A stretch of DNA of 64,000 nt, from positions 1 to 64,000 of the forward strand of contig CACBAM010000009.1 of assembly GCA_902537215.1 (NCBI GenBank), in the 5' to 3' direction. Origin of the DNA: an uncultured Alphaproteobacteria bacterium. GTDB lineage: Bacteria > Pseudomonadota > Alphaproteobacteria > Rhodobacterales > Rhodobacteraceae. This document shows, piece by piece, positions 1-64,000 of the stretch (positions are counted from its first letter, which is position 1; each line of letters starts with the position of its first letter). The notes beneath the pieces were generated by a model that worked only from the letters and a program-made list of their open reading frames with translations, had not been told where the DNA came from and did no database searches. The position numbers and the translations under genes are program-made.

Positions 1-309
1 ATTGGTTTAAGAAATACACTTGTCCCCAAACATGGTGTCTATGCAGTATTCATTAAAATTTTATCCAAAGATAATAAAAGAAGTTTTAAGGGAGCAGCAT
101 CAATAGGATCAAGGCCAACCTATGGAGATTATGAGCCAAATATTGAGGTTTTCATCTTTGACTTTGATGAAGATTTATATGGAGAAAATGTTTCTATTTC
201 ACTAGTCAAATTTATAAGACCTGAGCTTAAGTTTAACTCGGAAAAAGAGTTGATTTTACAGATGAAATCTGATTGTGAAATTATAGAAAGTGTTTTAGCT
301 GATGACTAA
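1..309 (+). CDS. ribF: Riboflavin kinase / FAD synthetase, C-terminal part (5' truncated)
   Basis: The reading frame is open from the first base and encodes about 102 residues before a TAA stop. It shows the riboflavin kinase domain pattern: GVYAV, then a GAASIGSRPTYGDYEP stretch (the family's small-residue/RPT loop), a conserved E, an LYG turn, and a final F-x-R-x-E-x-x-F...L-x-x-QM helix. This domain phosphorylates riboflavin to FMN; the missing N-terminal half would carry the FMN adenylyltransferase. The stop overlaps the start of the next gene (ATGACTAA), so the two are probably translationally coupled. Only the N-terminal half is outside the window; nothing suggests a pseudogene. Confidence 0.88.
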   Translation: MGLRNTLVPKHGVYAVFIKILSKDNKRSFKGAASIGSRPTYGDYEPNIEVFIFDFDEDLYGENVSISLVKFIRPELKFNSEKELILQMKSDCEIIESVLADD

Positions 310-754
310 GCTAAGAAAATTTTTTTGGGAAAAATACACTCTTGATCAGTTAAGTCAAGATGAGTGGGAAGCCTTATGTGATGGTTGCGCTAAGTGCTGT
401 CTATTGAAAATAGTTAATAAGAAGAAAATTTTTATCACTAACATTTCATGTTCAAAGCTTGAGCTTGAGAGCTGTAAGTGTAGCGATTACGAGAATAGAG
501 AAAAAAATGTTAAAGCCTGCTTAAAACTCACTAAAGACAATTTACGCAAAAATTCTAAATTTCTCCCTTCGAGTTGTAGTTATAGATTAATAAGTGAAGG
601 GAACCCTTTGCCCCAATGGCACCATCTATTAAGTAAAGACCAAGAGAGTGTCCATAGGACAAATCAATCAATTCAAAAATACTGTGTTTCAGAAACTTCA
701 GTTGATAATGAAAATTATGAAGATCATATCGTGGCAGAAATTTCTGGAAAATAA
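302..754 (+). CDS. YcgN/UPF0260-family cysteine-cluster protein
   Basis: A 150-residue protein with the hallmark cysteine cluster C26-x-x-C29-x-x-C32-C33 right after an EWEALCDGC motif, further cysteines in the middle, and the late motifs LPSSCSYRLISEGNPLPQWHHL typical of the family (shown here as a pattern of C, YRL, EG, PL and WH residues). The family belongs to the zinc- or iron-chelating CxxCxxCC group (PF03692 type); its biochemical role is not established. It overlaps the end of ribF by 8 bases, so it is expressed with it. Length matches the family (about 150 residues). Confidence 0.88.
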   Translation: MTKLRKFFWEKYTLDQLSQDEWEALCDGCAKCCLLKIVNKKKIFITNISCSKLELESCKCSDYENREKNVKACLKLTKDNLRKNSKFLPSSCSYRLISEGNPLPQWHHLLSKDQESVHRTNQSIQKYCVSETSVDNENYEDHIVAEISGK

Positions 755-866
755 AGATAATTAAACTTTGGAAAATTAATAAAAAAGACGAAACTAACGT
801 AATCCTTTTTCTTTAATAAATATGAAAAACGTATAGGATTAACCCATAAAAGAGAGTCGCAACAAA

Positions 867-1880
867 ATGATCTCAACCGGCAAATTAAAAATTATATCTG
901 GGAATTCAAATCTCTCACTGGCAAAAAGTATTTGCAAGAGAATTGGTCTGTTGTTCGGCACAAAAGTAAAGCCGGTAAAAGCTCGTGTAGAACGGTTTAG
1001 CGACCAAGAAGTCTTTGTAGAAGTTTTCGAAAATGTCCGTGGCGAGGATATGTTCATAGTTCAGTCAACTTCAAATCCAGCAAATGATAATCTGATGGAA
1101 CTACTCATAATTGCAGATGCGCTTAAGAGATCTAGTGCAAGTAGAGTTACAGCAATAATCCCATATTTTGGTTACGCGAGACAAGATAGAAGGACAAAAG
1201 CCAGAACCCCAATTAGTGCAAAATTAGTGGCTAATTTGCTCGCACAAGCAGGTATAAATAGAGTGCTTACATTAGATCTTCACGCTGCCCAAATCCAAGG
1301 CTTCTTCGATATTCCAGTGGATAATCTATATGCATCACCTATATTCGCAATTGATATAAGACATAACTTCGCAAAAAATAAAAATATTACAATAGTTTCA
1401 CCTGATGTTGGAGGAGTATCGCGTGCAAGAGAACTTGCTGAAAAAATTGACGTGGATTTAGCGGTAGTGGATAAGAGAAGGAGTGCTCCTGGAGAAATTA
1501 ACTCCATGACTATTATTGGGGACGTTTCAGATAAAACCTGCATTCTAGTTGATGATATTTGTGATACAGCTGGGACTTTGATTAAATCAGCCGAACTTCT
1601 AATGGAAAAGGGCGCTAAAGAAGTGCATGCATATATAACTCACGGTGTTCTTTCTGGAGAAGCAATAGAGAGAATTTCTAATTCCAACCTAAGCTCGATG
1701 GTTATTACTGATACTATTGAACCAACTGAAACTGTATCAAGTTGTCGAAAAATCCGTATAATTACTGCTGCGCCTCTTTTGGCTCATGCTATGTTAAATA
1801 TATCTAACGAAAGTTCTGTCTCATCGCTATTTAGCGAAGAGTCTTTAAAACCTATCTATGAGGGTCTATATTCAAACTGA
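867..1880 (+). CDS. prs: Ribose-phosphate pyrophosphokinase
   Basis: Makes PRPP from ribose 5-phosphate and ATP, feeding purine, pyrimidine, histidine and tryptophan synthesis. The 337-residue product has the N-terminal KIISGNSN start, the RFSDQEVFVEV region, the YFGYARQDRR catalytic flexible segment, the TLDLHAAQIQGFF motif, and the PRPP-binding loop VDDICDTAGT near residue 230. It is a little longer than the usual 310-320 residues because of a few extra residues at both ends. The ATG is the only plausible start: the KIISG motif follows nine residues later with no other start codon between. It is preceded by about 110 bases without a gene, which should hold its promoter, and ends 10 bases from a convergent MFS gene. 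Confidence 0.95.
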   Translation: MISTGKLKIISGNSNLSLAKSICKRIGLLFGTKVKPVKARVERFSDQEVFVEVFENVRGEDMFIVQSTSNPANDNLMELLIIADALKRSSASRVTAIIPYFGYARQDRRTKARTPISAKLVANLLAQAGINRVLTLDLHAAQIQGFFDIPVDNLYASPIFAIDIRHNFAKNKNITIVSPDVGGVSRARELAEKIDVDLAVVDKRRSAPGEINSMTIIGDVSDKTCILVDDICDTAGTLIKSAELLMEKGAKEVHAYITHGVLSGEAIERISNSNLSSMVITDTIEPTETVSSCRKIRIITAAPLLAHAMLNISNESSVSSLFSEESLKPIYEGLYSN

Positions 1881-1890
1881 AGCAAAAAAT

Positions 1891-3090
1891 CTAAGCTAAA
1901 AATCGCCTTATCAAGATCAGAGAAGCAAAAAATAAACATCCAGCAAACAAAAATGGTGCGCCTGGACTATAAATAAGTGATTCCTTTGAAGCACCAATGC
2001 TAAAGATGTAGCTCATGGAAATTGGTCCGATAACCGAAGTAAACCCAACTATACTATTTAAAACACCTTGTAGAATACCTTGATCTTTTTCAGATATTTT
2101 ATTTGACATAAATGCTTTTAAAGTTGGATTAACCATTTCCGATAAAGCTGCAATCGGTATTATGGCAAAAACTAGGATTTCCACTCGTACAAGACCGAAT
2201 GAAACGAGCGCCACAATTCCGCAGGATAAAGAAAAAAGTGTTAAATTTTTTGTTGATAGCTTATCAAAAAACTTTAATCGAATTACAAATGCTTGAACTA
2301 TGAAAAGCAAGAAACCGTAGCAAGCTAAAGTAAACCCAATCATTCCTGAAGACCATCCGAAAACTTCTCTTCCCCAAAAACTCCATATCGCAGGATAAAC
2401 TGTATTAGCGAAAGCGATAAGAAAGAAGCAAAAAAATAATCCTTTAAATAGAGGAATTTTAAATACATAAGACATATTAAAGAACGGGTTTAACTTTTTT
2501 ATTCTGAATTTATTTTTTGTCCCTACCTTAAGGGTTTCCGGAAGTAGGAGTAAGCATAGAAAAAAGTTTAGAAAAGATAAAAGTGCTGATAGGAAAAATG
2601 GGGCTCTTACACTAATCTCACCCATCAATCCTCCTATAATCGGCCCTAATATAAAACCCAGTCCGAAGGCCGCTCCTATGATGGCGAAGTTCTTTTTTTT
2701 GTCTTTGGTATCTGAGATATCTGCCAAGTAAGCAGTACCTGTAGCTATAGTTCCTCCAGCTAGGCCCCCAATGATTCTACCAATAAACAGGATCAAAATA
2801 TTTTCAGCAAATCCCATCAGCAAATAATCGATTCCTAAAAAGAATGATGCCACAAGTAATACCGGGCGCCTGCCAAAAATATCTGATAATGTCCCAATTG
2901 TTGGTGAAAAAACAAATTGCATAAAAGCATAGGATGAGGACAAAAGACCTCCCCAAAAAGCGGCACTAGCAGTTTTATCTATACCGACTTCCTTCAATAA
3001 ATCCGGTATAATAGGAAATATGATCCCAATGCCTATAATATCGAGTAATACGACACTGAAAATGAGCGCAATTCGTATATCTTTAAACAA
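1891..3090 (-). CDS. MFS drug exporter, TetA-like
   Basis: A 399-residue major facilitator protein with about 12 hydrophobic segments, predicted in the inner membrane. The N-terminus (LLDIIGIGIIFPIIPDLL) and the loop 2-3 motif A (GTLSDIFGRRPVLL) are those of the DHA1 group to which tetracycline/H+ antiporters belong. A second GxLaD-like segment follows TM4 and is rich in glycine (FGLGFILGPIIGGLMGE, motif C region of exporters). The substrate cannot be told from sequence, and tetracycline resistance should not be assumed. It starts 37 bases after atpC on the same strand with no clear terminator between, so some read-through from the ATP synthase operon is likely. Confidence 0.85.
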   Translation of the reverse strand: MFKDIRIALIFSVVLLDIIGIGIIFPIIPDLLKEVGIDKTASAAFWGGLLSSSYAFMQFVFSPTIGTLSDIFGRRPVLLVASFFLGIDYLLMGFAENILILFIGRIIGGLAGGTIATGTAYLADISDTKDKKKNFAIIGAAFGLGFILGPIIGGLMGEISVRAPFFLSALLSFLNFFLCLLLLPETLKVGTKNKFRIKKLNPFFNMSYVFKIPLFKGLFFCFFLIAFANTVYPAIWSFWGREVFGWSSGMIGFTLACYGFLLFIVQAFVIRLKFFDKLSTKNLTLFSLSCGIVALVSFGLVRVEILVFAIIPIAALSEMVNPTLKAFMSNKISEKDQGILQGVLNSIVGFTSVIGPISMSYIFSIGASKESLIYSPGAPFLFAGCLFFASLILIRRFLA

Positions 3091-3127
3091 GTATGGTTCT
3101 CATTTTCCTTGTAATGAGTATTAAAAT

Positions 3128-3523
3128 CTAGGCTTGTTTCAATGCCTCTTCCAGGTCATTTTTCCTCAGTCCCAAATCATCTTTATTTATAGTATCTTCA
3201 GCAGATAATCTGTCATTAACTTCAGAAATAAGATTAGTTATATCTTCCTTCGCAATTTTATCACCGGCAACAGCAGAATCTACTAATACTGATACCACGT
3301 TATTTATAATCTCTATAATGCCTCCGGAAACAAAATATCTTTGCTTATCGCTTGTTCCCTCAGAAAATTCCAAAAAACCAGGACGTATACTACTGATACA
3401 AGGTGCATGATTTGAAAGCACTAAAAAATCACCAACCATTCCAGGCACTAGAATGTTTTCCACCTTTCCTTCGAAAACTTTACTCTCTGCCGATATTATA
3501 CTGAGCTCAAATTTATTTGTCAT
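3128..3523 (-). CDS. atpC: F1F0 ATP synthase epsilon subunit
   Basis: A 131-residue protein starting with FELSIISAESKVFEGKVENILVPG, the beta-sandwich domain of the epsilon subunit (pattern: F, L, I, S/T-P-E, v-x-G, v-x-x-v-x-v-P-g-x-x-G). The GDFLVLSNHAPCISSIRPG segment is the usual G-x-x-x-x-L-x-x-H-A-P motif. The C-terminal helical hairpin that can inhibit ATP hydrolysis is short. It is the last gene of the atpHAGDC operon, 19 bases after atpD. It sits in the central stalk and couples rotation to the beta subunits. Confidence 0.93.
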   Translation of the reverse strand: MTNKFELSIISAESKVFEGKVENILVPGMVGDFLVLSNHAPCISSIRPGFLEFSEGTSDKQRYFVSGGIIEIINNVVSVLVDSAVAGDKIAKEDITNLISEVNDRLSAEDTINKDDLGLRKNDLEEALKQA

Positions 3524-3542
3524 TCCAATTACCCAAAGGCGC

Positions 3543-4988
<1,446 letters not shown>

Positions 4989-5864
4989 TTAAAGTGCTTC
5001 AGCACCAGAAATGATTTCAATTAATTCGTTTGTAATAGCCGCTTGTCTTGATCGGTTAAAATCTATGGTTAGCTTGTCTATCATTTCACCTGCATTTCGG
5101 GTCGCATTATCCATCGCTGCCATCCTTGATCCCTGTTCCGAGGCTGCATTTTCTTGAAGTACGGAGAAGATTGATGTTGCGATGCTTTTTGGTATTATTT
5201 CGTTCAATATTTCATCCTCGTCAGGCTCAAAATTAAAGCTAACATTACTTGCATCAGGTTCTTTTTCAATTAAGGAAACGGGTAACAGTTTATATGAGCT
5301 AGGTATTTGAGAGATAACGGAAGCAAACTTATTATAAAAAATCTCCGCAACTTCATATTCACCGTCTTCAAACCTCGAAATGATGTCCATTGATATCTTT
5401 CTAGCCGTATCTATTGTGATATTTTTTTCGTTACTTAGATCTACGTGGCCTATAAAAAGTTTCTCAAATTCTCTGTTAAGCTGCTCTCTTCCCTTCTTCC
5501 CTATTGTAAGTATTTTTACCTCTTTGTTTTGGCTTGTAAGCTCAGCTATTCTGGACTTGGCTAACTTTACGATTGAAGAATTAAATCCACCGCATAGACC
5601 TCTCTCGGCGGTTGCTACAATCAATAGAAACTTTTTACAGTCACTACCATCTCCCAAAAACTTATTGTCCCCAGCAATGTTTTTGACACTTGATGCTAGG
5701 TTAGACACAATGTCTCGCATTTTTTCAGCATATGGCCTACCTCTTTCGGCTGCCTCCTGAGCTTTTCTAAGTTTTGCGGCTGCAACCATCTGCATAGCTT
5801 TAGTAATTTTTCTAGTGGACTTTACACTATCAATTCGTATTTTTAGGTCTTTTAAGCTGGGCAT
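4989..5864 (-). CDS. atpG: F1F0 ATP synthase gamma subunit
   Basis: The central-stalk rotor subunit, 291 residues. The N-terminal helix MPSLKDLKIRIDSVKSTRKI and the following ITKAMQMVAAAKLRKAQ are the coiled-coil signature; ERGLCGGFNSSIVK is the conserved middle motif; the C-terminal helix carries ENAASEQGSRMAAMDNATRNA and ends RSRQAAITNELIEIISGAEAL, the strongest family signature. It is placed 15 bases after atpA and 15 before atpD, as expected for a co-transcribed operon. Confidence 0.96.
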   Translation of the reverse strand: MPSLKDLKIRIDSVKSTRKITKAMQMVAAAKLRKAQEAAERGRPYAEKMRDIVSNLASSVKNIAGDNKFLGDGSDCKKFLLIVATAERGLCGGFNSSIVKLAKSRIAELTSQNKEVKILTIGKKGREQLNREFEKLFIGHVDLSNEKNITIDTARKISMDIISRFEDGEYEVAEIFYNKFASVISQIPSSYKLLPVSLIEKEPDASNVSFNFEPDEDEILNEIIPKSIATSIFSVLQENAASEQGSRMAAMDNATRNAGEMIDKLTIDFNRSRQAAITNELIEIISGAEAL

Positions 5865-5879
5865 TTTTTAATTTTTTTA

Positions 5880-7418
5880 CTAAATCTGTGTCTTTAAAAA
5901 ATTGTCTAGAAGTGATTTGATTTTGTTTTCAATTTCACCTTCTACTTTTTGGTCGTTACTTGTCAGCTCATCTACCACAGCTTTCCCCTCAGACCTTAGA
6001 TAATTCACAAGATTTTTCTCGAAACTTGTAACTTCACTAACAGGCGTTTCATCTAAATAACCTTTTGTCCCTGCATATATTACAATAACTTGCTCTGCGT
6101 TGGTTAAGGGAGAGTATTGAGGCTGCTTTAGTAGTTCAGTTAGCCTCGCTCCTCTATTAAGTAGCGCCTGCGTGCTTGCGTCTAAATCTGACCCAAATTG
6201 AGCAAAGGCTGCCATTTCTCTATACTGTGCTAGCTCAAGTTTGATAGAGCCAGCTACTGATTTCATAGACTTGGTTTGCGCTGAAGATCCAACTCTAGAG
6301 ACCGATAGCCCTGTATTAACTGCGGGGCGGATACCTTGATAAAATAATTCTGTTTCTAAAAATATTTGACCGTCTGTTATTGAGATAACATTTGTGGGAA
6401 TAAATGCGGACACATCTCCTCCTTGGGTCTCAATTATTGGTAAAGCCGTTAATGATCCCGATCCATTATCTTCGTTCAGTTTTGCGGATCTTTCAAGTAA
6501 ACGAGAGTGTAAGTAGAATACGTCTCCAGGATAAGCTTCTCTCCCAGGTGGTCTTCTAAGAAGGAGCGACATTTGTCTGTATGCAACAGCTTGCTTTGAA
6601 AGATCGTCGTATATAATAAGAGCATGTTTGCCATTATCACGAAAATACTCTGCCATAGCTGTTGCTGAGTATGGCGCTAAAAATTGCATTGGCGCTGGGT
6701 CGGAAGCCGTCGCTGCGACCACAATCGAATACTCAATAGCCCCTGTTTCTTCTAATTTTTTTACTAGTTGAGCAACAGTCGATCGTTTTTGCCCTATTGC
6801 CACATAAACGCAATATAGTTTTTTGCTCTCATCAGATCCGGCAGCATCGTTGTAGCTTTTTTGGTTCAGTATAGTGTCAATTGCAACTGCGGTTTTACCG
6901 GTCTGTCTGTCCCCTATTATTAACTCTCTCTGCCCCCTACCTATAGGAATCAAAGAGTCAACGGACTTGAGCCCAGTTGCCATGGGTTCATGCACAGATT
7001 TTCTTGGAATAATTCCCGGCGCTTTTACGTCGGCAACTGATCTTGTTTTCGATTTTATGGAACCTTTCCCGTCAACTGGATTACCTAGTCCGTCAACAAC
7101 TCTCCCTAACAATTCCATCCCTACAGGAACATCCACGATCGAGCTAGTTCTCTTTACAAGGTCCCCTTCTTTTATATCTCTGTCTGAGCCAAATATCACC
7201 ACGCCTACATTATCAATCTCTAAATTAAGAGCCATTCCCATTGTTCCTCCAGGGAACTCAACCATCTCACCAGCTTGCACTTTGTCTAAACCGTATACAC
7301 GCGCTATCCCATCCCCAACAGATAAAACTTTTCCAACCTCTGCTACTTCTGTATCATCTCCAAAATTTTTTATCTGTTCTTTTAAGATCTTTGAGATCTC
7401 AGCTGCTTGAATGTTCAT
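5880..7418 (-). CDS. atpA: F1F0 ATP synthase alpha subunit
   Basis: The regulatory nucleotide-binding subunit of F1, 512 residues. Visible motifs: P-loop [13 protein letters not shown], the [14 protein letters not shown] strand, Walker [18 protein letters not shown], the [25 protein letters not shown] block, and [29 protein letters not shown], all diagnostic. An in-frame TTG at 7427 overlaps the atpH stop, but the ATG at 7418 gives the conventional [12 protein letters not shown] start and has GAGG about 9 bases upstream, so it is chosen. Second gene of the operon. Confidence 0.96.
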
Positions 7419-7423
7419 AGTAA

Positions 7424-7981
7424 TCAACCTCTTTTCAAAATATTTTTCATACTTTCAAGTTTTGAATTAATACTTGAGTTAAACAAAAATGATCCAACTT
7501 TAAGTTCAATTCCAGCAATTATATTGGGATCATTTTCTGACTCAAGCCTTACAACACGTTTTGTAATCTTTTCTATAGATTTCTTTAATGCTCCCATTTT
7601 TACATCACTTACTTTTTTCGCGGTTCTAATATGAACTGTAAGTTCATTTTTACTGGCTGAACAGAGTTTTAAGAAATCCTCACTAAAATTTACAAGGTCA
7701 TAACCCCGCCCTTTTCTTATCATTAGACAGACTGTGTTGTGAAGGTGCTGAGGTAATTTTATTTTTCTACTCACAGTCCCAAATACATTTTCCTGATCAC
7801 TTGAAGAAAAAGTTGGATTTCTTAAAAAAGAATTCAATCCGTTATCTGATTTCAATATCTCCAGAAGATTAAGCACGTGTTTTTCTATTTCATTACTAGT
7901 CTTATCTTCTTGGCACAAAGAAAATAGGGCAAGTGCGTACCTTGCTGATGGCTTTGAGTTTATCTCGCTAATTTCTTGCAA
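7424..7981 (-). CDS. atpH: F1F0 ATP synthase delta subunit
   Basis: A 185-residue protein that links the F1 head to the peripheral stalk. The N-terminal pattern [13 protein letters not shown] and the C-terminal [33 protein letters not shown] (conserved as D-P-x-I-x-G-x-x-x-x-x-G-x-x-x-x-D/N-x-S-x-x-x-x-L) identify the family. It begins with TTG; an AAGG eight bases upstream supports this and no ATG is near. It is the first gene of the operon, so the promoter should lie in 7982-8101. The F0 genes (atpB, E, F) are not in the window, as is usual in alphaproteobacteria. Confidence 0.93.
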
Positions 7982-8037
7982 ACAAATTACCTTTTTTGAG
8001 TTTTGTACTCTAGATACTGTAAAACGACCGCAATCTT

Positions 8038-8066
8038 TAAATAACAGACCAGTCCAACTATGACAA
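8038..8066 (-). promoter_or_regulatory. Candidate promoter of the atpHAGDC operon
   Basis: Reading the minus strand in the 120-base gap before atpH, TTGTCA (8061-8066) is followed after 17 bases by TATTTA (8038-8043). The -35 matches the consensus at 5 of 6 positions, the -10 at only 3 of 6. The remaining leader of about 50 bases contains the AAGG used by atpH. This is a weak call; another start site within the gap is possible. Confidence 0.3.
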
Positions 8067-8101
8067 GTTGTTGGTTAGTATTTTTTTATTTTTTTTTATC
8101 C

Positions 8102-8848
8102 TCAAATTCGAGATCTTGTAGAGACTGGTACCTCAACTGAGCTGAATATTCTTCCCGACTTCGACGACTTGACATTCTTCACCGCGAAAACATTTTTTTT
8201 TGCCTCCACAACAAGAAGACCTCCCAAAAAGAAACTATTTAGTTTTTTACCCACTTTTTCCCATAGCAATAAAGACTTAAGCCAATAGCCTTTTTTTGCA
8301 GGAAAACCATATAAACTGGGTGTTATACTATCAATTTGAAACTGATTTTTTTGAAGTAGCGCAGTTAGTTGCGATATCGAATAGGGCTTTCCATACCCGA
8401 AGGGAGTACTTTCAGACCTTGCCCAAAAGCCTGTTCTGTTTGGTACTATAATAACTAGTTTCCCACTGTCTTTTAATACACGAAGTACCTCTTGCAGCAA
8501 GAGATCTTGATTATCACTAACTTCTAAACCATGAGATATTAAAATTAAATCTGCTGTGGACGTAGTTATTGGCCAAGACACTTCATCAACCAGAGCCGTT
8601 ACACTCTTTGACTTTTCAGGCCATGGGATAACACCTTGCTCACTCGGCATCAACAAGAGAAAATTCTTATTTTCGCTATCTTTCATTTTGTTCTCGAGAA
8701 ATGGGCACGCGAAACCAAAGCCAATTGTCAAAGAGCCGTTTTTGGTATCAACTTTCGTTTCTAAAACTTTGTTTATTAGTTGCTTTGTCGTTCTTCCAAG
8801 TTCAGTGCCTCTGTAAAACTCTTTCAATTGAATAACATCCAATCTCAT
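8102..8848 (-). CDS. Class I SAM-dependent methyltransferase, unknown substrate
   Basis: A 248-residue protein of the type often found beside gloB in alphaproteobacteria. The N-terminus has FYRGTELGRTTKQLI, then a glycine-containing SAM-binding strand (LTIGFGFACPFL) in place of the common GxGxG, the LILISHGLEVSDN strand, and a LKDSGKLVIIVPNRTGFWARSE segment of the methyltransferase_11 fold. The GFG-x-A motif is a known variant in this family. The gene is divergent from gloB with 79 bases between them. Substrate unknown; small molecule or RNA cannot be decided from the sequence. Confidence 0.8.
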   Translation of the reverse strand: MRLDVIQLKEFYRGTELGRTTKQLINKVLETKVDTKNGSLTIGFGFACPFLENKMKDSENKNFLLLMPSEQGVIPWPEKSKSVTALVDEVSWPITTSTADLILISHGLEVSDNQDLLLQEVLRVLKDSGKLVIIVPNRTGFWARSESTPFGYGKPYSISQLTALLQKNQFQIDSITPSLYGFPAKKGYWLKSLLLWEKVGKKLNSFFLGGLLVVEAKKNVFAVKNVKSSKSGRIFSSVEVPVSTRSRI

Positions 8849-8860
8849 TGTTAATTTTCC

Positions 8861-8890
8861 AATATTGCTAAATCTGTTAAAATATTGCTA
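8861..8890. repeat. Direct repeat pair AATATTGCTA in the divergent gap before gloB
   Basis: The ten bases AATATTGCTA occur at 8861-8870 and again at 8881-8890, a period of exactly 20 bases (about two helical turns), between the methyltransferase and gloB starts. The spacing would suit a dimeric regulator binding one DNA face, but the region is AT-rich and the match could be chance. Confidence 0.35.
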
Positions 8891-8927
8891 GTATAAAGCT
8901 CTGTTGATAAATAAGGATCCGCTAAAC

Positions 8928-9692
8928 ATGTCTTTGATTGAAATTATTCCCTGCCTCTCAGATAATTATGCCTATCTTATAAGAGATGAGAAAACAAACA
9001 AGAATATTTTGGTTGATGCGCCTGAGCATGGGCCCATAGAAACGTATCTAGATAAAAAAGCCTTGAGCCTCGATGCTATACTTATTACTCATCATCATAA
9101 TGACCACATAGATGGTATAAATTACTTAAAAACTAAATATTCACCAAAAGTTATTGGGGCGAAGAGGGATAAACACAGACTTCCACCACTAGACGTTGAA
9201 GTAGAAGAAGGGAAAGAATTAAAAATCGGGTCAAAAACATTTGAAATTTATGATGTTGATGGGCACACGCTGGGACACATTGCTTACGGTTTAATGGAGG
9301 ACAAAGCATTATTCAGTGGTGACTCATTGATGGTAATGGGCTGTGGAAGATTATTCGAAGGAACACCAGAGGATATGTGGAAAAGCCTAAAAAAACTCAA
9401 ACAACTTCCCAAAGATATTATGATTTATTCGGGACATGAGTATACAAAATCGAACATAGATTTTGCTTTATCAGTGGATCCACAAAATGAGAAATTAAAA
9501 GCTAGAATGATCAGAACATTAGATAGTCTTGCAAAAGGCATTCCCACAGTTCCTTCTGCGTTGGAAGAGGAATTAGAAACCAATCCATTTCTTAGAGAAA
9601 GTGAGGCATCAATTCTAGATAATATCGATACAGTAGAGTCTGACCCAGTCTCTAGATTTGCAAAAATACGGGCTCTAAAAGACAACTTTTAA
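8928..9692 (+). CDS. gloB: Hydroxyacylglutathione hydrolase (glyoxalase II)
   Basis: Hydrolyses S-lactoylglutathione to lactate and glutathione in methylglyoxal detoxification. The 254-residue product has the metallo-beta-lactamase metal motif T54-HHH-N-D-H60 followed by DGINYL, a DGHTLGHIAY second histidine motif, FSGDSLMVMGCGRLFEGTPEDMW (conserved as GDxLF..GCGRxFEG), and YSGHEYTKSNIDFAL. A TTG at 8904 is in frame, but the ATG at 8928 has AAGGA upstream and gives the family's usual start (MSLIEIIPCLSDNYAYL), so it is chosen. Confidence 0.95.
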   Translation: MSLIEIIPCLSDNYAYLIRDEKTNKNILVDAPEHGPIETYLDKKALSLDAILITHHHNDHIDGINYLKTKYSPKVIGAKRDKHRLPPLDVEVEEGKELKIGSKTFEIYDVDGHTLGHIAYGLMEDKALFSGDSLMVMGCGRLFEGTPEDMWKSLKKLKQLPKDIMIYSGHEYTKSNIDFALSVDPQNEKLKARMIRTLDSLAKGIPTVPSALEEELETNPFLRESEASILDNIDTVESDPVSRFAKIRALKDNF

Positions 9693-9760
9693 TAATTTTT
9701 TAGAATTTTTGTTTAAATCGGTATATATATAGTCTAAGAGTTTAACTAGAAAGGATAACG

Positions 9761-12073
9761 ATGCCGTCATTTTCAAGCTCACTCGAGAAGAGTATTCATA
9801 GTGCTTTAAAGTTGGCAAATGAAAGGAATCATGAACTGGCTACATTGGAGCACTTATTACTTGCGCTTCTCGACGAAAGAGATGCATCGAATGTTTTAAA
9901 TGCGTGCAACGTAAATATAGACTTACTTAGAAACAATATTGAAAACTTTCTGAATAATGAGTTAGGAAGCTTAGTTACCGAAGTCGAAGGTAGTGAAGCC
10001 GTTCCAACGACGGGCTTTCAACGAGTGATTCAAAGAGCGGCGATTCACGTACAAAGTTCAGGAAGAAATGAAGTAACTGGAGCAAACGTTTTGGTGGCAA
10101 TATTTGCGGAAAGGGAAAGTCACGCTGCATTTTTTCTTCAAGAGCAAGAAATGACAAGGTATGACGCGGTAAATTTTATCGCGCATGGAGTCTCAAAAAA
10201 CCCAAACTACGAAGAAAAAAAGGAACTTGATGAAGGTGATCAAAAGGGTAGTTCTGAAAATAGCAACACTAACTCTGAAAAGGAAACTGCTCTTTCTAAA
10301 TATTGTGTAAACCTCAATGAAAAATCTAAAAACGGTGATATTGACCCGCTAATCGGGAGAAATTTAGAGGTTGAAAGATGTATCCAAATTCTTTGCAGAA
10401 GAAGAAAAAATAACCCCATACTTGTAGGAGACCCCGGAGTGGGTAAAACTGCTATAGCAGAGGGTTTAGCACGGAAAGTAATTTCTGATCAAACTCCAGA
10501 CATTTTAAAAGGTTCAACTATATATTCGTTAGATATGGGAGCTCTTCTTGCTGGCACACGTTACAGAGGTGATTTTGAAGAGCGATTAAAGCTGGTAATG
10601 AAAGAATTAGAAAAAGACCCTAAGGCAGTTTTGTTTATAGATGAAATTCACACTGTTATAGGAGCAGGTGCAACCTCAGGCGGTGCTATGGACGCATCAA
10701 ATCTATTAAAGCCATCACTTCAAAGCGGCACACTCAGATGTATGGGATCGACAACTTATAAAGAGTATAGAAACCACTTTGAAAAAGACAGAGCTCTAGC
10801 TAGGCGTTTTCAAAAAATTGATGTTGTTGAACCATCTACGGAGGATAGTATTAAAATATTAAATGGGCTCAAACAATACTTTGAGGAGCACCATAAAATA
10901 AAGTATTCAAATGAATGCCTCAAAACTGCCGTCGAACTTGCAAATAAATACATTCATGACAGGAAACTTCCTGATAAAGCTATTGATGTTATTGATGAGG
11001 CTGGAGCAGCTCAAAGCTTATTACCGTCTAATAAAAGGAAAAAAGTAATTGGAGTTAAGGAGATCGAAGAAATAATCTCAAAAATTGCGCGCATACCCTC
11101 CAAACGAATTTCAAAAAACGACTCAGAAGTATTAAAAGATTTGGAAAAATCACTAAAAAGAGTTGTTTTTGGACAAGATACAGCCATAGAGATGCTTTCT
11201 TCATCGATTAAGCTATCCAGAGCGGGTTTACGCGAGCCTGAGAAACCAATCGGATGCTATCTATTTGCTGGACCTACAGGCGTAGGAAAAACAGAAGTAT
11301 GTAAGCAATTGGCGGATGTTTTGGGTATCTCTATGCTCAGGTTTGATATGTCAGAGTACATGGAAAAGCATTCTGTTTCTCGCCTCATAGGAGCTCCTCC
11401 GGGTTACGTAGGCTTTGACCAAGGAGGGTTACTTACTGATGGTGTCGATCAGCAACCATATTGTGTTCTATTACTAGACGAGATTGAAAAGGCTCACCCA
11501 GATGTATTTAACATTTTACTTCAGGTAATGGATCATGGGAAACTTACAGACCATAACGGTAAATCGGTTGACTTTAGAAATGTTATTCTGGTTATGACAT
11601 CAAATGCAGGCGCAAGCGAGCAGGCGAAAGAGGCGATCGGATTTAACCGAACCAAAAGAGAGGGGGAAGCAGACGCAGCAATTGTAAAGATGTTCACTCC
11701 CGAGTTTAGGAACAGGTTGGATTCAGTAATCACATTTAATTCTCTTTCTATTGATATAATTATGCAAGTTGTGGAAAAGTTTATTTTGCAGCTAGAAGGC
11801 CAACTTATAGATAGAAATGTCACCATCGAGTTTTCTGATGATACATTGAAGTGGTTGGCTGACGAAGGCTATGATGAAAAAATGGGAGCAAGGCCTATAG
11901 CCAGAAAGATTCAGGAGCATATTAAAAAGCCACTATCCGAAGCATTGCTTTTTGGAGAACTGAAGAAAGGCGGTATAGTGAAGTTATCTATTAATAAAAA
12001 CAAGCTTGATTTAGCTTTTAAACCTTTAAGTGAAAGACAATCGAAAAAGATCAAAGCAAATATCCTCTCATAA
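9761..12073 (+). CDS. clpA: ATP-dependent Clp protease ATP-binding subunit ClpA
   Basis: The unfoldase partner of ClpP, 770 residues. It has a Clp N-domain (about 1-150), a charged linker, and two AAA+ modules with P-loops GDPGVGKTAI (near 223) and GPTGVGKTEV (near 504). It lacks the long middle coiled coil of ClpB, which makes ClpA the right family. An IGF tripeptide (KEAIGFNRTK) marks the ClpP-docking loop. The start ATG has a strong AAGGA eight bases upstream. The adaptor gene clpS, usually just upstream in alphaproteobacteria, is absent here; gloB lies there instead. The stop abuts the stop of the convergent OmpA-like gene with no gap. Confidence 0.93.
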   Translation: MPSFSSSLEKSIHSALKLANERNHELATLEHLLLALLDERDASNVLNACNVNIDLLRNNIENFLNNELGSLVTEVEGSEAVPTTGFQRVIQRAAIHVQSSGRNEVTGANVLVAIFAERESHAAFFLQEQEMTRYDAVNFIAHGVSKNPNYEEKKELDEGDQKGSSENSNTNSEKETALSKYCVNLNEKSKNGDIDPLIGRNLEVERCIQILCRRRKNNPILVGDPGVGKTAIAEGLARKVISDQTPDILKGSTIYSLDMGALLAGTRYRGDFEERLKLVMKELEKDPKAVLFIDEIHTVIGAGATSGGAMDASNLLKPSLQSGTLRCMGSTTYKEYRNHFEKDRALARRFQKIDVVEPSTEDSIKILNGLKQYFEEHHKIKYSNECLKTAVELANKYIHDRKLPDKAIDVIDEAGAAQSLLPSNKRKKVIGVKEIEEIISKIARIPSKRISKNDSEVLKDLEKSLKRVVFGQDTAIEMLSSSIKLSRAGLREPEKPIGCYLFAGPTGVGKTEVCKQLADVLGISMLRFDMSEYMEKHSVSRLIGAPPGYVGFDQGGLLTDGVDQQPYCVLLLDEIEKAHPDVFNILLQVMDHGKLTDHNGKSVDFRNVILVMTSNAGASEQAKEAIGFNRTKREGEADAAIVKMFTPEFRNRLDSVITFNSLSIDIIMQVVEKFILQLEGQLIDRNVTIEFSDDTLKWLADEGYDEKMGARPIARKIQEHIKKPLSEALLFGELKKGGIVKLSINKNKLDLAFKPLSERQSKKIKANILS

Positions 12074-13756
12074 TTATCGCTCTGTTAACTTGAATTCTAT
12101 CCGCCTGTTTTTAGCAAGATCCTCTTTTAGGTCAGAAGAGGAAATTGGCTGATGCTCTCCAAACCCTGCTGCGGACATTCTTTTGGGATCTATTTCGTGG
12201 TTGGTGATCATGTACTTAACTACAGACAACGACCTAGCCTGGCTTAATTCCCAATTATCCTTAAAAATGCTGTTCTGACTAACCGGTGTTTTATCAGTAT
12301 GGCCGTCTACTCTAAGAACCCAATTTATATCATCGGGAATCTTTTTTGAAATATCTTTAAGCACATTTGATATAGTATCCAACTGACGTTTACCTTCCAA
12401 CCCGATATCAGCAGAACCTCTGTCAAATAAAACTTCGGAAGAAAAAACGAATCTATCACCAACGACATCGATACCCTCAATGTCTCCAAGGATCTTTTTT
12501 AATCTCCCAAAAAAGACAGATCTATATTCTCGAAGGTTCTTCGCTTCATTTTCTAATCTCTTTCGTTCCTTTTCTTCTAGCTCAGCTCTTATTTTTTGTT
12601 CAGATGCAACTTTTGCTAGGGCGGCATTTAATTTTGCTCCTAATGATTTAATTTCTACATTATTAGAAAAATCCTTTTCGATAGTTGAATCTAATATCCC
12701 TGTTAATTCTTCCAGTCTCTCTTTAAGGGAATTTGTTTGAAGTGTTAGATTAGCTACCTCCTGCATTGAAGCTTTGGCCTTCTCCTCCTGAACACTCAAT
12801 CTCAGCCTTGCTTCCCTCAGAGCTAAATCCTTCTCCTTGAGGATGGTATCATTTCCCGACAATTTTTTCTCAAATTTATCAGCACGTTCTTTTAAGATCC
12901 GTTGCGCTTCTCTTGAAGCGGCTAATAGTTTTAGTGTTTCCAGCGCTTTTTTTCTTTCTTCCTCAATAGTAAGGGTTATTAGAGCTAACTCTTCCTTCTT
13001 CTCCATAAGACTTTCTTGTAAATTTCTTATCGCATACTGTTCCAGTACTCGCTGCTTCTCTGCATCAGTCAAATCCCTATTAATCGCTTCAATCTTTTCT
13101 TTGACCCTACTGAGCTCAAAATCCTTTTCCTCCGTTAGGCTTTCCAGTGACTGATTTTCAAATTTTAATTTTTTTACTAATAGTTCCAAAGCTTCATTAG
13201 ATGCTGCCATTATTTTTTCTTTAGAAATTTTTTGACTAATGGTTTCTCTCGCAGCAGCTAAAGCTAACTCCGCAGCTTCCCTGTTTGAAATCTCTCTAGA
13301 TGTTTTTTCCATCTCAAGTTTTAGATTTTCATTAAGCTCTACACGTTTAGCTATCAATGACGCAACTTGGGATTTGAAATCTGTTATTTTCGCTTCTGCA
13401 ATTGTCATATCGTTTCGTAATTTTGTGAGTAGATTTATTTTTTCTTGTAACTGAGCCTCTTGCCTAGTCAGTTTGGCCTGTTGCTCGCTTGATAAGGTTT
13501 GCAAATTTGACTTCTCAGTTCTTAGCATCCCCAATTGGTTTCTCAAATCCTCGAGGTTATTCCCTAATTGTGAAAGCTCCGTTTGCTGCTCATCGAGTTC
13601 AATTTTTTGAGAAGAGATTGTATCTCGTAAAACTGATTGAACTATCATAAATATTGATAGTATGAACATTAAGATTAACAATATGGCCGTCATAGCATCC
13701 ACAAATCCAGGCCATATATTGGTAGTAAATCGCTCTCCACTCCTCCTGGTAAGCAT
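12074..13756 (-). CDS. MotB/OmpA-like peptidoglycan-binding protein with long coiled coil
   Basis: A 560-residue protein. After a short cytoplasmic tail comes one membrane segment (about 15-42) with the WPGFVDAMTAILLILMF pattern; D20 is placed like the proton-carrying aspartate of MotB-type stators. Residues about 45-430 are almost all charged heptad-like coiled coil. The last 130 residues are an OmpA/MotB domain (LFDRGSADIG, VDGHTDKTPVS, LSQARSLSVVKYM, GFGEHQPI, NRRIEFKL). It is downstream of a MotA/ExbB-like gene with a 2-base gap. The pair recurs in alphaproteobacteria, usually annotated as peptidoglycan-binding protein; its function is not known to me. No flagellar genes are near. Confidence 0.85.
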   Translation of the reverse strand: MLTRRSGERFTTNIWPGFVDAMTAILLILMFILSIFMIVQSVLRDTISSQKIELDEQQTELSQLGNNLEDLRNQLGMLRTEKSNLQTLSSEQQAKLTRQEAQLQEKINLLTKLRNDMTIAEAKITDFKSQVASLIAKRVELNENLKLEMEKTSREISNREAAELALAAARETISQKISKEKIMAASNEALELLVKKLKFENQSLESLTEEKDFELSRVKEKIEAINRDLTDAEKQRVLEQYAIRNLQESLMEKKEELALITLTIEEERKKALETLKLLAASREAQRILKERADKFEKKLSGNDTILKEKDLALREARLRLSVQEEKAKASMQEVANLTLQTNSLKERLEELTGILDSTIEKDFSNNVEIKSLGAKLNAALAKVASEQKIRAELEEKERKRLENEAKNLREYRSVFFGRLKKILGDIEGIDVVGDRFVFSSEVLFDRGSADIGLEGKRQLDTISNVLKDISKKIPDDINWVLRVDGHTDKTPVSQNSIFKDNWELSQARSLSVVKYMITNHEIDPKRMSAAGFGEHQPISSSDLKEDLAKNRRIEFKLTER

Positions 13757-13758
13757 AG

Positions 13759-14985
13759 TTAACCCTTGCTGCTATTCCTTGCCAAATCAATTATCGCTTT
13801 ACTGAGTTGAGCTAGATCTGATCTCAGTTCTGAAAGGGCGTCGTGACGCGCATTAGCCAATTCATCAACCAATCTTGACAGTTGCACTTCAATATTCCTA
13901 AGACGGGTCAAGTTCTCTAAATCTCGAGTACTCCTCTCCCCAAACTGTCCTTTAATTAATGTATTCAGATCTTGTTGAGAAGAAACCAACTTTTCAATAG
14001 AGGTTTTATCAAATACATCAGTACTCGTTACTGTCTTTGAACCTATAACCTTCGAACTAGCAAGCTCTTCTATAGCCTTAGATAAGCTATTTATTTGCTG
14101 ATTTGTTTTAGTGCTATTGTCGATCGATTTTTCAAACATTTGTCCAAGCTCGGATATTTGTGCCCCCACTGCTGATATAATTGGACTTATTTTACCATCA
14201 CTGGTTGTCTCATCGACATTTTCAGTATCTCCAAAAATACCTATGCTTGTGAAAGATGAAAGCCATTCCTCTAGTTGCATATAGAATCTGTTTTGGCCAT
14301 GGTTTGCAAATAGCTCCAAAAGACCAACCACTAAACTACCAGCCAAACCCAGAAGCGATGAGGCAAATGCCGTGCCCATACCACCAAGTTGACCTTCTAA
14401 ACCCGCCATTAAATTGTCAAAAACCTCTATTCCCGTTTGCCCTTCTTTTGGCACTAAACTTTTTATAGTGTTGACAACCTCTGGAACGGTAATCGCGAGA
14501 CCATAAAAGGTCCCCAAGAGACCTAAAAAAATAAGTAGATTAATAACATATCGTGTTAGATCTCTTGCCTCATTCAATCTAGTCGCCACCGAGTCTAGTA
14601 TGGAGTTTAAAGAACTAGAGGTTAGGATAGTTTTTGATTTTTTCCCTTTTAATAAAGATGCCAGAGGTATCAACAATCTGGGAGGATCTGAGAACTCATG
14701 ACCTGGCGTATCCAGAGCAAAGTTTTCGACCCAGTTTACAGCTGCAATTATTACAAATATTTGCCAAAAACAACAAAGAATCCCAAAAAAGAATACTGTT
14801 AAAATGACCCCATTTAAATATGGTGAAGACAAGAAAATAGGTGCGACGGAGGGGAACATAAAATAACTGCCCACCATTACTAACAATAACGAAATAAGCA
14901 TTAATACAACTTGTTGTAAAGGCTGGCTGAACCCTTGTGTTTCAGCTTTTATTAATTTGAGTGAGTATTTTTTCTTCTTTGCCAA
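13759..14985 (-). CDS. MotA/TolQ/ExbB-type proton channel subunit with coiled-coil tail
   Basis: A 408-residue inner-membrane protein with four hydrophobic segments: about 25-47, 60-82, 142-162 (YVINLLIFLGLLGTFYGLA, the conserved G-x-x-GTF-x-G of the family) and 203-228 (GMGTAFASSLLGLAGSLVVG, the typical A-x-x-T-x-x-G-x-x-x-x region). The final 150 residues are polar with heptad character and should lie in the cytoplasm. With the downstream OmpA-domain partner it forms a likely ion-driven stator unit. Divergent from the DUF2125 gene, with about 100 bases in between. Confidence 0.82.
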   Translation of the reverse strand: MAKKKKYSLKLIKAETQGFSQPLQQVVLMLISLLLVMVGSYFMFPSVAPIFLSSPYLNGVILTVFFFGILCCFWQIFVIIAAVNWVENFALDTPGHEFSDPPRLLIPLASLLKGKKSKTILTSSSLNSILDSVATRLNEARDLTRYVINLLIFLGLLGTFYGLAITVPEVVNTIKSLVPKEGQTGIEVFDNLMAGLEGQLGGMGTAFASSLLGLAGSLVVGLLELFANHGQNRFYMQLEEWLSSFTSIGIFGDTENVDETTSDGKISPIISAVGAQISELGQMFEKSIDNSTKTNQQINSLSKAIEELASSKVIGSKTVTSTDVFDKTSIEKLVSSQQDLNTLIKGQFGERSTRDLENLTRLRNIEVQLSRLVDELANARHDALSELRSDLAQLSKAIIDLARNSSKG

Positions 14986-15087
14986 TATCTATCCAAAAAT
15001 TTATTAAAGTCATATTAATTGTTCTTAGCCACTTGAAAAAGTATTACCATTGTTAATCCAAATTAAAGTCACATATACCAAATTTTA

Positions 15088-16071
15088 ATGAAAAAAAAAA
15101 TATATACCTTTTCCTTAATTCTATTTGTTTTTTTATTTGCATTGTACTTTGTATGGGCACTAGCTGCAAATATTCAAAAAGAAGCGCTTAAACAGCATTT
15201 AGCTAATGAATGGGCAGTAACTTTAAGCGATGAAAAAATTACAACTGATGGCTTTCCTTTTAAATTTGGAATAAAAGTGTCGAATTTTCAATCCCAGTTA
15301 AATAATACTCCAATAAAATTGGAATTCCTGAAATTAGAAATTATAAGATTAATTTATAATTTCTCTGATTTTATTTTATTTTTAGAGAAACCCATGGTCA
15401 CCAACATGGACTATCCAAAATTCAACAGCTCATCAAATAAATTGAAGGCCAGCATATCTAACAGACCTTTTTCTGGTAAATTCAAGTTAATCACTGAACA
15501 AGAAAATTGGCAACTATCCGACGACAGAAACACTAAAATACTTGAAGCTAAGGAAGTGATTTTTGCGCTAAAGGATGCGGATCAAATGAATTTAGATTTT
15601 TATTTCCAAGCGGATAATTTAGGAGTTAGCATTTTGGATAAAATTTATAAAAAAGATCCTGAAAAGCCAAATAAGTTAATCCTTAAAGGTTCAATATTAA
15701 ATAGTGTTACAAGTAGCCGAGAAGCACCTTATAAGCCAATAAAACTCGAAAACATAATGTTAGAAAAACTAGATATGAATATTGGATTTTTTAAGCTTAG
15801 TTGCAATGATATGGTTGCCCTAAACTTGTTTAAACTGACTACTAAGGAAGGTGTTGCTTGTCTTTTAAAACTTAGCCCAAAGAAGCTCGCAAAAATAAAA
15901 ACAGATAATGAATTAATTCAAAGCATTATAGATATTGTCAACTTGCTTTTAATCATCAACAACCCAACAAGGACTGCTGAACTACAAGCAATTCCCATTA
16001 AGCTTAGCTTAAATGAAGGGTTATTTTATATAAACGCTATTCCTATTTACCAGTTTCCAACACAATACTAG
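15088..16071 (+). CDS. DUF2125 family protein
   Basis: A 327-residue protein with an N-terminal signal-anchor (about residues 4-28) followed by a beta-rich extracytoplasmic part. The early TTDGFPFKFGIKVSNFQ stretch (G-F/Y-P-F-x-F/L pattern after a small acid-rich segment) is the feature of DUF2125, an alphaproteobacterial family commonly next to tyrA/hisC, as here. Function unknown; possible envelope lipid or AsmA-like transport roles are guesses. Its TAG stop overlaps the tyrA stop on the other strand within a CTAG palindrome. Confidence 0.72.
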   Translation: MKKKIYTFSLILFVFLFALYFVWALAANIQKEALKQHLANEWAVTLSDEKITTDGFPFKFGIKVSNFQSQLNNTPIKLEFLKLEIIRLIYNFSDFILFLEKPMVTNMDYPKFNSSSNKLKASISNRPFSGKFKLITEQENWQLSDDRNTKILEAKEVIFALKDADQMNLDFYFQADNLGVSILDKIYKKDPEKPNKLILKGSILNSVTSSREAPYKPIKLENIMLEKLDMNIGFFKLSCNDMVALNLFKLTTKEGVACLLKLSPKKLAKIKTDNELIQSIIDIVNLLLIINNPTRTAELQAIPIKLSLNEGLFYINAIPIYQFPTQY

Positions 16072-16982
16072 TCTCTCCCAAAGTTTGGCGTACCTGTATC
16101 TTGACCAGCAGCTACTATACCTTTCCTTATGCTTCTAGTTCTTTCAAAATATTTTAACAAATATTCACCATCTTTTTTTCGTATGGCTCGCTGCAATGAA
16201 AATAGTTCCTCCGTAAATCGACCTAATACTTCCAAATGCGCATCTTGATTATTTAAAAAAATATCTCGCCACATAACTGGATCAGACGCGGCTATTCTTG
16301 TGAAGTCTCTGAAACCCGCTGCTGAGTAATTGATAATTTCCGACTTTGTAACTGTTTCTAGGTCATCAACAACCCCTACCATAGTGTATGCAATTAGATG
16401 AGGTGCATGAGATGTGACGGCGAGAACTAGATCATGATGCTCAGGTGTCATTATTTTAGTTTGCATACCTAGAAACTTCCAAAAGGTCTCAAGACTATTC
16501 AATGCTTTCTTGTTAGTTTTTCTTGTCGGTGTCAGTATGCACCAACGGCCTTCAAACAGTCCGGCATAACCTGCGTCAGGCCCCGATCTTTCAGTCCCAG
16601 CAATGGGGTGAGAGGGAACATACTTACCTCCAACGCTCTCTATGTTAGACTCTATTTCTTCAATAACTGACAGTTTTACTGATCCAACGTCTGTAATTGT
16701 TGTCCCGGGCTCAATAATTTTTTTTAATCTCCGTGTTACAGCTTGCATTTGGCCAACGGGCACACAGAGTACTATAAGCTGGGACCCGCTCACCACGTTA
16801 TCTAAATTACTGTCAACTTCGCATAAACCGATCTTTTTCGCTCTATTTCTTACTGCTATATCCTTATCGTATCCTACAATTTTAATTGTGGGATCTTTTT
16901 GTCTTAAAGTCAGACATATCGAAGACGCAATCAAACCTAGGCCGATAACGGATATTTTTCTAAACTCTTTCATTTTTTTCAA
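16068..16982 (-). CDS. tyrA: Prephenate / cyclohexadienyl dehydrogenase
   Basis: Converts prephenate (or arogenate) to the tyrosine precursor using NAD(P)+. The 304-residue product has an N-terminal Rossmann motif VIGLGLIASSICLTLR, the TDVGSVKLSVIEEI segment, and the key HPIAGTERSGPDAG block with the catalytic histidine, followed by AVTSHAPHLIAYTM. It overlaps hisC by 23 bases. The listed start is a TTG with GGAG 4 bases upstream; an ATG three codons later (16973) gives the start MKEFRKISVIG and is equally possible. Confidence 0.92.
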   Translation of the reverse strand: MKKMKEFRKISVIGLGLIASSICLTLRQKDPTIKIVGYDKDIAVRNRAKKIGLCEVDSNLDNVVSGSQLIVLCVPVGQMQAVTRRLKKIIEPGTTITDVGSVKLSVIEEIESNIESVGGKYVPSHPIAGTERSGPDAGYAGLFEGRWCILTPTRKTNKKALNSLETFWKFLGMQTKIMTPEHHDLVLAVTSHAPHLIAYTMVGVVDDLETVTKSEIINYSAAGFRDFTRIAASDPVMWRDIFLNNQDAHLEVLGRFTEELFSLQRAIRKKDGEYLLKYFERTRSIRKGIVAAGQDTGTPNFGRD

Positions 16983-18063
16983 AATACTCCGCTAGGGTTA
17001 AATATAGCTTTTCGCATATTTCTTTGCTACCAATTGAAAGTCTGAGGCACTTTGGAAGGCCATAAGAGCCCACCTTTCTTAAAATAAAACCTTTTCCCTT
17101 TAAAAATAAATCAATTGTATTGGCTTGCTCTTCGCTCAGAAATCTAAGGAGCAAAAAGTTTGCAAACGATTGATCTATTTTCAATCCAAGACCAAGCAAT
17201 TTATTTCGGAGTGCTTCTCTATTTACTCTGTTGAGCTCTCTTTGCTGATTAACGAACTTTACATCTGCAATACTTAATTCGGCCATTTTCAAACCCAAAG
17301 ACGATACGTTAAAAGGTGATCGAACGGAGTTCAGAACATCTATTATATTTCTTGCACCATATCCCCAACCGACGCGCAATCCACCAAGCCCGAATATTTT
17401 AGAAAACGTTCTAGTCACAAATAAATTTCCATATTTATTTACTAGTGAAATTCCTCCATCACAAGAATCCACATATTCTGAGTAAGCACCATCCAAGACA
17501 AGTAAAATGTTGTCAGGTATTTTATTTAGGAGCTCCTCTACTTCAGTTTCTGAAATCATAGTTCCTGTTGGATTATTTGGGTTCGCCAAAAAAATCATCT
17601 TTGTTCTGGCAGTAATAGCTGCACAAATATTCTCTACAGATGCAGTGCGATTTCTTTCTTTAACCTCTACGGGCTTAGCTCCAGCGGCTAAAGCAGACAA
17701 CTTATACATTAAAAAGCCATGCTCCGTATAAATAACCTCATCATTTTTATCACAGAAACAGCGACATAATAATTGGATGATCTCATCAGATCCAGCTCCA
17801 CAAATTATTCTATTAGGATCTATATCATGTATCTCGCCGATTTTACGTCGTAGAGCAAAATGATTACTATCTGGATACTCGAAAATGTTTTTAGAGTAAT
17901 ATGCAAACTGATTGAGCACATCATTACATGGACCATTCATGTTCTCGTTCGCACTCAACTTTACTACATTCTCTTTACCTCTAATAACACTTTCTCCGCT
18001 TTCATACAAAGGCATATTGTAAAAATGGGATAGGGGCCTTATGTTAATACCAGAATGTTTCAT
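16960..18063 (-). CDS. hisC: Histidinol-phosphate aminotransferase
   Basis: A 367-residue class II fold-type I PLP aminotransferase of histidine synthesis that may also act on aromatic keto acids. Signature features: LSANENMNGPC near the start, CGAGSDEIIQLLCR, FLANPNNPTGTMIS, LVLDGAYSEYVD, and the PLP-lysine motif TRTFSKIFGLGGLRVGWG. Being tightly joined to tyrA (23-base overlap) suits a joint role in aromatic amino-acid synthesis. 29 bases separate it from the end of priA on the same strand. Confidence 0.93.
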   Translation of the reverse strand: MKHSGINIRPLSHFYNMPLYESGESVIRGKENVVKLSANENMNGPCNDVLNQFAYYSKNIFEYPDSNHFALRRKIGEIHDIDPNRIICGAGSDEIIQLLCRCFCDKNDEVIYTEHGFLMYKLSALAAGAKPVEVKERNRTASVENICAAITARTKMIFLANPNNPTGTMISETEVEELLNKIPDNILLVLDGAYSEYVDSCDGGISLVNKYGNLFVTRTFSKIFGLGGLRVGWGYGARNIIDVLNSVRSPFNVSSLGLKMAELSIADVKFVNQQRELNRVNREALRNKLLGLGLKIDQSFANFLLLRFLSEEQANTIDLFLKGKGFILRKVGSYGLPKCLRLSIGSKEICEKLYLTLAEYFEKNERV

Positions 18064-18092
18064 TAGTCTTTTTAAATAATTACTCTTCTGAA

Positions 18093-20264
18093 CTAATAGA
18101 AATTATACGGATCAATGTCCACACTAAAGTAAATATTATTTGGAACTGTAATATTTTTCAGCCAGTCTCGCACTTCGATCTGCGATATTTTTGTTATTTT
18201 ATTCGACTTTATAAGTAGCCTTACTCTCATTTTATTTTTTATTCTTGAAATTGGTGCAACAGCAGGGCCAAAAATCTCAAAGTTCTGTAATTTTAGTGAA
18301 TAAAATTGATTTTTTAATTCCTTACCAAAATCTATAAGTGTACTTTCCTTTCTTCCTGACAATATCAACGATATAAATTTTCCATGAGGCGGAACATGAG
18401 CCTCTATTCTTTGTTCTAACTCAGTGTTAAGAAATATTTCTCCATGATCCTTTAGTAACGCTTGTAAAACAGGATGTCGAGGCATCCAAGTTTGAATCAA
18501 CGCTCGCCCGTCAGAGGCATACCGTCCTGCTCGCCCTATAACTTGTTTAATTACCTGATAGCTTTTCTCCATTACCCTATGATCACCAGCATTTAGACCC
18601 ATGTCTGCATCAATTACTGCTACAAGCTTTAAATGAGGAAAATTATATCCTTTGGCTACCAATTGAGTACCTATAATGATATTAATTTCCCCTGACTTTA
18701 TTTTATCCATATCTTCTAAATGTTTTTCTCCCTTTGAAAAACTATCTGAAGAAAAAATCTGTGACAAAGCATCGGGAAACAATTTGGAAATCTCATCTCT
18801 AATTCTTTCAACACCTGGCCCAATAGGTATAAAATTTTCATCCGACTTACACTTAACACATTTCGTTTTTTCTGAAACTTTATATCCACATAGATGGCAC
18901 AGGTAACAGTTTTTTGTCTTATGATATACTAGATTTGTACTGCAATTTTTACAATTCAAAGAAATTCTGCATGCTGTACAAAATGCTATTGGTGCATAAC
19001 CCCTTCTATTCAGAAAAATTAGAATTTGCTCTTTTTTTTCCAAACTTATCTTTATCTGATCAATGATCGGAACAGATATCCAACTATTTTTTGGGGTTTC
19101 TTCAACATTCATATCAATTAAAGTCACTCTCGGTTCATAAACCTCGCCAAAACGTTTGGGAAGATCAACTTTATGATACTTACCCAATCTACAATTATGC
19201 CATGTCTCGATACTGGGAGTAGCTGAAGATAGAATGATTCGTGATTTCAAAGTTGAAGCTCTTAAAACAGCGAGATCTCTTGCATTATATATTGGGGCTT
19301 CTTCTTGCTTATAAGAAGAATCATGCTCTTCGTCCACAATGATAAGTTTTAAGTTTTTAAATGGTAAAAAAAGTGCTGATCTGGCTCCTATCAAAAGCTT
19401 TAAATGACCGCTTACTACATTCTTAAAAACTTTTCGTCTTTCGTTTAGAGATAGTTGTGAATGCCATTCACCTGCAAGCGCTCCGTATCTTTTCATAATA
19501 CGTTGTTTAAAATCGACAGTTAGAGAAATTTCAGGTAATAAAATTAGAACTTGTTCTCCTTTTTCTATACGCTCACTTACTAGATTCAAATAAACCTCGG
19601 TTTTACCTGAACCAGTAACACCAAATAATAGCCATGACTGAAACTCATTCTTTACGTACTTTTCTTTTATTTTTGCCACTGCTTGCCTCTGTTGAGAAGA
19701 TAATGTAATCGGTTCATTGAAAATTTTTTCTTGTTCATATTTGTTTTCAGTGACTTTCGATAACACTCCTTTATTTTCTAAACTTCTTACAACTGAAGAA
19801 CTTACACCTAGATCTTTTTTTATTTGTTTATATTGAGCGATTCTCTGGGGTTGTTCTTTGAAATAGCTAATAATTTCCTTTTGACGCTTTGTGATTTGTG
19901 AGTAGTTGGAGCTATTCAGCGAATAGGCAATAGGCATTTTTTGTTCTTTATGAAACTTTAAGTTTTGAACAGCCATTTTTAAGAAAGATTGGATGGGGGA
20001 TAGCGTGTAAGCATGTGTCTTTTTCAAGAAATCAATAAAGTCAGGCTCCAGTTTTATCTTGTTAACAGTGCCAATAATCTTCTTAAGTCGACTATGATCG
20101 AATTTAGTATCTCCCTCACTCCAAACAATGCCAACGACCACTTTGGAACCTAAGGGCACCTCTACTAAACTGCCAATTCCAATGTTGTCATCTACGGTAC
20201 TGTAGTCCAAAACTGGAAGCTTTGGGTTTGTAAAGATAACTCCAAACTGTCTTTCAAATGCCAT
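18093..20264 (-). CDS. priA: Primosomal protein N' (replication restart helicase)
   Basis: A 723-residue superfamily 2 helicase that reloads the replisome at stalled forks. It shows a 3'-DNA-binding N-terminal domain, P-loop GVTGSGKTEVYLNL near 215, DEEHDSSYKQEE (Walker B), LSSATPSIET (motif III), a zinc-ribbon region with four CxxC pairs around residues 430-480, LIGRAGRYASDGRALIQT-type motif VI, and a C-terminal domain. Length is normal for the family. Divergent from the transaldolase gene, as is common in alphaproteobacteria. Confidence 0.95.
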   Translation of the reverse strand: MAFERQFGVIFTNPKLPVLDYSTVDDNIGIGSLVEVPLGSKVVVGIVWSEGDTKFDHSRLKKIIGTVNKIKLEPDFIDFLKKTHAYTLSPIQSFLKMAVQNLKFHKEQKMPIAYSLNSSNYSQITKRQKEIISYFKEQPQRIAQYKQIKKDLGVSSSVVRSLENKGVLSKVTENKYEQEKIFNEPITLSSQQRQAVAKIKEKYVKNEFQSWLLFGVTGSGKTEVYLNLVSERIEKGEQVLILLPEISLTVDFKQRIMKRYGALAGEWHSQLSLNERRKVFKNVVSGHLKLLIGARSALFLPFKNLKLIIVDEEHDSSYKQEEAPIYNARDLAVLRASTLKSRIILSSATPSIETWHNCRLGKYHKVDLPKRFGEVYEPRVTLIDMNVEETPKNSWISVPIIDQIKISLEKKEQILIFLNRRGYAPIAFCTACRISLNCKNCSTNLVYHKTKNCYLCHLCGYKVSEKTKCVKCKSDENFIPIGPGVERIRDEISKLFPDALSQIFSSDSFSKGEKHLEDMDKIKSGEINIIIGTQLVAKGYNFPHLKLVAVIDADMGLNAGDHRVMEKSYQVIKQVIGRAGRYASDGRALIQTWMPRHPVLQALLKDHGEIFLNTELEQRIEAHVPPHGKFISLILSGRKESTLIDFGKELKNQFYSLKLQNFEIFGPAVAPISRIKNKMRVRLLIKSNKITKISQIEVRDWLKNITVPNNIYFSVDIDPYNFY

Positions 20265-20293
20265 TTATCTGAGTTTACACTTTTTCTCTTCCT

Positions 20294-20322
20294 TTGAAAT
20301 AAATCACCATATAGACTAAAGT
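20294..20322 (+). promoter_or_regulatory. Candidate promoter for the transaldolase-DUF484-xerC operon
   Basis: TTGAAA at 20294-20299 (5 of 6 to consensus) is followed after exactly 17 bases by TAAAGT at 20317-20322 (4 of 6), in the 90-base gap between the divergent priA and transaldolase genes. GGAAAAG just ahead of the ATG at 20355 serves as ribosome-binding site. Confidence 0.45.
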
Positions 20323-20354
20323 CCAAGAAAATATATTAAATTGGAAAAGATTTC

Positions 20355-21008
20355 ATGCAGCTTTTTTTGGATGGTTCAGACATTGAAAAGATACGCAAGT
20401 ACTGTGGACTCGGTCTTATAGACGGCGTAACAACCAACCCATCGATCATATTAAAGTCAGGTAAAAACATGATCGAGGTGATATCTGAATTGGCAGGAAT
20501 AGTTTCCGGCTCTGTAAGTGCTGAGGTATCAGCACTAGATTCAGATACAATGGTACAAGAAGGTATAAAGCTTGCCGAGATAGCAAAAAACGTTACTGTT
20601 AAACTTCCGATCACTTGGGATGGATTGAAGGCGTGTAAAACTTTATCCAACGAAGGTATAAGTGTGAATATGACTCTTTGTTTTTCTTCTTCGCAAGCTC
20701 TTTTAGCTGCAAAAGCTGGTGCTGAGTATGTAAGTCCATTTATCGGTCGTTTAGATGATTTAAATTTAGAAGGAATAGATTTGATATCGGATATAAAGTT
20801 AATTTATTCAAACTATAAATTTTCGACTAAGATTCTGGCGGCATCTATACGAACAATCAATCATGTAAAACAATGCGCGCGCTTGGGAGCAGATGTTGCA
20901 ACAATTCCCTTAGATATTTTTGAAAAGCTTGTAAAGCATCCCTTAACTGACTCAGGTTTAAGCCAATTTACCGCTGACTGGGAAAAAACTGGTCAATCTA
21001 TAATTTAA
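20355..21008 (+). CDS. Transaldolase, short (TalC/fructose-6-phosphate aldolase-like) type
   Basis: A 217-residue TIM-barrel enzyme. The N-terminal MQLFLDGSDIEKIRKYCGLGLIDGVTTNPSI pattern (F/L-x-D...G-x-x-x-G-V-T-T-N-P-S), the VKLPITWDGLKAC strand carrying the Schiff-base lysine (K-x-P), NMTLCFSSSQALLAAKAGAEYVSPFIGRLDD, and ILAASIRTINHVKQCARLGADVATIP are diagnostic of the short transaldolase family. It exchanges three-carbon units in the pentose phosphate pathway; aldolase versus transaldolase activity cannot be told here. Followed 8 bases later by DUF484. Confidence 0.93.
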   Translation: MQLFLDGSDIEKIRKYCGLGLIDGVTTNPSIILKSGKNMIEVISELAGIVSGSVSAEVSALDSDTMVQEGIKLAEIAKNVTVKLPITWDGLKACKTLSNEGISVNMTLCFSSSQALLAAKAGAEYVSPFIGRLDDLNLEGIDLISDIKLIYSNYKFSTKILAASIRTINHVKQCARLGADVATIPLDIFEKLVKHPLTDSGLSQFTADWEKTGQSII

Positions 21009-21016
21009 AAAAATAT

Positions 21017-21715
21017 ATGAATAAAATTGAAATAGTTCCAGAAGAGCGACAAAAAATATTAGAAAATCCAGACTTAATTCTACTGGACAAAGAATTATTG
21101 CTGGCACTTTTAAAGGACTCAGATTTCCCTGATGAAGAAAATCTGATCGATATCAGAAATGTTTTTCTAAAAAAACTTGGAGAGAAAGTAGAGAAGTTAA
21201 AAAGCACCAACAGTAAAATAATTCAACATGCTTACGAAAATCAATTGGGAATTAAGAAGATTCATGAGTGTTGCTTAAAGACTATTGAAACAAAAGATAT
21301 GGGTGCTCTTTTTGAATTTTTATGTTTAAAGGCCACAGCAATATTACGAGTAGATGTAATAAAAATAGTTGTAAGCGACAATACATTCTCTAATTCCAAC
21401 ATTGAAAACTGTATTTTGAAAACTGATGAGGAAATCACCAAGTTTGCGCGGAAAGTAGGAATAACAAAAGGAAAAACCGTTCGCCTCACAAATGTAGTTA
21501 ACAATAAAAAAAAAGAGGCTGAGCAATTAATTGCAAGAGAAGAGAGTACAAAATCGGAAGCAATTATTTCTCTTTTAGTTAATAGCGAATTTAAAGGATT
21601 TCTTTTTTTTGAGTCGGTCGACGAATCCACTTTTTCGGTTGATCAGTCAACAGATTATTTAGAGTTTTTTGCACAGGTAATATCCAAGCACTTGGAAAGC
21701 TTTTTATACAAATGA
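21017..21715 (+). CDS. DUF484 family protein
   Basis: A 232-residue protein with the DUF484 layout: an acidic N-terminal helical part with LENPDLILLDKELLLALL, a short coiled stretch (about 55-80), then a GAF-like domain. Its position between the transaldolase and xerC is the usual one in this class, and its last bases overlap the xerC start (ATGA). Function not established. Confidence 0.82.
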   Translation: MNKIEIVPEERQKILENPDLILLDKELLLALLKDSDFPDEENLIDIRNVFLKKLGEKVEKLKSTNSKIIQHAYENQLGIKKIHECCLKTIETKDMGALFEFLCLKATAILRVDVIKIVVSDNTFSNSNIENCILKTDEEITKFARKVGITKGKTVRLTNVVNNKKKEAEQLIAREESTKSEAIISLLVNSEFKGFLFFESVDESTFSVDQSTDYLEFFAQVISKHLESFLYK

Positions 21716-22629
21716 AGGTAGAGTTAAACGCCTTAATAAAAGAGTGGGCATCATATAACGTAAATTTGAGAAACCTTTCTGAAAACTCCGTTAAAGCATA
21801 TTCTTTGGACTTGAAAGATTTTCTTCATTTTTCATTTCAAGAATCCCAACCTGTTTTAAAATCTGATCTAGCAAATATAAGTTCCCATACAATAAGATTA
21901 TGGATTTTAAGCCTTCGAAATAAATCTGTAAAAGCTTCTTCACTTTCTAGAAAAATATCTAGCTTAAAAAGCTTTTTCCAATGGTTAGAAAACTCCCATA
22001 ATATTTTCAACGCAGCTATTTCGAATATAGATTCTCCAAAAAAAGATAAAAAACTTCCAAGACCGATAACTATCAACGAGATTAAAAAACTATTCAGAGC
22101 CTTTGAAAACAAAAAAGAGAAACAGTGGATAATATCCAGAAACCAAGCCATCTTTCTATTATTATATACCTGCGGTCTGAGAATTTCGGAAGCACTAGAT
22201 TTAAAAACAGACATGCTACCGTTAAATACAAGTGTCTTGATCAAGGGCAAAGGAAAAAAAGAGCGAATGGTACCAATAATTGATATTGCTAACCAAGCGA
22301 TTGAAAATTATAAAAAACATTGCCCTTATCCTATTTCTAACAGTGAATATGTTTTTCTTGGAATAAGAGGAAAAAGAATGTCTCCTAGATCTTTTCAGAA
22401 GGCATTGGAAAGAGCAAGAGGGTTGATTGGTCTTCCTTCGTCGACCACACCTCACTCATTGAGACATTCATACGCCACCCACTTATTAAATGCTGGCACA
22501 GACTTACGAAGCATCCAAAAGCTTCTTGGTCACTCTGCATTGAGTAGCACACAAATATATACTCAGATAGAACAAAAAAGATTACTACAAGTCTATAAAT
22601 CTACGCATCCTAGAGAGCGAGTAAATTAA
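21712..22629 (+). CDS. xerC: Tyrosine recombinase XerC
   Basis: A 305-residue site-specific recombinase that, with XerD, resolves chromosome dimers at dif. The N-terminal SAM-like core-binding domain (about 1-95) is followed by the catalytic domain with the RKHRHY residues: R in YTCGLRISEAL, K in KGKGKKERMVP, H-x-x-R in TPHSLRHSYATHLL, H in LLGHSALSSTQIYT and the final tyrosine within that motif. Length is normal. The start overlaps the DUF484 stop by 4 bases (ATGA). The gene ends 15 bases before convergent ileS. Confidence 0.93.
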   Translation: MKVELNALIKEWASYNVNLRNLSENSVKAYSLDLKDFLHFSFQESQPVLKSDLANISSHTIRLWILSLRNKSVKASSLSRKISSLKSFFQWLENSHNIFNAAISNIDSPKKDKKLPRPITINEIKKLFRAFENKKEKQWIISRNQAIFLLLYTCGLRISEALDLKTDMLPLNTSVLIKGKGKKERMVPIIDIANQAIENYKKHCPYPISNSEYVFLGIRGKRMSPRSFQKALERARGLIGLPSSTTPHSLRHSYATHLLNAGTDLRSIQKLLGHSALSSTQIYTQIEQKRLLQVYKSTHPRERVN

Positions 22630-22644
22630 TAATTCCATTTTAAT

Positions 22645-25542
22645 TTAAATGACCGCCTGCTTGCAACGATCACATAAGTCGTCGCCCTCGCTTTTCTCTA
22701 CTGGCAAGTTGAGCGTCCAGCATCGTTGGCACTTTTTTCCTTGAGCTTTTTTACAAATTACACCAACATCTGGAACATCGTCGAGCGTAAAACACGCATC
22801 AGCGATGCTAGTCGGGGAAAATTCGACATTTATACTCGATGTAATACACACTTCACTCATATCTACGGACTTTATTATGTCAAAAAGCTCATTGTCTTTT
22901 ATATAGATAATCGGGCAAGCTTCTAAACTTGAACCTATTACCTTCTCTTGTCTCAACACTTCTATAGCCCCTGTTACGACGCGCCTCACATTTCTAATTT
23001 TATCCCAGTGATTTACATGTTCAGGATTAAACCAGTCTTTTTCGTTACTAGGAATATCCAGTAAGTGTACTGAATTTCCTTCTTCAGGAAATCTCTCTAA
23101 ATACACTTCTTCCATCGTAAATGGTAGAATTGGGGAAAACCATGTTGTCAATCTAAAAAACAAGATATTAAGAACTTTAAGTGTGGCTCTTCTTTTTAAA
23201 CTATTCTCGGGATCACAATACAAAACATCCTTTCGAATATCGAAATAGAACGAAGAAAGATCTTGGGTGCAGAATTGAAAATAAGCTTGAAACACCGATT
23301 GAAAAGAATAATCTTGGTAAGAGCATCTTATTTTCTCATCAACTTCACAGACTCTATGAAGAATATACTTTTCGAGATTAGGTAATTCATTATAAGCTAT
23401 ATCTTCTTGATCGGAATAAGTACCTAAGTTTCCTAGTAAAAATCTTACAGTGTTTCTTAATTTTCGATAACTATCAGTCACCCCTTTTAGAATTTCATTT
23501 CCTATCCTTAAGTCTACTGTGTAGTCACTTTGGGCAACCCAAAGTCTCAGTATATCCGCTCCAAACTGCTTGATTACCTGCTGAGGGCTTACTGTATTAC
23601 CAAGTGATTTGGACATCTTGAAACCCTTCTCATCCAAAATGAATCCATGGGTTAATACACCTTCGTAGGGGGCTTGTCCCTGAGTGCCACACGATTGCAG
23701 GAGAGAAGAATGGAAAAAACCTCTATGCTGATCTGTCCCTTCCAGATATAGATCAGCAGGCCACTTTCCATCTGCTCTGTCTCGGAGAACATAGGCATGG
23801 GTCGAACCTGAGTCAAACCAGACATCAAGGATGTCCATTACTTGTTCATAGTCATCTGGAGAATATAATCCTTCTAAAAATCGTTCCTTTGCGCCTTCTT
23901 GAAACCAAGCATCTGCTCCCTCTTTTTTGAGTATATCAGCCAGTCTTTCATTAAGCTTTTCATCCTTGAGAATGAAATCCTCATGATCAGGGCCCAATCC
24001 CTTTTTTATGAAACATGTTAATGGGACACCCCAAGCTCTCTGTCTAGATAAAACCCAATCTGGTCTTGTCGATACCATGCTATGAAGCCTATTCCTACCA
24101 CTTTTTGGAACCCACTCTACCAATTTATCTATCGAATAAAGTGCTCTTTCCCGTATGGTTTTACCAAATTCATCTTTACCATCCTTTAGATCCTTATCTA
24201 TATTTACAAACCATTGAGGAGTATTTCTAAAAATTACTGGAGCTCTAGATCGCCAGCTATGAGGATATGAGTGTTCCAAAATACCTCTAGCAATCAGCTT
24301 ATTTGCTTCTATTAATTTTTGGATTACAGCCCTATTCGCTTCACCTTCTTTTCCCTTCTTGTTAAATATTTGCAAGCCTTTGAAAAATGGGACGGCTGTT
24401 GAAAAGCTACTATCATCCTCGACATTATTTGTCATACGAGATAACCATCCACGCTTAAGGAAAACTTCAAAGTCTTCAGCTCCATGACTTGGAGCAATAT
24501 GTACAAAACCAGTCCCCGCATCATCTGTAACGTGATCCGCTTCGACTAAGGGAACAGCATAATCCCAAAAGCTTTCAGCACCTTCAAGCTTTGAAAATGG
24601 ATGGGTTAAAGTAATCTCGTTGAAATCATCCAAACTCAACTCTCGAAGTTTTTTATACTTTGTAACCCTGGATTTTTCCATCGTCTGTTCAGCAAGCTTA
24701 TCAGCAAGTATGACAGTGTTCTTTGGCTTGGCCCAGCTTTCATCTTGAACCTCTTCTATTTCATAAAGTCCATATTTGATGCATTTGTTGAAAGCTACTG
24801 CTTTATTTGAAGGTATGGTCCAAGGTGTTGTAGTCCATATTATAATATCGGAACCCTTTAAATCGCCATCGGCTATACTGAACTTAACCCAGATAGTAGT
24901 ACTACGGTGATCTCTATACTCAATCTCCGCCTCAGCAAGAGCCGTTTTCTCGACAGGGGACCACATGACTGGTTTGGAACCTCTATACACAACACCTTTC
25001 ATAACTAGTTTTACAAACTCGTCTGCAATTACTGCTTCACTATTATAGTCCATGGTAGAGTATGGATTATCCCAATCACCAGTTACTCCCAGCCTTTTGA
25101 ATTCTTCTTTTTGGATTTCTATCCAATGGCTCGCAAAGTCTCTACAGTCTTCACGAAGCTTATTTATCGGAACGTCTTCTTTTGATCTCCCTTTCTCTCT
25201 ATATTTCTCTTCAATTTTCCATTCGATAGGTAATCCATGACAATCCCACCCAGGTACATAAATACTGTCATTACCCAAAACTTGTTGACTCCTTACAACA
25301 AAATCTTTCAGAATTTTGTTTAACGCATGCCCAATATGTAAGTTTCCATTTGCATAAGGCGGGCCGTCATGGAGAACAAATACTTTCCTGTCACTTATGT
25401 GTTCTCTAAGTTTCTTATAGATATTCAATTTTTCCCAACGGGCTAACCACTCTGTTTCCCTTTCAGGTAGATTGGCTCTCATTGGAAAATTTGTGTTAGG
25501 TAAAAATAAGGTTTCTTTATAATCTTTATCGTTTGATGACAT
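22645..25542 (-). CDS. ileS: Isoleucyl-tRNA synthetase
   Basis: A 965-residue class I synthetase charging tRNA-Ile. The HIGH motif lies in PPYANGNLHIGHALNKI near residue 60, the editing (CP1) domain follows (TTTPWTIPSNKAVAF), and the KMSKS motif is KMSKSLGNTVSPQQV. The C-terminus carries a CxxC...CxxC zinc finger (CQRCWTLN ... CDRCKQAVI), the bacterial-type tail. Length and domain order are complete. Divergent from truA, with 100 bases between that should hold both promoters. Confidence 0.97.
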   Translation of the reverse strand: MSSNDKDYKETLFLPNTNFPMRANLPERETEWLARWEKLNIYKKLREHISDRKVFVLHDGPPYANGNLHIGHALNKILKDFVVRSQQVLGNDSIYVPGWDCHGLPIEWKIEEKYREKGRSKEDVPINKLREDCRDFASHWIEIQKEEFKRLGVTGDWDNPYSTMDYNSEAVIADEFVKLVMKGVVYRGSKPVMWSPVEKTALAEAEIEYRDHRSTTIWVKFSIADGDLKGSDIIIWTTTPWTIPSNKAVAFNKCIKYGLYEIEEVQDESWAKPKNTVILADKLAEQTMEKSRVTKYKKLRELSLDDFNEITLTHPFSKLEGAESFWDYAVPLVEADHVTDDAGTGFVHIAPSHGAEDFEVFLKRGWLSRMTNNVEDDSSFSTAVPFFKGLQIFNKKGKEGEANRAVIQKLIEANKLIARGILEHSYPHSWRSRAPVIFRNTPQWFVNIDKDLKDGKDEFGKTIRERALYSIDKLVEWVPKSGRNRLHSMVSTRPDWVLSRQRAWGVPLTCFIKKGLGPDHEDFILKDEKLNERLADILKKEGADAWFQEGAKERFLEGLYSPDDYEQVMDILDVWFDSGSTHAYVLRDRADGKWPADLYLEGTDQHRGFFHSSLLQSCGTQGQAPYEGVLTHGFILDEKGFKMSKSLGNTVSPQQVIKQFGADILRLWVAQSDYTVDLRIGNEILKGVTDSYRKLRNTVRFLLGNLGTYSDQEDIAYNELPNLEKYILHRVCEVDEKIRCSYQDYSFQSVFQAYFQFCTQDLSSFYFDIRKDVLYCDPENSLKRRATLKVLNILFFRLTTWFSPILPFTMEEVYLERFPEEGNSVHLLDIPSNEKDWFNPEHVNHWDKIRNVRRVVTGAIEVLRQEKVIGSSLEACPIIYIKDNELFDIIKSVDMSEVCITSSINVEFSPTSIADACFTLDDVPDVGVICKKAQGKKCQRCWTLNLPVEKSEGDDLCDRCKQAVI

Positions 25543-25642
25543 TTTATTTCTTGAGTTTTTTTAATAGTTGTTTAGTGGAAAATCGGCTTATATACAATTA
25601 AATATTTTTTTCGTAATTTTAACATTTTTATAAATTTAAGAT

Positions 25643-26392
25643 ATGCATAGGTATGCTCTAACAATAGAATACGATGGTTCACCATTTCATGGCTGGCAGG
25701 TACAAAATAATGTAACCACCGTACAAGGAGTTGTATTTGATGCAATAAAAAAACTTGATATGAATTGTGAAAATTTTGTCGGGGCAGGAAGAACGGATGC
25801 CGGGGTGCATGCTATCGGGCAGGTTGCTCATGTTGACTTAGCAACTAAACGTGATTGTGAAACTGTGCAAAAGGCAATCAATTATTACCTTAACAAATAT
25901 CCAGTTTCGATATTAAATGCTAGACTTGTTAACAATCAATTTCACGCACGCTTTTCTGCTATAAAGCGGCATTACATATATAAAATTTTTTCCAGGGAAA
26001 CAGATTTAACTTTTGAGAAAAACCAATATTGGCGCGTAAGGCATAGCTTAAACCAATCAAATATGCAACTAGCTGCAAATTACCTCACAGGTAGGCATGA
26101 TTTTTCAGCATTTCGATCCTCAATTTGTCAAGCATCTAGTCCAATAAAAACAATAGATAAAATTAGCATCCAGTCTGAAGAGATAAGAGACGGAGTTGTT
26201 TATCAATTAAATTTTTCAGCAAGATCTTTTCTGCATCATCAGGTTCGAAGTATTGTAGGTTGCTTAGAGAAAGTTGGCTGCGGAAAGTGGGGAGGCAAAA
26301 AGATACAGGAAATACTACTGTCTAAAGATCGAAGTCAGTGTGCTGCATTAGCTCCATCCGGTGGCCTATACTTAGCAAGAATTGATTATTAA
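25643..26392 (+). CDS. truA: tRNA pseudouridine(38-40) synthase
   Basis: A 249-residue enzyme that isomerises uridines 38-40 in the anticodon arm. The catalytic aspartate sits in GAGRTDAGVHAIGQVAHVD, the family's invariant motif; FHARFSAIKRHYIYKI, RHDFSAFR and SFLHHQVRSIVGCL are the other conserved blocks. The ATG start directly precedes the HRYALTIEYDGSPFHGWQ N-terminus typical of TruA. Ends 3 bases from convergent ychF. Confidence 0.95.
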   Translation: MHRYALTIEYDGSPFHGWQVQNNVTTVQGVVFDAIKKLDMNCENFVGAGRTDAGVHAIGQVAHVDLATKRDCETVQKAINYYLNKYPVSILNARLVNNQFHARFSAIKRHYIYKIFSRETDLTFEKNQYWRVRHSLNQSNMQLAANYLTGRHDFSAFRSSICQASSPIKTIDKISIQSEEIRDGVVYQLNFSARSFLHHQVRSIVGCLEKVGCGKWGGKKIQEILLSKDRSQCAALAPSGGLYLARIDY

Positions 26393-26395
26393 AAT

Positions 26396-27493
26396 TTATG
26401 AACTGAATAGAAAGTTCATAATATCACCATCTTTAACTAAATAGTCTTTCCCTTCACTTCTTACGTTTCCTAATTCTTTTGCCTTTAACCAGCCACCAGC
26501 TGATAAAAAATCGGAATAGCTCACTGTTTCCGCTCTTATAAAACCTTTTTTGAAGTCGGTGTGAATTTTTCCTGCAGCTTCTGGGGCAAAAGTAGAATTA
26601 GTGATTGTCCAGGCTCTGGTTTCCTTAGGGCCAGAAGTGAAATAAGTACACAATCCTAGAAGATCGTATCCAGTCTTTATTAATTTTTCCAGTCCAGTAG
26701 CATCCATTCCCATTTCATACAAAAATTCTTTTAGCTCATTTTCATCAGATATTTCGCTAAGCTCTTGCTCAATCGAAACTGAAATATTTAAAGATGAAGC
26801 CTCTAACGTCTTTGCTAAAGTCTCTACTTTTTTTGAGTATTCGTTCCCCTCTCTTATACTGTTTTCGTCCACATTACAGATAAACAAGATAGGTTTTGAG
26901 GTTAAAAATTGAGATAAATGCAACATTTTTAACTCATCGTCAAAAAATTTTCCTTGTCTTACTGGTATTCCAGCTTCTAAAAGTTCTAGAACTTTCTCCA
27001 GGAATGCTAGGGTGAGCACTTCATCATTTTTCTTACCACCTCTTTTTTTATAATTCTCTATTCGCTTTGTTACGCTTTCCAAATCAGCCAATAAAAGCTC
27101 AGTATTAATGATATCAATATCAGCTACTGGATCTATAACGTTGTTAACATGAGTTATATTTTCATCCTCAAAGCATCTTGTAACATGAGCCAACGCATCA
27201 CATTCTCTAATATTTGCCAAGAACTTATTACCCAAACCCTCGCCTTTTGAAGCCCCCTTTACCAAACCAGCAATATCTATAAATGTCATTTTGGTAGGAA
27301 TTGTTTCATTAGATGCTGAAATTTTTGAAAGCTCTAAAAGTCTTTCGTCTGGAACCATAACCTCACCAATATTTGGGTCTATAGTAGAGAATGGGAAATT
27401 TGCTGCTTGTGCGCTTTTGGATTTTGTCAAAGCATTGAACAAAGTTGACTTTCCCACATTCGGGAGACCAATAATTCCTGTCTTAAAACCCAT
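26396..27493 (-). CDS. ychF: Redox-regulated ATPase YchF (Obg family)
   Basis: A 365-residue P-loop protein that binds ATP rather than GTP. It starts MGFKTGIIGLPNVGKSTLFNALT (G1 motif), has DIAGLVKGASKGEGLGNKFL (G3), a coiled-coil insert near residues 130-200, NVDEN in place of NKxD (G4, consistent with ATP preference), and a C-terminal TGS domain with FTSGPKETRAWT and KAAGKIHTDF-type residues. In most relatives it follows rplY-pth; here those genes lie on the opposite strand (see findings). Confidence 0.95.
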   Translation of the reverse strand: MGFKTGIIGLPNVGKSTLFNALTKSKSAQAANFPFSTIDPNIGEVMVPDERLLELSKISASNETIPTKMTFIDIAGLVKGASKGEGLGNKFLANIRECDALAHVTRCFEDENITHVNNVIDPVADIDIINTELLLADLESVTKRIENYKKRGGKKNDEVLTLAFLEKVLELLEAGIPVRQGKFFDDELKMLHLSQFLTSKPILFICNVDENSIREGNEYSKKVETLAKTLEASSLNISVSIEQELSEISDENELKEFLYEMGMDATGLEKLIKTGYDLLGLCTYFTSGPKETRAWTITNSTFAPEAAGKIHTDFKKGFIRAETVSYSDFLSAGGWLKAKELGNVRSEGKDYLVKDGDIMNFLFSS

Positions 27494-27597
27494 TTTATTT
27501 ATTCCCTTATCCAGTTAATTACTATATAAGATTCCAATTAGTTTTATTTTGTAGTCTAAAATGAACAAGGTTTGTGAATAATTTAAATAGAGTAACC

Positions 27598-28389
27598 ATG
27601 TCAAGGCTTAATAAAAAATTCCACCAATTGACTGCTGAAGATAAAAAAGCCTTCATTCCGTTTATAATGGCAGGATTCCCGAACATCAAATATTCAAGTA
27701 ACCTACTTCATAAATTACCAGGTCTGGGGGCAGATATTATAGAAATAGGAATGCCATTTACCGATCCGATGGCAGATGGAAAAATCATTCAAGATGCAGG
27801 ACATGAGGCATTAGAAGCTGGTTTCAAGATGGAAAACTTATATCAAATGATTGAGAGTTTTAGAAAGATTGATCAAGATACTCCTATAATTTTGATGGGT
27901 TACTACAACCCTATACATAAGTTTGGATCAGAAATTTTCGTGAAAAAAGTTAAGAGCCTTGGGGTCGATGGACTCATAATCGTTGATTTGCCTCCTGAAG
28001 AGGATAGTGAATTATGTATTTTTTGCTTAAATCACAAACTCCATTTTATAAGGTTACTCACACCTACCAGTGATAACCAGAGGTTGCCAACACTTCTAGA
28101 TAATTCAAGTGGCTTTCTTTATTATGTATCGGTTGCCGGTGTTACTGGATCTAAGGTCCCTGTTAAGCAGGTTGTTGCCGATGAGATAAGTAGAATAAAA
28201 AAATATACTGATTTACCTATTTGTGTTGGTTTTGGAATAAAGTCACCTGAAGACGCAAAATCTATTTCTCTTTCAGCTGATGGGGTTGTAGTCGGTTCAG
28301 CTATTATAGAAACAGTTCAAAAAGGTGCATCGGAGCGTGAAGTTTCAGACTTTATAAGTAGCCTATCAAAATCCGTTCATTCAAATTAA
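27598..28389 (+). CDS. trpA: Tryptophan synthase alpha chain
   Basis: Cleaves indole-3-glycerol phosphate to indole for the beta subunit. The 263-residue TIM barrel has the catalytic glutamate in ADIIEIGMPFTDPMADGKIIQ, the second acid in VDGLIIVDLPPEE, the loop LLTPTSDNQRL, and the phosphate loop SGFLYYVSVAGVTGSK plus CVGFGIKSPEDAK. A GTG at 27574 is in frame, but the ATG at 27598 gives the family's typical MSRL start and is chosen; neither has a strong Shine-Dalgarno. It is separated from trpB, which lies on the opposite strand 1.3 kb away. Confidence 0.94.
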   Translation: MSRLNKKFHQLTAEDKKAFIPFIMAGFPNIKYSSNLLHKLPGLGADIIEIGMPFTDPMADGKIIQDAGHEALEAGFKMENLYQMIESFRKIDQDTPIILMGYYNPIHKFGSEIFVKKVKSLGVDGLIIVDLPPEEDSELCIFCLNHKLHFIRLLTPTSDNQRLPTLLDNSSGFLYYVSVAGVTGSKVPVKQVVADEISRIKKYTDLPICVGFGIKSPEDAKSISLSADGVVVGSAIIETVQKGASEREVSDFISSLSKSVHSN

Positions 28390-28397
28390 AAAAATTT

Positions 28398-28426
28398 TTG
28401 ACCTTCCGACGGAAGTAATATATTAA
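28398..28426 (+). promoter_or_regulatory. Promoter of rplY-pth with an inverted repeat in its spacer
   Basis: TTGACC at 28398-28403 (5 of 6) is followed after 17 bases by TATTAA at 28421-28426 (4 of 6). The spacer holds a perfect inverted repeat, CTTCC-GAC-GGAAG, at 28403-28415. The start of transcription would be near 28433, giving a leader of about 25 bases before rplY. The repeat lies where a repressor or activator could block or bend the promoter; there is no T-run after it, so a terminator for trpA is unlikely. Confidence 0.5.
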
Positions 28427-28458
28427 CTCTCTAGAACTTTTTATTAAGGATTACCAAG

Positions 28459-29115
28459 ATGGCAGATAATATGTCTTTAACGGCAACCGTGAGAGAAGGC
28501 GTCGGAAAAGGAGCTGCAAGAGAGGCGAGGAGAAATGACCTAGTTCCTGGCGTTGTTTATGGAGGATCAGAAGATCCATTAAATATAAACGTGAAGTTTA
28601 ATGAATTATTAAAAAAGCTAAATGCAGGTAAGTTTATGTCGACATTGATTAACCTGTCGGTAGAAGGAAAAACTATACAGGTAATCTGTAGAGACATTCA
28701 GAAACATATTGTGAAAGATCTTCCCACCCACCTTGATTTTATGCGCTTGTCAAAAACTGCTCGAATTAAATTATTCATACCAGTTGTTTTTAATAACCAA
28801 GACATATGCAAGGGCATAAAGCGAGGAGGCGTTTTGACTGTTGTTAGACCAGAAGTGGAGTTGATCGTTAATGCTATGGAAATCCCATCAGCGCTGGAAG
28901 TAGACATAAAAGACTTTGAGGTTGGTGATACCATTACAATATCAAATATAGTGCTTCCCGCTGGAACTGAAACTACAATAAAAGGAAGAGATTTTGTTGT
29001 GGCCAATATACAAGCTCCAAGCGGATTGAAGTCAAGTGAAAATGAGAGTACAGATTATGATGATACGGCTACCGATACAATTGAAGAAGATAAAGAAGAA
29101 ACTGCTCAAGAGTAG
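28459..29115 (+). CDS. rplY: 50S ribosomal protein L25 (Ctc form)
   Basis: A 218-residue long-form L25 (TL5/Ctc type) that binds 5S rRNA. The N-terminal domain has REGVGKGAAREARRNDLVPGVVYGG and the HIVKDLPTHLDFMRL strand; the C-terminal beta domain has PVVFNNQDICKGIKRGGVL and VEVDIKDFEVGDTITISNI-like segments. The last 30 residues are acidic, which is common in this class. AAGGA lies 11 bases before the ATG. Followed 18 bases later by pth, the usual partner. Confidence 0.93.
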   Translation: MADNMSLTATVREGVGKGAAREARRNDLVPGVVYGGSEDPLNINVKFNELLKKLNAGKFMSTLINLSVEGKTIQVICRDIQKHIVKDLPTHLDFMRLSKTARIKLFIPVVFNNQDICKGIKRGGVLTVVRPEVELIVNAMEIPSALEVDIKDFEVGDTITISNIVLPAGTETTIKGRDFVVANIQAPSGLKSSENESTDYDDTATDTIEEDKEETAQE

Positions 29116-29133
29116 ATTGGATAGCCTTAGATA

Positions 29134-29670
29134 GTGAAGTTAATCGTTGGCCTTGGAAACCCCGGTTCAGTGCACCTGAATAATAGACATAATTTGGGTT
29201 TTATGGCATTAGATCATTTGTCCACTCATTGCCAATTTGAAGACTGGAAAATCAAATTTGACGGAATGTTCGCAGCTAAACTGTTCGATTCTGAAAAAAT
29301 TATTTTAGTAAAGCCTCAGACTTACATGAATCTGTCTGGTTTTTGTGTGGCAAAGTTTAAGCTGTTTTTCAAAGTTAGTGAAGACGATATATTTGTTATT
29401 TATGATGATATCGATTTAGAATTAGGACATATAAAATTTAAGCAAGGTGGAGGAGATGCAGGGCACAAGGGTGTTAGATCCATATCTCAGCACTTGGGAA
29501 CCAAAGACTTTAAAAGGCTTCGTGTGGGCATAGGACGTCCTCGTACAAAAGAAGAAGTATCGTCTTTTGTGCTATCAAATTTCTCTAAAGCGGAAAAAGA
29601 CAAAATCGTAACTTCAATACAAAAGCTCTGTGAGGATTTTGAAGAAATAATCTGTAAAAAGTTAATTTAA
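29134..29670 (+). CDS. pth: Peptidyl-tRNA hydrolase
   Basis: A 178-residue enzyme that recycles peptidyl-tRNA dropped from ribosomes. It starts [27 protein letters not shown], containing the conserved N and H of the active site, and has [38 protein letters not shown] and LRVGIGRP. The start codon is GTG with no clear Shine-Dalgarno. Its TAA stop overlaps that of trpB on the other strand inside a TTAA palindrome. Confidence 0.94.
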
Positions 29671-30905
29671 CTCACCAGAGAGACATCTAATCTTTCAGCT
29701 ACGGTGAAAATGTCTTTGTCACCCCTCCCGCACATATTTAAAAGAATAAGTTTATCCTTAGGCAATCTAGGGGCAATCTTCACAACGTGAGCCAATGCAT
29801 GACTAGGTTCTAAAGCTGGGATGATCCCCTCTAGCTCGCAGCATAGCTTAAATGCATCCAGCGCCTCAGAATCGGTTACAGAAACATATTTTACTCGTCC
29901 AAGATCATTAAGCCATGCATGTTCAGGGCCAATACCTGGGTAGTCAAGACCTGCAGATATAGAATGACCCTCAATTATTTGTCCCTCAGAGTCTTGTAAC
30001 AAATACGTCTTGTTTCCATGTAGCACACCAGGAGAACCTCCAGTCAACGAAGCTGCATGCCTCATTCTACTATCTATACCTTCTCCACCAGCCTCAACTC
30101 CAACTATATCAATATCTTCATCGTCCAAAAATTCATGGAAAAGTCCAATGGCGTTTGAACCACCTCCAATACAAGCTACAATGGTATCAGGTTTCCTTCC
30201 TTCCAACTTTTCAAGTTGCAGTCGCGCTTCTCTTCCAATTATCGATTGAAAATCTCTTACCATTTTTGGATAGGGGTGCGGGCCAGCAACTGTTCCGATA
30301 CAATAGAAAGTATTATCCACATTTGAAACCCAATCTCTTAAAGCTTCATTCATTGCATCTTTAAGTGTTCCTCTCCCAGATGTTACCGACCTTACCTTGG
30401 CGCCCAATAATTTCATCCTAAAAACATTTGGCGCTTGCCTCTTAACATCAGTTTGACCCATAAAAATTATACATTCTAAGCCAAATCTGGCACAAACTGT
30501 TGCTGTTGCTACACCATGTTGACCAGCACCTGTTTCAGCAATGATTCTTTTTTTTCCCATCCTTTTCGCTAATAAAATTTGTCCAATTACATTATTAATT
30601 TTATGTGCTCCAGTATGATTCAATTCGTCTCGCTTAAAATATATCTTTGGACCATTCAGATACGAAGTAAGTCTCTCGGCGAAGTACATGGGGCTCGGTC
30701 TGCCAACATAGTTATTTAACAAATCCTCATATTCTTTCCAGAAGCCATCATCTTTTTTAAGCTCTTGATAACTTTTTTCTAATTCAATAATCAGAGGCAT
30801 AAGTGTCTCCGAAACGAACCGACCCCCATAATCTCCAAATCGACCCTTATCATCAGGTCCATTACGAAAACTATTTGATCCCGTGTCTTTAAATAAATTC
30901 TCCAT
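29667..30905 (-). CDS. trpB: Tryptophan synthase beta chain
   Basis: A 412-residue PLP enzyme joining indole and serine. Visible: [17 protein letters not shown], the PLP-lysine motif [29 protein letters not shown], the glycine-rich phosphate cup [12 protein letters not shown], and the late [10 protein letters not shown] and CGRGDKD motifs. A TTG at 30917 is in frame, but the ATG at 30905 has GGAAGG just upstream and is chosen; it overlaps trpF by 17 bases, so the two are coupled. Confidence 0.96.
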
Positions 30906-31536
30906 TAACCCTTCCAATAAATTCTCTCATTTTTTCAAAACTTTTTTCCCCTGGTTTAGTTTCCACACCAGTTGAGACATCTAACATTTTAGCCCCGGTT
31001 ATCTTAACTGCATCTATAACATTATTTGTATTAAGTCCTCCAGCTAAAAACCAAGGTTTTTTAAATTTAAACCCTCTGATTATGTTCCAATTGAAGCTAA
31101 TTCCTCTTCCTCCCTTTAAATGTCCATTTTCTTTCGCTTTTGAGTCCAGCAATATGTAGTCTACAGAACTCTCATAATTTCTAATCTTAAGAAGATCACT
31201 CTTCTTTTCAACTCCAATTGCTTTTATTAAAGGAATATTAGTTATCTTCGCGATCTCATCAACCCTCTCCGGTGATTCTTCGCCATGTAGCTGTATATAA
31301 TCCACTCTGGAACTTAAAAGTACTTTTTCTAGAAAATGATCTGAAGGATCAACCAACAAAGCAACTGATTTTAAAGGTTTACTAACCATAAAAGAAAGTA
31401 ACTCTAATTTTTTTAGGTCTATAAATCTCTTTGACTTTTCTACAAGAACAAACCCAACAAAATTAGCTCCAAGTTTTCGAGCGGCCTTAAGGTCTTGCTC
31501 AGAAGTAATACCACAGATTTTAATTAAATATTTCAT
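30889..31536 (-). CDS. trpF: Phosphoribosylanthranilate isomerase
   Basis: A 215-residue TIM barrel catalysing the Amadori rearrangement in tryptophan synthesis. The N-terminal [25 protein letters not shown] carries the catalytic cysteine; [34 protein letters not shown] and [14 protein letters not shown] are the further family motifs, and [14 protein letters not shown] the phosphate-binding end. Overlaps trpB by 17 bases; 3 bases from the upstream LapA-like gene. Confidence 0.95.
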
Positions 31537-31539
31537 CGA

Positions 31540-31872
31540 TTAATCTAAAAGGTTAATTATCTTTTCCTCTTCCGTTAAAAACTTTTCTTTGTTCTTCTGT
31601 AGCTCTTTTTCAATCTTCAAAAGCTTTTTGTTATTTTCATTAAATGCCTTTCGTAACTTGATATTTCTCAAATATTCAATCAATACTCCGGTGATCACTC
31701 CGACAAATATTGCTAATGAAGTTAGCAAATAAATTGGTAGATATATGCTTTTACCAGAGACTATTCCTAATATGTTAGGTAAGCTTATCATTATCATATC
31801 ATCGTTGGCTAACGCAAACAAAGTGCATAAGGTTAATAAAAAAATACCAAAAATATAACGCCAAAGCTTCAT
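31540..31872 (-). CDS. LapA (DUF1049) family membrane protein
   Basis: A 110-residue protein with two hydrophobic segments (about 5-22 and 45-67) and a basic, coiled C-terminal tail in the cytoplasm. This layout and the place between ihfB and trpF match the LapA/YciS family; in E. coli LapA works with LapB in the control of lipopolysaccharide synthesis, but the alphaproteobacterial versions are less studied. It begins 3 bases after ihfB. Confidence 0.78.
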   Translation of the reverse strand: MKLWRYIFGIFLLTLCTLFALANDDMIMISLPNILGIVSGKSIYLPIYLLTSLAIFVGVITGVLIEYLRNIKLRKAFNENNKKLLKIEKELQKNKEKFLTEEEKIINLLD

Positions 31873-31875
31873 AAA

Positions 31876-32157
31876 TTAAGCTTCGTTAAGTTTCTGCCTT
31901 AGACCCTTACCACACTTAAAAAAAGGAACGGTTTTTTGATTTACATCTACATCAGAACCGGTCTTTGGATTTCTTGCTCTTCTAGCTTTTCTATCTTTTG
32001 TAGAAAATGCACCAAAGCCACGCAATTCTACCCTGTTCCCGTTTTCTAACGCAATTATGATTTCGTCAAAAATAGTGCCTACAATTTTTTCTACATCTCT
32101 GTAGTATAAGTGTGGATTGTCTTCTGCAAGCTTTCTTATCAAATCTGATTTGATCAT
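31876..32157 (-). CDS. ihfB: Integration host factor beta subunit
   Basis: A 93-residue HU/IHF-type DNA-bending protein. It starts [15 protein letters not shown], has [33 protein letters not shown] and the DNA-arm signature [15 protein letters not shown] with the intercalating proline, then [15 protein letters not shown]. The position next to rpsA/sppA upstream and lapA downstream is that of ihfB rather than ihfA. Its product supports phage integration, transcription and replication-complex architecture. Confidence 0.92.
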
Positions 32158-32202
32158 TTTCTACCTATTTCACTCTTTTTTAGTATACAGAAATTATATT
32201 CA

Positions 32203-33111
32203 TCAGAAAAGAATTGAATATAATCTGAAGCCACTATTTGATAGAAAGTTTTTTCCTAAGTTAGATATATCACCTTGTCTAAAAATTAGATCAAATAATG
32301 ATGAGCTCGATGTACTAGAAGTCCAATCAACAAGCGGAAGTCCTATAGTATCCATTTTTTCTTCTAAGTATTTAACCGCTTCCCTCTCACCTCCAATTAG
32401 ATCAACTAAACCTAATTTTTTGGCTTTTCTACCAGTAAAGACATCGCCTTGCGATACTTCCTCTAAATTTACATCTGATAGTTTCCTTTTTTCAGCAACT
32501 ATCCCCTTGAACCATAAAAAAGTCTCATCTATGACTTGTTTATGCTTCTCAATGGCTTTAGGTGTTGGTTGCTCAAATAAATTGATAGATGCCTTTAGAT
32601 CCGAAGATCTGATAGTATTTACATCTATTCCAATATTTTTGAGAAGTTTCGACAAATTTGGATATTGAAGTATTACTCCTATAGACCCTGTTAGAGTGTT
32701 TGACCGTGAGATTATTTTGTCCGTCGCCACCGCGATTAAATATCCTCCTGAGGTGGCTGTTTCACCCAGCACAGACACCGACGGTTTTTCTCTACTCAAC
32801 TCTGACAAAGCAACAAATATTGACTCCGCTCCAACAACTGAGCCACCTGGACTATTGATATGAACAATCAAAGCCTTTACATTTGGGTTAAGCCCCAGCT
32901 CGTAAATTAGTCTATTGAAATTTATATCATCAAAAATCGGGCCATCTATTTTTATTCTTGCTATATGCGGACCTTTTCTTTCAAAATCTAAAAAGCTGTT
33001 GAGAGTTATGATTGCAACTAAAATTAAAAAAATTATAAATAGCGCAAATAAAAAACCTTTTCTTCTTGCCCTTTTTTTTGCTTGCTCGAAAACCTCTGCC
33101 TCGATGGACAT
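32203..33111 (-). CDS. sppA: Signal peptide peptidase SppA-type (S49) protease
   Basis: A 302-residue single-domain S49 peptidase. A membrane anchor lies at about residues 20-42. The catalytic serine is in GETATSGGYLIAVATDKI and the lysine in IRSSDLKASINLFEQPT; NSPGGSVVGAESI is the conserved substrate-groove loop and TGSIGVILQ follows. It degrades cleaved signal peptides or membrane proteins from the periplasmic face. It starts 3 bases after rpsA, so it is co-transcribed with it. Confidence 0.9.
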   Translation of the reverse strand: MSIEAEVFEQAKKRARRKGFLFALFIIFLILVAIITLNSFLDFERKGPHIARIKIDGPIFDDINFNRLIYELGLNPNVKALIVHINSPGGSVVGAESIFVALSELSREKPSVSVLGETATSGGYLIAVATDKIISRSNTLTGSIGVILQYPNLSKLLKNIGIDVNTIRSSDLKASINLFEQPTPKAIEKHKQVIDETFLWFKGIVAEKRKLSDVNLEEVSQGDVFTGRKAKKLGLVDLIGGEREAVKYLEEKMDTIGLPLVDWTSSTSSSSLFDLIFRQGDISNLGKNFLSNSGFRLYSILF

Positions 33112-33114
33112 CTG

Positions 33115-34806
33115 TTAACTTTTTTTGTCTTGATCTTTAAGCGCTGCACCAAGAATGTCGCCAAGAGAGGCGCCAGAATCTGTAGAACCGTACTGTTCAA
33201 CCGCTTCTTTCTCTTCTGCTAACTCTAAAGCCTTAATTGAAAGATTGAATTTTCTTGAAGCCTTATCCAAATTAACTACTTTTGCATCAACTTTGTCCCC
33301 CTCAGAAAACCTTTCTGGCCTCTGTTCATTCCTATCTCTTGATAGATCGGAACGCTTTATAAAACCTTTAACTCCATCACAATCAACTTCAATTCCTGCT
33401 TCATCCACTTTTGACACTACTGCAGTGAGGGTACTTCCTTTCTTAACAGTTTTTGAAACCTCGTCGAAAGGATCCCTTTCCAGTGCCTTTATCGATAATG
33501 AGATTCGTTCTTTTTCAACATCTATATCGGTCACTTTCGCTTTTATAACATCTCCTTTTTTATAATCCTTGAGTGCTTCTTCTCCTGTTTTTTCCCAATC
33601 CAAATCTGAAAGATGTATCATTCCGTCTATATCATTGCCCAACCCAACAAATAAGCCAAACTCAGTTATATTTTTTATTTCAACTTCAAGGATTGCTCCT
33701 ACGGTGTTATCTTGGGCAAAATTTTGCCAAGGATTTCCTTGGATTTGTTTAAATCCTAAACTTACTCTTCTCTTTTCCTTATCAAGTTCAAGAACCATAA
33801 CCTCCACTTCCTGACTAGTAGACAATATCTTTCCTGGATGGACATTTTTCTTTGTCCAAGACATTTCCGATACATGCACGAGACCCTCTACGCCCGCTTC
33901 TAATTCAACAAAGGCACCATAATCTGTTATATTCGTTACAATACCCTTCTGGTTTGATCCGATTGGGAATCTCCCTTCAACATCCGCCCATGGATCTGTC
34001 TCCAACTGTTTCATTCCAAGACTTATCCTATTGGTTTCTTTATTAACTTTAATGATCTGGACCTTAATAGAATCTCCTAAATTCAACACCTCAGATGGAT
34101 GATTAATTCTCTTCCATGCAATATCTGTTACATGAAGAAGACCATCTAACCCTCCTAGATCTACGAAAGCTCCATAGTCTGTTATGTTTTTGACTATACC
34201 TTCAACGGTATTACCTTCTGCTAAATTTCCAACAAGTTCCGCTCTTTGTTCTGCACGAGATTCCTCTAAAACTGCTCGCCTAGATACTACTATATTCCCT
34301 CGTTTTCTATCCATTTTTAATACTTGAAACGGTTGAGGTACATTCATTAAAGGATTTGTATCTTTTATGGGACGGACATCAACTTGACTGCCAGGTAAAA
34401 AAGCAATTGCCCCGTCTAAATCCACTGTAAAGCCACCTTTTACTTTGCCAAAAATTATTCCGTCCACCCTCTCCTCAGTTTTTGCAGCCTTTTCTAATTT
34501 ATCCCAGGCTTCTTCGCGTCTAGCCTTTTCCCTGCTTACAACAGCCTCGCCCTTAGCATTTTCCACGCGTTCTAAGTATACTTCTACTTTATCACCAATT
34601 TTTAATTCTCCATCTTTACTTACAGAAGTTGTGAATTCTCTAACATCAACGCGACCTTCCATCTTATAACCGATATCAATAATGGCCTGGCCCGCTTCAA
34701 TAGCGATGATTGTGCCATTTACAACAGTATTTTCTTTCGGTGTCCCGCTCTCAAAACTCTCCTCAAGTAGAGCTTCAAATTCAGCCAATTTGTTAGCTGT
34801 TCCCAT
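33115..34806 (-). CDS. rpsA: 30S ribosomal protein S1
   Basis: A 563-residue protein with six S1 (OB-fold) repeats, recognisable by repeated blocks such as GIVKNITDYGAFVDLGGLDGLLHVTDI (about 205), GIVTNITDYGAFVELEAGVEGLVHVSEM (about 290) and the later related copies. S1 holds mRNA at the 30S platform and initiates translation of structured messages. The ATG overlaps the cmk TAA by one base (TAATG) and uses GGAGA inside the end of cmk as its ribosome site, so the two genes are coupled. Confidence 0.96.
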   Translation of the reverse strand: MGTANKLAEFEALLEESFESGTPKENTVVNGTIIAIEAGQAIIDIGYKMEGRVDVREFTTSVSKDGELKIGDKVEVYLERVENAKGEAVVSREKARREEAWDKLEKAAKTEERVDGIIFGKVKGGFTVDLDGAIAFLPGSQVDVRPIKDTNPLMNVPQPFQVLKMDRKRGNIVVSRRAVLEESRAEQRAELVGNLAEGNTVEGIVKNITDYGAFVDLGGLDGLLHVTDIAWKRINHPSEVLNLGDSIKVQIIKVNKETNRISLGMKQLETDPWADVEGRFPIGSNQKGIVTNITDYGAFVELEAGVEGLVHVSEMSWTKKNVHPGKILSTSQEVEVMVLELDKEKRRVSLGFKQIQGNPWQNFAQDNTVGAILEVEIKNITEFGLFVGLGNDIDGMIHLSDLDWEKTGEEALKDYKKGDVIKAKVTDIDVEKERISLSIKALERDPFDEVSKTVKKGSTLTAVVSKVDEAGIEVDCDGVKGFIKRSDLSRDRNEQRPERFSEGDKVDAKVVNLDKASRKFNLSIKALELAEEKEAVEQYGSTDSGASLGDILGAALKDQDKKS

Positions 34807-35492
34807 TAACTATCTCCTTTAAAAAGACTAGGTCGTTCACTTTTTTTTCTAATATTTATATCAAGATTTAGACTTTTATACTTTTTTTCCACAATTTCAA
34901 TAATTTCTTTATTCAGCCTTTCAAAGGAGATTTCAGAATTATCAAATACAATTGCATCAGGCATGCAAATCAACGGTGATACTTTTCGGTTTTTGTCTCT
35001 TTTATCTCTTTGCTTGAGTTTGTCGGTCAGATCTTTGAGGGAATACTCTTGTCCCATTTTTTCATAGTCTACTTGACGTCGCTGAGCTCTTACTTCAAGA
35101 TCTGCAGTAACAAAAAGCTTAATTTTAGCATCAGGGAAAATAACACTACCTATATCCCTACCATCTAAAACTGCGCCAACTTTTTTCTTAGGAAAATCTC
35201 TTTGAAAAAAAATTAGTTCCTCTCTTATTCTATCGCTTTCTGCTAGCTTACTAGCCAAATTACCACAACTTTCAAGCCTTAGCTTTGGATTATCAAGATC
35301 TTTGAGCTTTATATTTTTTGCAACACGAATTGCATTATTAGTTGAGACGCTAATTTTTGATTCTAAAAATTTGTATGCCACTGCACGATACAAAAGACCA
35401 GTATCGAGATAAGGGAAATTGAAATATTTAGCAATTATCTTTCCAATAGTACCTTTTCCTGAAGCTGAAAGACCATCTATTGCAATAATTAT
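34806..35492 (-). CDS. cmk: Cytidylate kinase with a non-standard start codon
   Basis: Phosphorylates CMP/dCMP. The complete 228-residue frame reads IIAIDGLSASGKGT (P-loop) close to the start, then LDTGLLYRAVAYK, DGRDIGSVIFPDAKIKLFVTA and a RQVDYEKMGQEYSLKDL lid. No ATG, GTG or TTG lies between the upstream stop in this frame and the P-loop; the first TTG (35393) would remove it and leave 195 residues. The listed start is the ATA at 35492, which sits where relatives have ATG and forms an ATAA overlap with the aroA TAA. The ATT at 35489 is the alternative. A base-call error is also possible. Downstream, its stop overlaps rpsA. Confidence 0.85.
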   Translation of the reverse strand: MIIAIDGLSASGKGTIGKIIAKYFNFPYLDTGLLYRAVAYKFLESKISVSTNNAIRVAKNIKLKDLDNPKLRLESCGNLASKLAESDRIREELIFFQRDFPKKKVGAVLDGRDIGSVIFPDAKIKLFVTADLEVRAQRRQVDYEKMGQEYSLKDLTDKLKQRDKRDKNRKVSPLICMPDAIVFDNSEISFERLNKEIIEIVEKKYKSLNLDINIRKKSERPSLFKGDS

Positions 35493-36808
35493 TGGTTCGT
35501 TTGAATCGATAAGTTTGCTCCAATTTCGTTAAACTTCTCAATAAATCCAGGAAAGCTTGTATTAATTGATAAGGACTCACTAATTTCAATAGGTTGTTGG
35601 GTTACTTGGCCTAGGCAAATAAATGACATTGCTATTCTATGATCGTTGAATGTATTTATTAACTGCCCTCCTCTTACTTCCTTCATTCCCTCAACAGTCA
35701 TATAGTCATCTCCGAAAGAAACATCAACTCCACACTCCCTCAAGCCCTCGGACATAGAGAAAATCCTATCGCTCTCTTTTACTTTAAGCTCCCCTATCCC
35801 CTTCATTTCAGTCTTACCTTCAGCTAAAGACGCCAATACAGCTAAAATGGGAAACTCATCAATCATTGAAGCGACAAGATTTTTTGGCACCTCAACACCC
35901 CTGAGCCTTGAGAACTTTACCCTTAAATCTGCTATAGGCTCGCCACACATGGTACTTTTGTTTTTAACCTCGATATTGGCTCCCATCTTTTTTATAACTT
36001 TCAGAAAACCTATTCTTGTTTCATTCATACAAATATTCTTTATTGTAATATCGGAGCCCTCTACCATTAGAGCTGCAGCTATAAAAAAAGATGCAGATGA
36101 TGGATCTGAAGGCACCGTAATTTCTTGTGGTTTAAGTTCTTGTAGTCCTTGTAGGTAATGAGCGTACCCTTTTTCAGTTTTCTCAGTTTTTATCTTGCCT
36201 CCAAAAAACAATATCATTCTTTCGGTATGGTCACGCGTTAAAGTTCTCTCGACATATTTTGTTGTACCACGACTATTAAGGCCCGCTAACAATACCGCTG
36301 ATTTTACCTGCGCAGAATCAATCTTTGCCTCAAGCTCACTAGGCATTGCACTTGATACCCCTTCTAGACTTATTGGTAAAAAAGAGCCTTCCCTAGCACA
36401 GCATTTAACACCTATTTCACTTAAGGGCTCTATTATTCTATCCATCGGCCTTTGAGATAAACTCTTATCGCCAACAAATATTGCTGATATAGGAGTTGTC
36501 GAAATAGCTCCCATAAGCAACCTGCAAGTTGTACCAGAGTTCCCACAATCAATTACATTTTCAGGACTCGAAAAGCCCCCTACCCCAAAACCTAGAACCT
36601 CCCATTTATCATTTTTTTTATCAATCTTTGCGCCTAGCTGTCTAACAGCTTCAATTGTTCTTTGAACGTCCTCAGACTCTAGCAGTCCCTTTATTGTTGT
36701 CTTCCCAACACACAGAGAACCAAAAATGATAGCCCTGTGTGATATAGATTTGTCACCTGGTATTAAAATATGTCCAGACAGTGCTTTGGATCTGTGTACT
36801 GTTATCAT
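35489..36808 (-). CDS. aroA: 5-enolpyruvylshikimate-3-phosphate synthase
   Basis: Makes EPSP from shikimate 3-phosphate and PEP in the shikimate pathway. The 439-residue product has LIPGDKSISHRAIIFGSL (shikimate-phosphate site), DCGNSGTTCRLLMGAIST, the RPMDRIIEPL loop, SAQVKSAVLLAGL, and VKESDRIFSMSEGLRECG with the K-E-S-D-R motif, then DHRIAMSF. The open frame extends to 36907 into trmB, but the ATG at 36808 gives a normal N-terminus; a TTG at 36823 with AGGA upstream is an alternative five codons earlier. Its stop overlaps the atypical cmk start. Confidence 0.94.
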   Translation of the reverse strand: MITVHRSKALSGHILIPGDKSISHRAIIFGSLCVGKTTIKGLLESEDVQRTIEAVRQLGAKIDKKNDKWEVLGFGVGGFSSPENVIDCGNSGTTCRLLMGAISTTPISAIFVGDKSLSQRPMDRIIEPLSEIGVKCCAREGSFLPISLEGVSSAMPSELEAKIDSAQVKSAVLLAGLNSRGTTKYVERTLTRDHTERMILFFGGKIKTEKTEKGYAHYLQGLQELKPQEITVPSDPSSASFFIAAALMVEGSDITIKNICMNETRIGFLKVIKKMGANIEVKNKSTMCGEPIADLRVKFSRLRGVEVPKNLVASMIDEFPILAVLASLAEGKTEMKGIGELKVKESDRIFSMSEGLRECGVDVSFGDDYMTVEGMKEVRGGQLINTFNDHRIAMSFICLGQVTQQPIEISESLSINTSFPGFIEKFNEIGANLSIQTNQ

Positions 36809-36845
36809 TGGCCTAGAACTCAAATTCCTATGACAGTTAGCAGTG

Positions 36846-37508
36846 TTAGACCTTTTTGTAAATAAGATAAGAAGGAGATACTCCTTTGTTAATTGCTTTC
36901 TGCTCATATTTTGTTTTAATATCTAAAAAAAACTTAAAGTTTTTCTCTTTGGGTGAAACGTGTATCCTTTTAAATTGTTTTAAATTTGAAACAGTATCTT
37001 CAATTTCAATGCAATAGTCTTCCACATCAGTGGCTATACAAAGATAACCCCTTGATTTCAAAATTTTTGAAAAATATCCGAAGTTAGACGATGAGAGTAG
37101 TCTTCTTGATTTATGCCTCTTTTTTGTCCAAGGATCTGGGAACAAAATATAACATCGCTCAACAGTTTTATGTTTAACTAAGTTCAACATATTTCTTACG
37201 TCTCCATGGAAAACTTTTGCGTTCTGTATTTTATTTTGAAAAAGTGAAAAACATGCAGAAGCAACGCCTTTTTCATAGACTTCACTTCCTACAATAAGTT
37301 TATCATAGTTTCTTTTTGCTAGCTCAACTAGGTGATGTCCATTCCCAAAACCAACTTCAAGCCAAATTTTTTTCTCTGTTTCTAAAAAATTGTACTCTTG
37401 CTTATGTAATGCCAAGCCTAACTTTTGGTTTTTTGAAAGAGGTCTTCCCTTTAACCGCCCAAACGTCTTTATCAACCTAAGGTTTTCATAGTTATGTAAG
37501 TCTGACAA
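36846..37508 (-). CDS. trmB: tRNA (guanine-46-N7)-methyltransferase
   Basis: A 220-residue SAM enzyme methylating G46 of tRNA. It has FGRLKGRPLSKNQ near the N-terminus, the SAM motif WLEVGFGNGHHLVELAKRN, IVGSEVYEKGVASA, and the highly diagnostic YILFPDPWTKKRHKSRRLL block, followed by GYLCIATDVEDY. The start is TTG; the N-terminus is not well fixed. It begins 13 bases after metK, in the classic metK-trmB order. Confidence 0.93.
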   Translation of the reverse strand: MSDLHNYENLRLIKTFGRLKGRPLSKNQKLGLALHKQEYNFLETEKKIWLEVGFGNGHHLVELAKRNYDKLIVGSEVYEKGVASACFSLFQNKIQNAKVFHGDVRNMLNLVKHKTVERCYILFPDPWTKKRHKSRRLLSSSNFGYFSKILKSRGYLCIATDVEDYCIEIEDTVSNLKQFKRIHVSPKEKNFKFFLDIKTKYEQKAINKGVSPSYLIYKKV

Positions 37509-37521
37509 AGACTTTCTCTGA

Positions 37522-38688
37522 TTAAAGATGTTTGGTCAAAAGACCTATAAGATCTGTTTTTTCCCAGGAAAAACCACCATCAATTTCTGGTGTTCTTCCA
37601 AAATGTCCATACGCTGCGGTTTTTTCGTAAATAGGTCTTCTTAAACCTAGTTTTTCAATTATACCCTTTGGAGACAAATCTACTATTTTTGGCAATATTT
37701 CCTCTAATTTTTTTTCATATTTAGTTGCCGTCCCATAAGTATCTATATAAATTGATAATGGCTCTGGAACCCCGATCGCATAAGAAAGTTGAATAAGACA
37801 CTTCGGTGCCAGTCCAGCAGCAACTATATTTTTAGCTAGATATCTCGAAATATAAGCTGCCGATCTATCCACTTTGGTTGGATCTTTGCCGGAGAATGCT
37901 CCTCCTCCATGAGGTGCTGCCCCTCCATAAGTGTCGACAATTATCTTTCTGCCCGTCAAGCCTGCATCACCATCTGGCCCTCCAATTACAAACTTTCCAG
38001 TTGGATTTATGTGCCAAATGGTGTCCTTAGAAATCCATTTATCCGGGATTACCTCCAAAATATATGGCTCCACTATTTCTTTAACATCTTGCGAAGAAAG
38101 CGATGGGTCAAGGTGCTGAGTAGATAAAACTATTGACTCAACGCTAACCGGGCTACCATTTTCATACTTCACTGTAAGTTGGGATTTGGAGTCTGGTCCC
38201 AAACTAGTGGCCATCTTATTATGCCTAGCGTCCGCCAGAGATTTTAAAATTAAATGGGAGTATTGAATTGGAGCAGGCATTAATTCCTCCGTTTCATTGA
38301 CTGCATACCCAAACATTATACCCTGGTCACCAGCTCCATCTTTATCAACTCCTTGAGAGATATCACTAGATTGTTGGTGTATAAAATTTGATACATTTAA
38401 GTTATTCCAGTGAAATCCTTCCTGCTCATACCCAATCTCCTTTACCACATTAACGACAAGCGGCTTTATCTCAGAAGCAAGAGACTGAGAATGAGAATCA
38501 AACTGAAAACCCACTTCACCTCCAACTACAACGGTGTTAGTTGTTGCAAAAGTTTCACATGCTACTCTGGCGAAGGTATCCTTTTTTAAACAGAAGTCTA
38601 AAACTGCATCAGAAATTCTGTCACATATTTTATCGGGATGCCCCTCTGAAACTGACTCAGAAGTGAACATGTAATCTTTTCTAGCCAC
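37522..38688 (-). CDS. metK: S-adenosylmethionine synthetase
   Basis: A 388-residue enzyme forming SAM from methionine and ATP. Signatures: [24 protein letters not shown] at the start, [16 protein letters not shown] (the G-A-G-D-Q-G motif), [47 protein letters not shown], and the C-terminal YGHFGR. No SAM riboswitch is possible upstream: only 1 base separates it from lnt on the same strand. SAM from this enzyme would supply the several methyltransferases in the window. Confidence 0.97.
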
Positions 38689-38689
38689 T

Positions 38690-40219
38690 TTATCCTCCCT
38701 TTTTTCTATTTTTCAATATTGAATAATATAAAATAGGCAGTAATAAAAGCACTAAATGGAAATATGATGAGATGTTTTTCCCAATAATTGTGTAAAATGT
38801 ACTTTGTCTTTTGATGTTTAAACCAAGCTCAACATCTAAAAACTCTCTTTTATTTAATGAGATATGTTTTTCGACTTTTCCATTATTCGAAATCTTAGCA
38901 GAAATGCCATTATTTGCAACTCTTATGAGGGGGATATTATTTTCCAAAGCTCTCATTCTTGCAATTTTTAGGTGTTGTTGTGGACCGCCCCCATTCCCAA
39001 ACCAAGCATCATTTGTTATGTTTAATATCCACTGGGCCTCTTTAACTACCCCTAAAATTTCATTTGAAAATAGTGCTTCATAACAAATAAGTGGGAGAAA
39101 TATTGGGAACCCTGAGTTCTTTATTAACTTCAAGCCCGTGCCGCTACTAAAGCCATCAACTGAACGATAGCTGTTATTAAAAATATTTAAGTATTTCAGG
39201 AATCCTCCTAGAGGCAGATATTCTCCAAACGGAACCAAAAATGTTTTGTCATAAATGCTTTGAATTTTTCCTTCCCTATCAATCAAGAAAATTGCATTAA
39301 ATAGTTTTTTAGTGTCTCTGTTGAAACGTAAAGCTCCAAATATCAATGGAGATTTCACCTGTTCAGCTATAACTTTAAGTTTTTCTGGATTTTCTTCTGG
39401 AAGCCAGTAAACAGCAGTTTCCGGCCATACAATTAGATCAGGTTTGGGACTTGCTTTGCTCAAGTCAATTAATATTTCCATATGATTTAATTCATTCTCC
39501 TTTTTCCACTTATCTCTCTGTTTGATATTTGGTTGGACCAACCTTACAGTTAAATATTCATTAGCTTCTTCGAAGCCACTATCTAAAGATTTATTCTGTA
39601 AGCCCAAAAGCGCTACAAAGAGAAAAATAGCTTTGAACGTACTAGTCACTGGTGAAGAGTAGAATAAGTTGAAGCCTGTAATAATGATTATCGAATTAAA
39701 AATATAAGGCCCAAGCCAGGTTACAAATACAGATACTGGAGTATCTAACCAAGCGTAAGATAGTATTGCCCAAGGGAACCCTGAAAACAGATAACATCGG
39801 AATAACTCAGCTATTGCAAAAACGATTGACAAACAAAATACTTTTTTACGGTTTTGCTGTTCATCCCTCATGAAATAGCTGGAAATATAAAATGCAAGAG
39901 CCCAAAAAAGGGAAAGTAATGAGACAAAAAGAGTATAAGCAAAGGGCACCAGCCAAATATTCTTTTGAGGGTCAACCAAGAAGGGGTTAATTATCCAAAT
40001 GAACGTTAAACCGAAATAACCGAGACCGAAAGCAAACCCACTTAATAAATACTTTTTTGGCGTTTTTAAGAATCTTATCACTAAAAATGAAGCTAAAGGT
40101 AAGACCAAAAATGTGCAATAGGGTAAGTTAAATGGTTCTTGTGTGAAGGCTAATGCTAAGCCTAATAAAAAAAATCCTAAAAAAACAGACTTTGAAAGTG
40201 TAGTTATCCTAGATATCAC
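38690..40219 (-). CDS. lnt: Apolipoprotein N-acyltransferase
   Basis: A 509-residue inner-membrane enzyme that adds the third acyl chain to lipoproteins. Several membrane helices fill the first 220 residues and one closes the C-terminus. The nitrilase-fold domain between them has the catalytic triad: E in [13 protein letters not shown] in the [14 protein letters not shown] loop and C in [13 protein letters not shown]. The start is GTG, 3 bases after the CorC-like gene stop. The window also encodes a lipoprotein (57143-57487) that would be one of its substrates. Confidence 0.93.
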
Positions 40220-40222
40220 AGA

Positions 40223-41032
40223 TCAACTTCTTAAATTTAGCCTCAATCTTTTTATACTTCGAGGGTCTGCTTCTAATACTGAGAATTCATTCCCTGAGGA
40301 ATCCGTTACTACTTCACCTCGAGAAGGTATTCGATTGGTGATATTAAATACCAAGCCTCCAATGGTATCATATTCTTCTCCATTCCTTCTTTTTGTTAAG
40401 TCAACACCAGCCTGTAATTTAAAATCTTCTAAGTTTAGCCTAGCATTAACTATGAAAACGTTTTCTTTTTCTCTGCTCCACAAAAGATCTTCTTTAAGCT
40501 CATGTTCATCATTGATCTCGCCAACTATCTGCTCTAACAGATCTTCAATTGTTAACAGCCCCTCGACCCCTCCATATTCATCAATAACCAGTGACATATG
40601 AATTCGCTCAGCTTGCATTTTTTGTAATAGAGTTCCCAATGTCATAGAGGGAGGAACATATATTAAAGGTCTAATTAAATCTTTAATATTAAATTTTTTC
40701 TGCTTACCAAACCCATTTCTGAGAGCCAGATCTTTTAAATGCACAAAACCAATTGGATTATCCAGGGTGCTTTTAAATATAGGCACCCTGGTTAAGTTTG
40801 ATTCTCTAAATATTTTTATGAGTTCCGACAAGGTGATCTTGTCAGGTGCGGCCACAATATCTGCCTTTGGTATAGCGACATCATCAACTCTTTGATTATG
40901 TAGATTAAAAGATCTTTCTTTCTGTACAATGTGTTTGTTCGATGGCTCTATTGTTTTCTTCTCATCCAAATCTATCGGCCTTTTTTTAAGAGACAATGCG
41001 CCTAAAAATTTTCTCACGAATAACTTAAACAT
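40223..41032 (-). CDS. CorC/HlyC-type CBS-domain protein
   Basis: A 269-residue soluble protein with a CBS pair (VAIPKADIVAAPDKITLSELI... and LIYVPPSMTLGTLLQKM blocks) and a C-terminal CorC_HlyC transporter-associated domain (VDEYGGVEGLLTIEDLLEQIVGEINDE, then RLNLEDFK and YDTIGGLVFN). It lacks the DUF21 membrane part, so it resembles E. coli YbeX/CorC, implicated in Mg2+/Co2+ efflux and ribosome quality. It lies between ybeY and lnt in the conserved order. Confidence 0.88.
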   Translation of the reverse strand: MFKLFVRKFLGALSLKKRPIDLDEKKTIEPSNKHIVQKERSFNLHNQRVDDVAIPKADIVAAPDKITLSELIKIFRESNLTRVPIFKSTLDNPIGFVHLKDLALRNGFGKQKKFNIKDLIRPLIYVPPSMTLGTLLQKMQAERIHMSLVIDEYGGVEGLLTIEDLLEQIVGEINDEHELKEDLLWSREKENVFIVNARLNLEDFKLQAGVDLTKRRNGEEYDTIGGLVFNITNRIPSRGEVVTDSSGNEFSVLEADPRSIKRLRLNLRS

Positions 41033-41048
41033 GAACTTTAAACTCTAT

Positions 41049-41552
41049 CTAGATGTTATATAACTTTGGTCTGTTTGTCAGGACAGAATTTAAAACTCTG
41101 GTTTCCATTAACTGCATTCTCTTAGTCCTCACAGATACATCATGCTCATAACCCAATAAATGAAGTATTGCATGAGCTAACAATTTACAGCAATGTTTGT
41201 TGAATTGAATGTTCTGGACTGATGCTTCTTTCAAACATCTTTCATAAGATATTGCTATATCTCCTAAAAACAAATATTTATTTTTATTGAAATACTGATA
41301 GTTTTTATCAAAAATAAAAAAACAATGGATAGCTGGCCACGCTAAAACGTTTGTCGCTTTATTTTTTTTTCTGTATTGCCTATTTAGCTCTTTAATCTTA
41401 GCGTCGCTACAAGCTAAAATAGACAGAGAAAAATCGTTTAATTTAATCTGATGAATCTGAACAACTTTAGATACTAATAACCTCACATATCTGGTTAAGT
41501 CAAACCGTTTCCATCTTGGATCATTATAATTTACTGATACTCTAACCGTCAT
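41049..41552 (-). CDS. ybeY: Endoribonuclease YbeY
   Basis: A 167-residue zinc-dependent RNase acting in 16S rRNA maturation. The metal motif is HAILHLLGYEHD (H-x-x-x-H-x-x-G-y-x-H). Also present are DAKIKELNRQYRKKNKATNVLAWP and LGDIAISYERC, both conserved in the family. The usual T-D-V-L-S-F motif is changed to TNVLAWP, a modest deviation. It follows phoH by 31 bases. Confidence 0.9.
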   Translation of the reverse strand: MTVRVSVNYNDPRWKRFDLTRYVRLLVSKVVQIHQIKLNDFSLSILACSDAKIKELNRQYRKKNKATNVLAWPAIHCFFIFDKNYQYFNKNKYLFLGDIAISYERCLKEASVQNIQFNKHCCKLLAHAILHLLGYEHDVSVRTKRMQLMETRVLNSVLTNRPKLYNI

Positions 41553-41583
41553 TTTTTTTATTTTTTTAAGTTTACGCTTTGTA

Positions 41584-42567
41584 TTAACTTTTTTCGTAAG
41601 CTCTAGCTATTTTTCTCACTAAAGAATGTCTTACGATATCAAAATCATTGAATTTAATAAAATCAATTTCTTTCATTTTAGACAAAACTTCTGATGCATC
41701 AACCAATCCACTTTTGAATCCTTTGGGCAAATCAATTTGAGTTATATCACCTGTGACAACCATTCTTGAACCTATTCCAAGTCTAGTTAAAAACATTTTC
41801 ATCTGTGAAGGTGATGCATTTTGGCCCTCATCTAAAACAATAAACGAATCTTTTAGCGTTCTGCCTCTCATAAAAGCTAACGGAGCTATTTCTATCGAGC
41901 CCCTCTCATACATTTTTGATACAACTTTACCAGGTAAAAAGTCATTCAGTGCATCGTAAAGAGGTTGCATGTAGGGATCTACCTTTTCTTTCATGTCGCC
42001 AGGCAAAAAACCTAATCTTTCTCCTGCCTCGACAGCTGGTCTAGTTAAAACAATTTTTTCAACCAAACCTTGAGAAAACAAAGAAACTCCAACAGCAATA
42101 GCTAGATATGTTTTTCCCGTGCCAGCTGGGCCAATCCCAAAGACCAGCTCCTTACTTAGAATTGAGTTAATAAAAGCATTTTGATTTCTTGATTTTGCCT
42201 GTACTAATTTTTTTTGAGTTTTAATCTCTAGGTAGTTTGTTTTTATATTCACTACTTCATCACTTACATCTTTGCTTTTAATTTTTTTGACTTTTTCGTC
42301 TTCGATTTGTTGAAAATAAACGTCCAACTCACGTTCATCTAAAGTTTTTCCATGCTCAAGATCTGAGTATAAGTCACTTATTAACTTTCTTGTAACATCA
42401 CAATCTTCCTTAGTGCCGTGGATTGACAAGGCATTTCCTCGACGCACTATCTGCACCCCAGCCCAGCTTTCAATCTTAGAAAGATTTATATCTAGTTGGC
42501 CACAGAGTTCTATCAGTAACTTGTTAGAACTGAAACGGAGAGTATTTGAGCTTTCTATGAAACCCAT
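41584..42567 (-). CDS. phoH: PhoH family ATPase
   Basis: A 327-residue protein with an N-terminal KH-like part (about 20-75) and a PhoH ATPase domain. The P-loop is GIGPAGTGKTYLAIAVGVSL; LTRPAVEAGERLGFLPGDMKEKVDPYMQPLYDAL, SFIVLDEGQNASPSQMKMFLTRLG and TGDITQIDLPKGFKSGL are the diagnostic blocks. It is thought to act in RNA metabolism together with YbeY, its downstream neighbour. 72 bases separate it from miaB. Confidence 0.93.
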   Translation of the reverse strand: MGFIESSNTLRFSSNKLLIELCGQLDINLSKIESWAGVQIVRRGNALSIHGTKEDCDVTRKLISDLYSDLEHGKTLDERELDVYFQQIEDEKVKKIKSKDVSDEVVNIKTNYLEIKTQKKLVQAKSRNQNAFINSILSKELVFGIGPAGTGKTYLAIAVGVSLFSQGLVEKIVLTRPAVEAGERLGFLPGDMKEKVDPYMQPLYDALNDFLPGKVVSKMYERGSIEIAPLAFMRGRTLKDSFIVLDEGQNASPSQMKMFLTRLGIGSRMVVTGDITQIDLPKGFKSGLVDASEVLSKMKEIDFIKFNDFDIVRHSLVRKIARAYEKS

Positions 42568-42639
42568 GCTATTTATATAATGACCTCATTCCTTTAATAT
42601 TATTATCATAAGAAAATTATTCAATATTACGGTAGCAAT

Positions 42640-43947
42640 TTATTTTAAGACACCCTTTAAGGAATGTGACATAACTGAATTAATTTTAACCATTTGTATC
42701 TCTCCTACTATGTTCTCTTTACTCACCACAGTAACTGGTGAAAACTGCTCAGTTCTACCAATATACTCATCAATTCCCCTACCAACTTTCTCAAACAACA
42801 CTTTATGTATTCTGTTTTTCTGTTCGTTGAGAAAGCTTGTTTGCTGCTTATTTAATAAGTCTTGTAAAACATGCAATCTTGTCTTTTTCAAGTTCTCATC
42901 CAGCTCTTCTTTTCTCGAGGCTGGTGTTCCAGGTCGCGACGAATAGTTGAAGCTGTAAGCCTGTGCGAACTGAACTTGTTTACATAAATCAATGGTTTCC
43001 TGAAAATCTTTATCAGTTTCTCCTGGATATCCCACTATGAAATCACTCGAAAAACAAATATCTTTTCTTACCAATCTTAGTTTGTTAACTATTCCTTTAT
43101 ATTCCTCAACCACATGACCTCTATTCATTGACTTCAGAATTCTATTACTTCCTGATTGAACTGGAAGATGTAAAAAAGGCATTAATTTAGGGATTGCGCC
43201 AAAGGCATTTATCAATTCGTCGGTCATATCCCTCGGGTGAGAAGTCATGAATCGAATTCTCTTGATCTCATCTATTTCTGCTATCGAATAAATCAATGAT
43301 GAAAAACTTATGCCCTCAAAAATATATGAATTAACATTTTGTCCTAGAAGAATTACTTCTTTCACACCTTTTTTTGCACTTTCTTTTATCTCGCTTAAAA
43401 TATCGTTGTGACTTCTAGATACCTCTTTTCCCCTTGTGTAGGGAACGACACAAAACGTACAGAATTTGTCGCAGCCTTCTTGAATTGTTATAAAAGCTGA
43501 TGGTTTAGGTACCCCTGTCAAGGAAGCTATACTGTTAAATTTGTCTGAGGCTTCGAAGTTCGTTTCAATTATATTCCTCTTTCCATCTTTCAACTTAGAG
43601 ATGATCTCAGGAAATTTATGATATGATTGAGGACCGACAATAAAGTCTACCGCTGGCTGCCTATCAAATATTTCCAAAGTTTCTGCTTGTGCCACGCATC
43701 CTGCAACACCGATTTTTAAATCAGTGTTCTGGTCCTTGAGTTTTTTTATTCTACCCAGCTCCGAATAGACTTTCTCAGCAGCTTTCTCCCTAATGTTGCA
43801 AGTATTAAGCAACACCATATCAGCTTCTTGAATGTCCTCTGTTTGTTCATAGTGATTTTTTTCAAGATCTAAAACCACCTTTTCGCTGTCATATTGATTC
43901 ATTTGACAGCCATATGTTTTTATAAAAACTTTCTTTTTGTTAGACAT
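42640..43947 (-). CDS. miaB: tRNA-2-methylthio-N6-isopentenyladenosine synthase
   Basis: A 435-residue radical-SAM methylthiotransferase acting on A37 of tRNA. The N-terminal UPF0004 domain provides three cysteines (TYGCQMNQYDS, NTCNIREKA, VAGCVAQAE); the radical-SAM cluster motif is CDKFCTFCVVPYTRG; a C-terminal TRAM domain follows (residues about 370-435). MQQLPVQSG-like FLHLPVQSGSNRILKSMNRGH is present. It is the first gene of the miaB-phoH-ybeY-corC-lnt-metK-trmB string and is divergent from the DMGDH-like gene. Confidence 0.95.
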   Translation of the reverse strand: MSNKKKVFIKTYGCQMNQYDSEKVVLDLEKNHYEQTEDIQEADMVLLNTCNIREKAAEKVYSELGRIKKLKDQNTDLKIGVAGCVAQAETLEIFDRQPAVDFIVGPQSYHKFPEIISKLKDGKRNIIETNFEASDKFNSIASLTGVPKPSAFITIQEGCDKFCTFCVVPYTRGKEVSRSHNDILSEIKESAKKGVKEVILLGQNVNSYIFEGISFSSLIYSIAEIDEIKRIRFMTSHPRDMTDELINAFGAIPKLMPFLHLPVQSGSNRILKSMNRGHVVEEYKGIVNKLRLVRKDICFSSDFIVGYPGETDKDFQETIDLCKQVQFAQAYSFNYSSRPGTPASRKEELDENLKKTRLHVLQDLLNKQQTSFLNEQKNRIHKVLFEKVGRGIDEYIGRTEQFSPVTVVSKENIVGEIQMVKINSVMSHSLKGVLK

Positions 43948-44036
43948 ATATAATACCTAGTCTAAAATATTATGAGAATACTAAATACGCTTTCTTATAC
44001 CTTTTTTTGATAAAAGGAAAGAATTTTGGGGGGAAC

Positions 44037-46529
44037 ATGAAGACTAATTATCAGGCTGTTGTCGTTGGTGGTGGTGTTGTAGGAGTGAGTATAGCATACC
44101 ATCTTGCGCTTAAGGGTTTGAAAGACGTCTTACTTTTAGAAAGGGACGAGCTCACCTCAGGTTCAACATGGCATGCAGCCGGTCTTCTTCCACTATTCAA
44201 TATGTCCTACGCAACGTCACACATACATGACTATTCTCTTAAGTTATATCCATCATTAGAGAAACAAACTGGGATGTCTGTTGGGTTCTCACAGGTTGGT
44301 AACCTACGAATGGCTCAAACAAATGAAAGAATGGATGAATATAAACTGTATGCATCAACAGCAGAAACAGTTGGAATTCCATATGAGTGGCTTACACCTC
44401 AAGAAATTAATGAGAGATGGCCTCTTATTAAAACCTCTGATCTTATTGGAGCAATATTTCATCCAACAGATGGTTATATCAATCCAGCAGACGTAACTCA
44501 AGTTATGGCAAAAGCAGCAAGAAGTCTAGGAGTGCAAATTGTAAGAAAAATTGAAGCGAAAAGTTTTAATTATGAAAAAGATATTTGGAAAATATCCTGT
44601 GATTATATGGAAGAAAAAGGAGGAAACCTTGTTCCAAACGGGGAAAAAATATCCTTTGCGAGCGAACATTTAATTACGGCTACAGGAAACCATTCTCAAG
44701 CTACAGCAAAGAAGTTGGGAATAAAAATTCCTGCTATTCCTGTGGAGCATCAATATATCGTTACAGAAAAAGATCCGAAGCTTCAAAAGTATAGAGAACA
44801 AAACGGAGAGCATCCTGTTATTCGAGATGCTGACGCAAAGTGGTATGTAAGAGAGGAACGATCAGGTTGGATATTAGGTCCATATGAAAAAAATGCACCA
44901 GCAAAATTCGAATTCACGGTACCAAAAAATTTTCGATCTGATTTGTTTCCTCTTGATCTAGATAGAATAGAAAAAGAATACATGTCTTTTATCCATAGAA
45001 TTCCATCGAGCGAAAACCTCGGAATAAAAGATGACTACAATGGCCCCATTTGTTACACGCCAGATGGAAATCCATTACTAGGACCAGTTCTAGGGTTAAG
45101 AAATGCTTGGATCGCTGAAGGATTTTCATTTGGTATAACTGCTGCTGGAGGAGCAGGTTACTATTTAGCACAATTGATTATTGATGGAGAAGCAGAGATA
45201 GATATGGGATCTCTTGACCCAAGGCGATACGGGAATTGGATGACCACTCAATACGCAATGAGAAAGAATGAAGAAGCTTATGAACACGTTTTTATCTTGC
45301 ATCACCCTGATGAAGAGAGAGAAGCATGCCGACCTTTAAGAACGGCACCATCTTACAGTAGGTTTAAGGAATTAGGAGCGAAATTCGGTCAGGTTAATGG
45401 GTGGGAACGACCCAACTATTTTGCTAAAAATGACTTCGATGATAAGAAATCTAGAAGCTTCAAGAGGGGTGGATGGTGGGAATATTCTAAAAATGAAGCA
45501 GAAGCAATTCGATCAGGTTTAGGCCTAATTGACTCAACCTCTTTCACAAAACACCTTGTTAATGGAAAAAATGCAAAAAAGTTTCTAGATTGGTTTACTT
45601 GTAATAAGTTACCTAGTGAGGGAAGAATTAATCTTACCTATGCTTTATCTATTTTAGGGACTATTCGGACTGAATATACAATAGTTTGTCTCTCCGAGGA
45701 GAGCTACTATCTGATTTCAGCCGGAGCTTGGACTGAATATGATTCTGATTATTTACACAAGTCCTTGAGTGACAGCAAATTCGATGATGTAAGCATTTAT
45801 AACTGTACCAGCCAATGGGGTGTATTTTCAATCGCTGGACCAAAATCCAGAAATTTTTTAAAAAAATTAGTTGTAAGTGAAGATCCTGATAAAACTCTGT
45901 CAAATAAAGAGTTTCCATGGCTTTCATACAGAGATATTGAAATTGGTATGTGTCCAGTTAGAGCTCTTAGAGTTGCTTATACAGGTGAACTCGGCTGGGA
46001 GCTCCATCATCCAATTGAGATGCAAAATTACTTACTAGATATATTACTAAGTTCAGGGGAGGAGTTTAATTTAAAATTAGTTGGGGCCAGAGCACAAAAT
46101 TGGCTGAGGCAGGAAAAATCCTACAAAGCATTTGGATCAGATCTTGGAAGAGACGCTGGGCCTTTCGAGTCTAATCTTAGTAGATTTGTGGATATTAATA
46201 AAAACTTTTTAGGGAAAGACGCCCTACTAAAAAGGAAAACAGAAGTGTCATGTGTAACTCTACTTATAGATGGTCCAAAGGGTATTGATCCTTGGGGACG
46301 AGAAGCATTATACAATCAAACAGAAGACTCTATACTTGGTAGATTAACCTCGGGAGGGTATTCAGTACATTTTCAAAAAAGTATTGGTATAGGTTATGTT
46401 AAGTCCTCATTTTCTGAAGTGGGTACAAAACTTAGGATAAAAATCGATGATGCGTTTTGGGACGCAGAGATAGTTCGAGATAGTCCATATGATCCGCAAA
46501 ACGAAAGGATTATAGACAGAACTAATTAA
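44037..46529 (+). CDS. Dimethylglycine/sarcosine dehydrogenase-like FAD oxidoreductase
   Basis: An 830-residue protein with a DAO-type FAD domain (VVVGGGVVGVSIAYHLA at the start), an FAO middle domain, and GCV_T plus GCV_T C-terminal domains that bind folate. SGSTWHAAGLLP near residue 45 contains the histidine that carries covalent FAD in dimethylglycine dehydrogenase. Likely role: demethylation of N-methyl glycines or a related methylamine with transfer of the C1 unit to tetrahydrofolate. The exact substrate is not certain. A TTG at 44007 is in frame, but the ATG at 44037 follows GGGGGGAAC, an unusually strong ribosome site. Confidence 0.87.
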   Translation: MKTNYQAVVVGGGVVGVSIAYHLALKGLKDVLLLERDELTSGSTWHAAGLLPLFNMSYATSHIHDYSLKLYPSLEKQTGMSVGFSQVGNLRMAQTNERMDEYKLYASTAETVGIPYEWLTPQEINERWPLIKTSDLIGAIFHPTDGYINPADVTQVMAKAARSLGVQIVRKIEAKSFNYEKDIWKISCDYMEEKGGNLVPNGEKISFASEHLITATGNHSQATAKKLGIKIPAIPVEHQYIVTEKDPKLQKYREQNGEHPVIRDADAKWYVREERSGWILGPYEKNAPAKFEFTVPKNFRSDLFPLDLDRIEKEYMSFIHRIPSSENLGIKDDYNGPICYTPDGNPLLGPVLGLRNAWIAEGFSFGITAAGGAGYYLAQLIIDGEAEIDMGSLDPRRYGNWMTTQYAMRKNEEAYEHVFILHHPDEEREACRPLRTAPSYSRFKELGAKFGQVNGWERPNYFAKNDFDDKKSRSFKRGGWWEYSKNEAEAIRSGLGLIDSTSFTKHLVNGKNAKKFLDWFTCNKLPSEGRINLTYALSILGTIRTEYTIVCLSEESYYLISAGAWTEYDSDYLHKSLSDSKFDDVSIYNCTSQWGVFSIAGPKSRNFLKKLVVSEDPDKTLSNKEFPWLSYRDIEIGMCPVRALRVAYTGELGWELHHPIEMQNYLLDILLSSGEEFNLKLVGARAQNWLRQEKSYKAFGSDLGRDAGPFESNLSRFVDINKNFLGKDALLKRKTEVSCVTLLIDGPKGIDPWGREALYNQTEDSILGRLTSGGYSVHFQKSIGIGYVKSSFSEVGTKLRIKIDDAFWDAEIVRDSPYDPQNERIIDRTN

Positions 46530-46530
46530 A

Positions 46531-47133
46531 TTACAGAAAACGCTTAAATGATTTAAATACTCGTACCACGTGCGTTAGTAGTGTCAGGGTGAAAAAAATA
46601 TAAGCGGCGTGAGCGTATACATTTGGAAAAAAACAAATAAATAAAAAGAAACAGATAGTTTCAAAACCCTCAATCAGTCCAAAAGAGTAAAAAAATCCCT
46701 TATCCGCTTGGTCAATTTTAATATTATATTTTTCTATTATGATAGCTTCGGCAAGAAAGCTTGATCCATTCACATAAAAAGCCGCTAGTAAAAAAGCTGT
46801 CGGCAATGCATTTTCATACGGGGAAAAAACTGCGAAACCCAAAGGGATTAAAGCATAGAATGCAAAGTCGGACGTAATATCAAAAAAAGCACCAAACTTT
46901 CTCGGTGTGCCAAGCCGTGCCAAGCTACCGTCTAAACCATCTAAAAATCGATTAATTAGGATTAATATTAATCCCAAATAAAATAGCCCGAATGATAAGG
47001 CTACGAAGCATAGAAAAGCTAAGGCTAATCCCAATAACGTAACCCAATTTGGATCTACACCCTTTTCATACAAAACATTTGCGATACGGTCTAAGTGGCC
47101 ACTTGTATATCTGTTTAATTCTCTATCAATCAT
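46531..47133 (-). CDS. CDP-alcohol phosphatidyltransferase family protein
   Basis: A 200-residue membrane protein with about five or six hydrophobic segments. The catalytic signature D-G-x2-A-R-x8-G-x3-D-x3-D is complete: DGSLARLGTPRKFGAFFDITSD. It transfers a phospho-group from a CDP-alcohol such as CDP-diacylglycerol; the acceptor cannot be deduced. It ends 1 base after the convergent DMGDH-like gene. Confidence 0.87.
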   Translation of the reverse strand: MIDRELNRYTSGHLDRIANVLYEKGVDPNWVTLLGLALAFLCFVALSFGLFYLGLILILINRFLDGLDGSLARLGTPRKFGAFFDITSDFAFYALIPLGFAVFSPYENALPTAFLLAAFYVNGSSFLAEAIIIEKYNIKIDQADKGFFYSFGLIEGFETICFFLFICFFPNVYAHAAYIFFTLTLLTHVVRVFKSFKRFL

Positions 47134-47339
47134 TTGTAAAACTCTACTCTTTAGTGTGCACGTACTTTATTTTTTAGACTTAACTTACCACCTGCTTCTT
47201 TATATAGAAATTAACAAAAAATTTTTTAAAAAATATCTTTTATTTTTATTAAGATTTGAGGAAATATTTCTTCCTTAGCATAAATTTTTCAAGAAAAGAG
47301 CCTCTAATCGCATTTTTTAGGCTGCTATTAAAAGTTGAT
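47134..47339. other. Intergenic stretch, AT-rich, no gene seen
   Basis: 206 bases between the CDP-alcohol enzyme and the orphan gene at 47340. It is very AT-rich, with runs such as AAAAAATTTTTTAAAAAATA around 47215-47235. I see no tRNA, hairpin with T-run or convincing reading frame. The promoter of the CDP-alcohol gene probably lies here. If the orphan gene at 47340 is not real, the empty stretch would extend to 47724. Confidence 0.6.
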
Positions 47340-47705
47340 TTAACTAGTCTCGTAAAGCGTATTAACTTCCGTTAAAATCTCCTCATTCCAAATCTTTGTG
47401 TCTAGACCGAATTCAAGACAACTCATTATATATTGAAGGCACTCACTGTGTCTTTCCTCTCTGGTTTTAAATACTACAGAGCTATCTAAATTACAGGAAA
47501 TTTGAACTGTACAGCCGTTAAAAATTATAGTTTGGCCGTCTAAACGAATAAAGTCATTCCAAGTCTTTTCATTTTCTTTGAATAATTTTTTCACATCTCT
47601 CAAAGTGATTTTTTTTGAAATAGATTTATATGATTCGTACATACTCATAGGTAAAAATAGAACAAAAAGTGAACATTTGTAAATGTTTTTTTGATTATCT
47701 TTCAT
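47340..47705 (-). CDS. Hypothetical protein, unrecognised
   Basis: A frame of up to 121 codons. I do not recognise the family. Its middle and C-terminal parts look like a small soluble globular protein with a helix (TLRDVKKLFKENEKTWNDF), two strands (QTIIFNGCTVQISC) and an acidic C-terminal helix, with three cysteines. Two ATGs at codons 20 and 22 (47648, 47642) could be the true start and would remove an unlikely hydrophobic N-terminus. No Shine-Dalgarno match is clear. The call rests on length and composition only. Confidence 0.45.
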   Translation of the reverse strand: MKDNQKNIYKCSLFVLFLPMSMYESYKSISKKITLRDVKKLFKENEKTWNDFIRLDGQTIIFNGCTVQISCNLDSSVVFKTREERHSECLQYIMSCLEFGLDTKIWNEEILTEVNTLYETS

Positions 47706-47724
47706 TACGGCTATTTATTAATAC

Positions 47725-47898
47725 ATGACCAAAAGAACATATGAAATAGACGCCGATAATATAGAAGTAGCCCGAGATTTCGAAGAGATCGTAAAAGATA
47801 AACGTGAACATTGGCGAGCCAATATAACCAAGAGCCGACAAAGACAACGTAGATATAAAAAACGCCTTACGAAGCAACTACTAAAAAAGTATGCTTAA
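47725..47898 (+). CDS. Small basic protein, 57 residues, unrecognised
   Basis: An ATG-initiated frame of 57 codons. The product is acidic at first (YEIDADNIEVARDFEEIVKD) and then very basic, with a W and the segment SRQRQRRYKKRLTKQLLKKYA at the end (described here by its R/K/Q content). This amphipathic, strongly polarised composition is typical of small nucleic-acid- or ribosome-associated proteins, but no function is claimed. Its TAA overlaps the stop of the convergent dehydratase within TTAA, as seen at two other convergent pairs here. The antisense frame (47695-47877) is hydrophobic, which is what the complement of K/R/E codons gives, and starts with TTG. No Shine-Dalgarno is seen. Confidence 0.62.
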   Translation: MTKRTYEIDADNIEVARDFEEIVKDKREHWRANITKSRQRQRRYKKRLTKQLLKKYA

Positions 47899-48878
47899 TA
47901 TTTGAAATCAATTAAATCTAAAGCTCTTGAAAAAATGACTGGATCCACGTTTCCACCAGTACAGACAATGATGAGCACATCTGAATCAATTTGTTCATAC
48001 TGATTTAATGCTGCTGCTAGTGAGATAGCACCTCCAGGCTCAACAACTAAATTATGGTGCAAAAATAATAAACTCATTGCCTCAAGAGCTTGTGCATCGC
48101 TAGCAACTAGACCAGGAGCCGCATACTTTTCAAGAATTTCAAAAGTTAACTCCCCTGGGGTGGGAGTCAAAATAGCATCGCAAATAGATCCATCCATCGT
48201 TCTATTCGTTACTCTACTTTTTTGCTTTAATGATCTAGCCATATCGTCAAAATTTTCAGGTTCACAAGTTCTAACTTTAAAATTCTCGTTTAATCCCTGA
48301 AAAGCTAAACTTATACCTGAAGCTAATCCACCTCCTCCACAACAAACTAGTACATCTGCTGCATCCAATTTAATCCTTTTTGCTTGATTGATTAGCTCAA
48401 TTCCCAGAGAGCCTTGTCCAGCAATTACAAAGGGATCATCATAAGGCCGTATAAGCTTTAAATTTTTTTCTTTCTGCAGCTTTTCACCAATCTCTTCTCT
48501 ACTTTCTTTTATTCGATCATAAAAGACTACATTAGCTCCATATGACTGTGTATTTTTTATCTTAAGTCTAGGAGCATCCTTTGGCATAATAATTGTAGCT
48601 TGAATTTTAAGTTGATTTGCAACGGCTGCTATGCCCTGAGCATGATTTCCAGAGGAGTACGCCAATACACCCTTTTTTAGGTCTTCGAAGTCATTATTTA
48701 CAAAAGAAGACCAACTTCCTCTATATTTAAAAGAACCTGTTTTTTGTAGGCACTCAGCTTTGATAAAAACACGCTTATTTAGTCGTTCACTTAGGAAAGG
48801 CGATTCTAATAACGGCGTCTCAACTAAATGCTGATGGATTTTATCGTAGGTATCAGAAATAAGAGAGAAATCTACCAA
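47895..48878 (-). CDS. Threonine/serine dehydratase-type PLP enzyme
   Basis: A 327-residue fold-type II PLP enzyme. The PLP lysine is in KTGSFKYRGSW, the glycine-rich phosphate loop is VCCGGGGLASGISLA, and SSGNHAQGIAAVA and QGSLGIELI are further family motifs; there is no C-terminal ACT domain. It could be a catabolic threonine dehydratase, a serine racemase or a hydroxyaspartate dehydratase. The listed TTG start has AGAAGG seven bases upstream and lies 1 base after the fabI stop. Another TTG five codons earlier (48893) would overlap fabI by 14 bases but has no ribosome site. Confidence 0.87.
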   Translation of the reverse strand: MVDFSLISDTYDKIHQHLVETPLLESPFLSERLNKRVFIKAECLQKTGSFKYRGSWSSFVNNDFEDLKKGVLAYSSGNHAQGIAAVANQLKIQATIIMPKDAPRLKIKNTQSYGANVVFYDRIKESREEIGEKLQKEKNLKLIRPYDDPFVIAGQGSLGIELINQAKRIKLDAADVLVCCGGGGLASGISLAFQGLNENFKVRTCEPENFDDMARSLKQKSRVTNRTMDGSICDAILTPTPGELTFEILEKYAAPGLVASDAQALEAMSLLFLHHNLVVEPGGAISLAAALNQYEQIDSDVLIIVCTGGNVDPVIFSRALDLIDFKY

Positions 48879-48879
48879 C

Positions 48880-49677
48880 TCATGCCTTCTCAATATTATC
48901 TAGTTTCGGCATACCCATAACATGGTAACCACCATCTACAAAGATTACTTCCCCAGAAACGTGCATTCCATAATCACTCAGTAAAAACGCAGCTGTGCCC
49001 CCTACTGATTTTAATGTCGGGTTTGACTTTAAGGGAGAATTTTTCTCGGAAAGACGGAAAACTCTTCTCGCTCCACCTATAGCGGCTCCCGCAAGTGTTT
49101 TCATTGGCCCGGCACTAATAGCATTCACTCTAATCCCATCTTCACCCAAGTCACTTGCAAGATATCTAACCGATGATTCCAAAGCTGCTTTTGCTACTCC
49201 CATCACATTATAATTTGGAGTAACTCTTTGCGAACCTAAATAACTCAGCGTTAAAATCGCTCCACCTTGTTTCATAAGAGGCGAGCATCGCTTTGAGACA
49301 TCAATTAGACTGAAACAAGATATATCCAGAGAGTTTAAAAAGTTCTGCCTCGAAGTATTGATAAACCTACCAGACAGTTCAGATTTGTCAGAAAAAGCAA
49401 GTGCATGGACTACAAAATCTAGCGATCCCCACTCCTTTGATAAGTGATTAAAACATCTGTCTACCGAACTTTCATCTGTGACATCAACATCAAATATGAG
49501 CTTTGAGCCTAAACCCTCGGCCAATGGCTCTACTCTTTTTTTAAAGTTTTCACCCTGATAAGTTAAAGCTAAACAAGCTCCTTCTGCACTTAATACTTCA
49601 GCTATTCCCCATGCTATAGATTTCTGGTTGGCTACACCCATAACCAAACCTTTTTTATTTTTCATGAGGCCAGACAA
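48880..49677 (-). CDS. fabI: Enoyl-[acyl-carrier-protein] reductase (NADH)
   Basis: A 265-residue SDR-fold enzyme reducing enoyl-ACP in the last step of fatty-acid elongation. It starts GLMKNKKGLVMGVANQKSIAWGIA, has DVTDESSVDRCF, LDFVVHALAFSDKSEL, and the catalytic Y-x6-K in NYNVMGVAKAALE, then VNAISAGPMKTLA. The start is TTG in the form common among relatives (M-S-G-L-M); an ATG at 49665 is possible. It is the third gene of fabA-fabB-fabI, 5 bases after fabB. Confidence 0.94.
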   Translation of the reverse strand: MSGLMKNKKGLVMGVANQKSIAWGIAEVLSAEGACLALTYQGENFKKRVEPLAEGLGSKLIFDVDVTDESSVDRCFNHLSKEWGSLDFVVHALAFSDKSELSGRFINTSRQNFLNSLDISCFSLIDVSKRCSPLMKQGGAILTLSYLGSQRVTPNYNVMGVAKAALESSVRYLASDLGEDGIRVNAISAGPMKTLAGAAIGGARRVFRLSEKNSPLKSNPTLKSVGGTAAFLLSDYGMHVSGEVIFVDGGYHVMGMPKLDNIEKA

Positions 49678-49682
49678 GGAAG

Positions 49683-50909
49683 TTATCCGGTAAATTTGCT
49701 TAAGGCTATTGATGCATTGGTACCTCCAAACCCGAAGCTATTCGATAAAACAGTATCCAATTCAATACCTTCGACCAATCCAGTAGCTACTTCATTGGGA
49801 TTGATTTCTTCATCCAAATTAAAAACATTGGCACTTGCAGATATAAAGTTATTTTCCATCATAATCAGTGAATAAATAGCTTCTTGGACACCTGCGGCAC
49901 CTAGGCTATGGCCAGTAAGTGATTTCGTGGAAGCAACTAAAGGTTGTTTTTCTTCACTGAATACGTTTCTAACCGCTTGTATCTCAGTGACATCTCCTGC
50001 TGGAGTTGAAGTACCATGTGCATTAATATAATCAACCTTCCTACCGTTCAAAGAGGCCAAGGCTAATCTCATTGATCTCTCAGCTCCTTCGCCTGATGGT
50101 GCTACCATGTCATAACCATCGGAGGTTGCGCCATAACCTGTGACCTCAGCATATATTTTTGCTCCTCTAGCAATTGCGTGGTTTAACTCCTCTACGACAA
50201 CTACTCCACCGCCACCTGCAATAACGAAACCATCTCTATCTCTGTCGAACGCTCTTGAAGCGTTTTCTGGTGTATCGTTATATTTGCTGGACATTGCACC
50301 CATTGCATCGAAAAGACAGGAGAGTGTCCAATCTAATTCTTCTCCTCCTCCTGCAAACACTACATCTTGCTTGTTTAGCTGTATTTGCTCAACTGCATTG
50401 CCTATACAATGGGCAGAGGTTGAACAAGCAGAAGTTATAGAGTAGTTAACACCCTTTATTTTGAAAGGCGTAGCTATACATGCTGAATTTGTAGATGACA
50501 TGCCCCGTGTAACCATAAATGGCCCCATCCTTTTAGGGCTACCTTTTTCTATTACAGTTTTATGCGCTGCAAACAAGTTTTTTGTTGAAGGTCCTCCTGA
50601 TCCCACTATAAGCCCTGTTCTTTCATTAGAAACTTCTTTTTCCTCTAGCCCACTATCGTCTATAGCTTGTTGCATCGCTATAAAGTTAAAGGCTGCACCA
50701 TCTCCCATAAATCTTAGCTGCCTTTTATCTATAAAATCCTCTATATTAATATCTGGTTTTCCATGAACTCTACTTCTGAATCCATGTTCCTCGTAGTCTA
50801 AACTTTTGCTTATACCAGAAGTTCCTTTTCTAAGACTCTCTTTTACTGCTTTCTTATCAATCCCGATACATGAAACAATTCCTAAACCTGTAATAACCGC
50901 TCGACGCAT
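49683..50909 (-). CDS. fabB: 3-oxoacyl-[acyl-carrier-protein] synthase I
   Basis: A 408-residue condensing enzyme that elongates unsaturated intermediates. The catalytic cysteine lies in [20 protein letters not shown], with histidines in [14 protein letters not shown] and the late [15 protein letters not shown], and the closing [14 protein letters not shown]. It is FabB rather than FabF by context: fabA is directly upstream (28 bases) and fabI downstream. Together they form the anaerobic-type unsaturated fatty-acid pathway. Confidence 0.95.
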
Positions 50910-50937
50910 AATCGTACTTTTCTCCTATAGAAATAAA

Positions 50938-51444
50938 TCAGCTCTGAAACAACCCTACTTTCATATTTTCAGCTGAATATATTTTTTCATTATCTGCATA
51001 CATAGTCCCATTAGCCATTCCAAGCTTTAACTTTCTATCAATAACTCTTGTAAAATTTACTTCATATCTGACAAGTTTTATATCTGGAGTTACCATTCCT
51101 GTAAACTTTACTTCACCAACGCCTAGAGCTCTTCCGCGACCTTTCATTTCTCTCCATCCTAGATTAAATCCGGTTAGTTGCCACAATGCGTCTAAACCCA
51201 GACACCCTGGCATTACAGGGTCTCCTTCAAAATGACATTCAAAAAACCATAATTTTGGATTTATGTCGAACTCTGCTACCACATGTCCTTTATTATGCTC
51301 ACCACCATCATCTGATATCTCTGTTACCCTATCAATCATTAGCATAGGGGGCATTGGAAGTTGAGGGTTGCCTATTCCAAACAGTTTGCCCTTAGCGCAT
51401 GATATTAGATCATCGTAATCAAACTTATTTTTTCTGGATATCAT
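50938..51444 (-). CDS. fabA: 3-hydroxydecanoyl-[ACP] dehydratase/isomerase
   Basis: A 168-residue hot-dog enzyme that dehydrates beta-hydroxydecanoyl-ACP and isomerises the double bond. The active-site histidine is in FFECHFEGDPVMPGCLGLDALWQLTGF; PQLPMPPMLMIDRVTEIS and VKFTGMVTPDIKLV are family blocks. It is the first gene of fabABI, divergent from imuB; their 228-base shared upstream region holds both promoters. Confidence 0.96.
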   Translation of the reverse strand: MISRKNKFDYDDLISCAKGKLFGIGNPQLPMPPMLMIDRVTEISDDGGEHNKGHVVAEFDINPKLWFFECHFEGDPVMPGCLGLDALWQLTGFNLGWREMKGRGRALGVGEVKFTGMVTPDIKLVRYEVNFTRVIDRKLKLGMANGTMYADNEKIYSAENMKVGLFQS

Positions 51445-51609
51445 AGTGTTCTTTTTACCATACTATTTTTAGCATCATACAAATCAAATTCTATCAATGC
51501 GTTAAAAAATATTCTTTTTTTTGATCATTATTTTCTATCACGAAATTATTAACGGAGATCCTATCAGGGTATGTTTACAAAAGATAGGTAAAATAATTTT
51601 CATATCTGC

Positions 51610-51625
51610 TGTACGCCAAAGTACA
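51610..51625. promoter_or_regulatory. Inverted repeat TGTAC-N6-GTACA upstream of the imuB -35 element
   Basis: TGTACGCCAAAGTACA is a perfect 5+5 inverted repeat with a 6-base centre, lying 3 bases upstream of the predicted imuB -35. It could be an operator for a dimeric regulator acting on imuB or on divergent fabA. It is not the GAAC-N7-GAAC LexA form, so a second regulator would be needed. Confidence 0.4.
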
Positions 51626-51628
51626 AAA

Positions 51629-51657
51629 TTGAGTTGGACTTTTTATTCGTTTACAAT
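51629..51657 (+). promoter_or_regulatory. Predicted imuB-operon promoter
   Basis: TTGAGT (51629-51634) and TACAAT (51652-51657) are separated by exactly 17 bases; the -10 matches the consensus at 5 of 6 positions and the -35 at 4 of 6. The expected start of transcription, near 51664, is only about 9 bases before the imuB ATG, so the message would be nearly leaderless, in line with the absence of a Shine-Dalgarno sequence. Confidence 0.6.
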
Positions 51658-51663
51658 TAAAAA

Positions 51664-51678
51664 GAACAAATAATGAAC
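51664..51678 (+). promoter_or_regulatory. LexA (SOS) operator GAAC-N7-GAAC over the imuB start
   Basis: GAACAAATAATGAAC is an exact match to the direct-repeat GTTC-N7-GTTC/GAAC-N7-GAAC LexA box known from alphaproteobacteria. It covers the predicted transcription start and contains the imuB ATG (51673-51675) in its spacer, so bound LexA would block initiation. This supports DNA-damage control of imuB, the methyltransferase and dnaE2 together. Confidence 0.7.
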
Positions 51679-53361
51679 AAAATAAAATTAAAAAATAGAT
51701 TCGCCTCCATTTGGTTTCCACGATTACCATTAGAAATAATATTAACTAAGGAACCCCTGTTAGATTCATTACCTCTAGTTATTTCTTTTTCTGGAAGGGA
51801 GGAAATAATATGTGCGAATGGACTAGCTAAAAAGCTAAATATATCCACCGGAATGTCTACTAAGGAAACTCTGACATTAAATCCTCATGTGATTAGTAAA
51901 ACAGTTCAGCATTCGGATCTTAAAAAAAAACTAATTAAACTTTTTAGTTTCACATATCAATTCACACCTCTTATAAGATTAGATGGCTATGATAGCTTGA
52001 TGCTTGATATAACAGGATGCGAGAAATTCACGGGGAAAGAGGAAGACTTTATACATCAACTAACAACTCATTTTTCTAAAATTAATATACTCAGCATTAT
52101 AGGGATTGCTGGAACTCAGGGAGCTGCTTGGGCAATAGCAAGATTCCGAAATAGTTCGAATCGAAAACAACCAAGGGCAGATCTTAGAAAAATAATCAAT
52201 GATCAAAGTAGAGCTACAAGAATTAAAATTCCCAGCGATAGAGATACCGAGAATTCACAAAAGAAATTGTCTATCTTTAATACAGGCTATTCTGTTAATG
52301 ACCCTGTGCATAGGTCTAGAATAATTGATAATGATAAAACAGAAAAAGCTCTTATTTCCTTACCAGTGGAAGCATTGAATATAGAAAGTACCGATGTAAA
52401 TCTATTAAATTTATTTGGTATCTACAAAGTTGGAGATCTAATGAACATAGATTCGACTTCTATTAATAGAAGATTTGGCAATCATATAACCAAAAGAGTA
52501 CGGCAAGTTTTGGGCAAAGAAACAGAATTATTCAATAAAATTGTCTTAGAAGAAAAATATTCCTTTTCAACAGAACTGTTCTTAGAAGAAATAACCCTTA
52601 AGGGTATAAGTGAATTCATTAAAATTCTTATTAAGAAACTATGTGATAAGCTCGAAAAAAATAAGAAGCTAGTTAGAAGATGTAATATTAAATTTCCACC
52701 AGACGACAAAATACTTATAGAAATAAACTTCAGCAGCCCCACACAAGACAAAGCCAAAATAGAGCTGGTAATGCTAGAAAAACTCAAGACTATTAAAAAT
52801 CTCAAAAATATAGAAGCAATAATACTCGAGGGAGTACATATTGAAGAAGCAAGAGAAAGACAAATAGCTATAAGTGTCCCTGGTGGAGATTACACTTGTA
52901 AATATCTAGATAAGGAAGAAAAAATAAGTTTATTGATGGCCAGAATTGAAGCTAGATTAGGGAAAAATAAGGTAAAATCCTTCGCACAACACCATAGTCA
53001 CATACCAGAGAAAACCTTTTCTTTAGGAGAATTTAAAACAAAAAGAAAAACAAGTAATCAATGGAAGAAAAGTAAATTTATAAGACCAATACTTTTATAT
53101 TCACCAGATCTCATTAATGCTACTTTGTATAGAGATGAGCATCTGAATCAATTTAGTTGGAGAGGAAAAAAGTATAAAACCTTCTATGTACGTGGGCCTG
53201 AAAGGATAGCGTCTGAATGGTGGAACAAGGATAAAGGAACAAATTTTGGATTACGCGACTATTGGGAAGTGACAACAACGTGTGGTGCAAGGTTGTGGAT
53301 GTTTGAAGAAAAGAATAAGGTTTCAGAAAATAGATGGTTTGTACATGGTAATTTTTGTTAG
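51673..53361 (+). CDS. imuB: ImuB, catalytically inactive Y-family polymerase-like protein
   Basis: A 562-residue hub protein of the SOS mutasome that links DnaE2 to the sliding clamp. The N-terminal RFASIWFPRLPLEIIL replaces the catalytic acidic strand of true Y-family polymerases, as usual for ImuB; LMLDITGCEKFTGKEEDF (the D-I-T-G-C pattern), GIAGTQGAAWAIARF and the C-terminal GPERIASEWWNKD...YWEVTTTCGARLWMFEE...WFVHGNF block are diagnostic. imuA is not upstream; fabA is. No Shine-Dalgarno is visible. It is followed 21 bases later by a methyltransferase gene. Confidence 0.92.
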   Translation: MNKIKLKNRFASIWFPRLPLEIILTKEPLLDSLPLVISFSGREEIICANGLAKKLNISTGMSTKETLTLNPHVISKTVQHSDLKKKLIKLFSFTYQFTPLIRLDGYDSLMLDITGCEKFTGKEEDFIHQLTTHFSKINILSIIGIAGTQGAAWAIARFRNSSNRKQPRADLRKIINDQSRATRIKIPSDRDTENSQKKLSIFNTGYSVNDPVHRSRIIDNDKTEKALISLPVEALNIESTDVNLLNLFGIYKVGDLMNIDSTSINRRFGNHITKRVRQVLGKETELFNKIVLEEKYSFSTELFLEEITLKGISEFIKILIKKLCDKLEKNKKLVRRCNIKFPPDDKILIEINFSSPTQDKAKIELVMLEKLKTIKNLKNIEAIILEGVHIEEARERQIAISVPGGDYTCKYLDKEEKISLLMARIEARLGKNKVKSFAQHHSHIPEKTFSLGEFKTKRKTSNQWKKSKFIRPILLYSPDLINATLYRDEHLNQFSWRGKKYKTFYVRGPERIASEWWNKDKGTNFGLRDYWEVTTTCGARLWMFEEKNKVSENRWFVHGNFC

Positions 53362-53382
53362 TAGTTTAGGCTGTGAATAAGG

Positions 53383-54264
53383 ATGCAATTTCAAAAAAAT
53401 AACGCATTAGATACTAAAGCTCTTGGGCTTGAGGTTTCTTTAGCGGTAGCAAAATTTGTTACTGGGAAAGAGAACATGCACTATGGCGTTTGGGACAACC
53501 TAGATCCTTGTCTTGAGAATTTGGGTAAGGCTCAAGAACAGTATACAAAACTACTGTTCAAATATTTTCCAAAAAAGAAAAAGCTGAAGATCCTTGATAT
53601 TGGTGGAGGTGCTGGAGAAATAGCAAAGAAGTTAATATGCTTGGGCCATAACGTCACTGTTATTGTACCTAGCGATATACTAAGCAAACGATGTTTAGAA
53701 AACACGAACAACAAAGCCAAAGTTCATAATATAAAGTTTGAAGATTATGAACCCAAAAAAAATCAGACATTTGACTTGTGTCTATTTTCAGAAAGCTTTC
53801 AATATATTCCCGCAAAAATTGCATTAAAAAAAGCTAAAGGATTACTAAGCAAAGGCGGGCAAATATTAGTTGCGGATTGCTTCCGCTCTGAGGTCAAGCA
53901 TACCAGTCACAACAGAAGACCAGGAGGAGGACATCCTTTATCAGAAATGCTAAAACTAATTAAAGATATAGATTTAAATATTATATCAAAAAAAGAGATA
54001 ACAAAATCTGTTGCTCCATCTTTAGACATAGAGCAAAAATTTTATAATGTAGTTGGCGTTGGAATAGACAAAGTACAGCAAGGCTTAGTAGCAAGCCATC
54101 CTTGGAAGATGAAACTATTTAATCTGGCCTATAAGACTATAGTAAGTCAGAAAAAGCGCAGACGTTTACACGATAGAATTTACGGAAACATAAGAAATTC
54201 TGACAATTTTATTAAATTCAATCACTATATGATCTTTCAACTGTCTTCTAATAAGGCAGGTTGA
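53383..54264 (+). CDS. Class I SAM-dependent methyltransferase inside the imuB-dnaE2 cassette
   Basis: A 293-residue protein. An N-terminal helical part contains MHYGVWDN (32-39) and LGKAQEQYTKLLF, seen in small-molecule or lipid methyltransferases. SAM motif I is ILDIGGGAGE (70-79), followed by VTVIVPSD, a FDLCLFSESFQYI strand and LLSKGGQILVADCFRSE. A basic C-terminal tail (SQKKRRRLHDR) follows. It sits between imuB (21-base gap) and dnaE2 (26-base gap) on the same strand, so it should share the SOS promoter. The substrate is unknown; DNA, nucleotide, lipid or a quinone-like compound cannot be separated from sequence. Confidence 0.82.
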   Translation: MQFQKNNALDTKALGLEVSLAVAKFVTGKENMHYGVWDNLDPCLENLGKAQEQYTKLLFKYFPKKKKLKILDIGGGAGEIAKKLICLGHNVTVIVPSDILSKRCLENTNNKAKVHNIKFEDYEPKKNQTFDLCLFSESFQYIPAKIALKKAKGLLSKGGQILVADCFRSEVKHTSHNRRPGGGHPLSEMLKLIKDIDLNIISKKEITKSVAPSLDIEQKFYNVVGVGIDKVQQGLVASHPWKMKLFNLAYKTIVSQKKRRRLHDRIYGNIRNSDNFIKFNHYMIFQLSSNKAG

Positions 54265-54290
54265 ATAGCTTAATAAGATAGAGCTTTTAG

Positions 54291-57137
54291 TTGTCGTATT
54301 CAGAGCTTTGCATAACATCTAATTTCAGCTTCCTAGAAGGAGCCAGCCATCCTGAAGAGTATGTGGAAAGAGCAATAGAATTTGGATTAAAATCTATAGC
54401 AATTGCCGACAAAAACTCCATTTCTGGAATAGTGAGAGGGCTTAGGGCTATAAAGGAAATCGAATATGATACTAAAAGTAAACGCTCTCCTCTAAAGCTA
54501 ATACCAGGGGTTACTATCGTCACAACTCATAGAACTGAAATAACATGCTTAGCTCAGACACGACAAGGATGGAAAAACATATGTAAAGTTTTAACTACTG
54601 GAAAGGAGAATTCGAAGAAGGGTTATTGCCATATTGACTATGAAAGTATTCTCAAAAACCAAGATGGCATTATATTCTTAGCCCATATTTCAGAAAAAAA
54701 TCATAGCCTTTCAAAGAGACTTGAGTGGTTGAGATTTATCCAAACACTCAAGAGAAATAATAGTAAATCTATATACATAGTTATGGCGCCCAGATATGAC
54801 GGTTTGGATGAAATACGTTTTTACAAAATCAATAGGTTTGCAAAAAACGCTAAGTGTGGAATTATAGGGTCTTCTACTCCTCTAATGCATCACGGCTCCA
54901 GACGAAAAGTCAGAGATACTTTATATGCAATAAAAATGAAATGCACCATAGATGACCTGGGGGTTGAATCAAGCATTAATGGAGAGCAAAGAATGCGATC
55001 ACCCCATGATTTTATAAGTATATTCAAAGATTATCCTGAAGCGATAGACAACACTAACTTTATAAGCGATAGATGTTCGTTTTCTTTAGACGAACTCAGC
55101 TATACATACCCTAAAGAAGTGCTCAAAGGAGAGAACCCCGATACAATATTACATGAGCTAACCTTTAATGGATTAAATGAATATTATACAAAAAATATTC
55201 CTGTGAAAATATTGAAGGGAGTAAAAAAGGAACTTCTGTTAATAAAAAAACTCAAATACGCTCCCTATTTTCTCACAGTGTATGACATAGTGAAATTTGC
55301 AAGAAGTAGAGGTATTTTGTGTCAAGGCCGTGGCTCTGCTGCTAATTCCATAGTTTGTTTTTCTTTGGGAGTAACGTCCGTTAGCCCAGAGATTGGGTCT
55401 ATGGTATTCGAGCGCTTTATATCAGAGGCAAGAAACGAACCCCCTGACATTGATATTGATTTTGAGCATGAACGCAGACAGGAGATAATAGACGAAATAT
55501 ACAGGAAATATGGCGATGGAAGAGCTGCCTTATGCGCTACAGTCATCCACTACAGAGCGAAAGGAGCGATAAGAGATGTCGGCAAAGTAATGGGGTTAAG
55601 CAAAGAAATAATATCCTCGATGGCTGAAAATATTGTTGGATGGGATAGACATAAGGTACCTCATTACAATAATACCAACTTAGAAGGTAAGAATGACCAT
55701 ACTAGAATATTGGAGACTTTGGCCCTCAGCGACCAATTGATAGGCTTTCCTAGACACTTAGGTCAGCATGTAGGTGGCTTTATAATTACTGAGGATTATT
55801 TGGATGAGATTACATCTATTGAAAATACTGCTATGGAAGGAAGAAGTATAATAGCATGGGATAAAGACGACATAGACTTTTTAGGTATACTAAAGATAGA
55901 TATCTTAGCTCTTGGGATGCTGACATGTATAAAGAAATCTTTTGATTTAATAAAAAACCATCATAACCGGAAAGTTAGCCTAAACAATATTCCACATCGA
56001 GATACACGCGTCTTTAATATGCTTTCCAAAGCAGACACTGTAGGGGTTTTTCAGGTTGAAAGCAGAGCCCAAATGAACTTCCTTCCAAGATTAAAACCAC
56101 AATGCTTTTATGATCTGGTAATACAAGTTGCCATCGTCAGACCTGGGCCAATTCAAGGGGATATGGTTCATCCCTATATAAAAAGAAGAAATGGACAAGA
56201 AAAAGTTACTTTTCCTTCCGAAAAACTAAAAGAAATCCTTGGTAAGACTCTTGGCGTGCCACTATTTCAAGAACAAGCAATACAAATTGCAATGAAAGGT
56301 GCGGGATTTTCACTGAAAGATACTGATAGACTAAGAAAATCATTAGCAACGTTTAAGAGAAACGGTACTGTAAGTAAGTTTAAAAAAAGATTTATTGATG
56401 GTATGCAAAAAAATGGATATGACAAGGATTTTGCTACAAAGTGCTTTTCTCAGATATCGGGGTTTGGTGAATACGGATTTCCTGAAAGTCATGCTGCAAG
56501 CTTCGCTATTCTTGTATATGCGTCGGCTTGGATAAAATATCATTATCCTGATGTTTTTGCCTGTGCTTTACTAAACTCTCAACCGATGGGATTCTACTCT
56601 GCTTCTCAAATAATACGTGATGCAAAAAATCACGGGGTAAAAGTTAAAGAAATATGCATAAACAAAAGCGAATGGAACCATTCTCTAGAAAATCACGGCG
56701 AACCTTGTTTTAGTTTACGACTGGGGTTCAGGCAGATCAAAGGACTTTCAAAAAATGACGTCGATATAATTATTAAAGAGAGAGGCAATGGTTATAATGA
56801 TCCCCAAGATTTATGGCATCGTATTAGACTGAGCCCAAGTATTATAAAGCTCCTGATTAAAGCAAATTGCTTTCACTCTTTTAATAAAAACAGAAGACTA
56901 TTACTTTGGGATGCTCAAGCTATAAAAAAAACAAATTCTTTAGCCCTTTTTGAAGATTATTCTGAGAAGGAATACTTACCAGAGAAAAGCGTCAATCTTC
57001 CTAATATGACTTTAGGTGAAGAATTGATTTTAGATTATCAATCTCTACGGTTAAGTCTATCTACACACCCCGTAAAACTACTAAGACCCTTTCTTAACGA
57101 GAGCTTCATAGAAGAGTATTGTAGCCGTAGTATCTAA
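54291..57137 (+). CDS. dnaE2: Error-prone DNA polymerase III alpha subunit DnaE2, C-terminally short
   Basis: A 948-residue C-family polymerase for translesion synthesis. It starts YSELCITSNFSFLEGASHPEEYV (PHP domain), has the catalytic PPDIDIDFEHERR with D388 and D390, a third acidic residue at D537 in LKIDILALGM, then the fingers and the tandem HhH region (FRQIKGLSKNDVD). Relatives are around 1050-1100 residues and continue past the STHPVKLLRPFL motif with an OB-fold; here the frame stops about 20 residues after it. No remnant of the OB part is seen downstream. The start is TTG with GAG 11 bases upstream. Confidence 0.92.
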   Translation: MSYSELCITSNFSFLEGASHPEEYVERAIEFGLKSIAIADKNSISGIVRGLRAIKEIEYDTKSKRSPLKLIPGVTIVTTHRTEITCLAQTRQGWKNICKVLTTGKENSKKGYCHIDYESILKNQDGIIFLAHISEKNHSLSKRLEWLRFIQTLKRNNSKSIYIVMAPRYDGLDEIRFYKINRFAKNAKCGIIGSSTPLMHHGSRRKVRDTLYAIKMKCTIDDLGVESSINGEQRMRSPHDFISIFKDYPEAIDNTNFISDRCSFSLDELSYTYPKEVLKGENPDTILHELTFNGLNEYYTKNIPVKILKGVKKELLLIKKLKYAPYFLTVYDIVKFARSRGILCQGRGSAANSIVCFSLGVTSVSPEIGSMVFERFISEARNEPPDIDIDFEHERRQEIIDEIYRKYGDGRAALCATVIHYRAKGAIRDVGKVMGLSKEIISSMAENIVGWDRHKVPHYNNTNLEGKNDHTRILETLALSDQLIGFPRHLGQHVGGFIITEDYLDEITSIENTAMEGRSIIAWDKDDIDFLGILKIDILALGMLTCIKKSFDLIKNHHNRKVSLNNIPHRDTRVFNMLSKADTVGVFQVESRAQMNFLPRLKPQCFYDLVIQVAIVRPGPIQGDMVHPYIKRRNGQEKVTFPSEKLKEILGKTLGVPLFQEQAIQIAMKGAGFSLKDTDRLRKSLATFKRNGTVSKFKKRFIDGMQKNGYDKDFATKCFSQISGFGEYGFPESHAASFAILVYASAWIKYHYPDVFACALLNSQPMGFYSASQIIRDAKNHGVKVKEICINKSEWNHSLENHGEPCFSLRLGFRQIKGLSKNDVDIIIKERGNGYNDPQDLWHRIRLSPSIIKLLIKANCFHSFNKNRRLLLWDAQAIKKTNSLALFEDYSEKEYLPEKSVNLPNMTLGEELILDYQSLRLSLSTHPVKLLRPFLNESFIEEYCSRSI

Positions 57138-57142
57138 CGGGT

Positions 57143-57487
57143 TTAACCGCAATAGACGCTAACTATCTTCTTCTGACTGCCAACAATAATACTCAATCGT
57201 TTAGGGTTAGTATTCTCAATACTTTCATTTCTATCTAAGAAAATAATCCTAGTATTGGATGGGTACTCCATTGCACCGAGCGCCGATTCAGGTTGCCCCA
57301 CTAAGAAACTCAAATTACGTGCTATACACTGACCATCATCTGTTAGCTTGACCTTATTCCCAATTGTTGGTCCAGTGTAGTTCCCGGTAATATTGGGTTG
57401 CTCAAAACTAGTTTGAGTTGTTTGACAAGCAACTGTTAATAAACAAAAAGTTATAATAAAAAAATTTTTGACCACAGATATCCTCAT
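57143..57487 (-). CDS. Lipoprotein with I78-type peptidase-inhibitor domain
   Basis: A 114-residue protein. The N-terminus is a lipoprotein signal with lipobox LTVAC (Cys at residue 21). The C-terminal half, with FLVGQPESALGAMEYPSNTRII, a D near the middle, RLSIIVGSQKKIVSVYCG at the end (as the pattern L-V-G-Q ... R-I ... R-L ... I-x-x-V-x-C-G), matches the peptidase inhibitor I78 family. It probably sits in the outer or inner membrane facing the periplasm. It follows acs by 14 bases and ends 5 bases from convergent dnaE2. Confidence 0.8.
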   Translation of the reverse strand: MRISVVKNFFIITFCLLTVACQTTQTSFEQPNITGNYTGPTIGNKVKLTDDGQCIARNLSFLVGQPESALGAMEYPSNTRIIFLDRNESIENTNPKRLSIIVGSQKKIVSVYCG

Positions 57488-57501
57488 TAATTTAATTCAC
57501 T

Positions 57502-59448
57502 TTAAAGCTTCTTACGATTAGCAATAAGATCATCAACGACAGCAGGTTCTGCTAAAGTAGATGTATCACCTAAATTGCTAAAATCATCCTCAGCGATTTT
57601 TCGCAAAATCCTTCTCATGATCTTACCTGATCTAGTCTTTGGAAGACCTGGAGAAAATTGAATAATATCAGGCTTTGCAATAGGACCAATCTCTTTTCTA
57701 ACCCAATTCTGAAGCTCCTTCAAAAGTTCATCAGAGTTTTTCTCTCCGGACATTAGAGATACATATGCGTATATCCCTTGGCCTTTAATTGGGTGGGGGA
57801 AACCGACTACTGCACTCTCATTAACTTTTGGATGGGCGACTAAAGCACTTTCAATTTCTGCCGTTCCCATTCTATGACCTGAAACATTTAATACGTCATC
57901 GACTCTTCCAGTGATCCAGTAATACCCATCTTTATCCCTTCTACACCCATCACCTGAGAAGTAATAACCTTTATAATCATTAAAATACGTCGAAACAAAC
58001 CTATCATGATCTCCAAAGACAGTACGCATTTGTCCTGGCCAACTATCCTTAATAACCAATATGCCTTCACACTCCTTATTAGGTATCTCTTCTCCAGAAT
58101 TTGCGTCAAGAATTGCGGGCTCAATACCAAAAAAGGGTAAAGTTGCAGAACCAGGCTTGGTTGTTGTAGCTCCTGGTAGAGGTGTAATAAGAATTCCACC
58201 TGTTTCGGTTTGCCACCATGTATCGACTATTGGGCAATTGTTTTTACCTACTACCCGATTATACCACTCCCATGCTTCAGGATTAATAGGCTCTCCTACG
58301 GTGCCTAGAATTCGAATGCTAGACAGATCATTTTTGTTAACAAATTCGTCACCTAGCCCCATTAAGGCTCTTATAGCTGTTGGAGCCGTATAAAATTGAT
58401 TTACTTTATATTTTTCACATATTTGCCAAAATCGTGATGCGTCAGGATAGGTAGGAACGCCCTCAAACATAAGAGTCGTTGCTCCATTTGCTAAAGGCCC
58501 ATAAACGATATAGCTATGGCCAGTTACCCAACCTACATCAGCAGTACACCAATAGATATCTCTATCATTATAATCAAAAACAAATTTGTGTGTCATCGAA
58601 GCATAGAGAATATATCCCGCCGTTGAATGTAAAACACCCTTAGGTTTTCCTGTTGAGCCAGAGGTATAAAGGATAAAGAGCGGGTCTTCTGCATTCATAG
58701 GTTCAGGAGGACAAACAGCACTTACTTTATCCATTAAATCATTTAACCAGAAATCACGCCCCTCCTTCATGCTAACTTCTGTTGAAGTTCTCTTCAAAAC
58801 AAGAGAGGTTATATCTCCGGATATATCCAAAGCCTCATCAACATTCTTCTTTAAAGGTGTTTGTTTTCCACCTCTTGGCGCTTCATTGGCTGTAATCACC
58901 GCTTTTGCTCCACAATCAATAATTCGACTCGCAAGCGCTTCTGGAGAAAAACCTGCGAAGACGACAGAGTGTATGGCGCCCACTCTGGCACATGCTAACA
59001 TAGCGTAAGCCGCCTCTGGAACCATTGGCATATATAGAATTACTCTATCCCCTTTCTTTATGCCTCGATCCTTTAAAACGTTTCCAAACTTACACACATT
59101 TTCATAGAGTTCTCGGTACGTAATTTTTTTAGAAACCCCTGGCTCATCACCCTCCCATAAGATTGCCACTTTTTCACTTTTGTTTTCTAGGTGTCTATCT
59201 ACACAGTTTTCAGACACATTGAGCACACCATCTTCAAACCACTTTATAGAAATATCAGGATGGGAATATGAAACATTTTTGACTTTAGTAAATTCTTTTT
59301 GCCACAGCAGTCGATTACGGCCCTGTTCCTCCCAAAACGCCTCAGGACTTTCAACTGACCTTTTATACATTTCATGATATTTGGTCCTATCTATTAGCGC
59401 TTTTTTGGAAAACTCTTCCGTGGGCTGATATCCTTCTACAGTTTTCAT
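57502..59448 (-). CDS. acs: Acetyl-CoA synthetase
   Basis: A 648-residue adenylate-forming enzyme activating acetate. It shows the A3 P-loop [98 protein letters not shown], and the C-terminal catalytic, acetylation-regulated lysine in [18 protein letters not shown]. Length matches the AMP-forming Acs family. It starts 47 bases after the aminotransferase. Confidence 0.96.
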
Positions 59449-59495
59449 TCCTTTAATCCTAATTATAATTGTTTTTAAACAAATCTTTGTCAGCT

Positions 59496-60674
59496 TTAAA
59501 TAATATTTGCAATCGCACTTGCTAAGTAATTTATCACGTCTTTACGCAAACCCGCTACATTTATTCTACTATCGGAGACCATATATATTCCATAATCTTT
59601 TCTTAAAACCTCAACTTGGTCGGAAGTTAAGCCTAACTTAGAAAACATACCCCTATGCTTATTCACAAAACTAAAACGCTCTGATTTAGTTTCTCGTTGC
59701 AATTCCGATGCAAGCCTCTCTCTCAAATCCAACATATTTACACGCATTTCTTCTAGTTCATCTTTCCACAAAACCTTAAGCATTTCATCCTGCAATATTT
59801 GATTAACTACTGCAGCACCGTGGTCTGGAGGGAAAGAAAATGTTAGCCGGTTTAATGATTTAAGGTTATCTTGAACTACATGTCGTTTCGCTGGCTCTGA
59901 AACTACAATAGCTACACCTACTCTGTCTCTGTAAACACCAAAATTTTTTGAGCACGAGACAGCTATCATTGCCTCTGATACATTTTTTAAAAGATAATTT
60001 AGACCCTCAACATCTTTAGCTAAGCCGTCTCCAAAGCCTTGATATGCAAGATCTATGAAGGGTAAAACATTTTTGTTCTGAATCAATTGTGTTATCTCTA
60101 CCCATTGTTCCAAGCTTAAATTTGCTCCAGTAGGGTTGTGGCAACATCCATGCAACAATAGTATATCGTTTTCACGCATATCATTAAGGTCATTATACAT
60201 TTTGTCGAAATTCACTTCACATGTGGTCTCATCAAAATAATAATAGGAGCTCATATTCATGCCCAAATGTTTCAGAATCGCTTGGTGATTGGGCCAGCTT
60301 GGATTTGAAATCCAAACATTACCGACGCTCTTTGTAGCTCTTGCTAAAAGAAGAAGTTGGTGTAAGGCCCCGGTTCCTCCAGGCGCTTGAGCAAATGAGA
60401 GCCTTTTGTCATCTACAGAATTATTTAAGACTAATCCTCCTATATTTTTGGAGAATTCAATTGAGCCTATGAGGCCAACATAACTTTTACTATCCTGCAA
60501 TCTGTGCAGTATCTCTTCACTTTTTTTTACTGCTTTCATTATTGGTGTTGTTCCTTCGGCATTCTTGTAAACGCCCACACCCAAATCTAACTTATTTGTT
60601 CTTGTATCCTCAGCGTATTGAGCCATTAACTCCATTATTTTATCTGATGGTTGACTATTTAAATGCTCGAACAT
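59496..60674 (-). CDS. Aspartate/aromatic aminotransferase (class I)
   Basis: A 392-residue fold-type I PLP enzyme of the AspC/TyrB subgroup. The N-terminal [54 protein letters not shown] and the PLP-lysine motif [16 protein letters not shown] identify it. The start ATG abuts the stop of the upstream GNAT gene (TAAATG), so the two are coupled. Aspartate, tyrosine and phenylalanine are the likely substrates; which is preferred is not visible. Confidence 0.92.
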
Positions 60675-61238
60675 TTATAGATACTCCTTAATTTCCAATT
60701 GAGACGACGTACTTCTCTTATGAATCTCTGTTTTATATATATTAAATCCGGCCTTTTGGTAAAGAGGAAGGGCGCTCTTGTGGTCCAGTGTATTTGTGTT
60801 GACAGTTAATGTTTTTACATCATCCCTCTCCATTACTTCCTCAAAAACTCTGTTCATCATAAATTTACCTAGGCCTTTGCCAGTCACGTCATCAAACAAC
60901 CCAAAATAGGCTAAGTCACAAACAGATAAAAGCCTGTAATCGAGAACAAAAAAGCCCTTAGGTACACCTCGGAGAATGAGAGAATATAAAATAACGTTAT
61001 CGTCAGTCAGAAAGCTTTCCAACTTGCTTTTTTCGGATCGCAACCAATCGGTCCACTCATATTTTCGACCAACCTCCTTATAAAGATATAAAAAATACGA
61101 TGTATCTGGTGATATTGCTTTTAGAAAGCTAACAGCAGGAATACTCGAAACATTTTTAAAAAGCTTAACATCCTCCATTTCTAAAGACAAATATGAGACA
61201 GTGTAGTTTAATATGACGCTTGGCTCTTGATGTTGCAT
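60675..61238 (-). CDS. GNAT family N-acetyltransferase
   Basis: A 187-residue protein with a GNAT fold: the acetyl-CoA loop is in DVTGKGLGKFMMNRVFEEVM (Q/R-x-x-G-x-G/A form as T-G-K-G-L-G-K), followed by LTVNTNTLDHKSALPLYQKAGFNIYKTE, the typical N...A...LY...GF motif. GVPKGFFVLDYR and DLAYFGLFDD are the central strands. The substrate is unknown; it lies between a mercaptopyruvate sulfurtransferase and the aminotransferase. Nine bases separate it from the sulfurtransferase. Confidence 0.83.
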   Translation of the reverse strand: MQHQEPSVILNYTVSYLSLEMEDVKLFKNVSSIPAVSFLKAISPDTSYFLYLYKEVGRKYEWTDWLRSEKSKLESFLTDDNVILYSLILRGVPKGFFVLDYRLLSVCDLAYFGLFDDVTGKGLGKFMMNRVFEEVMERDDVKTLTVNTNTLDHKSALPLYQKAGFNIYKTEIHKRSTSSQLEIKEYL

Positions 61239-61247
61239 TTGAAACTA

Positions 61248-62075
61248 CTAATCAATTTTTCCCCATTCCGCCCAAGAACCATCATATAATGAAATTTTTG
61301 AACAGCCAATTTCGTCTAACGCTAAATATAAAACTGCTGCAGTTACTCCTGACCCGCAAGTTGTGATAATATAATTATTAAAAACAACGCCTTTCTTAGA
61401 AAAAATATCTATGATCTCTCGCTTACTTTTAAAAGTAAAATCTTCATTCAGTAGAGTTTCAAAAGGAACATTAATTGAATTTTTTATGGATCCAGATCGC
61501 AAACCACTTCTTGGTTCAGGCGCTGTTCCCATAAAACGCCCCTCTGAACGCGCATCAATTATTGAGCAATGATTTAATTTAGTTGCTCTTAGAACATCAT
61601 CCCTATCAGCTACTAAACTCTTATCTTCGTAGATAGTCAGGTGTCTAATTTCTTTTTCGGTTATTTCAGCAGTAGTCGATCTATTTTCTTTTACCCACTT
61701 TGGAAATCCTCCATCAAGTACAACTACATCAGAGTATCCAAACACTTTAAACATCCACCACAGTCGAGCAGCAGACCTCATTCCTAATCCATCGTATATG
61801 ATGACTTTATGTCCATCGCCTATACCGAATTTCCGGACAGTAGAATTGAACATCGCCGAGGGTGGCAGCATGTGAGGTAAGTCGCTATCATTATCTTTTA
61901 TTTTGTCAATATCAAAGAACGATGCCCCCGGAATGTGACATTCTAAAAATTCTTGTTCTGCGTTTCGTTTCTCTTGTGGAAAATACCAGCTAGAATCTAT
62001 TATTCTTATATCAGGAGCCTCTAAATGTTGTTCTAGCCAATCTGTAGAAACTATATTTTTGAAATCATCTTTCAT
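61248..62075 (-). CDS. sseA: 3-mercaptopyruvate/thiosulfate sulfurtransferase
   Basis: A 275-residue double rhodanese-domain protein. The active-site loop is TTCGSGVTAAVLYLAL (C-G-S-G-V-T-A), the form of mercaptopyruvate sulfurtransferases, while thiosulfate sulfurtransferases more often have C-R-x-G-x-x. IDSSWYFPQEKRNAEQEFLECHIPGASFFDID and IIDARSEGRFMGTAPEPRSGLRSGSI are the paired domain motifs. It starts 7 bases after smc. Confidence 0.9.
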   Translation of the reverse strand: MKDDFKNIVSTDWLEQHLEAPDIRIIDSSWYFPQEKRNAEQEFLECHIPGASFFDIDKIKDNDSDLPHMLPPSAMFNSTVRKFGIGDGHKVIIYDGLGMRSAARLWWMFKVFGYSDVVVLDGGFPKWVKENRSTTAEITEKEIRHLTIYEDKSLVADRDDVLRATKLNHCSIIDARSEGRFMGTAPEPRSGLRSGSIKNSINVPFETLLNEDFTFKSKREIIDIFSKKGVVFNNYIITTCGSGVTAAVLYLALDEIGCSKISLYDGSWAEWGKID

Positions 62076-62082
62076 AAAAACC

Positions 62083-64000
62083 TCAGTTAATTAACTCTTC
62101 TGCGCGAGTAAGATCGACCCCAACTAATTGGCTTACCCCTGGTTCCATCATGGTAACACCAAACAATCTGTCCATTCTAGTAATAGTTATTATGTTATGA
62201 GTAATTACAATAAATCTTGTGTTAGTTTCGTTAATCATAAAGTCGAGGATATCACAGTATTTTTCAATGTTTGCATCATCCAAAGGCGCATCAACTTCAT
62301 CCATTAAGCATATGGGACTTGGGTTTGATAGAAATACTGCAAAAATCAACGCTAGAGCTGTTAATGTTTGTTCACCGCCCGACAGAAGTGAAATTGTCGT
62401 AACTTTTTTTCCTGGTGGTTGGCACATTATTTCTAAACCCGCCTCTAGTGGATCTGTGCTATCTACCAATGCGAGCTCTGCCTTTCCACCTTGAAAGAGT
62501 CTAGTGAAGAGCGTTTGAAATGTTCTATTTACTTCGGTAAAGGCCTCAGTCAATTTCTGTCTGCCATCCTTATTGATACTTCTTACCGCCGTGTTTAACT
62601 TCTCAATTGCTTGGACTACATCGTTTCTCTCAGTTAGGATTGTTTCGAGCTCATCTCTAATCTCTTTTGCGTCTTGCTCAGCTCGTAAGTTAACAGACCC
62701 AAGATTATCTCTAAATCTGATCTGTCTTTCTAATCTCGTCTCTATTTCTGCTTGAGAAAAATCCTTGATTTGATTATTTGAAAACTCATCGTGAAATTTA
62801 TCAAAATTTACATTATATTCGTTATTTATTCTGCTATCTAACTCTGCAATATTATTAGCCAAACCCTCTTTTTTTGTGGTTAATCTCACCTGATTTTCTC
62901 TCTCTAATCCAAGCTCTTCCACGAGTTCCTTATTTCTGGATTGTAACTTTCTTAGATTACCTTCCGATGAAGCTAACGTATCCCGAGCATTCACGAGCTC
63001 TTTACTAGTAGCTTCCATTTTTCTATCAATAACCTCTTTACTATTTTCTAGATCTCCTGGACGTGATGAGGTTTTTTCAATCTCCAACTTTAGACTCTCT
63101 ATTCTTCCTTGAATACTTGATTTTCTTTCAATAGCGATCTCTGACTGAGCCTTCCATTTTGATCGATTGATCTCGATTTCTTCTTTTCTTTGTTCTAAAG
63201 AGTTTTTATCGTCAGCAAGTTTATCAAAATTTGCCTTTTCAGTTCTTAACTCTTCTCTTTGTTTATCCAATTCCTCTAAATTACTAATGAGTAATTGGTT
63301 CTCATGATTATCTGAGCCTGGTCCAACGGGATCCCCTTTGTCACTATCATGCTCCTGATATTTTTTGAGTTCAGCAGTCTCTTCCTCGATTTTCTTCTCT
63401 AGTGAAATGATATTGTCGCTAGCGATAGCGCGCTGGTTCTTATGTCGTGCAATTTCACCTTCCAAGGCCTGAAGATCAGACCCCCCTTTAGATATTTTCA
63501 ATCTTTCTGTCTCTAAGTTTCCGAATAAAGACGTTTTTTCTTCCAATATTATCTTTTTATTTTGTAAACCATCTATTTGGGACTCTATTTTTTTAAGTGT
63601 GTCTTGTATCTCGACCACTTTTTTTTGATTCCTCACTTTTAATTCATTTTTTGAGATTTCCCCTGTCGAATACCTTACAAACCCATCCCATCGCCATAAA
63701 TCTCCCTCCTTTGTAATAAGCTGTTGGCCAGGAAGAAGCATTTTACTGAGTTTATCTCCCTCTTCGGTTGAAGAGACTATCCCAACATGCTCGAAGAGAT
63801 AATTTAAAACATCAGGACCCTTAATACGCACAGATAAATTTTCTAAATTAGAAAAGTTCTTTTTTATTTTATTATCGATCTTATCAAGAACATTTTGCCA
63901 ACCAGATATTTTTCTTTTTGTTATTTCTGGGTATTCTAACTCTGAAAAGAATAGTGCATCTAGACAGCGTTCAAATCCATTTTCAATTTCTAGTTTATCA
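62083..64000 (-). CDS. smc: Chromosome segregation protein SMC, C-terminal part (5' end beyond window)
   Basis: The reading frame stays open to the window edge, so about 639 residues are seen. The part at 63700-64000 is the hinge (GFERCLDALFF, then GLNVLD-like VLDKIDNKI and RIKGPDVLNYLFEHVGIV); 62800-63700 is coiled-coil arm; the last 150 codons are the ATPase tail with the signature LSGGEQTLTALALIFAVFL, Walker B PICLMDEVDAPLDDANIEKY and FIVITHNIITITRMD. A GTG at 63831 is not a true start, because the frame continues in family-like sequence upstream. It drives chromosome compaction and segregation. Confidence 0.94.
   Translation of the reverse strand, partial: DKLEIENGFERCLDALFFSELEYPEITKRKISGWQNVLDKIDNKIKKNFSNLENLSVRIKGPDVLNYLFEHVGIVSSTEEGDKLSKMLLPGQQLITKEGDLWRWDGFVRYSTGEISKNELKVRNQKKVVEIQDTLKKIESQIDGLQNKKIILEEKTSLFGNLETERLKISKGGSDLQALEGEIARHKNQRAIASDNIISLEKKIEEETAELKKYQEHDSDKGDPVGPGSDNHENQLLISNLEELDKQREELRTEKANFDKLADDKNSLEQRKEEIEINRSKWKAQSEIAIERKSSIQGRIESLKLEIEKTSSRPGDLENSKEVIDRKMEATSKELVNARDTLASSEGNLRKLQSRNKELVEELGLERENQVRLTTKKEGLANNIAELDSRINNEYNVNFDKFHDEFSNNQIKDFSQAEIETRLERQIRFRDNLGSVNLRAEQDAKEIRDELETILTERNDVVQAIEKLNTAVRSINKDGRQKLTEAFTEVNRTFQTLFTRLFQGGKAELALVDSTDPLEAGLEIMCQPPGKKVTTISLLSGGEQTLTALALIFAVFLSNPSPICLMDEVDAPLDDANIEKYCDILDFMINETNTRFIVITHNIITITRMDRLFGVTMMEPGVSQLVGVDLTRAEELIN

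Follow-up and report, generated by a model that had tools for sequence, protein, structure and literature searches.

The window, a stretch of 64,000 nucleotides from an uncultured Rhodobacteraceae bacterium, carries a putative SOS mutagenesis cassette with the following features:

50938-51444, strand divergent from imuB: fabA.
51629-51657, + strand: sigma-70-like promoter TTGAGT-17-TACAAT before imuB (consensus scan, 9/12 matches).
51664-51678, + strand: LexA box GAAC-N7-GAAC (equivalent to GTTC-N7-GTTC), overlapping the imuB start codon.
51673-53361, + strand: imuB, 562 aa, with a Pfam IMS domain and a match to the Pol IV structure profile.
53383-54264, + strand: methyltransferase gene, 293 aa, class I SAM enzyme with a small-molecule/lipid type fold.
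54291-57137, + strand: dnaE2 core, 948 aa, TTG start, with PDID and KID present and the OB domain and SRDFH tail absent.

By the ORF coordinates, 21 bases separate imuB from the methyltransferase gene and 26 bases separate the latter from dnaE2, all on one strand. The gene after dnaE2 lies on the opposite strand and ends 6 bases beyond it. There is no imuA among the ORFs of the cassette. The sequence-only reading had described this run of genes beside a divergent fabA, and the run is real. The window has a G+C content of 36.5%, and the assembly amounts to 2.1 Mb.

The same reading had left room for the trio being an accident of one strain, which a search of related genomes contradicts. The imuB-methyltransferase-dnaE2 order, in full or clipped by a contig end, occurs in 16 of the 21 other members of the genus, whose genomes are 58-88% complete save for one at 90%; in G009 it runs across two contigs. 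A 17th genome, the divergent G021, has rearranged methyltransferase and dnaE2 pieces at a contig end. Neither a close methyltransferase nor a dnaE2 match at E 1e-150 was found in G002, G004, G008, and G020 (62-76% complete). At all 11 genus loci fetched with their flanks, fabB-fabA lies on one side of the trio and a 114-aa gene and acs on the other, with fabB clipped by the contig end in one. Judging by their names, the isolates of the genus are presumably of marine origin. Against seven genus members, dN/dS is 0.06-0.21 for the methyltransferase and 0.08-0.15 for dnaE2, and the methyltransferase value is below that of imuB in 6/7 comparisons. The low dN/dS points to purifying selection on the methyltransferase gene.

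The LexA box of imuB is kept at 12/12 genus loci despite variable spacer bases. Sigma-70-like sites are rarer here than in shuffles (13 vs. a mean of 23.5), and the imuB promoter call carries little weight when taken alone; its TTGAGT is invariant in 12/12 genus sequences and its TACAAT is not. An E. coli-type box (CTGT-N8-ACAA) seen by eye near 51614-51629 varies within the genus and was dropped. A strict form of the LexA box, GAACAWANNNNGAAC, has eight matches in the 2.1 Mb genome, and its reversed control has three. Among the eight are sites at recA and lexA (both named by NCBIfam), imuA, imuB, and a gene for an OB-domain protein. The motif is supported by its occurrence at the recA and lexA promoters. 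Within the cassette, a perfect box precedes neither the methyltransferase gene nor dnaE2 in the 12 genus loci, and a one-mismatch box precedes neither in the five genus loci scanned. Because inner boxes are absent in the genus, co-induction of the methyltransferase and dnaE2 with imuB from its single predicted box is likely, as the sequence-only reading had supposed.

The IMS domain of ImuB spans residues 21-155 of 562, and the Pol IV profile match continues to profile residue 424. The SIDE motif of Pol IV is YDS in ImuB, and the Asp is missing from what we take to be the first catalytic motif of Y-family polymerases. ImuB is apparently a catalytically dead Y-family protein with a C-terminal extension. 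Its usual partner ImuA is encoded elsewhere. Searching the genome with a profile built from linked ImuA proteins (A2) gave a sole match (E 1.1e-21): a 210-aa homologue on another contig (G000:C5:20612-21244). It sits between cytochrome-c-like and hydantoinase-like genes (named by eye), and a perfect LexA box lies 37 bases ahead of it. The absence of imuA from the cassette stands; its absence from the genome does not. One half of the refutation that the sequence-only reading had set for itself, an imuA elsewhere behind such a box, is borne out, and the other half, a methyltransferase confined to a single strain or having a promoter of its own, is not. Unlinked imuA genes have a perfect box in 20/20 genera fetched from the lineage with OB-less DnaE2 described below, this genome included. 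The unlinked ImuA group (this protein and those of 19 other such genera) aligns with the linked ImuA profile at an hhalign probability of 99.9, a comparison that is partly circular since one profile found the other's members. No Pfam or NCBIfam match of its own was found for the unlinked ImuA, and the ImuA profile barely reaches RecA (E 0.024). Searches for imuA and for the OB gene covered one genome of this genus. A RecA-like ImuA is, by homology, encoded in the genome and unlinked to the cassette. A mutasome in which ImuB and DnaE2 work without ImuA, proposed when only the cassette lacking imuA was in view, is very improbable in the face of this boxed homologue and of the boxed, unlinked imuA in all 20 genera.

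Against PRK05672 'error-prone DNA polymerase', DnaE2 reaches 1124.6 bits (cut-off 939), with the match stopping at position 940 of the 1047 in the profile. The chain ends after the HPxxLLR segment, without the OB domain or the SRDFH tail in which other DnaE2 proteins continue; the catalytic PDID and KID motifs are kept. The sequence-only reading had called this DnaE2 short, correctly, and the shortness is, on alignment, the loss of the OB domain; it had missed the separate gene with a LexA box that encodes such a domain. No OB domain was found elsewhere in the 64-kb window (best E 0.15). An OB domain hidden behind a frameshift was excluded, with the next gene 6 bases on and on the opposite strand and the window free of OB matches. 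The C-terminus is R[DN]FH in 29 of 119 DnaE2 rows (1044-1122 aa) and differs in the other 90 (927-1060 aa), with near-copies counted among the rows. In a quick tree (LG+G4, midpoint-rooted) that carries warnings of meeting long branches and of odd composition in the A+T-rich rows, 58/58 OB-less cores form a single clade against 28 fused proteins (SH-aLRT 100). The missing C-terminal tenth might suggest that dnaE2 is decaying and has been truncated, but with dN/dS at the low values given above, the catalytic motifs kept, and OB-less ends found clade-wide, decay is almost certainly not what is seen.

The scan of LexA boxes in the same genome brought up the stand-alone OB gene P0001 (G000:C5:143154-143489, 111 aa), which carries a box at its start. 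The protein matches the Pfam OB-fold (E 1.5e-10) and is 29-44% identical to 13 fused DnaE2 OB domains. Its best 30 plasmid matches are 23 proteins named 'error-prone DNA polymerase', two named 'DNA polymerase III alpha', and five unannotated. No solved structure was found for it by sequence at E 0.1. Family genome draws took in more than 160 genera. Co-occurrence was read from 100 Rhodobacteraceae genera, one genome each, with a joint OB profile and dnaE2 searches run on the same genomes, and the dnaE2 C-terminus was read in all 36 OB-less genera. A stand-alone OB gene is present in 34/36 genera with a complete OB-less dnaE2 and in 0/49 with only fused forms. The Fisher value, 2e-21 at 33/35 (G245 outside), overstates independence because the co-occurrence amounts essentially to one split and its retention. 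G245 was counted in the 36, with an OB-less dnaE2 end and an OB gene with a long leader and a perfect box. Genera with a broken dnaE2 (G230, G260) were excluded. G171 was counted as fused, with an OB piece at a contig start and a dnaE2 match that runs out at that contig's end; G240 and G257 were counted as fused fragments, and G197, which has both types, as OB-less. In G183 and G253, OB matches occur but dnaE2 gives no strong one; the OB match in G253 is a fused end.

LexA boxes recur across this lineage. Stand-alone OB genes have a perfect box in 35/37 cases, one has a box with one mismatch, and one has none; L452 (a fused end) and L456 (at a contig edge) lie outside this count. The box before imuB is perfect at 13/15 loci of the OB-less lineage, and one of the two misses (L173) is a misplaced start whose box was seen on rescan as L314. 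Before OB-less dnaE2, a box within one mismatch occurs at 37/39 loci, 15 of them perfect; one of the two without a near box (L201) is part of a trio. Shuffles reach one-mismatch boxes in 10-17% of regions, and we credit those of dnaE2 because their sequence and position recur before this gene. The three drawn genera that bear the trio (G000, G195, and G252) each have an OB gene and an unlinked imuA, both with a perfect box. LexA operators, as predicted from perfect boxes, precede the imuB, imuA, and OB genes.

The OB protein could alternatively be an independent SOS single-strand-binding protein, with the OB-less DnaE2 working without any OB domain. In G213, whose listed completeness is 100%, ImuA, ImuB, and the OB gene occur and no dnaE2 above the DnaE1 level was found; in G206 and G226 an OB-less dnaE2 is present and the OB gene was not found. 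OB-less DnaE3 and several OB-less DnaE2 proteins are also on record (excerpts of PMC3919608). Against this, the stand-alone protein is akin to the OB domains of DnaE2 itself, and its distribution follows the OB-less genera and avoids the fused-only ones. We consider independent action improbable. A more elaborate version of the split is that DnaE2 of the whole lineage is a two-chain polymerase, with a dissociable, LexA-controlled OB subunit serving as an on/off or targeting switch and, in most genera, a WPRPP leader as docking peptide. The WPRPP leader is typical of most stand-alone OB proteins, and a PRPP motif lies near the start in 28/36 aligned; the leader is absent in this genus. This we put forward tentatively, as a real possibility that we would not yet favor.

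The methyltransferase matches generic SAM-methyltransferase models and has the SAM motif LDIGGGAG. Its predicted structure (pLDDT 93.6) aligns with small-molecule and lipid enzymes at Z up to 23.6. In the best 15 structure rows, alignments span 216-252 residues, with Z 22.1-23.6 and, in the rows shown, 12-20% identity; the matches include isoprenoid C-methyltransferases, MitM, AtmM, RebM, and cyclopropane synthases. The model resembles the small-molecule/lipid class I fold, which names a fold rather than a substrate, and neighboring genes such as rppH do not point to a substrate either. Motif IV ([DNS]PP[YFW]), which we take as a marker of DNA methyltransferases, was not found in the protein, and a DNA methylase identity is ruled out by this absence together with the nearest folds.

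At E 1e-20, 16/100 genera carry an orthologue of METHYLTRANSFERASE, the methyltransferase, and one of the 16 orthologues is distant. These genera include three without imuB and without dnaE2 (G024, G221, and G222) and genera with only a fused DnaE2. The genera that have the methyltransferase without dnaE2 exclude it as an obligate partner of the mutasome. The named loci that follow are the best 80 of 231, and linkage rates among them are not rates for the family. Outside the genus there are nine trio loci (L315 is clipped before dnaE2) and 13 methyltransferase-dnaE2 pairs without imuB, the methyltransferase gene lying upstream on the same strand as an OB-less dnaE2. Ten of the pairs are spaced by ≤131 bases and three by 410-1480; a convergent case, L325, is outside the 13. 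RppH (NCBIfam) is encoded upstream in 49/75 non-trio loci (12/13 pairs and 37/62 others). In all 13 pairs, dnaE2 has a one-mismatch box in front of it and the methyltransferase gene lacks a perfect one; a one-mismatch site does lie upstream of the latter in 5/13. Only 1/50 upstream regions of the methyltransferase gene, trio loci included, has a perfect box. In five of the non-genus trios, imuB and dnaE2 are each preceded by a perfect box. Upstream of dnaE2, L317 carries no more than a one-mismatch box, and L324, L332 (clipped before imuB), and the trios of the window's genus carry none. In a tree that carries a composition warning, and whose labels omit near-copies from the window's genus and loci of unclear linkage (L325, L338, L349, L369, and L370), the trio methyltransferases form one clade (14/14 rows, SH-aLRT 100). 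Trio loci have a G+C content of 35-37%, compared with 43-71% in the 56 other methyltransferase loci. As locus comparison has it, the methyltransferase gene is an old neighbor of dnaE2, usually following rppH elsewhere and not under LexA there.

Its persistence beside dnaE2 invites the reading that the methyltransferase is a working SOS effector, induced along with the polymerase, modifying a metabolite, lipid, or protein within the damage response and kept there for that reason. Its repeated position upstream of OB-less dnaE2 agrees with this, as do the purifying selection on it and its place beside dnaE2 in 6/7 family-draw genera that have both the methyltransferase and an OB-less dnaE2. However, the methyltransferase is also found where imuB and dnaE2 are missing or where DnaE2 is only fused, and among ten genomes with both an OB-less DnaE2 and the methyltransferase the two are adjacent only in G319. 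Its near-total lack of a perfect box of its own, and the separate box of dnaE2 in the pairs and in the five other trios, also speak against an effector. We regard this reading as unlikely.

We very much favor a split SOS ImuA-ImuB-DnaE2 mutasome with an OB protein supplied in trans and the methyltransferase as a co-transcribed passenger, a reading built from gene content, motifs, and order. In one Rhodobacteraceae lineage, DnaE2 would have been split, in the simplest case by a single ancestral event, to give a catalytic core (PHP, polymerase, and helix-hairpin-helix) and a separate OB-domain protein. The imuA-imuB-dnaE2 cassette would have been dispersed into pieces with LexA boxes of their own, as seen in the sequence. 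On DNA damage, RecA would trigger LexA self-cleavage, and all the pieces would be induced jointly. A translesion polymerase would then form in trans from ImuA, ImuB, the DnaE2 core, and the OB protein, with the last of these giving the DNA contact that the fused domain gives elsewhere. To judge by relatives, the methyltransferase gene originally lay between rppH and a LexA-controlled dnaE2, itself outside LexA control. Within the A+T-rich clade, imuB would have arrived upstream of it together with a LexA box, and in this genus the box of dnaE2, now absent, would then have been lost. The simplest sequence would have the neighbor first, then imuB, and inner-box loss last. With the dnaE2 box gone in the genus, SOS transcription from imuB should traverse the methyltransferase gene, and a single LexA-controlled transcript would cover all three genes. 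Most likely, the methyltransferase has retained an unrelated function on small molecules or lipids, as a passenger under selection and not a part of the mutasome. This history would suggest a stepwise route by which an SOS operon can take in a neighboring gene. The split would also explain the apparent absence of ImuA and of part of the polymerase in the lineage. Some members of the lineage are in culture, and a polymerase cut into a core and an OB subunit there makes the role of the OB domain in DnaE2 testable.

The closest known system is the ImuA-ImuB-DnaE2 mutasome, including the mycobacterial form split into imuA'-imuB and dnaE2. The present genes share with it an apparently dead Y-family ImuB, a RecA-like ImuA, a DnaE2 with catalytic motifs, and LexA boxes. 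They differ in that the polymerase is a core plus a separate OB gene, imuA is on another contig, and a methyltransferase gene stands within the imuB-dnaE2 run. Two usual, optional traits of the system, a contiguous imuA-imuB-dnaE2 order and an OB domain in the DnaE2 chain, are not found here, the latter being encoded separately. Split imuA-imuB-dnaE2 cassettes are on record in excerpts of PMC6511836 and PMC3919608. Systems with DnaE2B or DnaE2X that lack ImuA and use PolY, ImuB-C, and RecA are described in excerpts of PMC6511836 and PMC12926913. They likewise have separable mutasome modules, including a so-called split ImuB; they differ in belonging to imuA-free genomes with other Y-family proteins, whereas the present genome encodes ImuA together with a typical ImuB and has the split in the polymerase. 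In the OB-less DnaE2 and DnaE3 proteins of PMC3919608, as excerpted, a C-family polymerase similarly stops before the OB domain, and these excerpts hold no mention of a separate gene for that domain. Among the papers listed, there was none on a stand-alone DnaE2 OB gene and none on a methyltransferase within an imuB-dnaE2 operon. Split cassettes and OB-less polymerases have each had earlier mention, and no report of a separate SOS gene for the OB domain was among those papers and excerpts. The methyltransferase has the same fold as the isoprenoid, MitM/AtmM/RebM, and cyclopropane enzymes, at the low identity noted above. In the excerpts of PMC3919608, DnaE2 is associated with large, G+C-rich genomes; here it is found in a 2.1 Mb assembly and an A+T-rich window.

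The window carries a second perfect LexA box, and a small open reading frame has a possible start just downstream of it.
47660-47674, perfect LexA box, sequence GAACAAAAAGTGAAC
47340-47648, minus strand, open reading frame for a 102-residue protein
A perfect LexA box is conserved at this position, about 4.01 kb from imuB, in all of the genus loci that extend that far (9/9). A search of the 102-residue product against Pfam gave nothing over the cut-off (best E-value 0.067), and a PHROG search gave nothing at 0.01. The frame is possibly an uncharacterised SOS gene.

Elsewhere in the genome of the window, a LexA box adjoins the start codon of the stand-alone OB gene.
G000:C5:143154-143489 (1163-1498 of locus L382), stand-alone OB gene; its divergently oriented neighbour is ferredoxin-like (named by eye)
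An OB gene with a LexA box is also present in G213 (loci L423 and L455), together with imuA and an imuB of the OB-less lineage. No match to dnaE2 above the DnaE1 level was found in that genome, which is listed as 100% complete.

Two loci differ in layout. In a Vannielia MAG (L325), an OB-less dnaE2 adjoins the methyltransferase in convergent orientation, the only such pair among the loci read. In a divergent member of the genus (L190, G021:C30, near 17907), dnaE2 and one end of a methyltransferase gene are inverted where a contig stops, and two TAA fall within the match to dnaE2. This is probably a fault of assembly.
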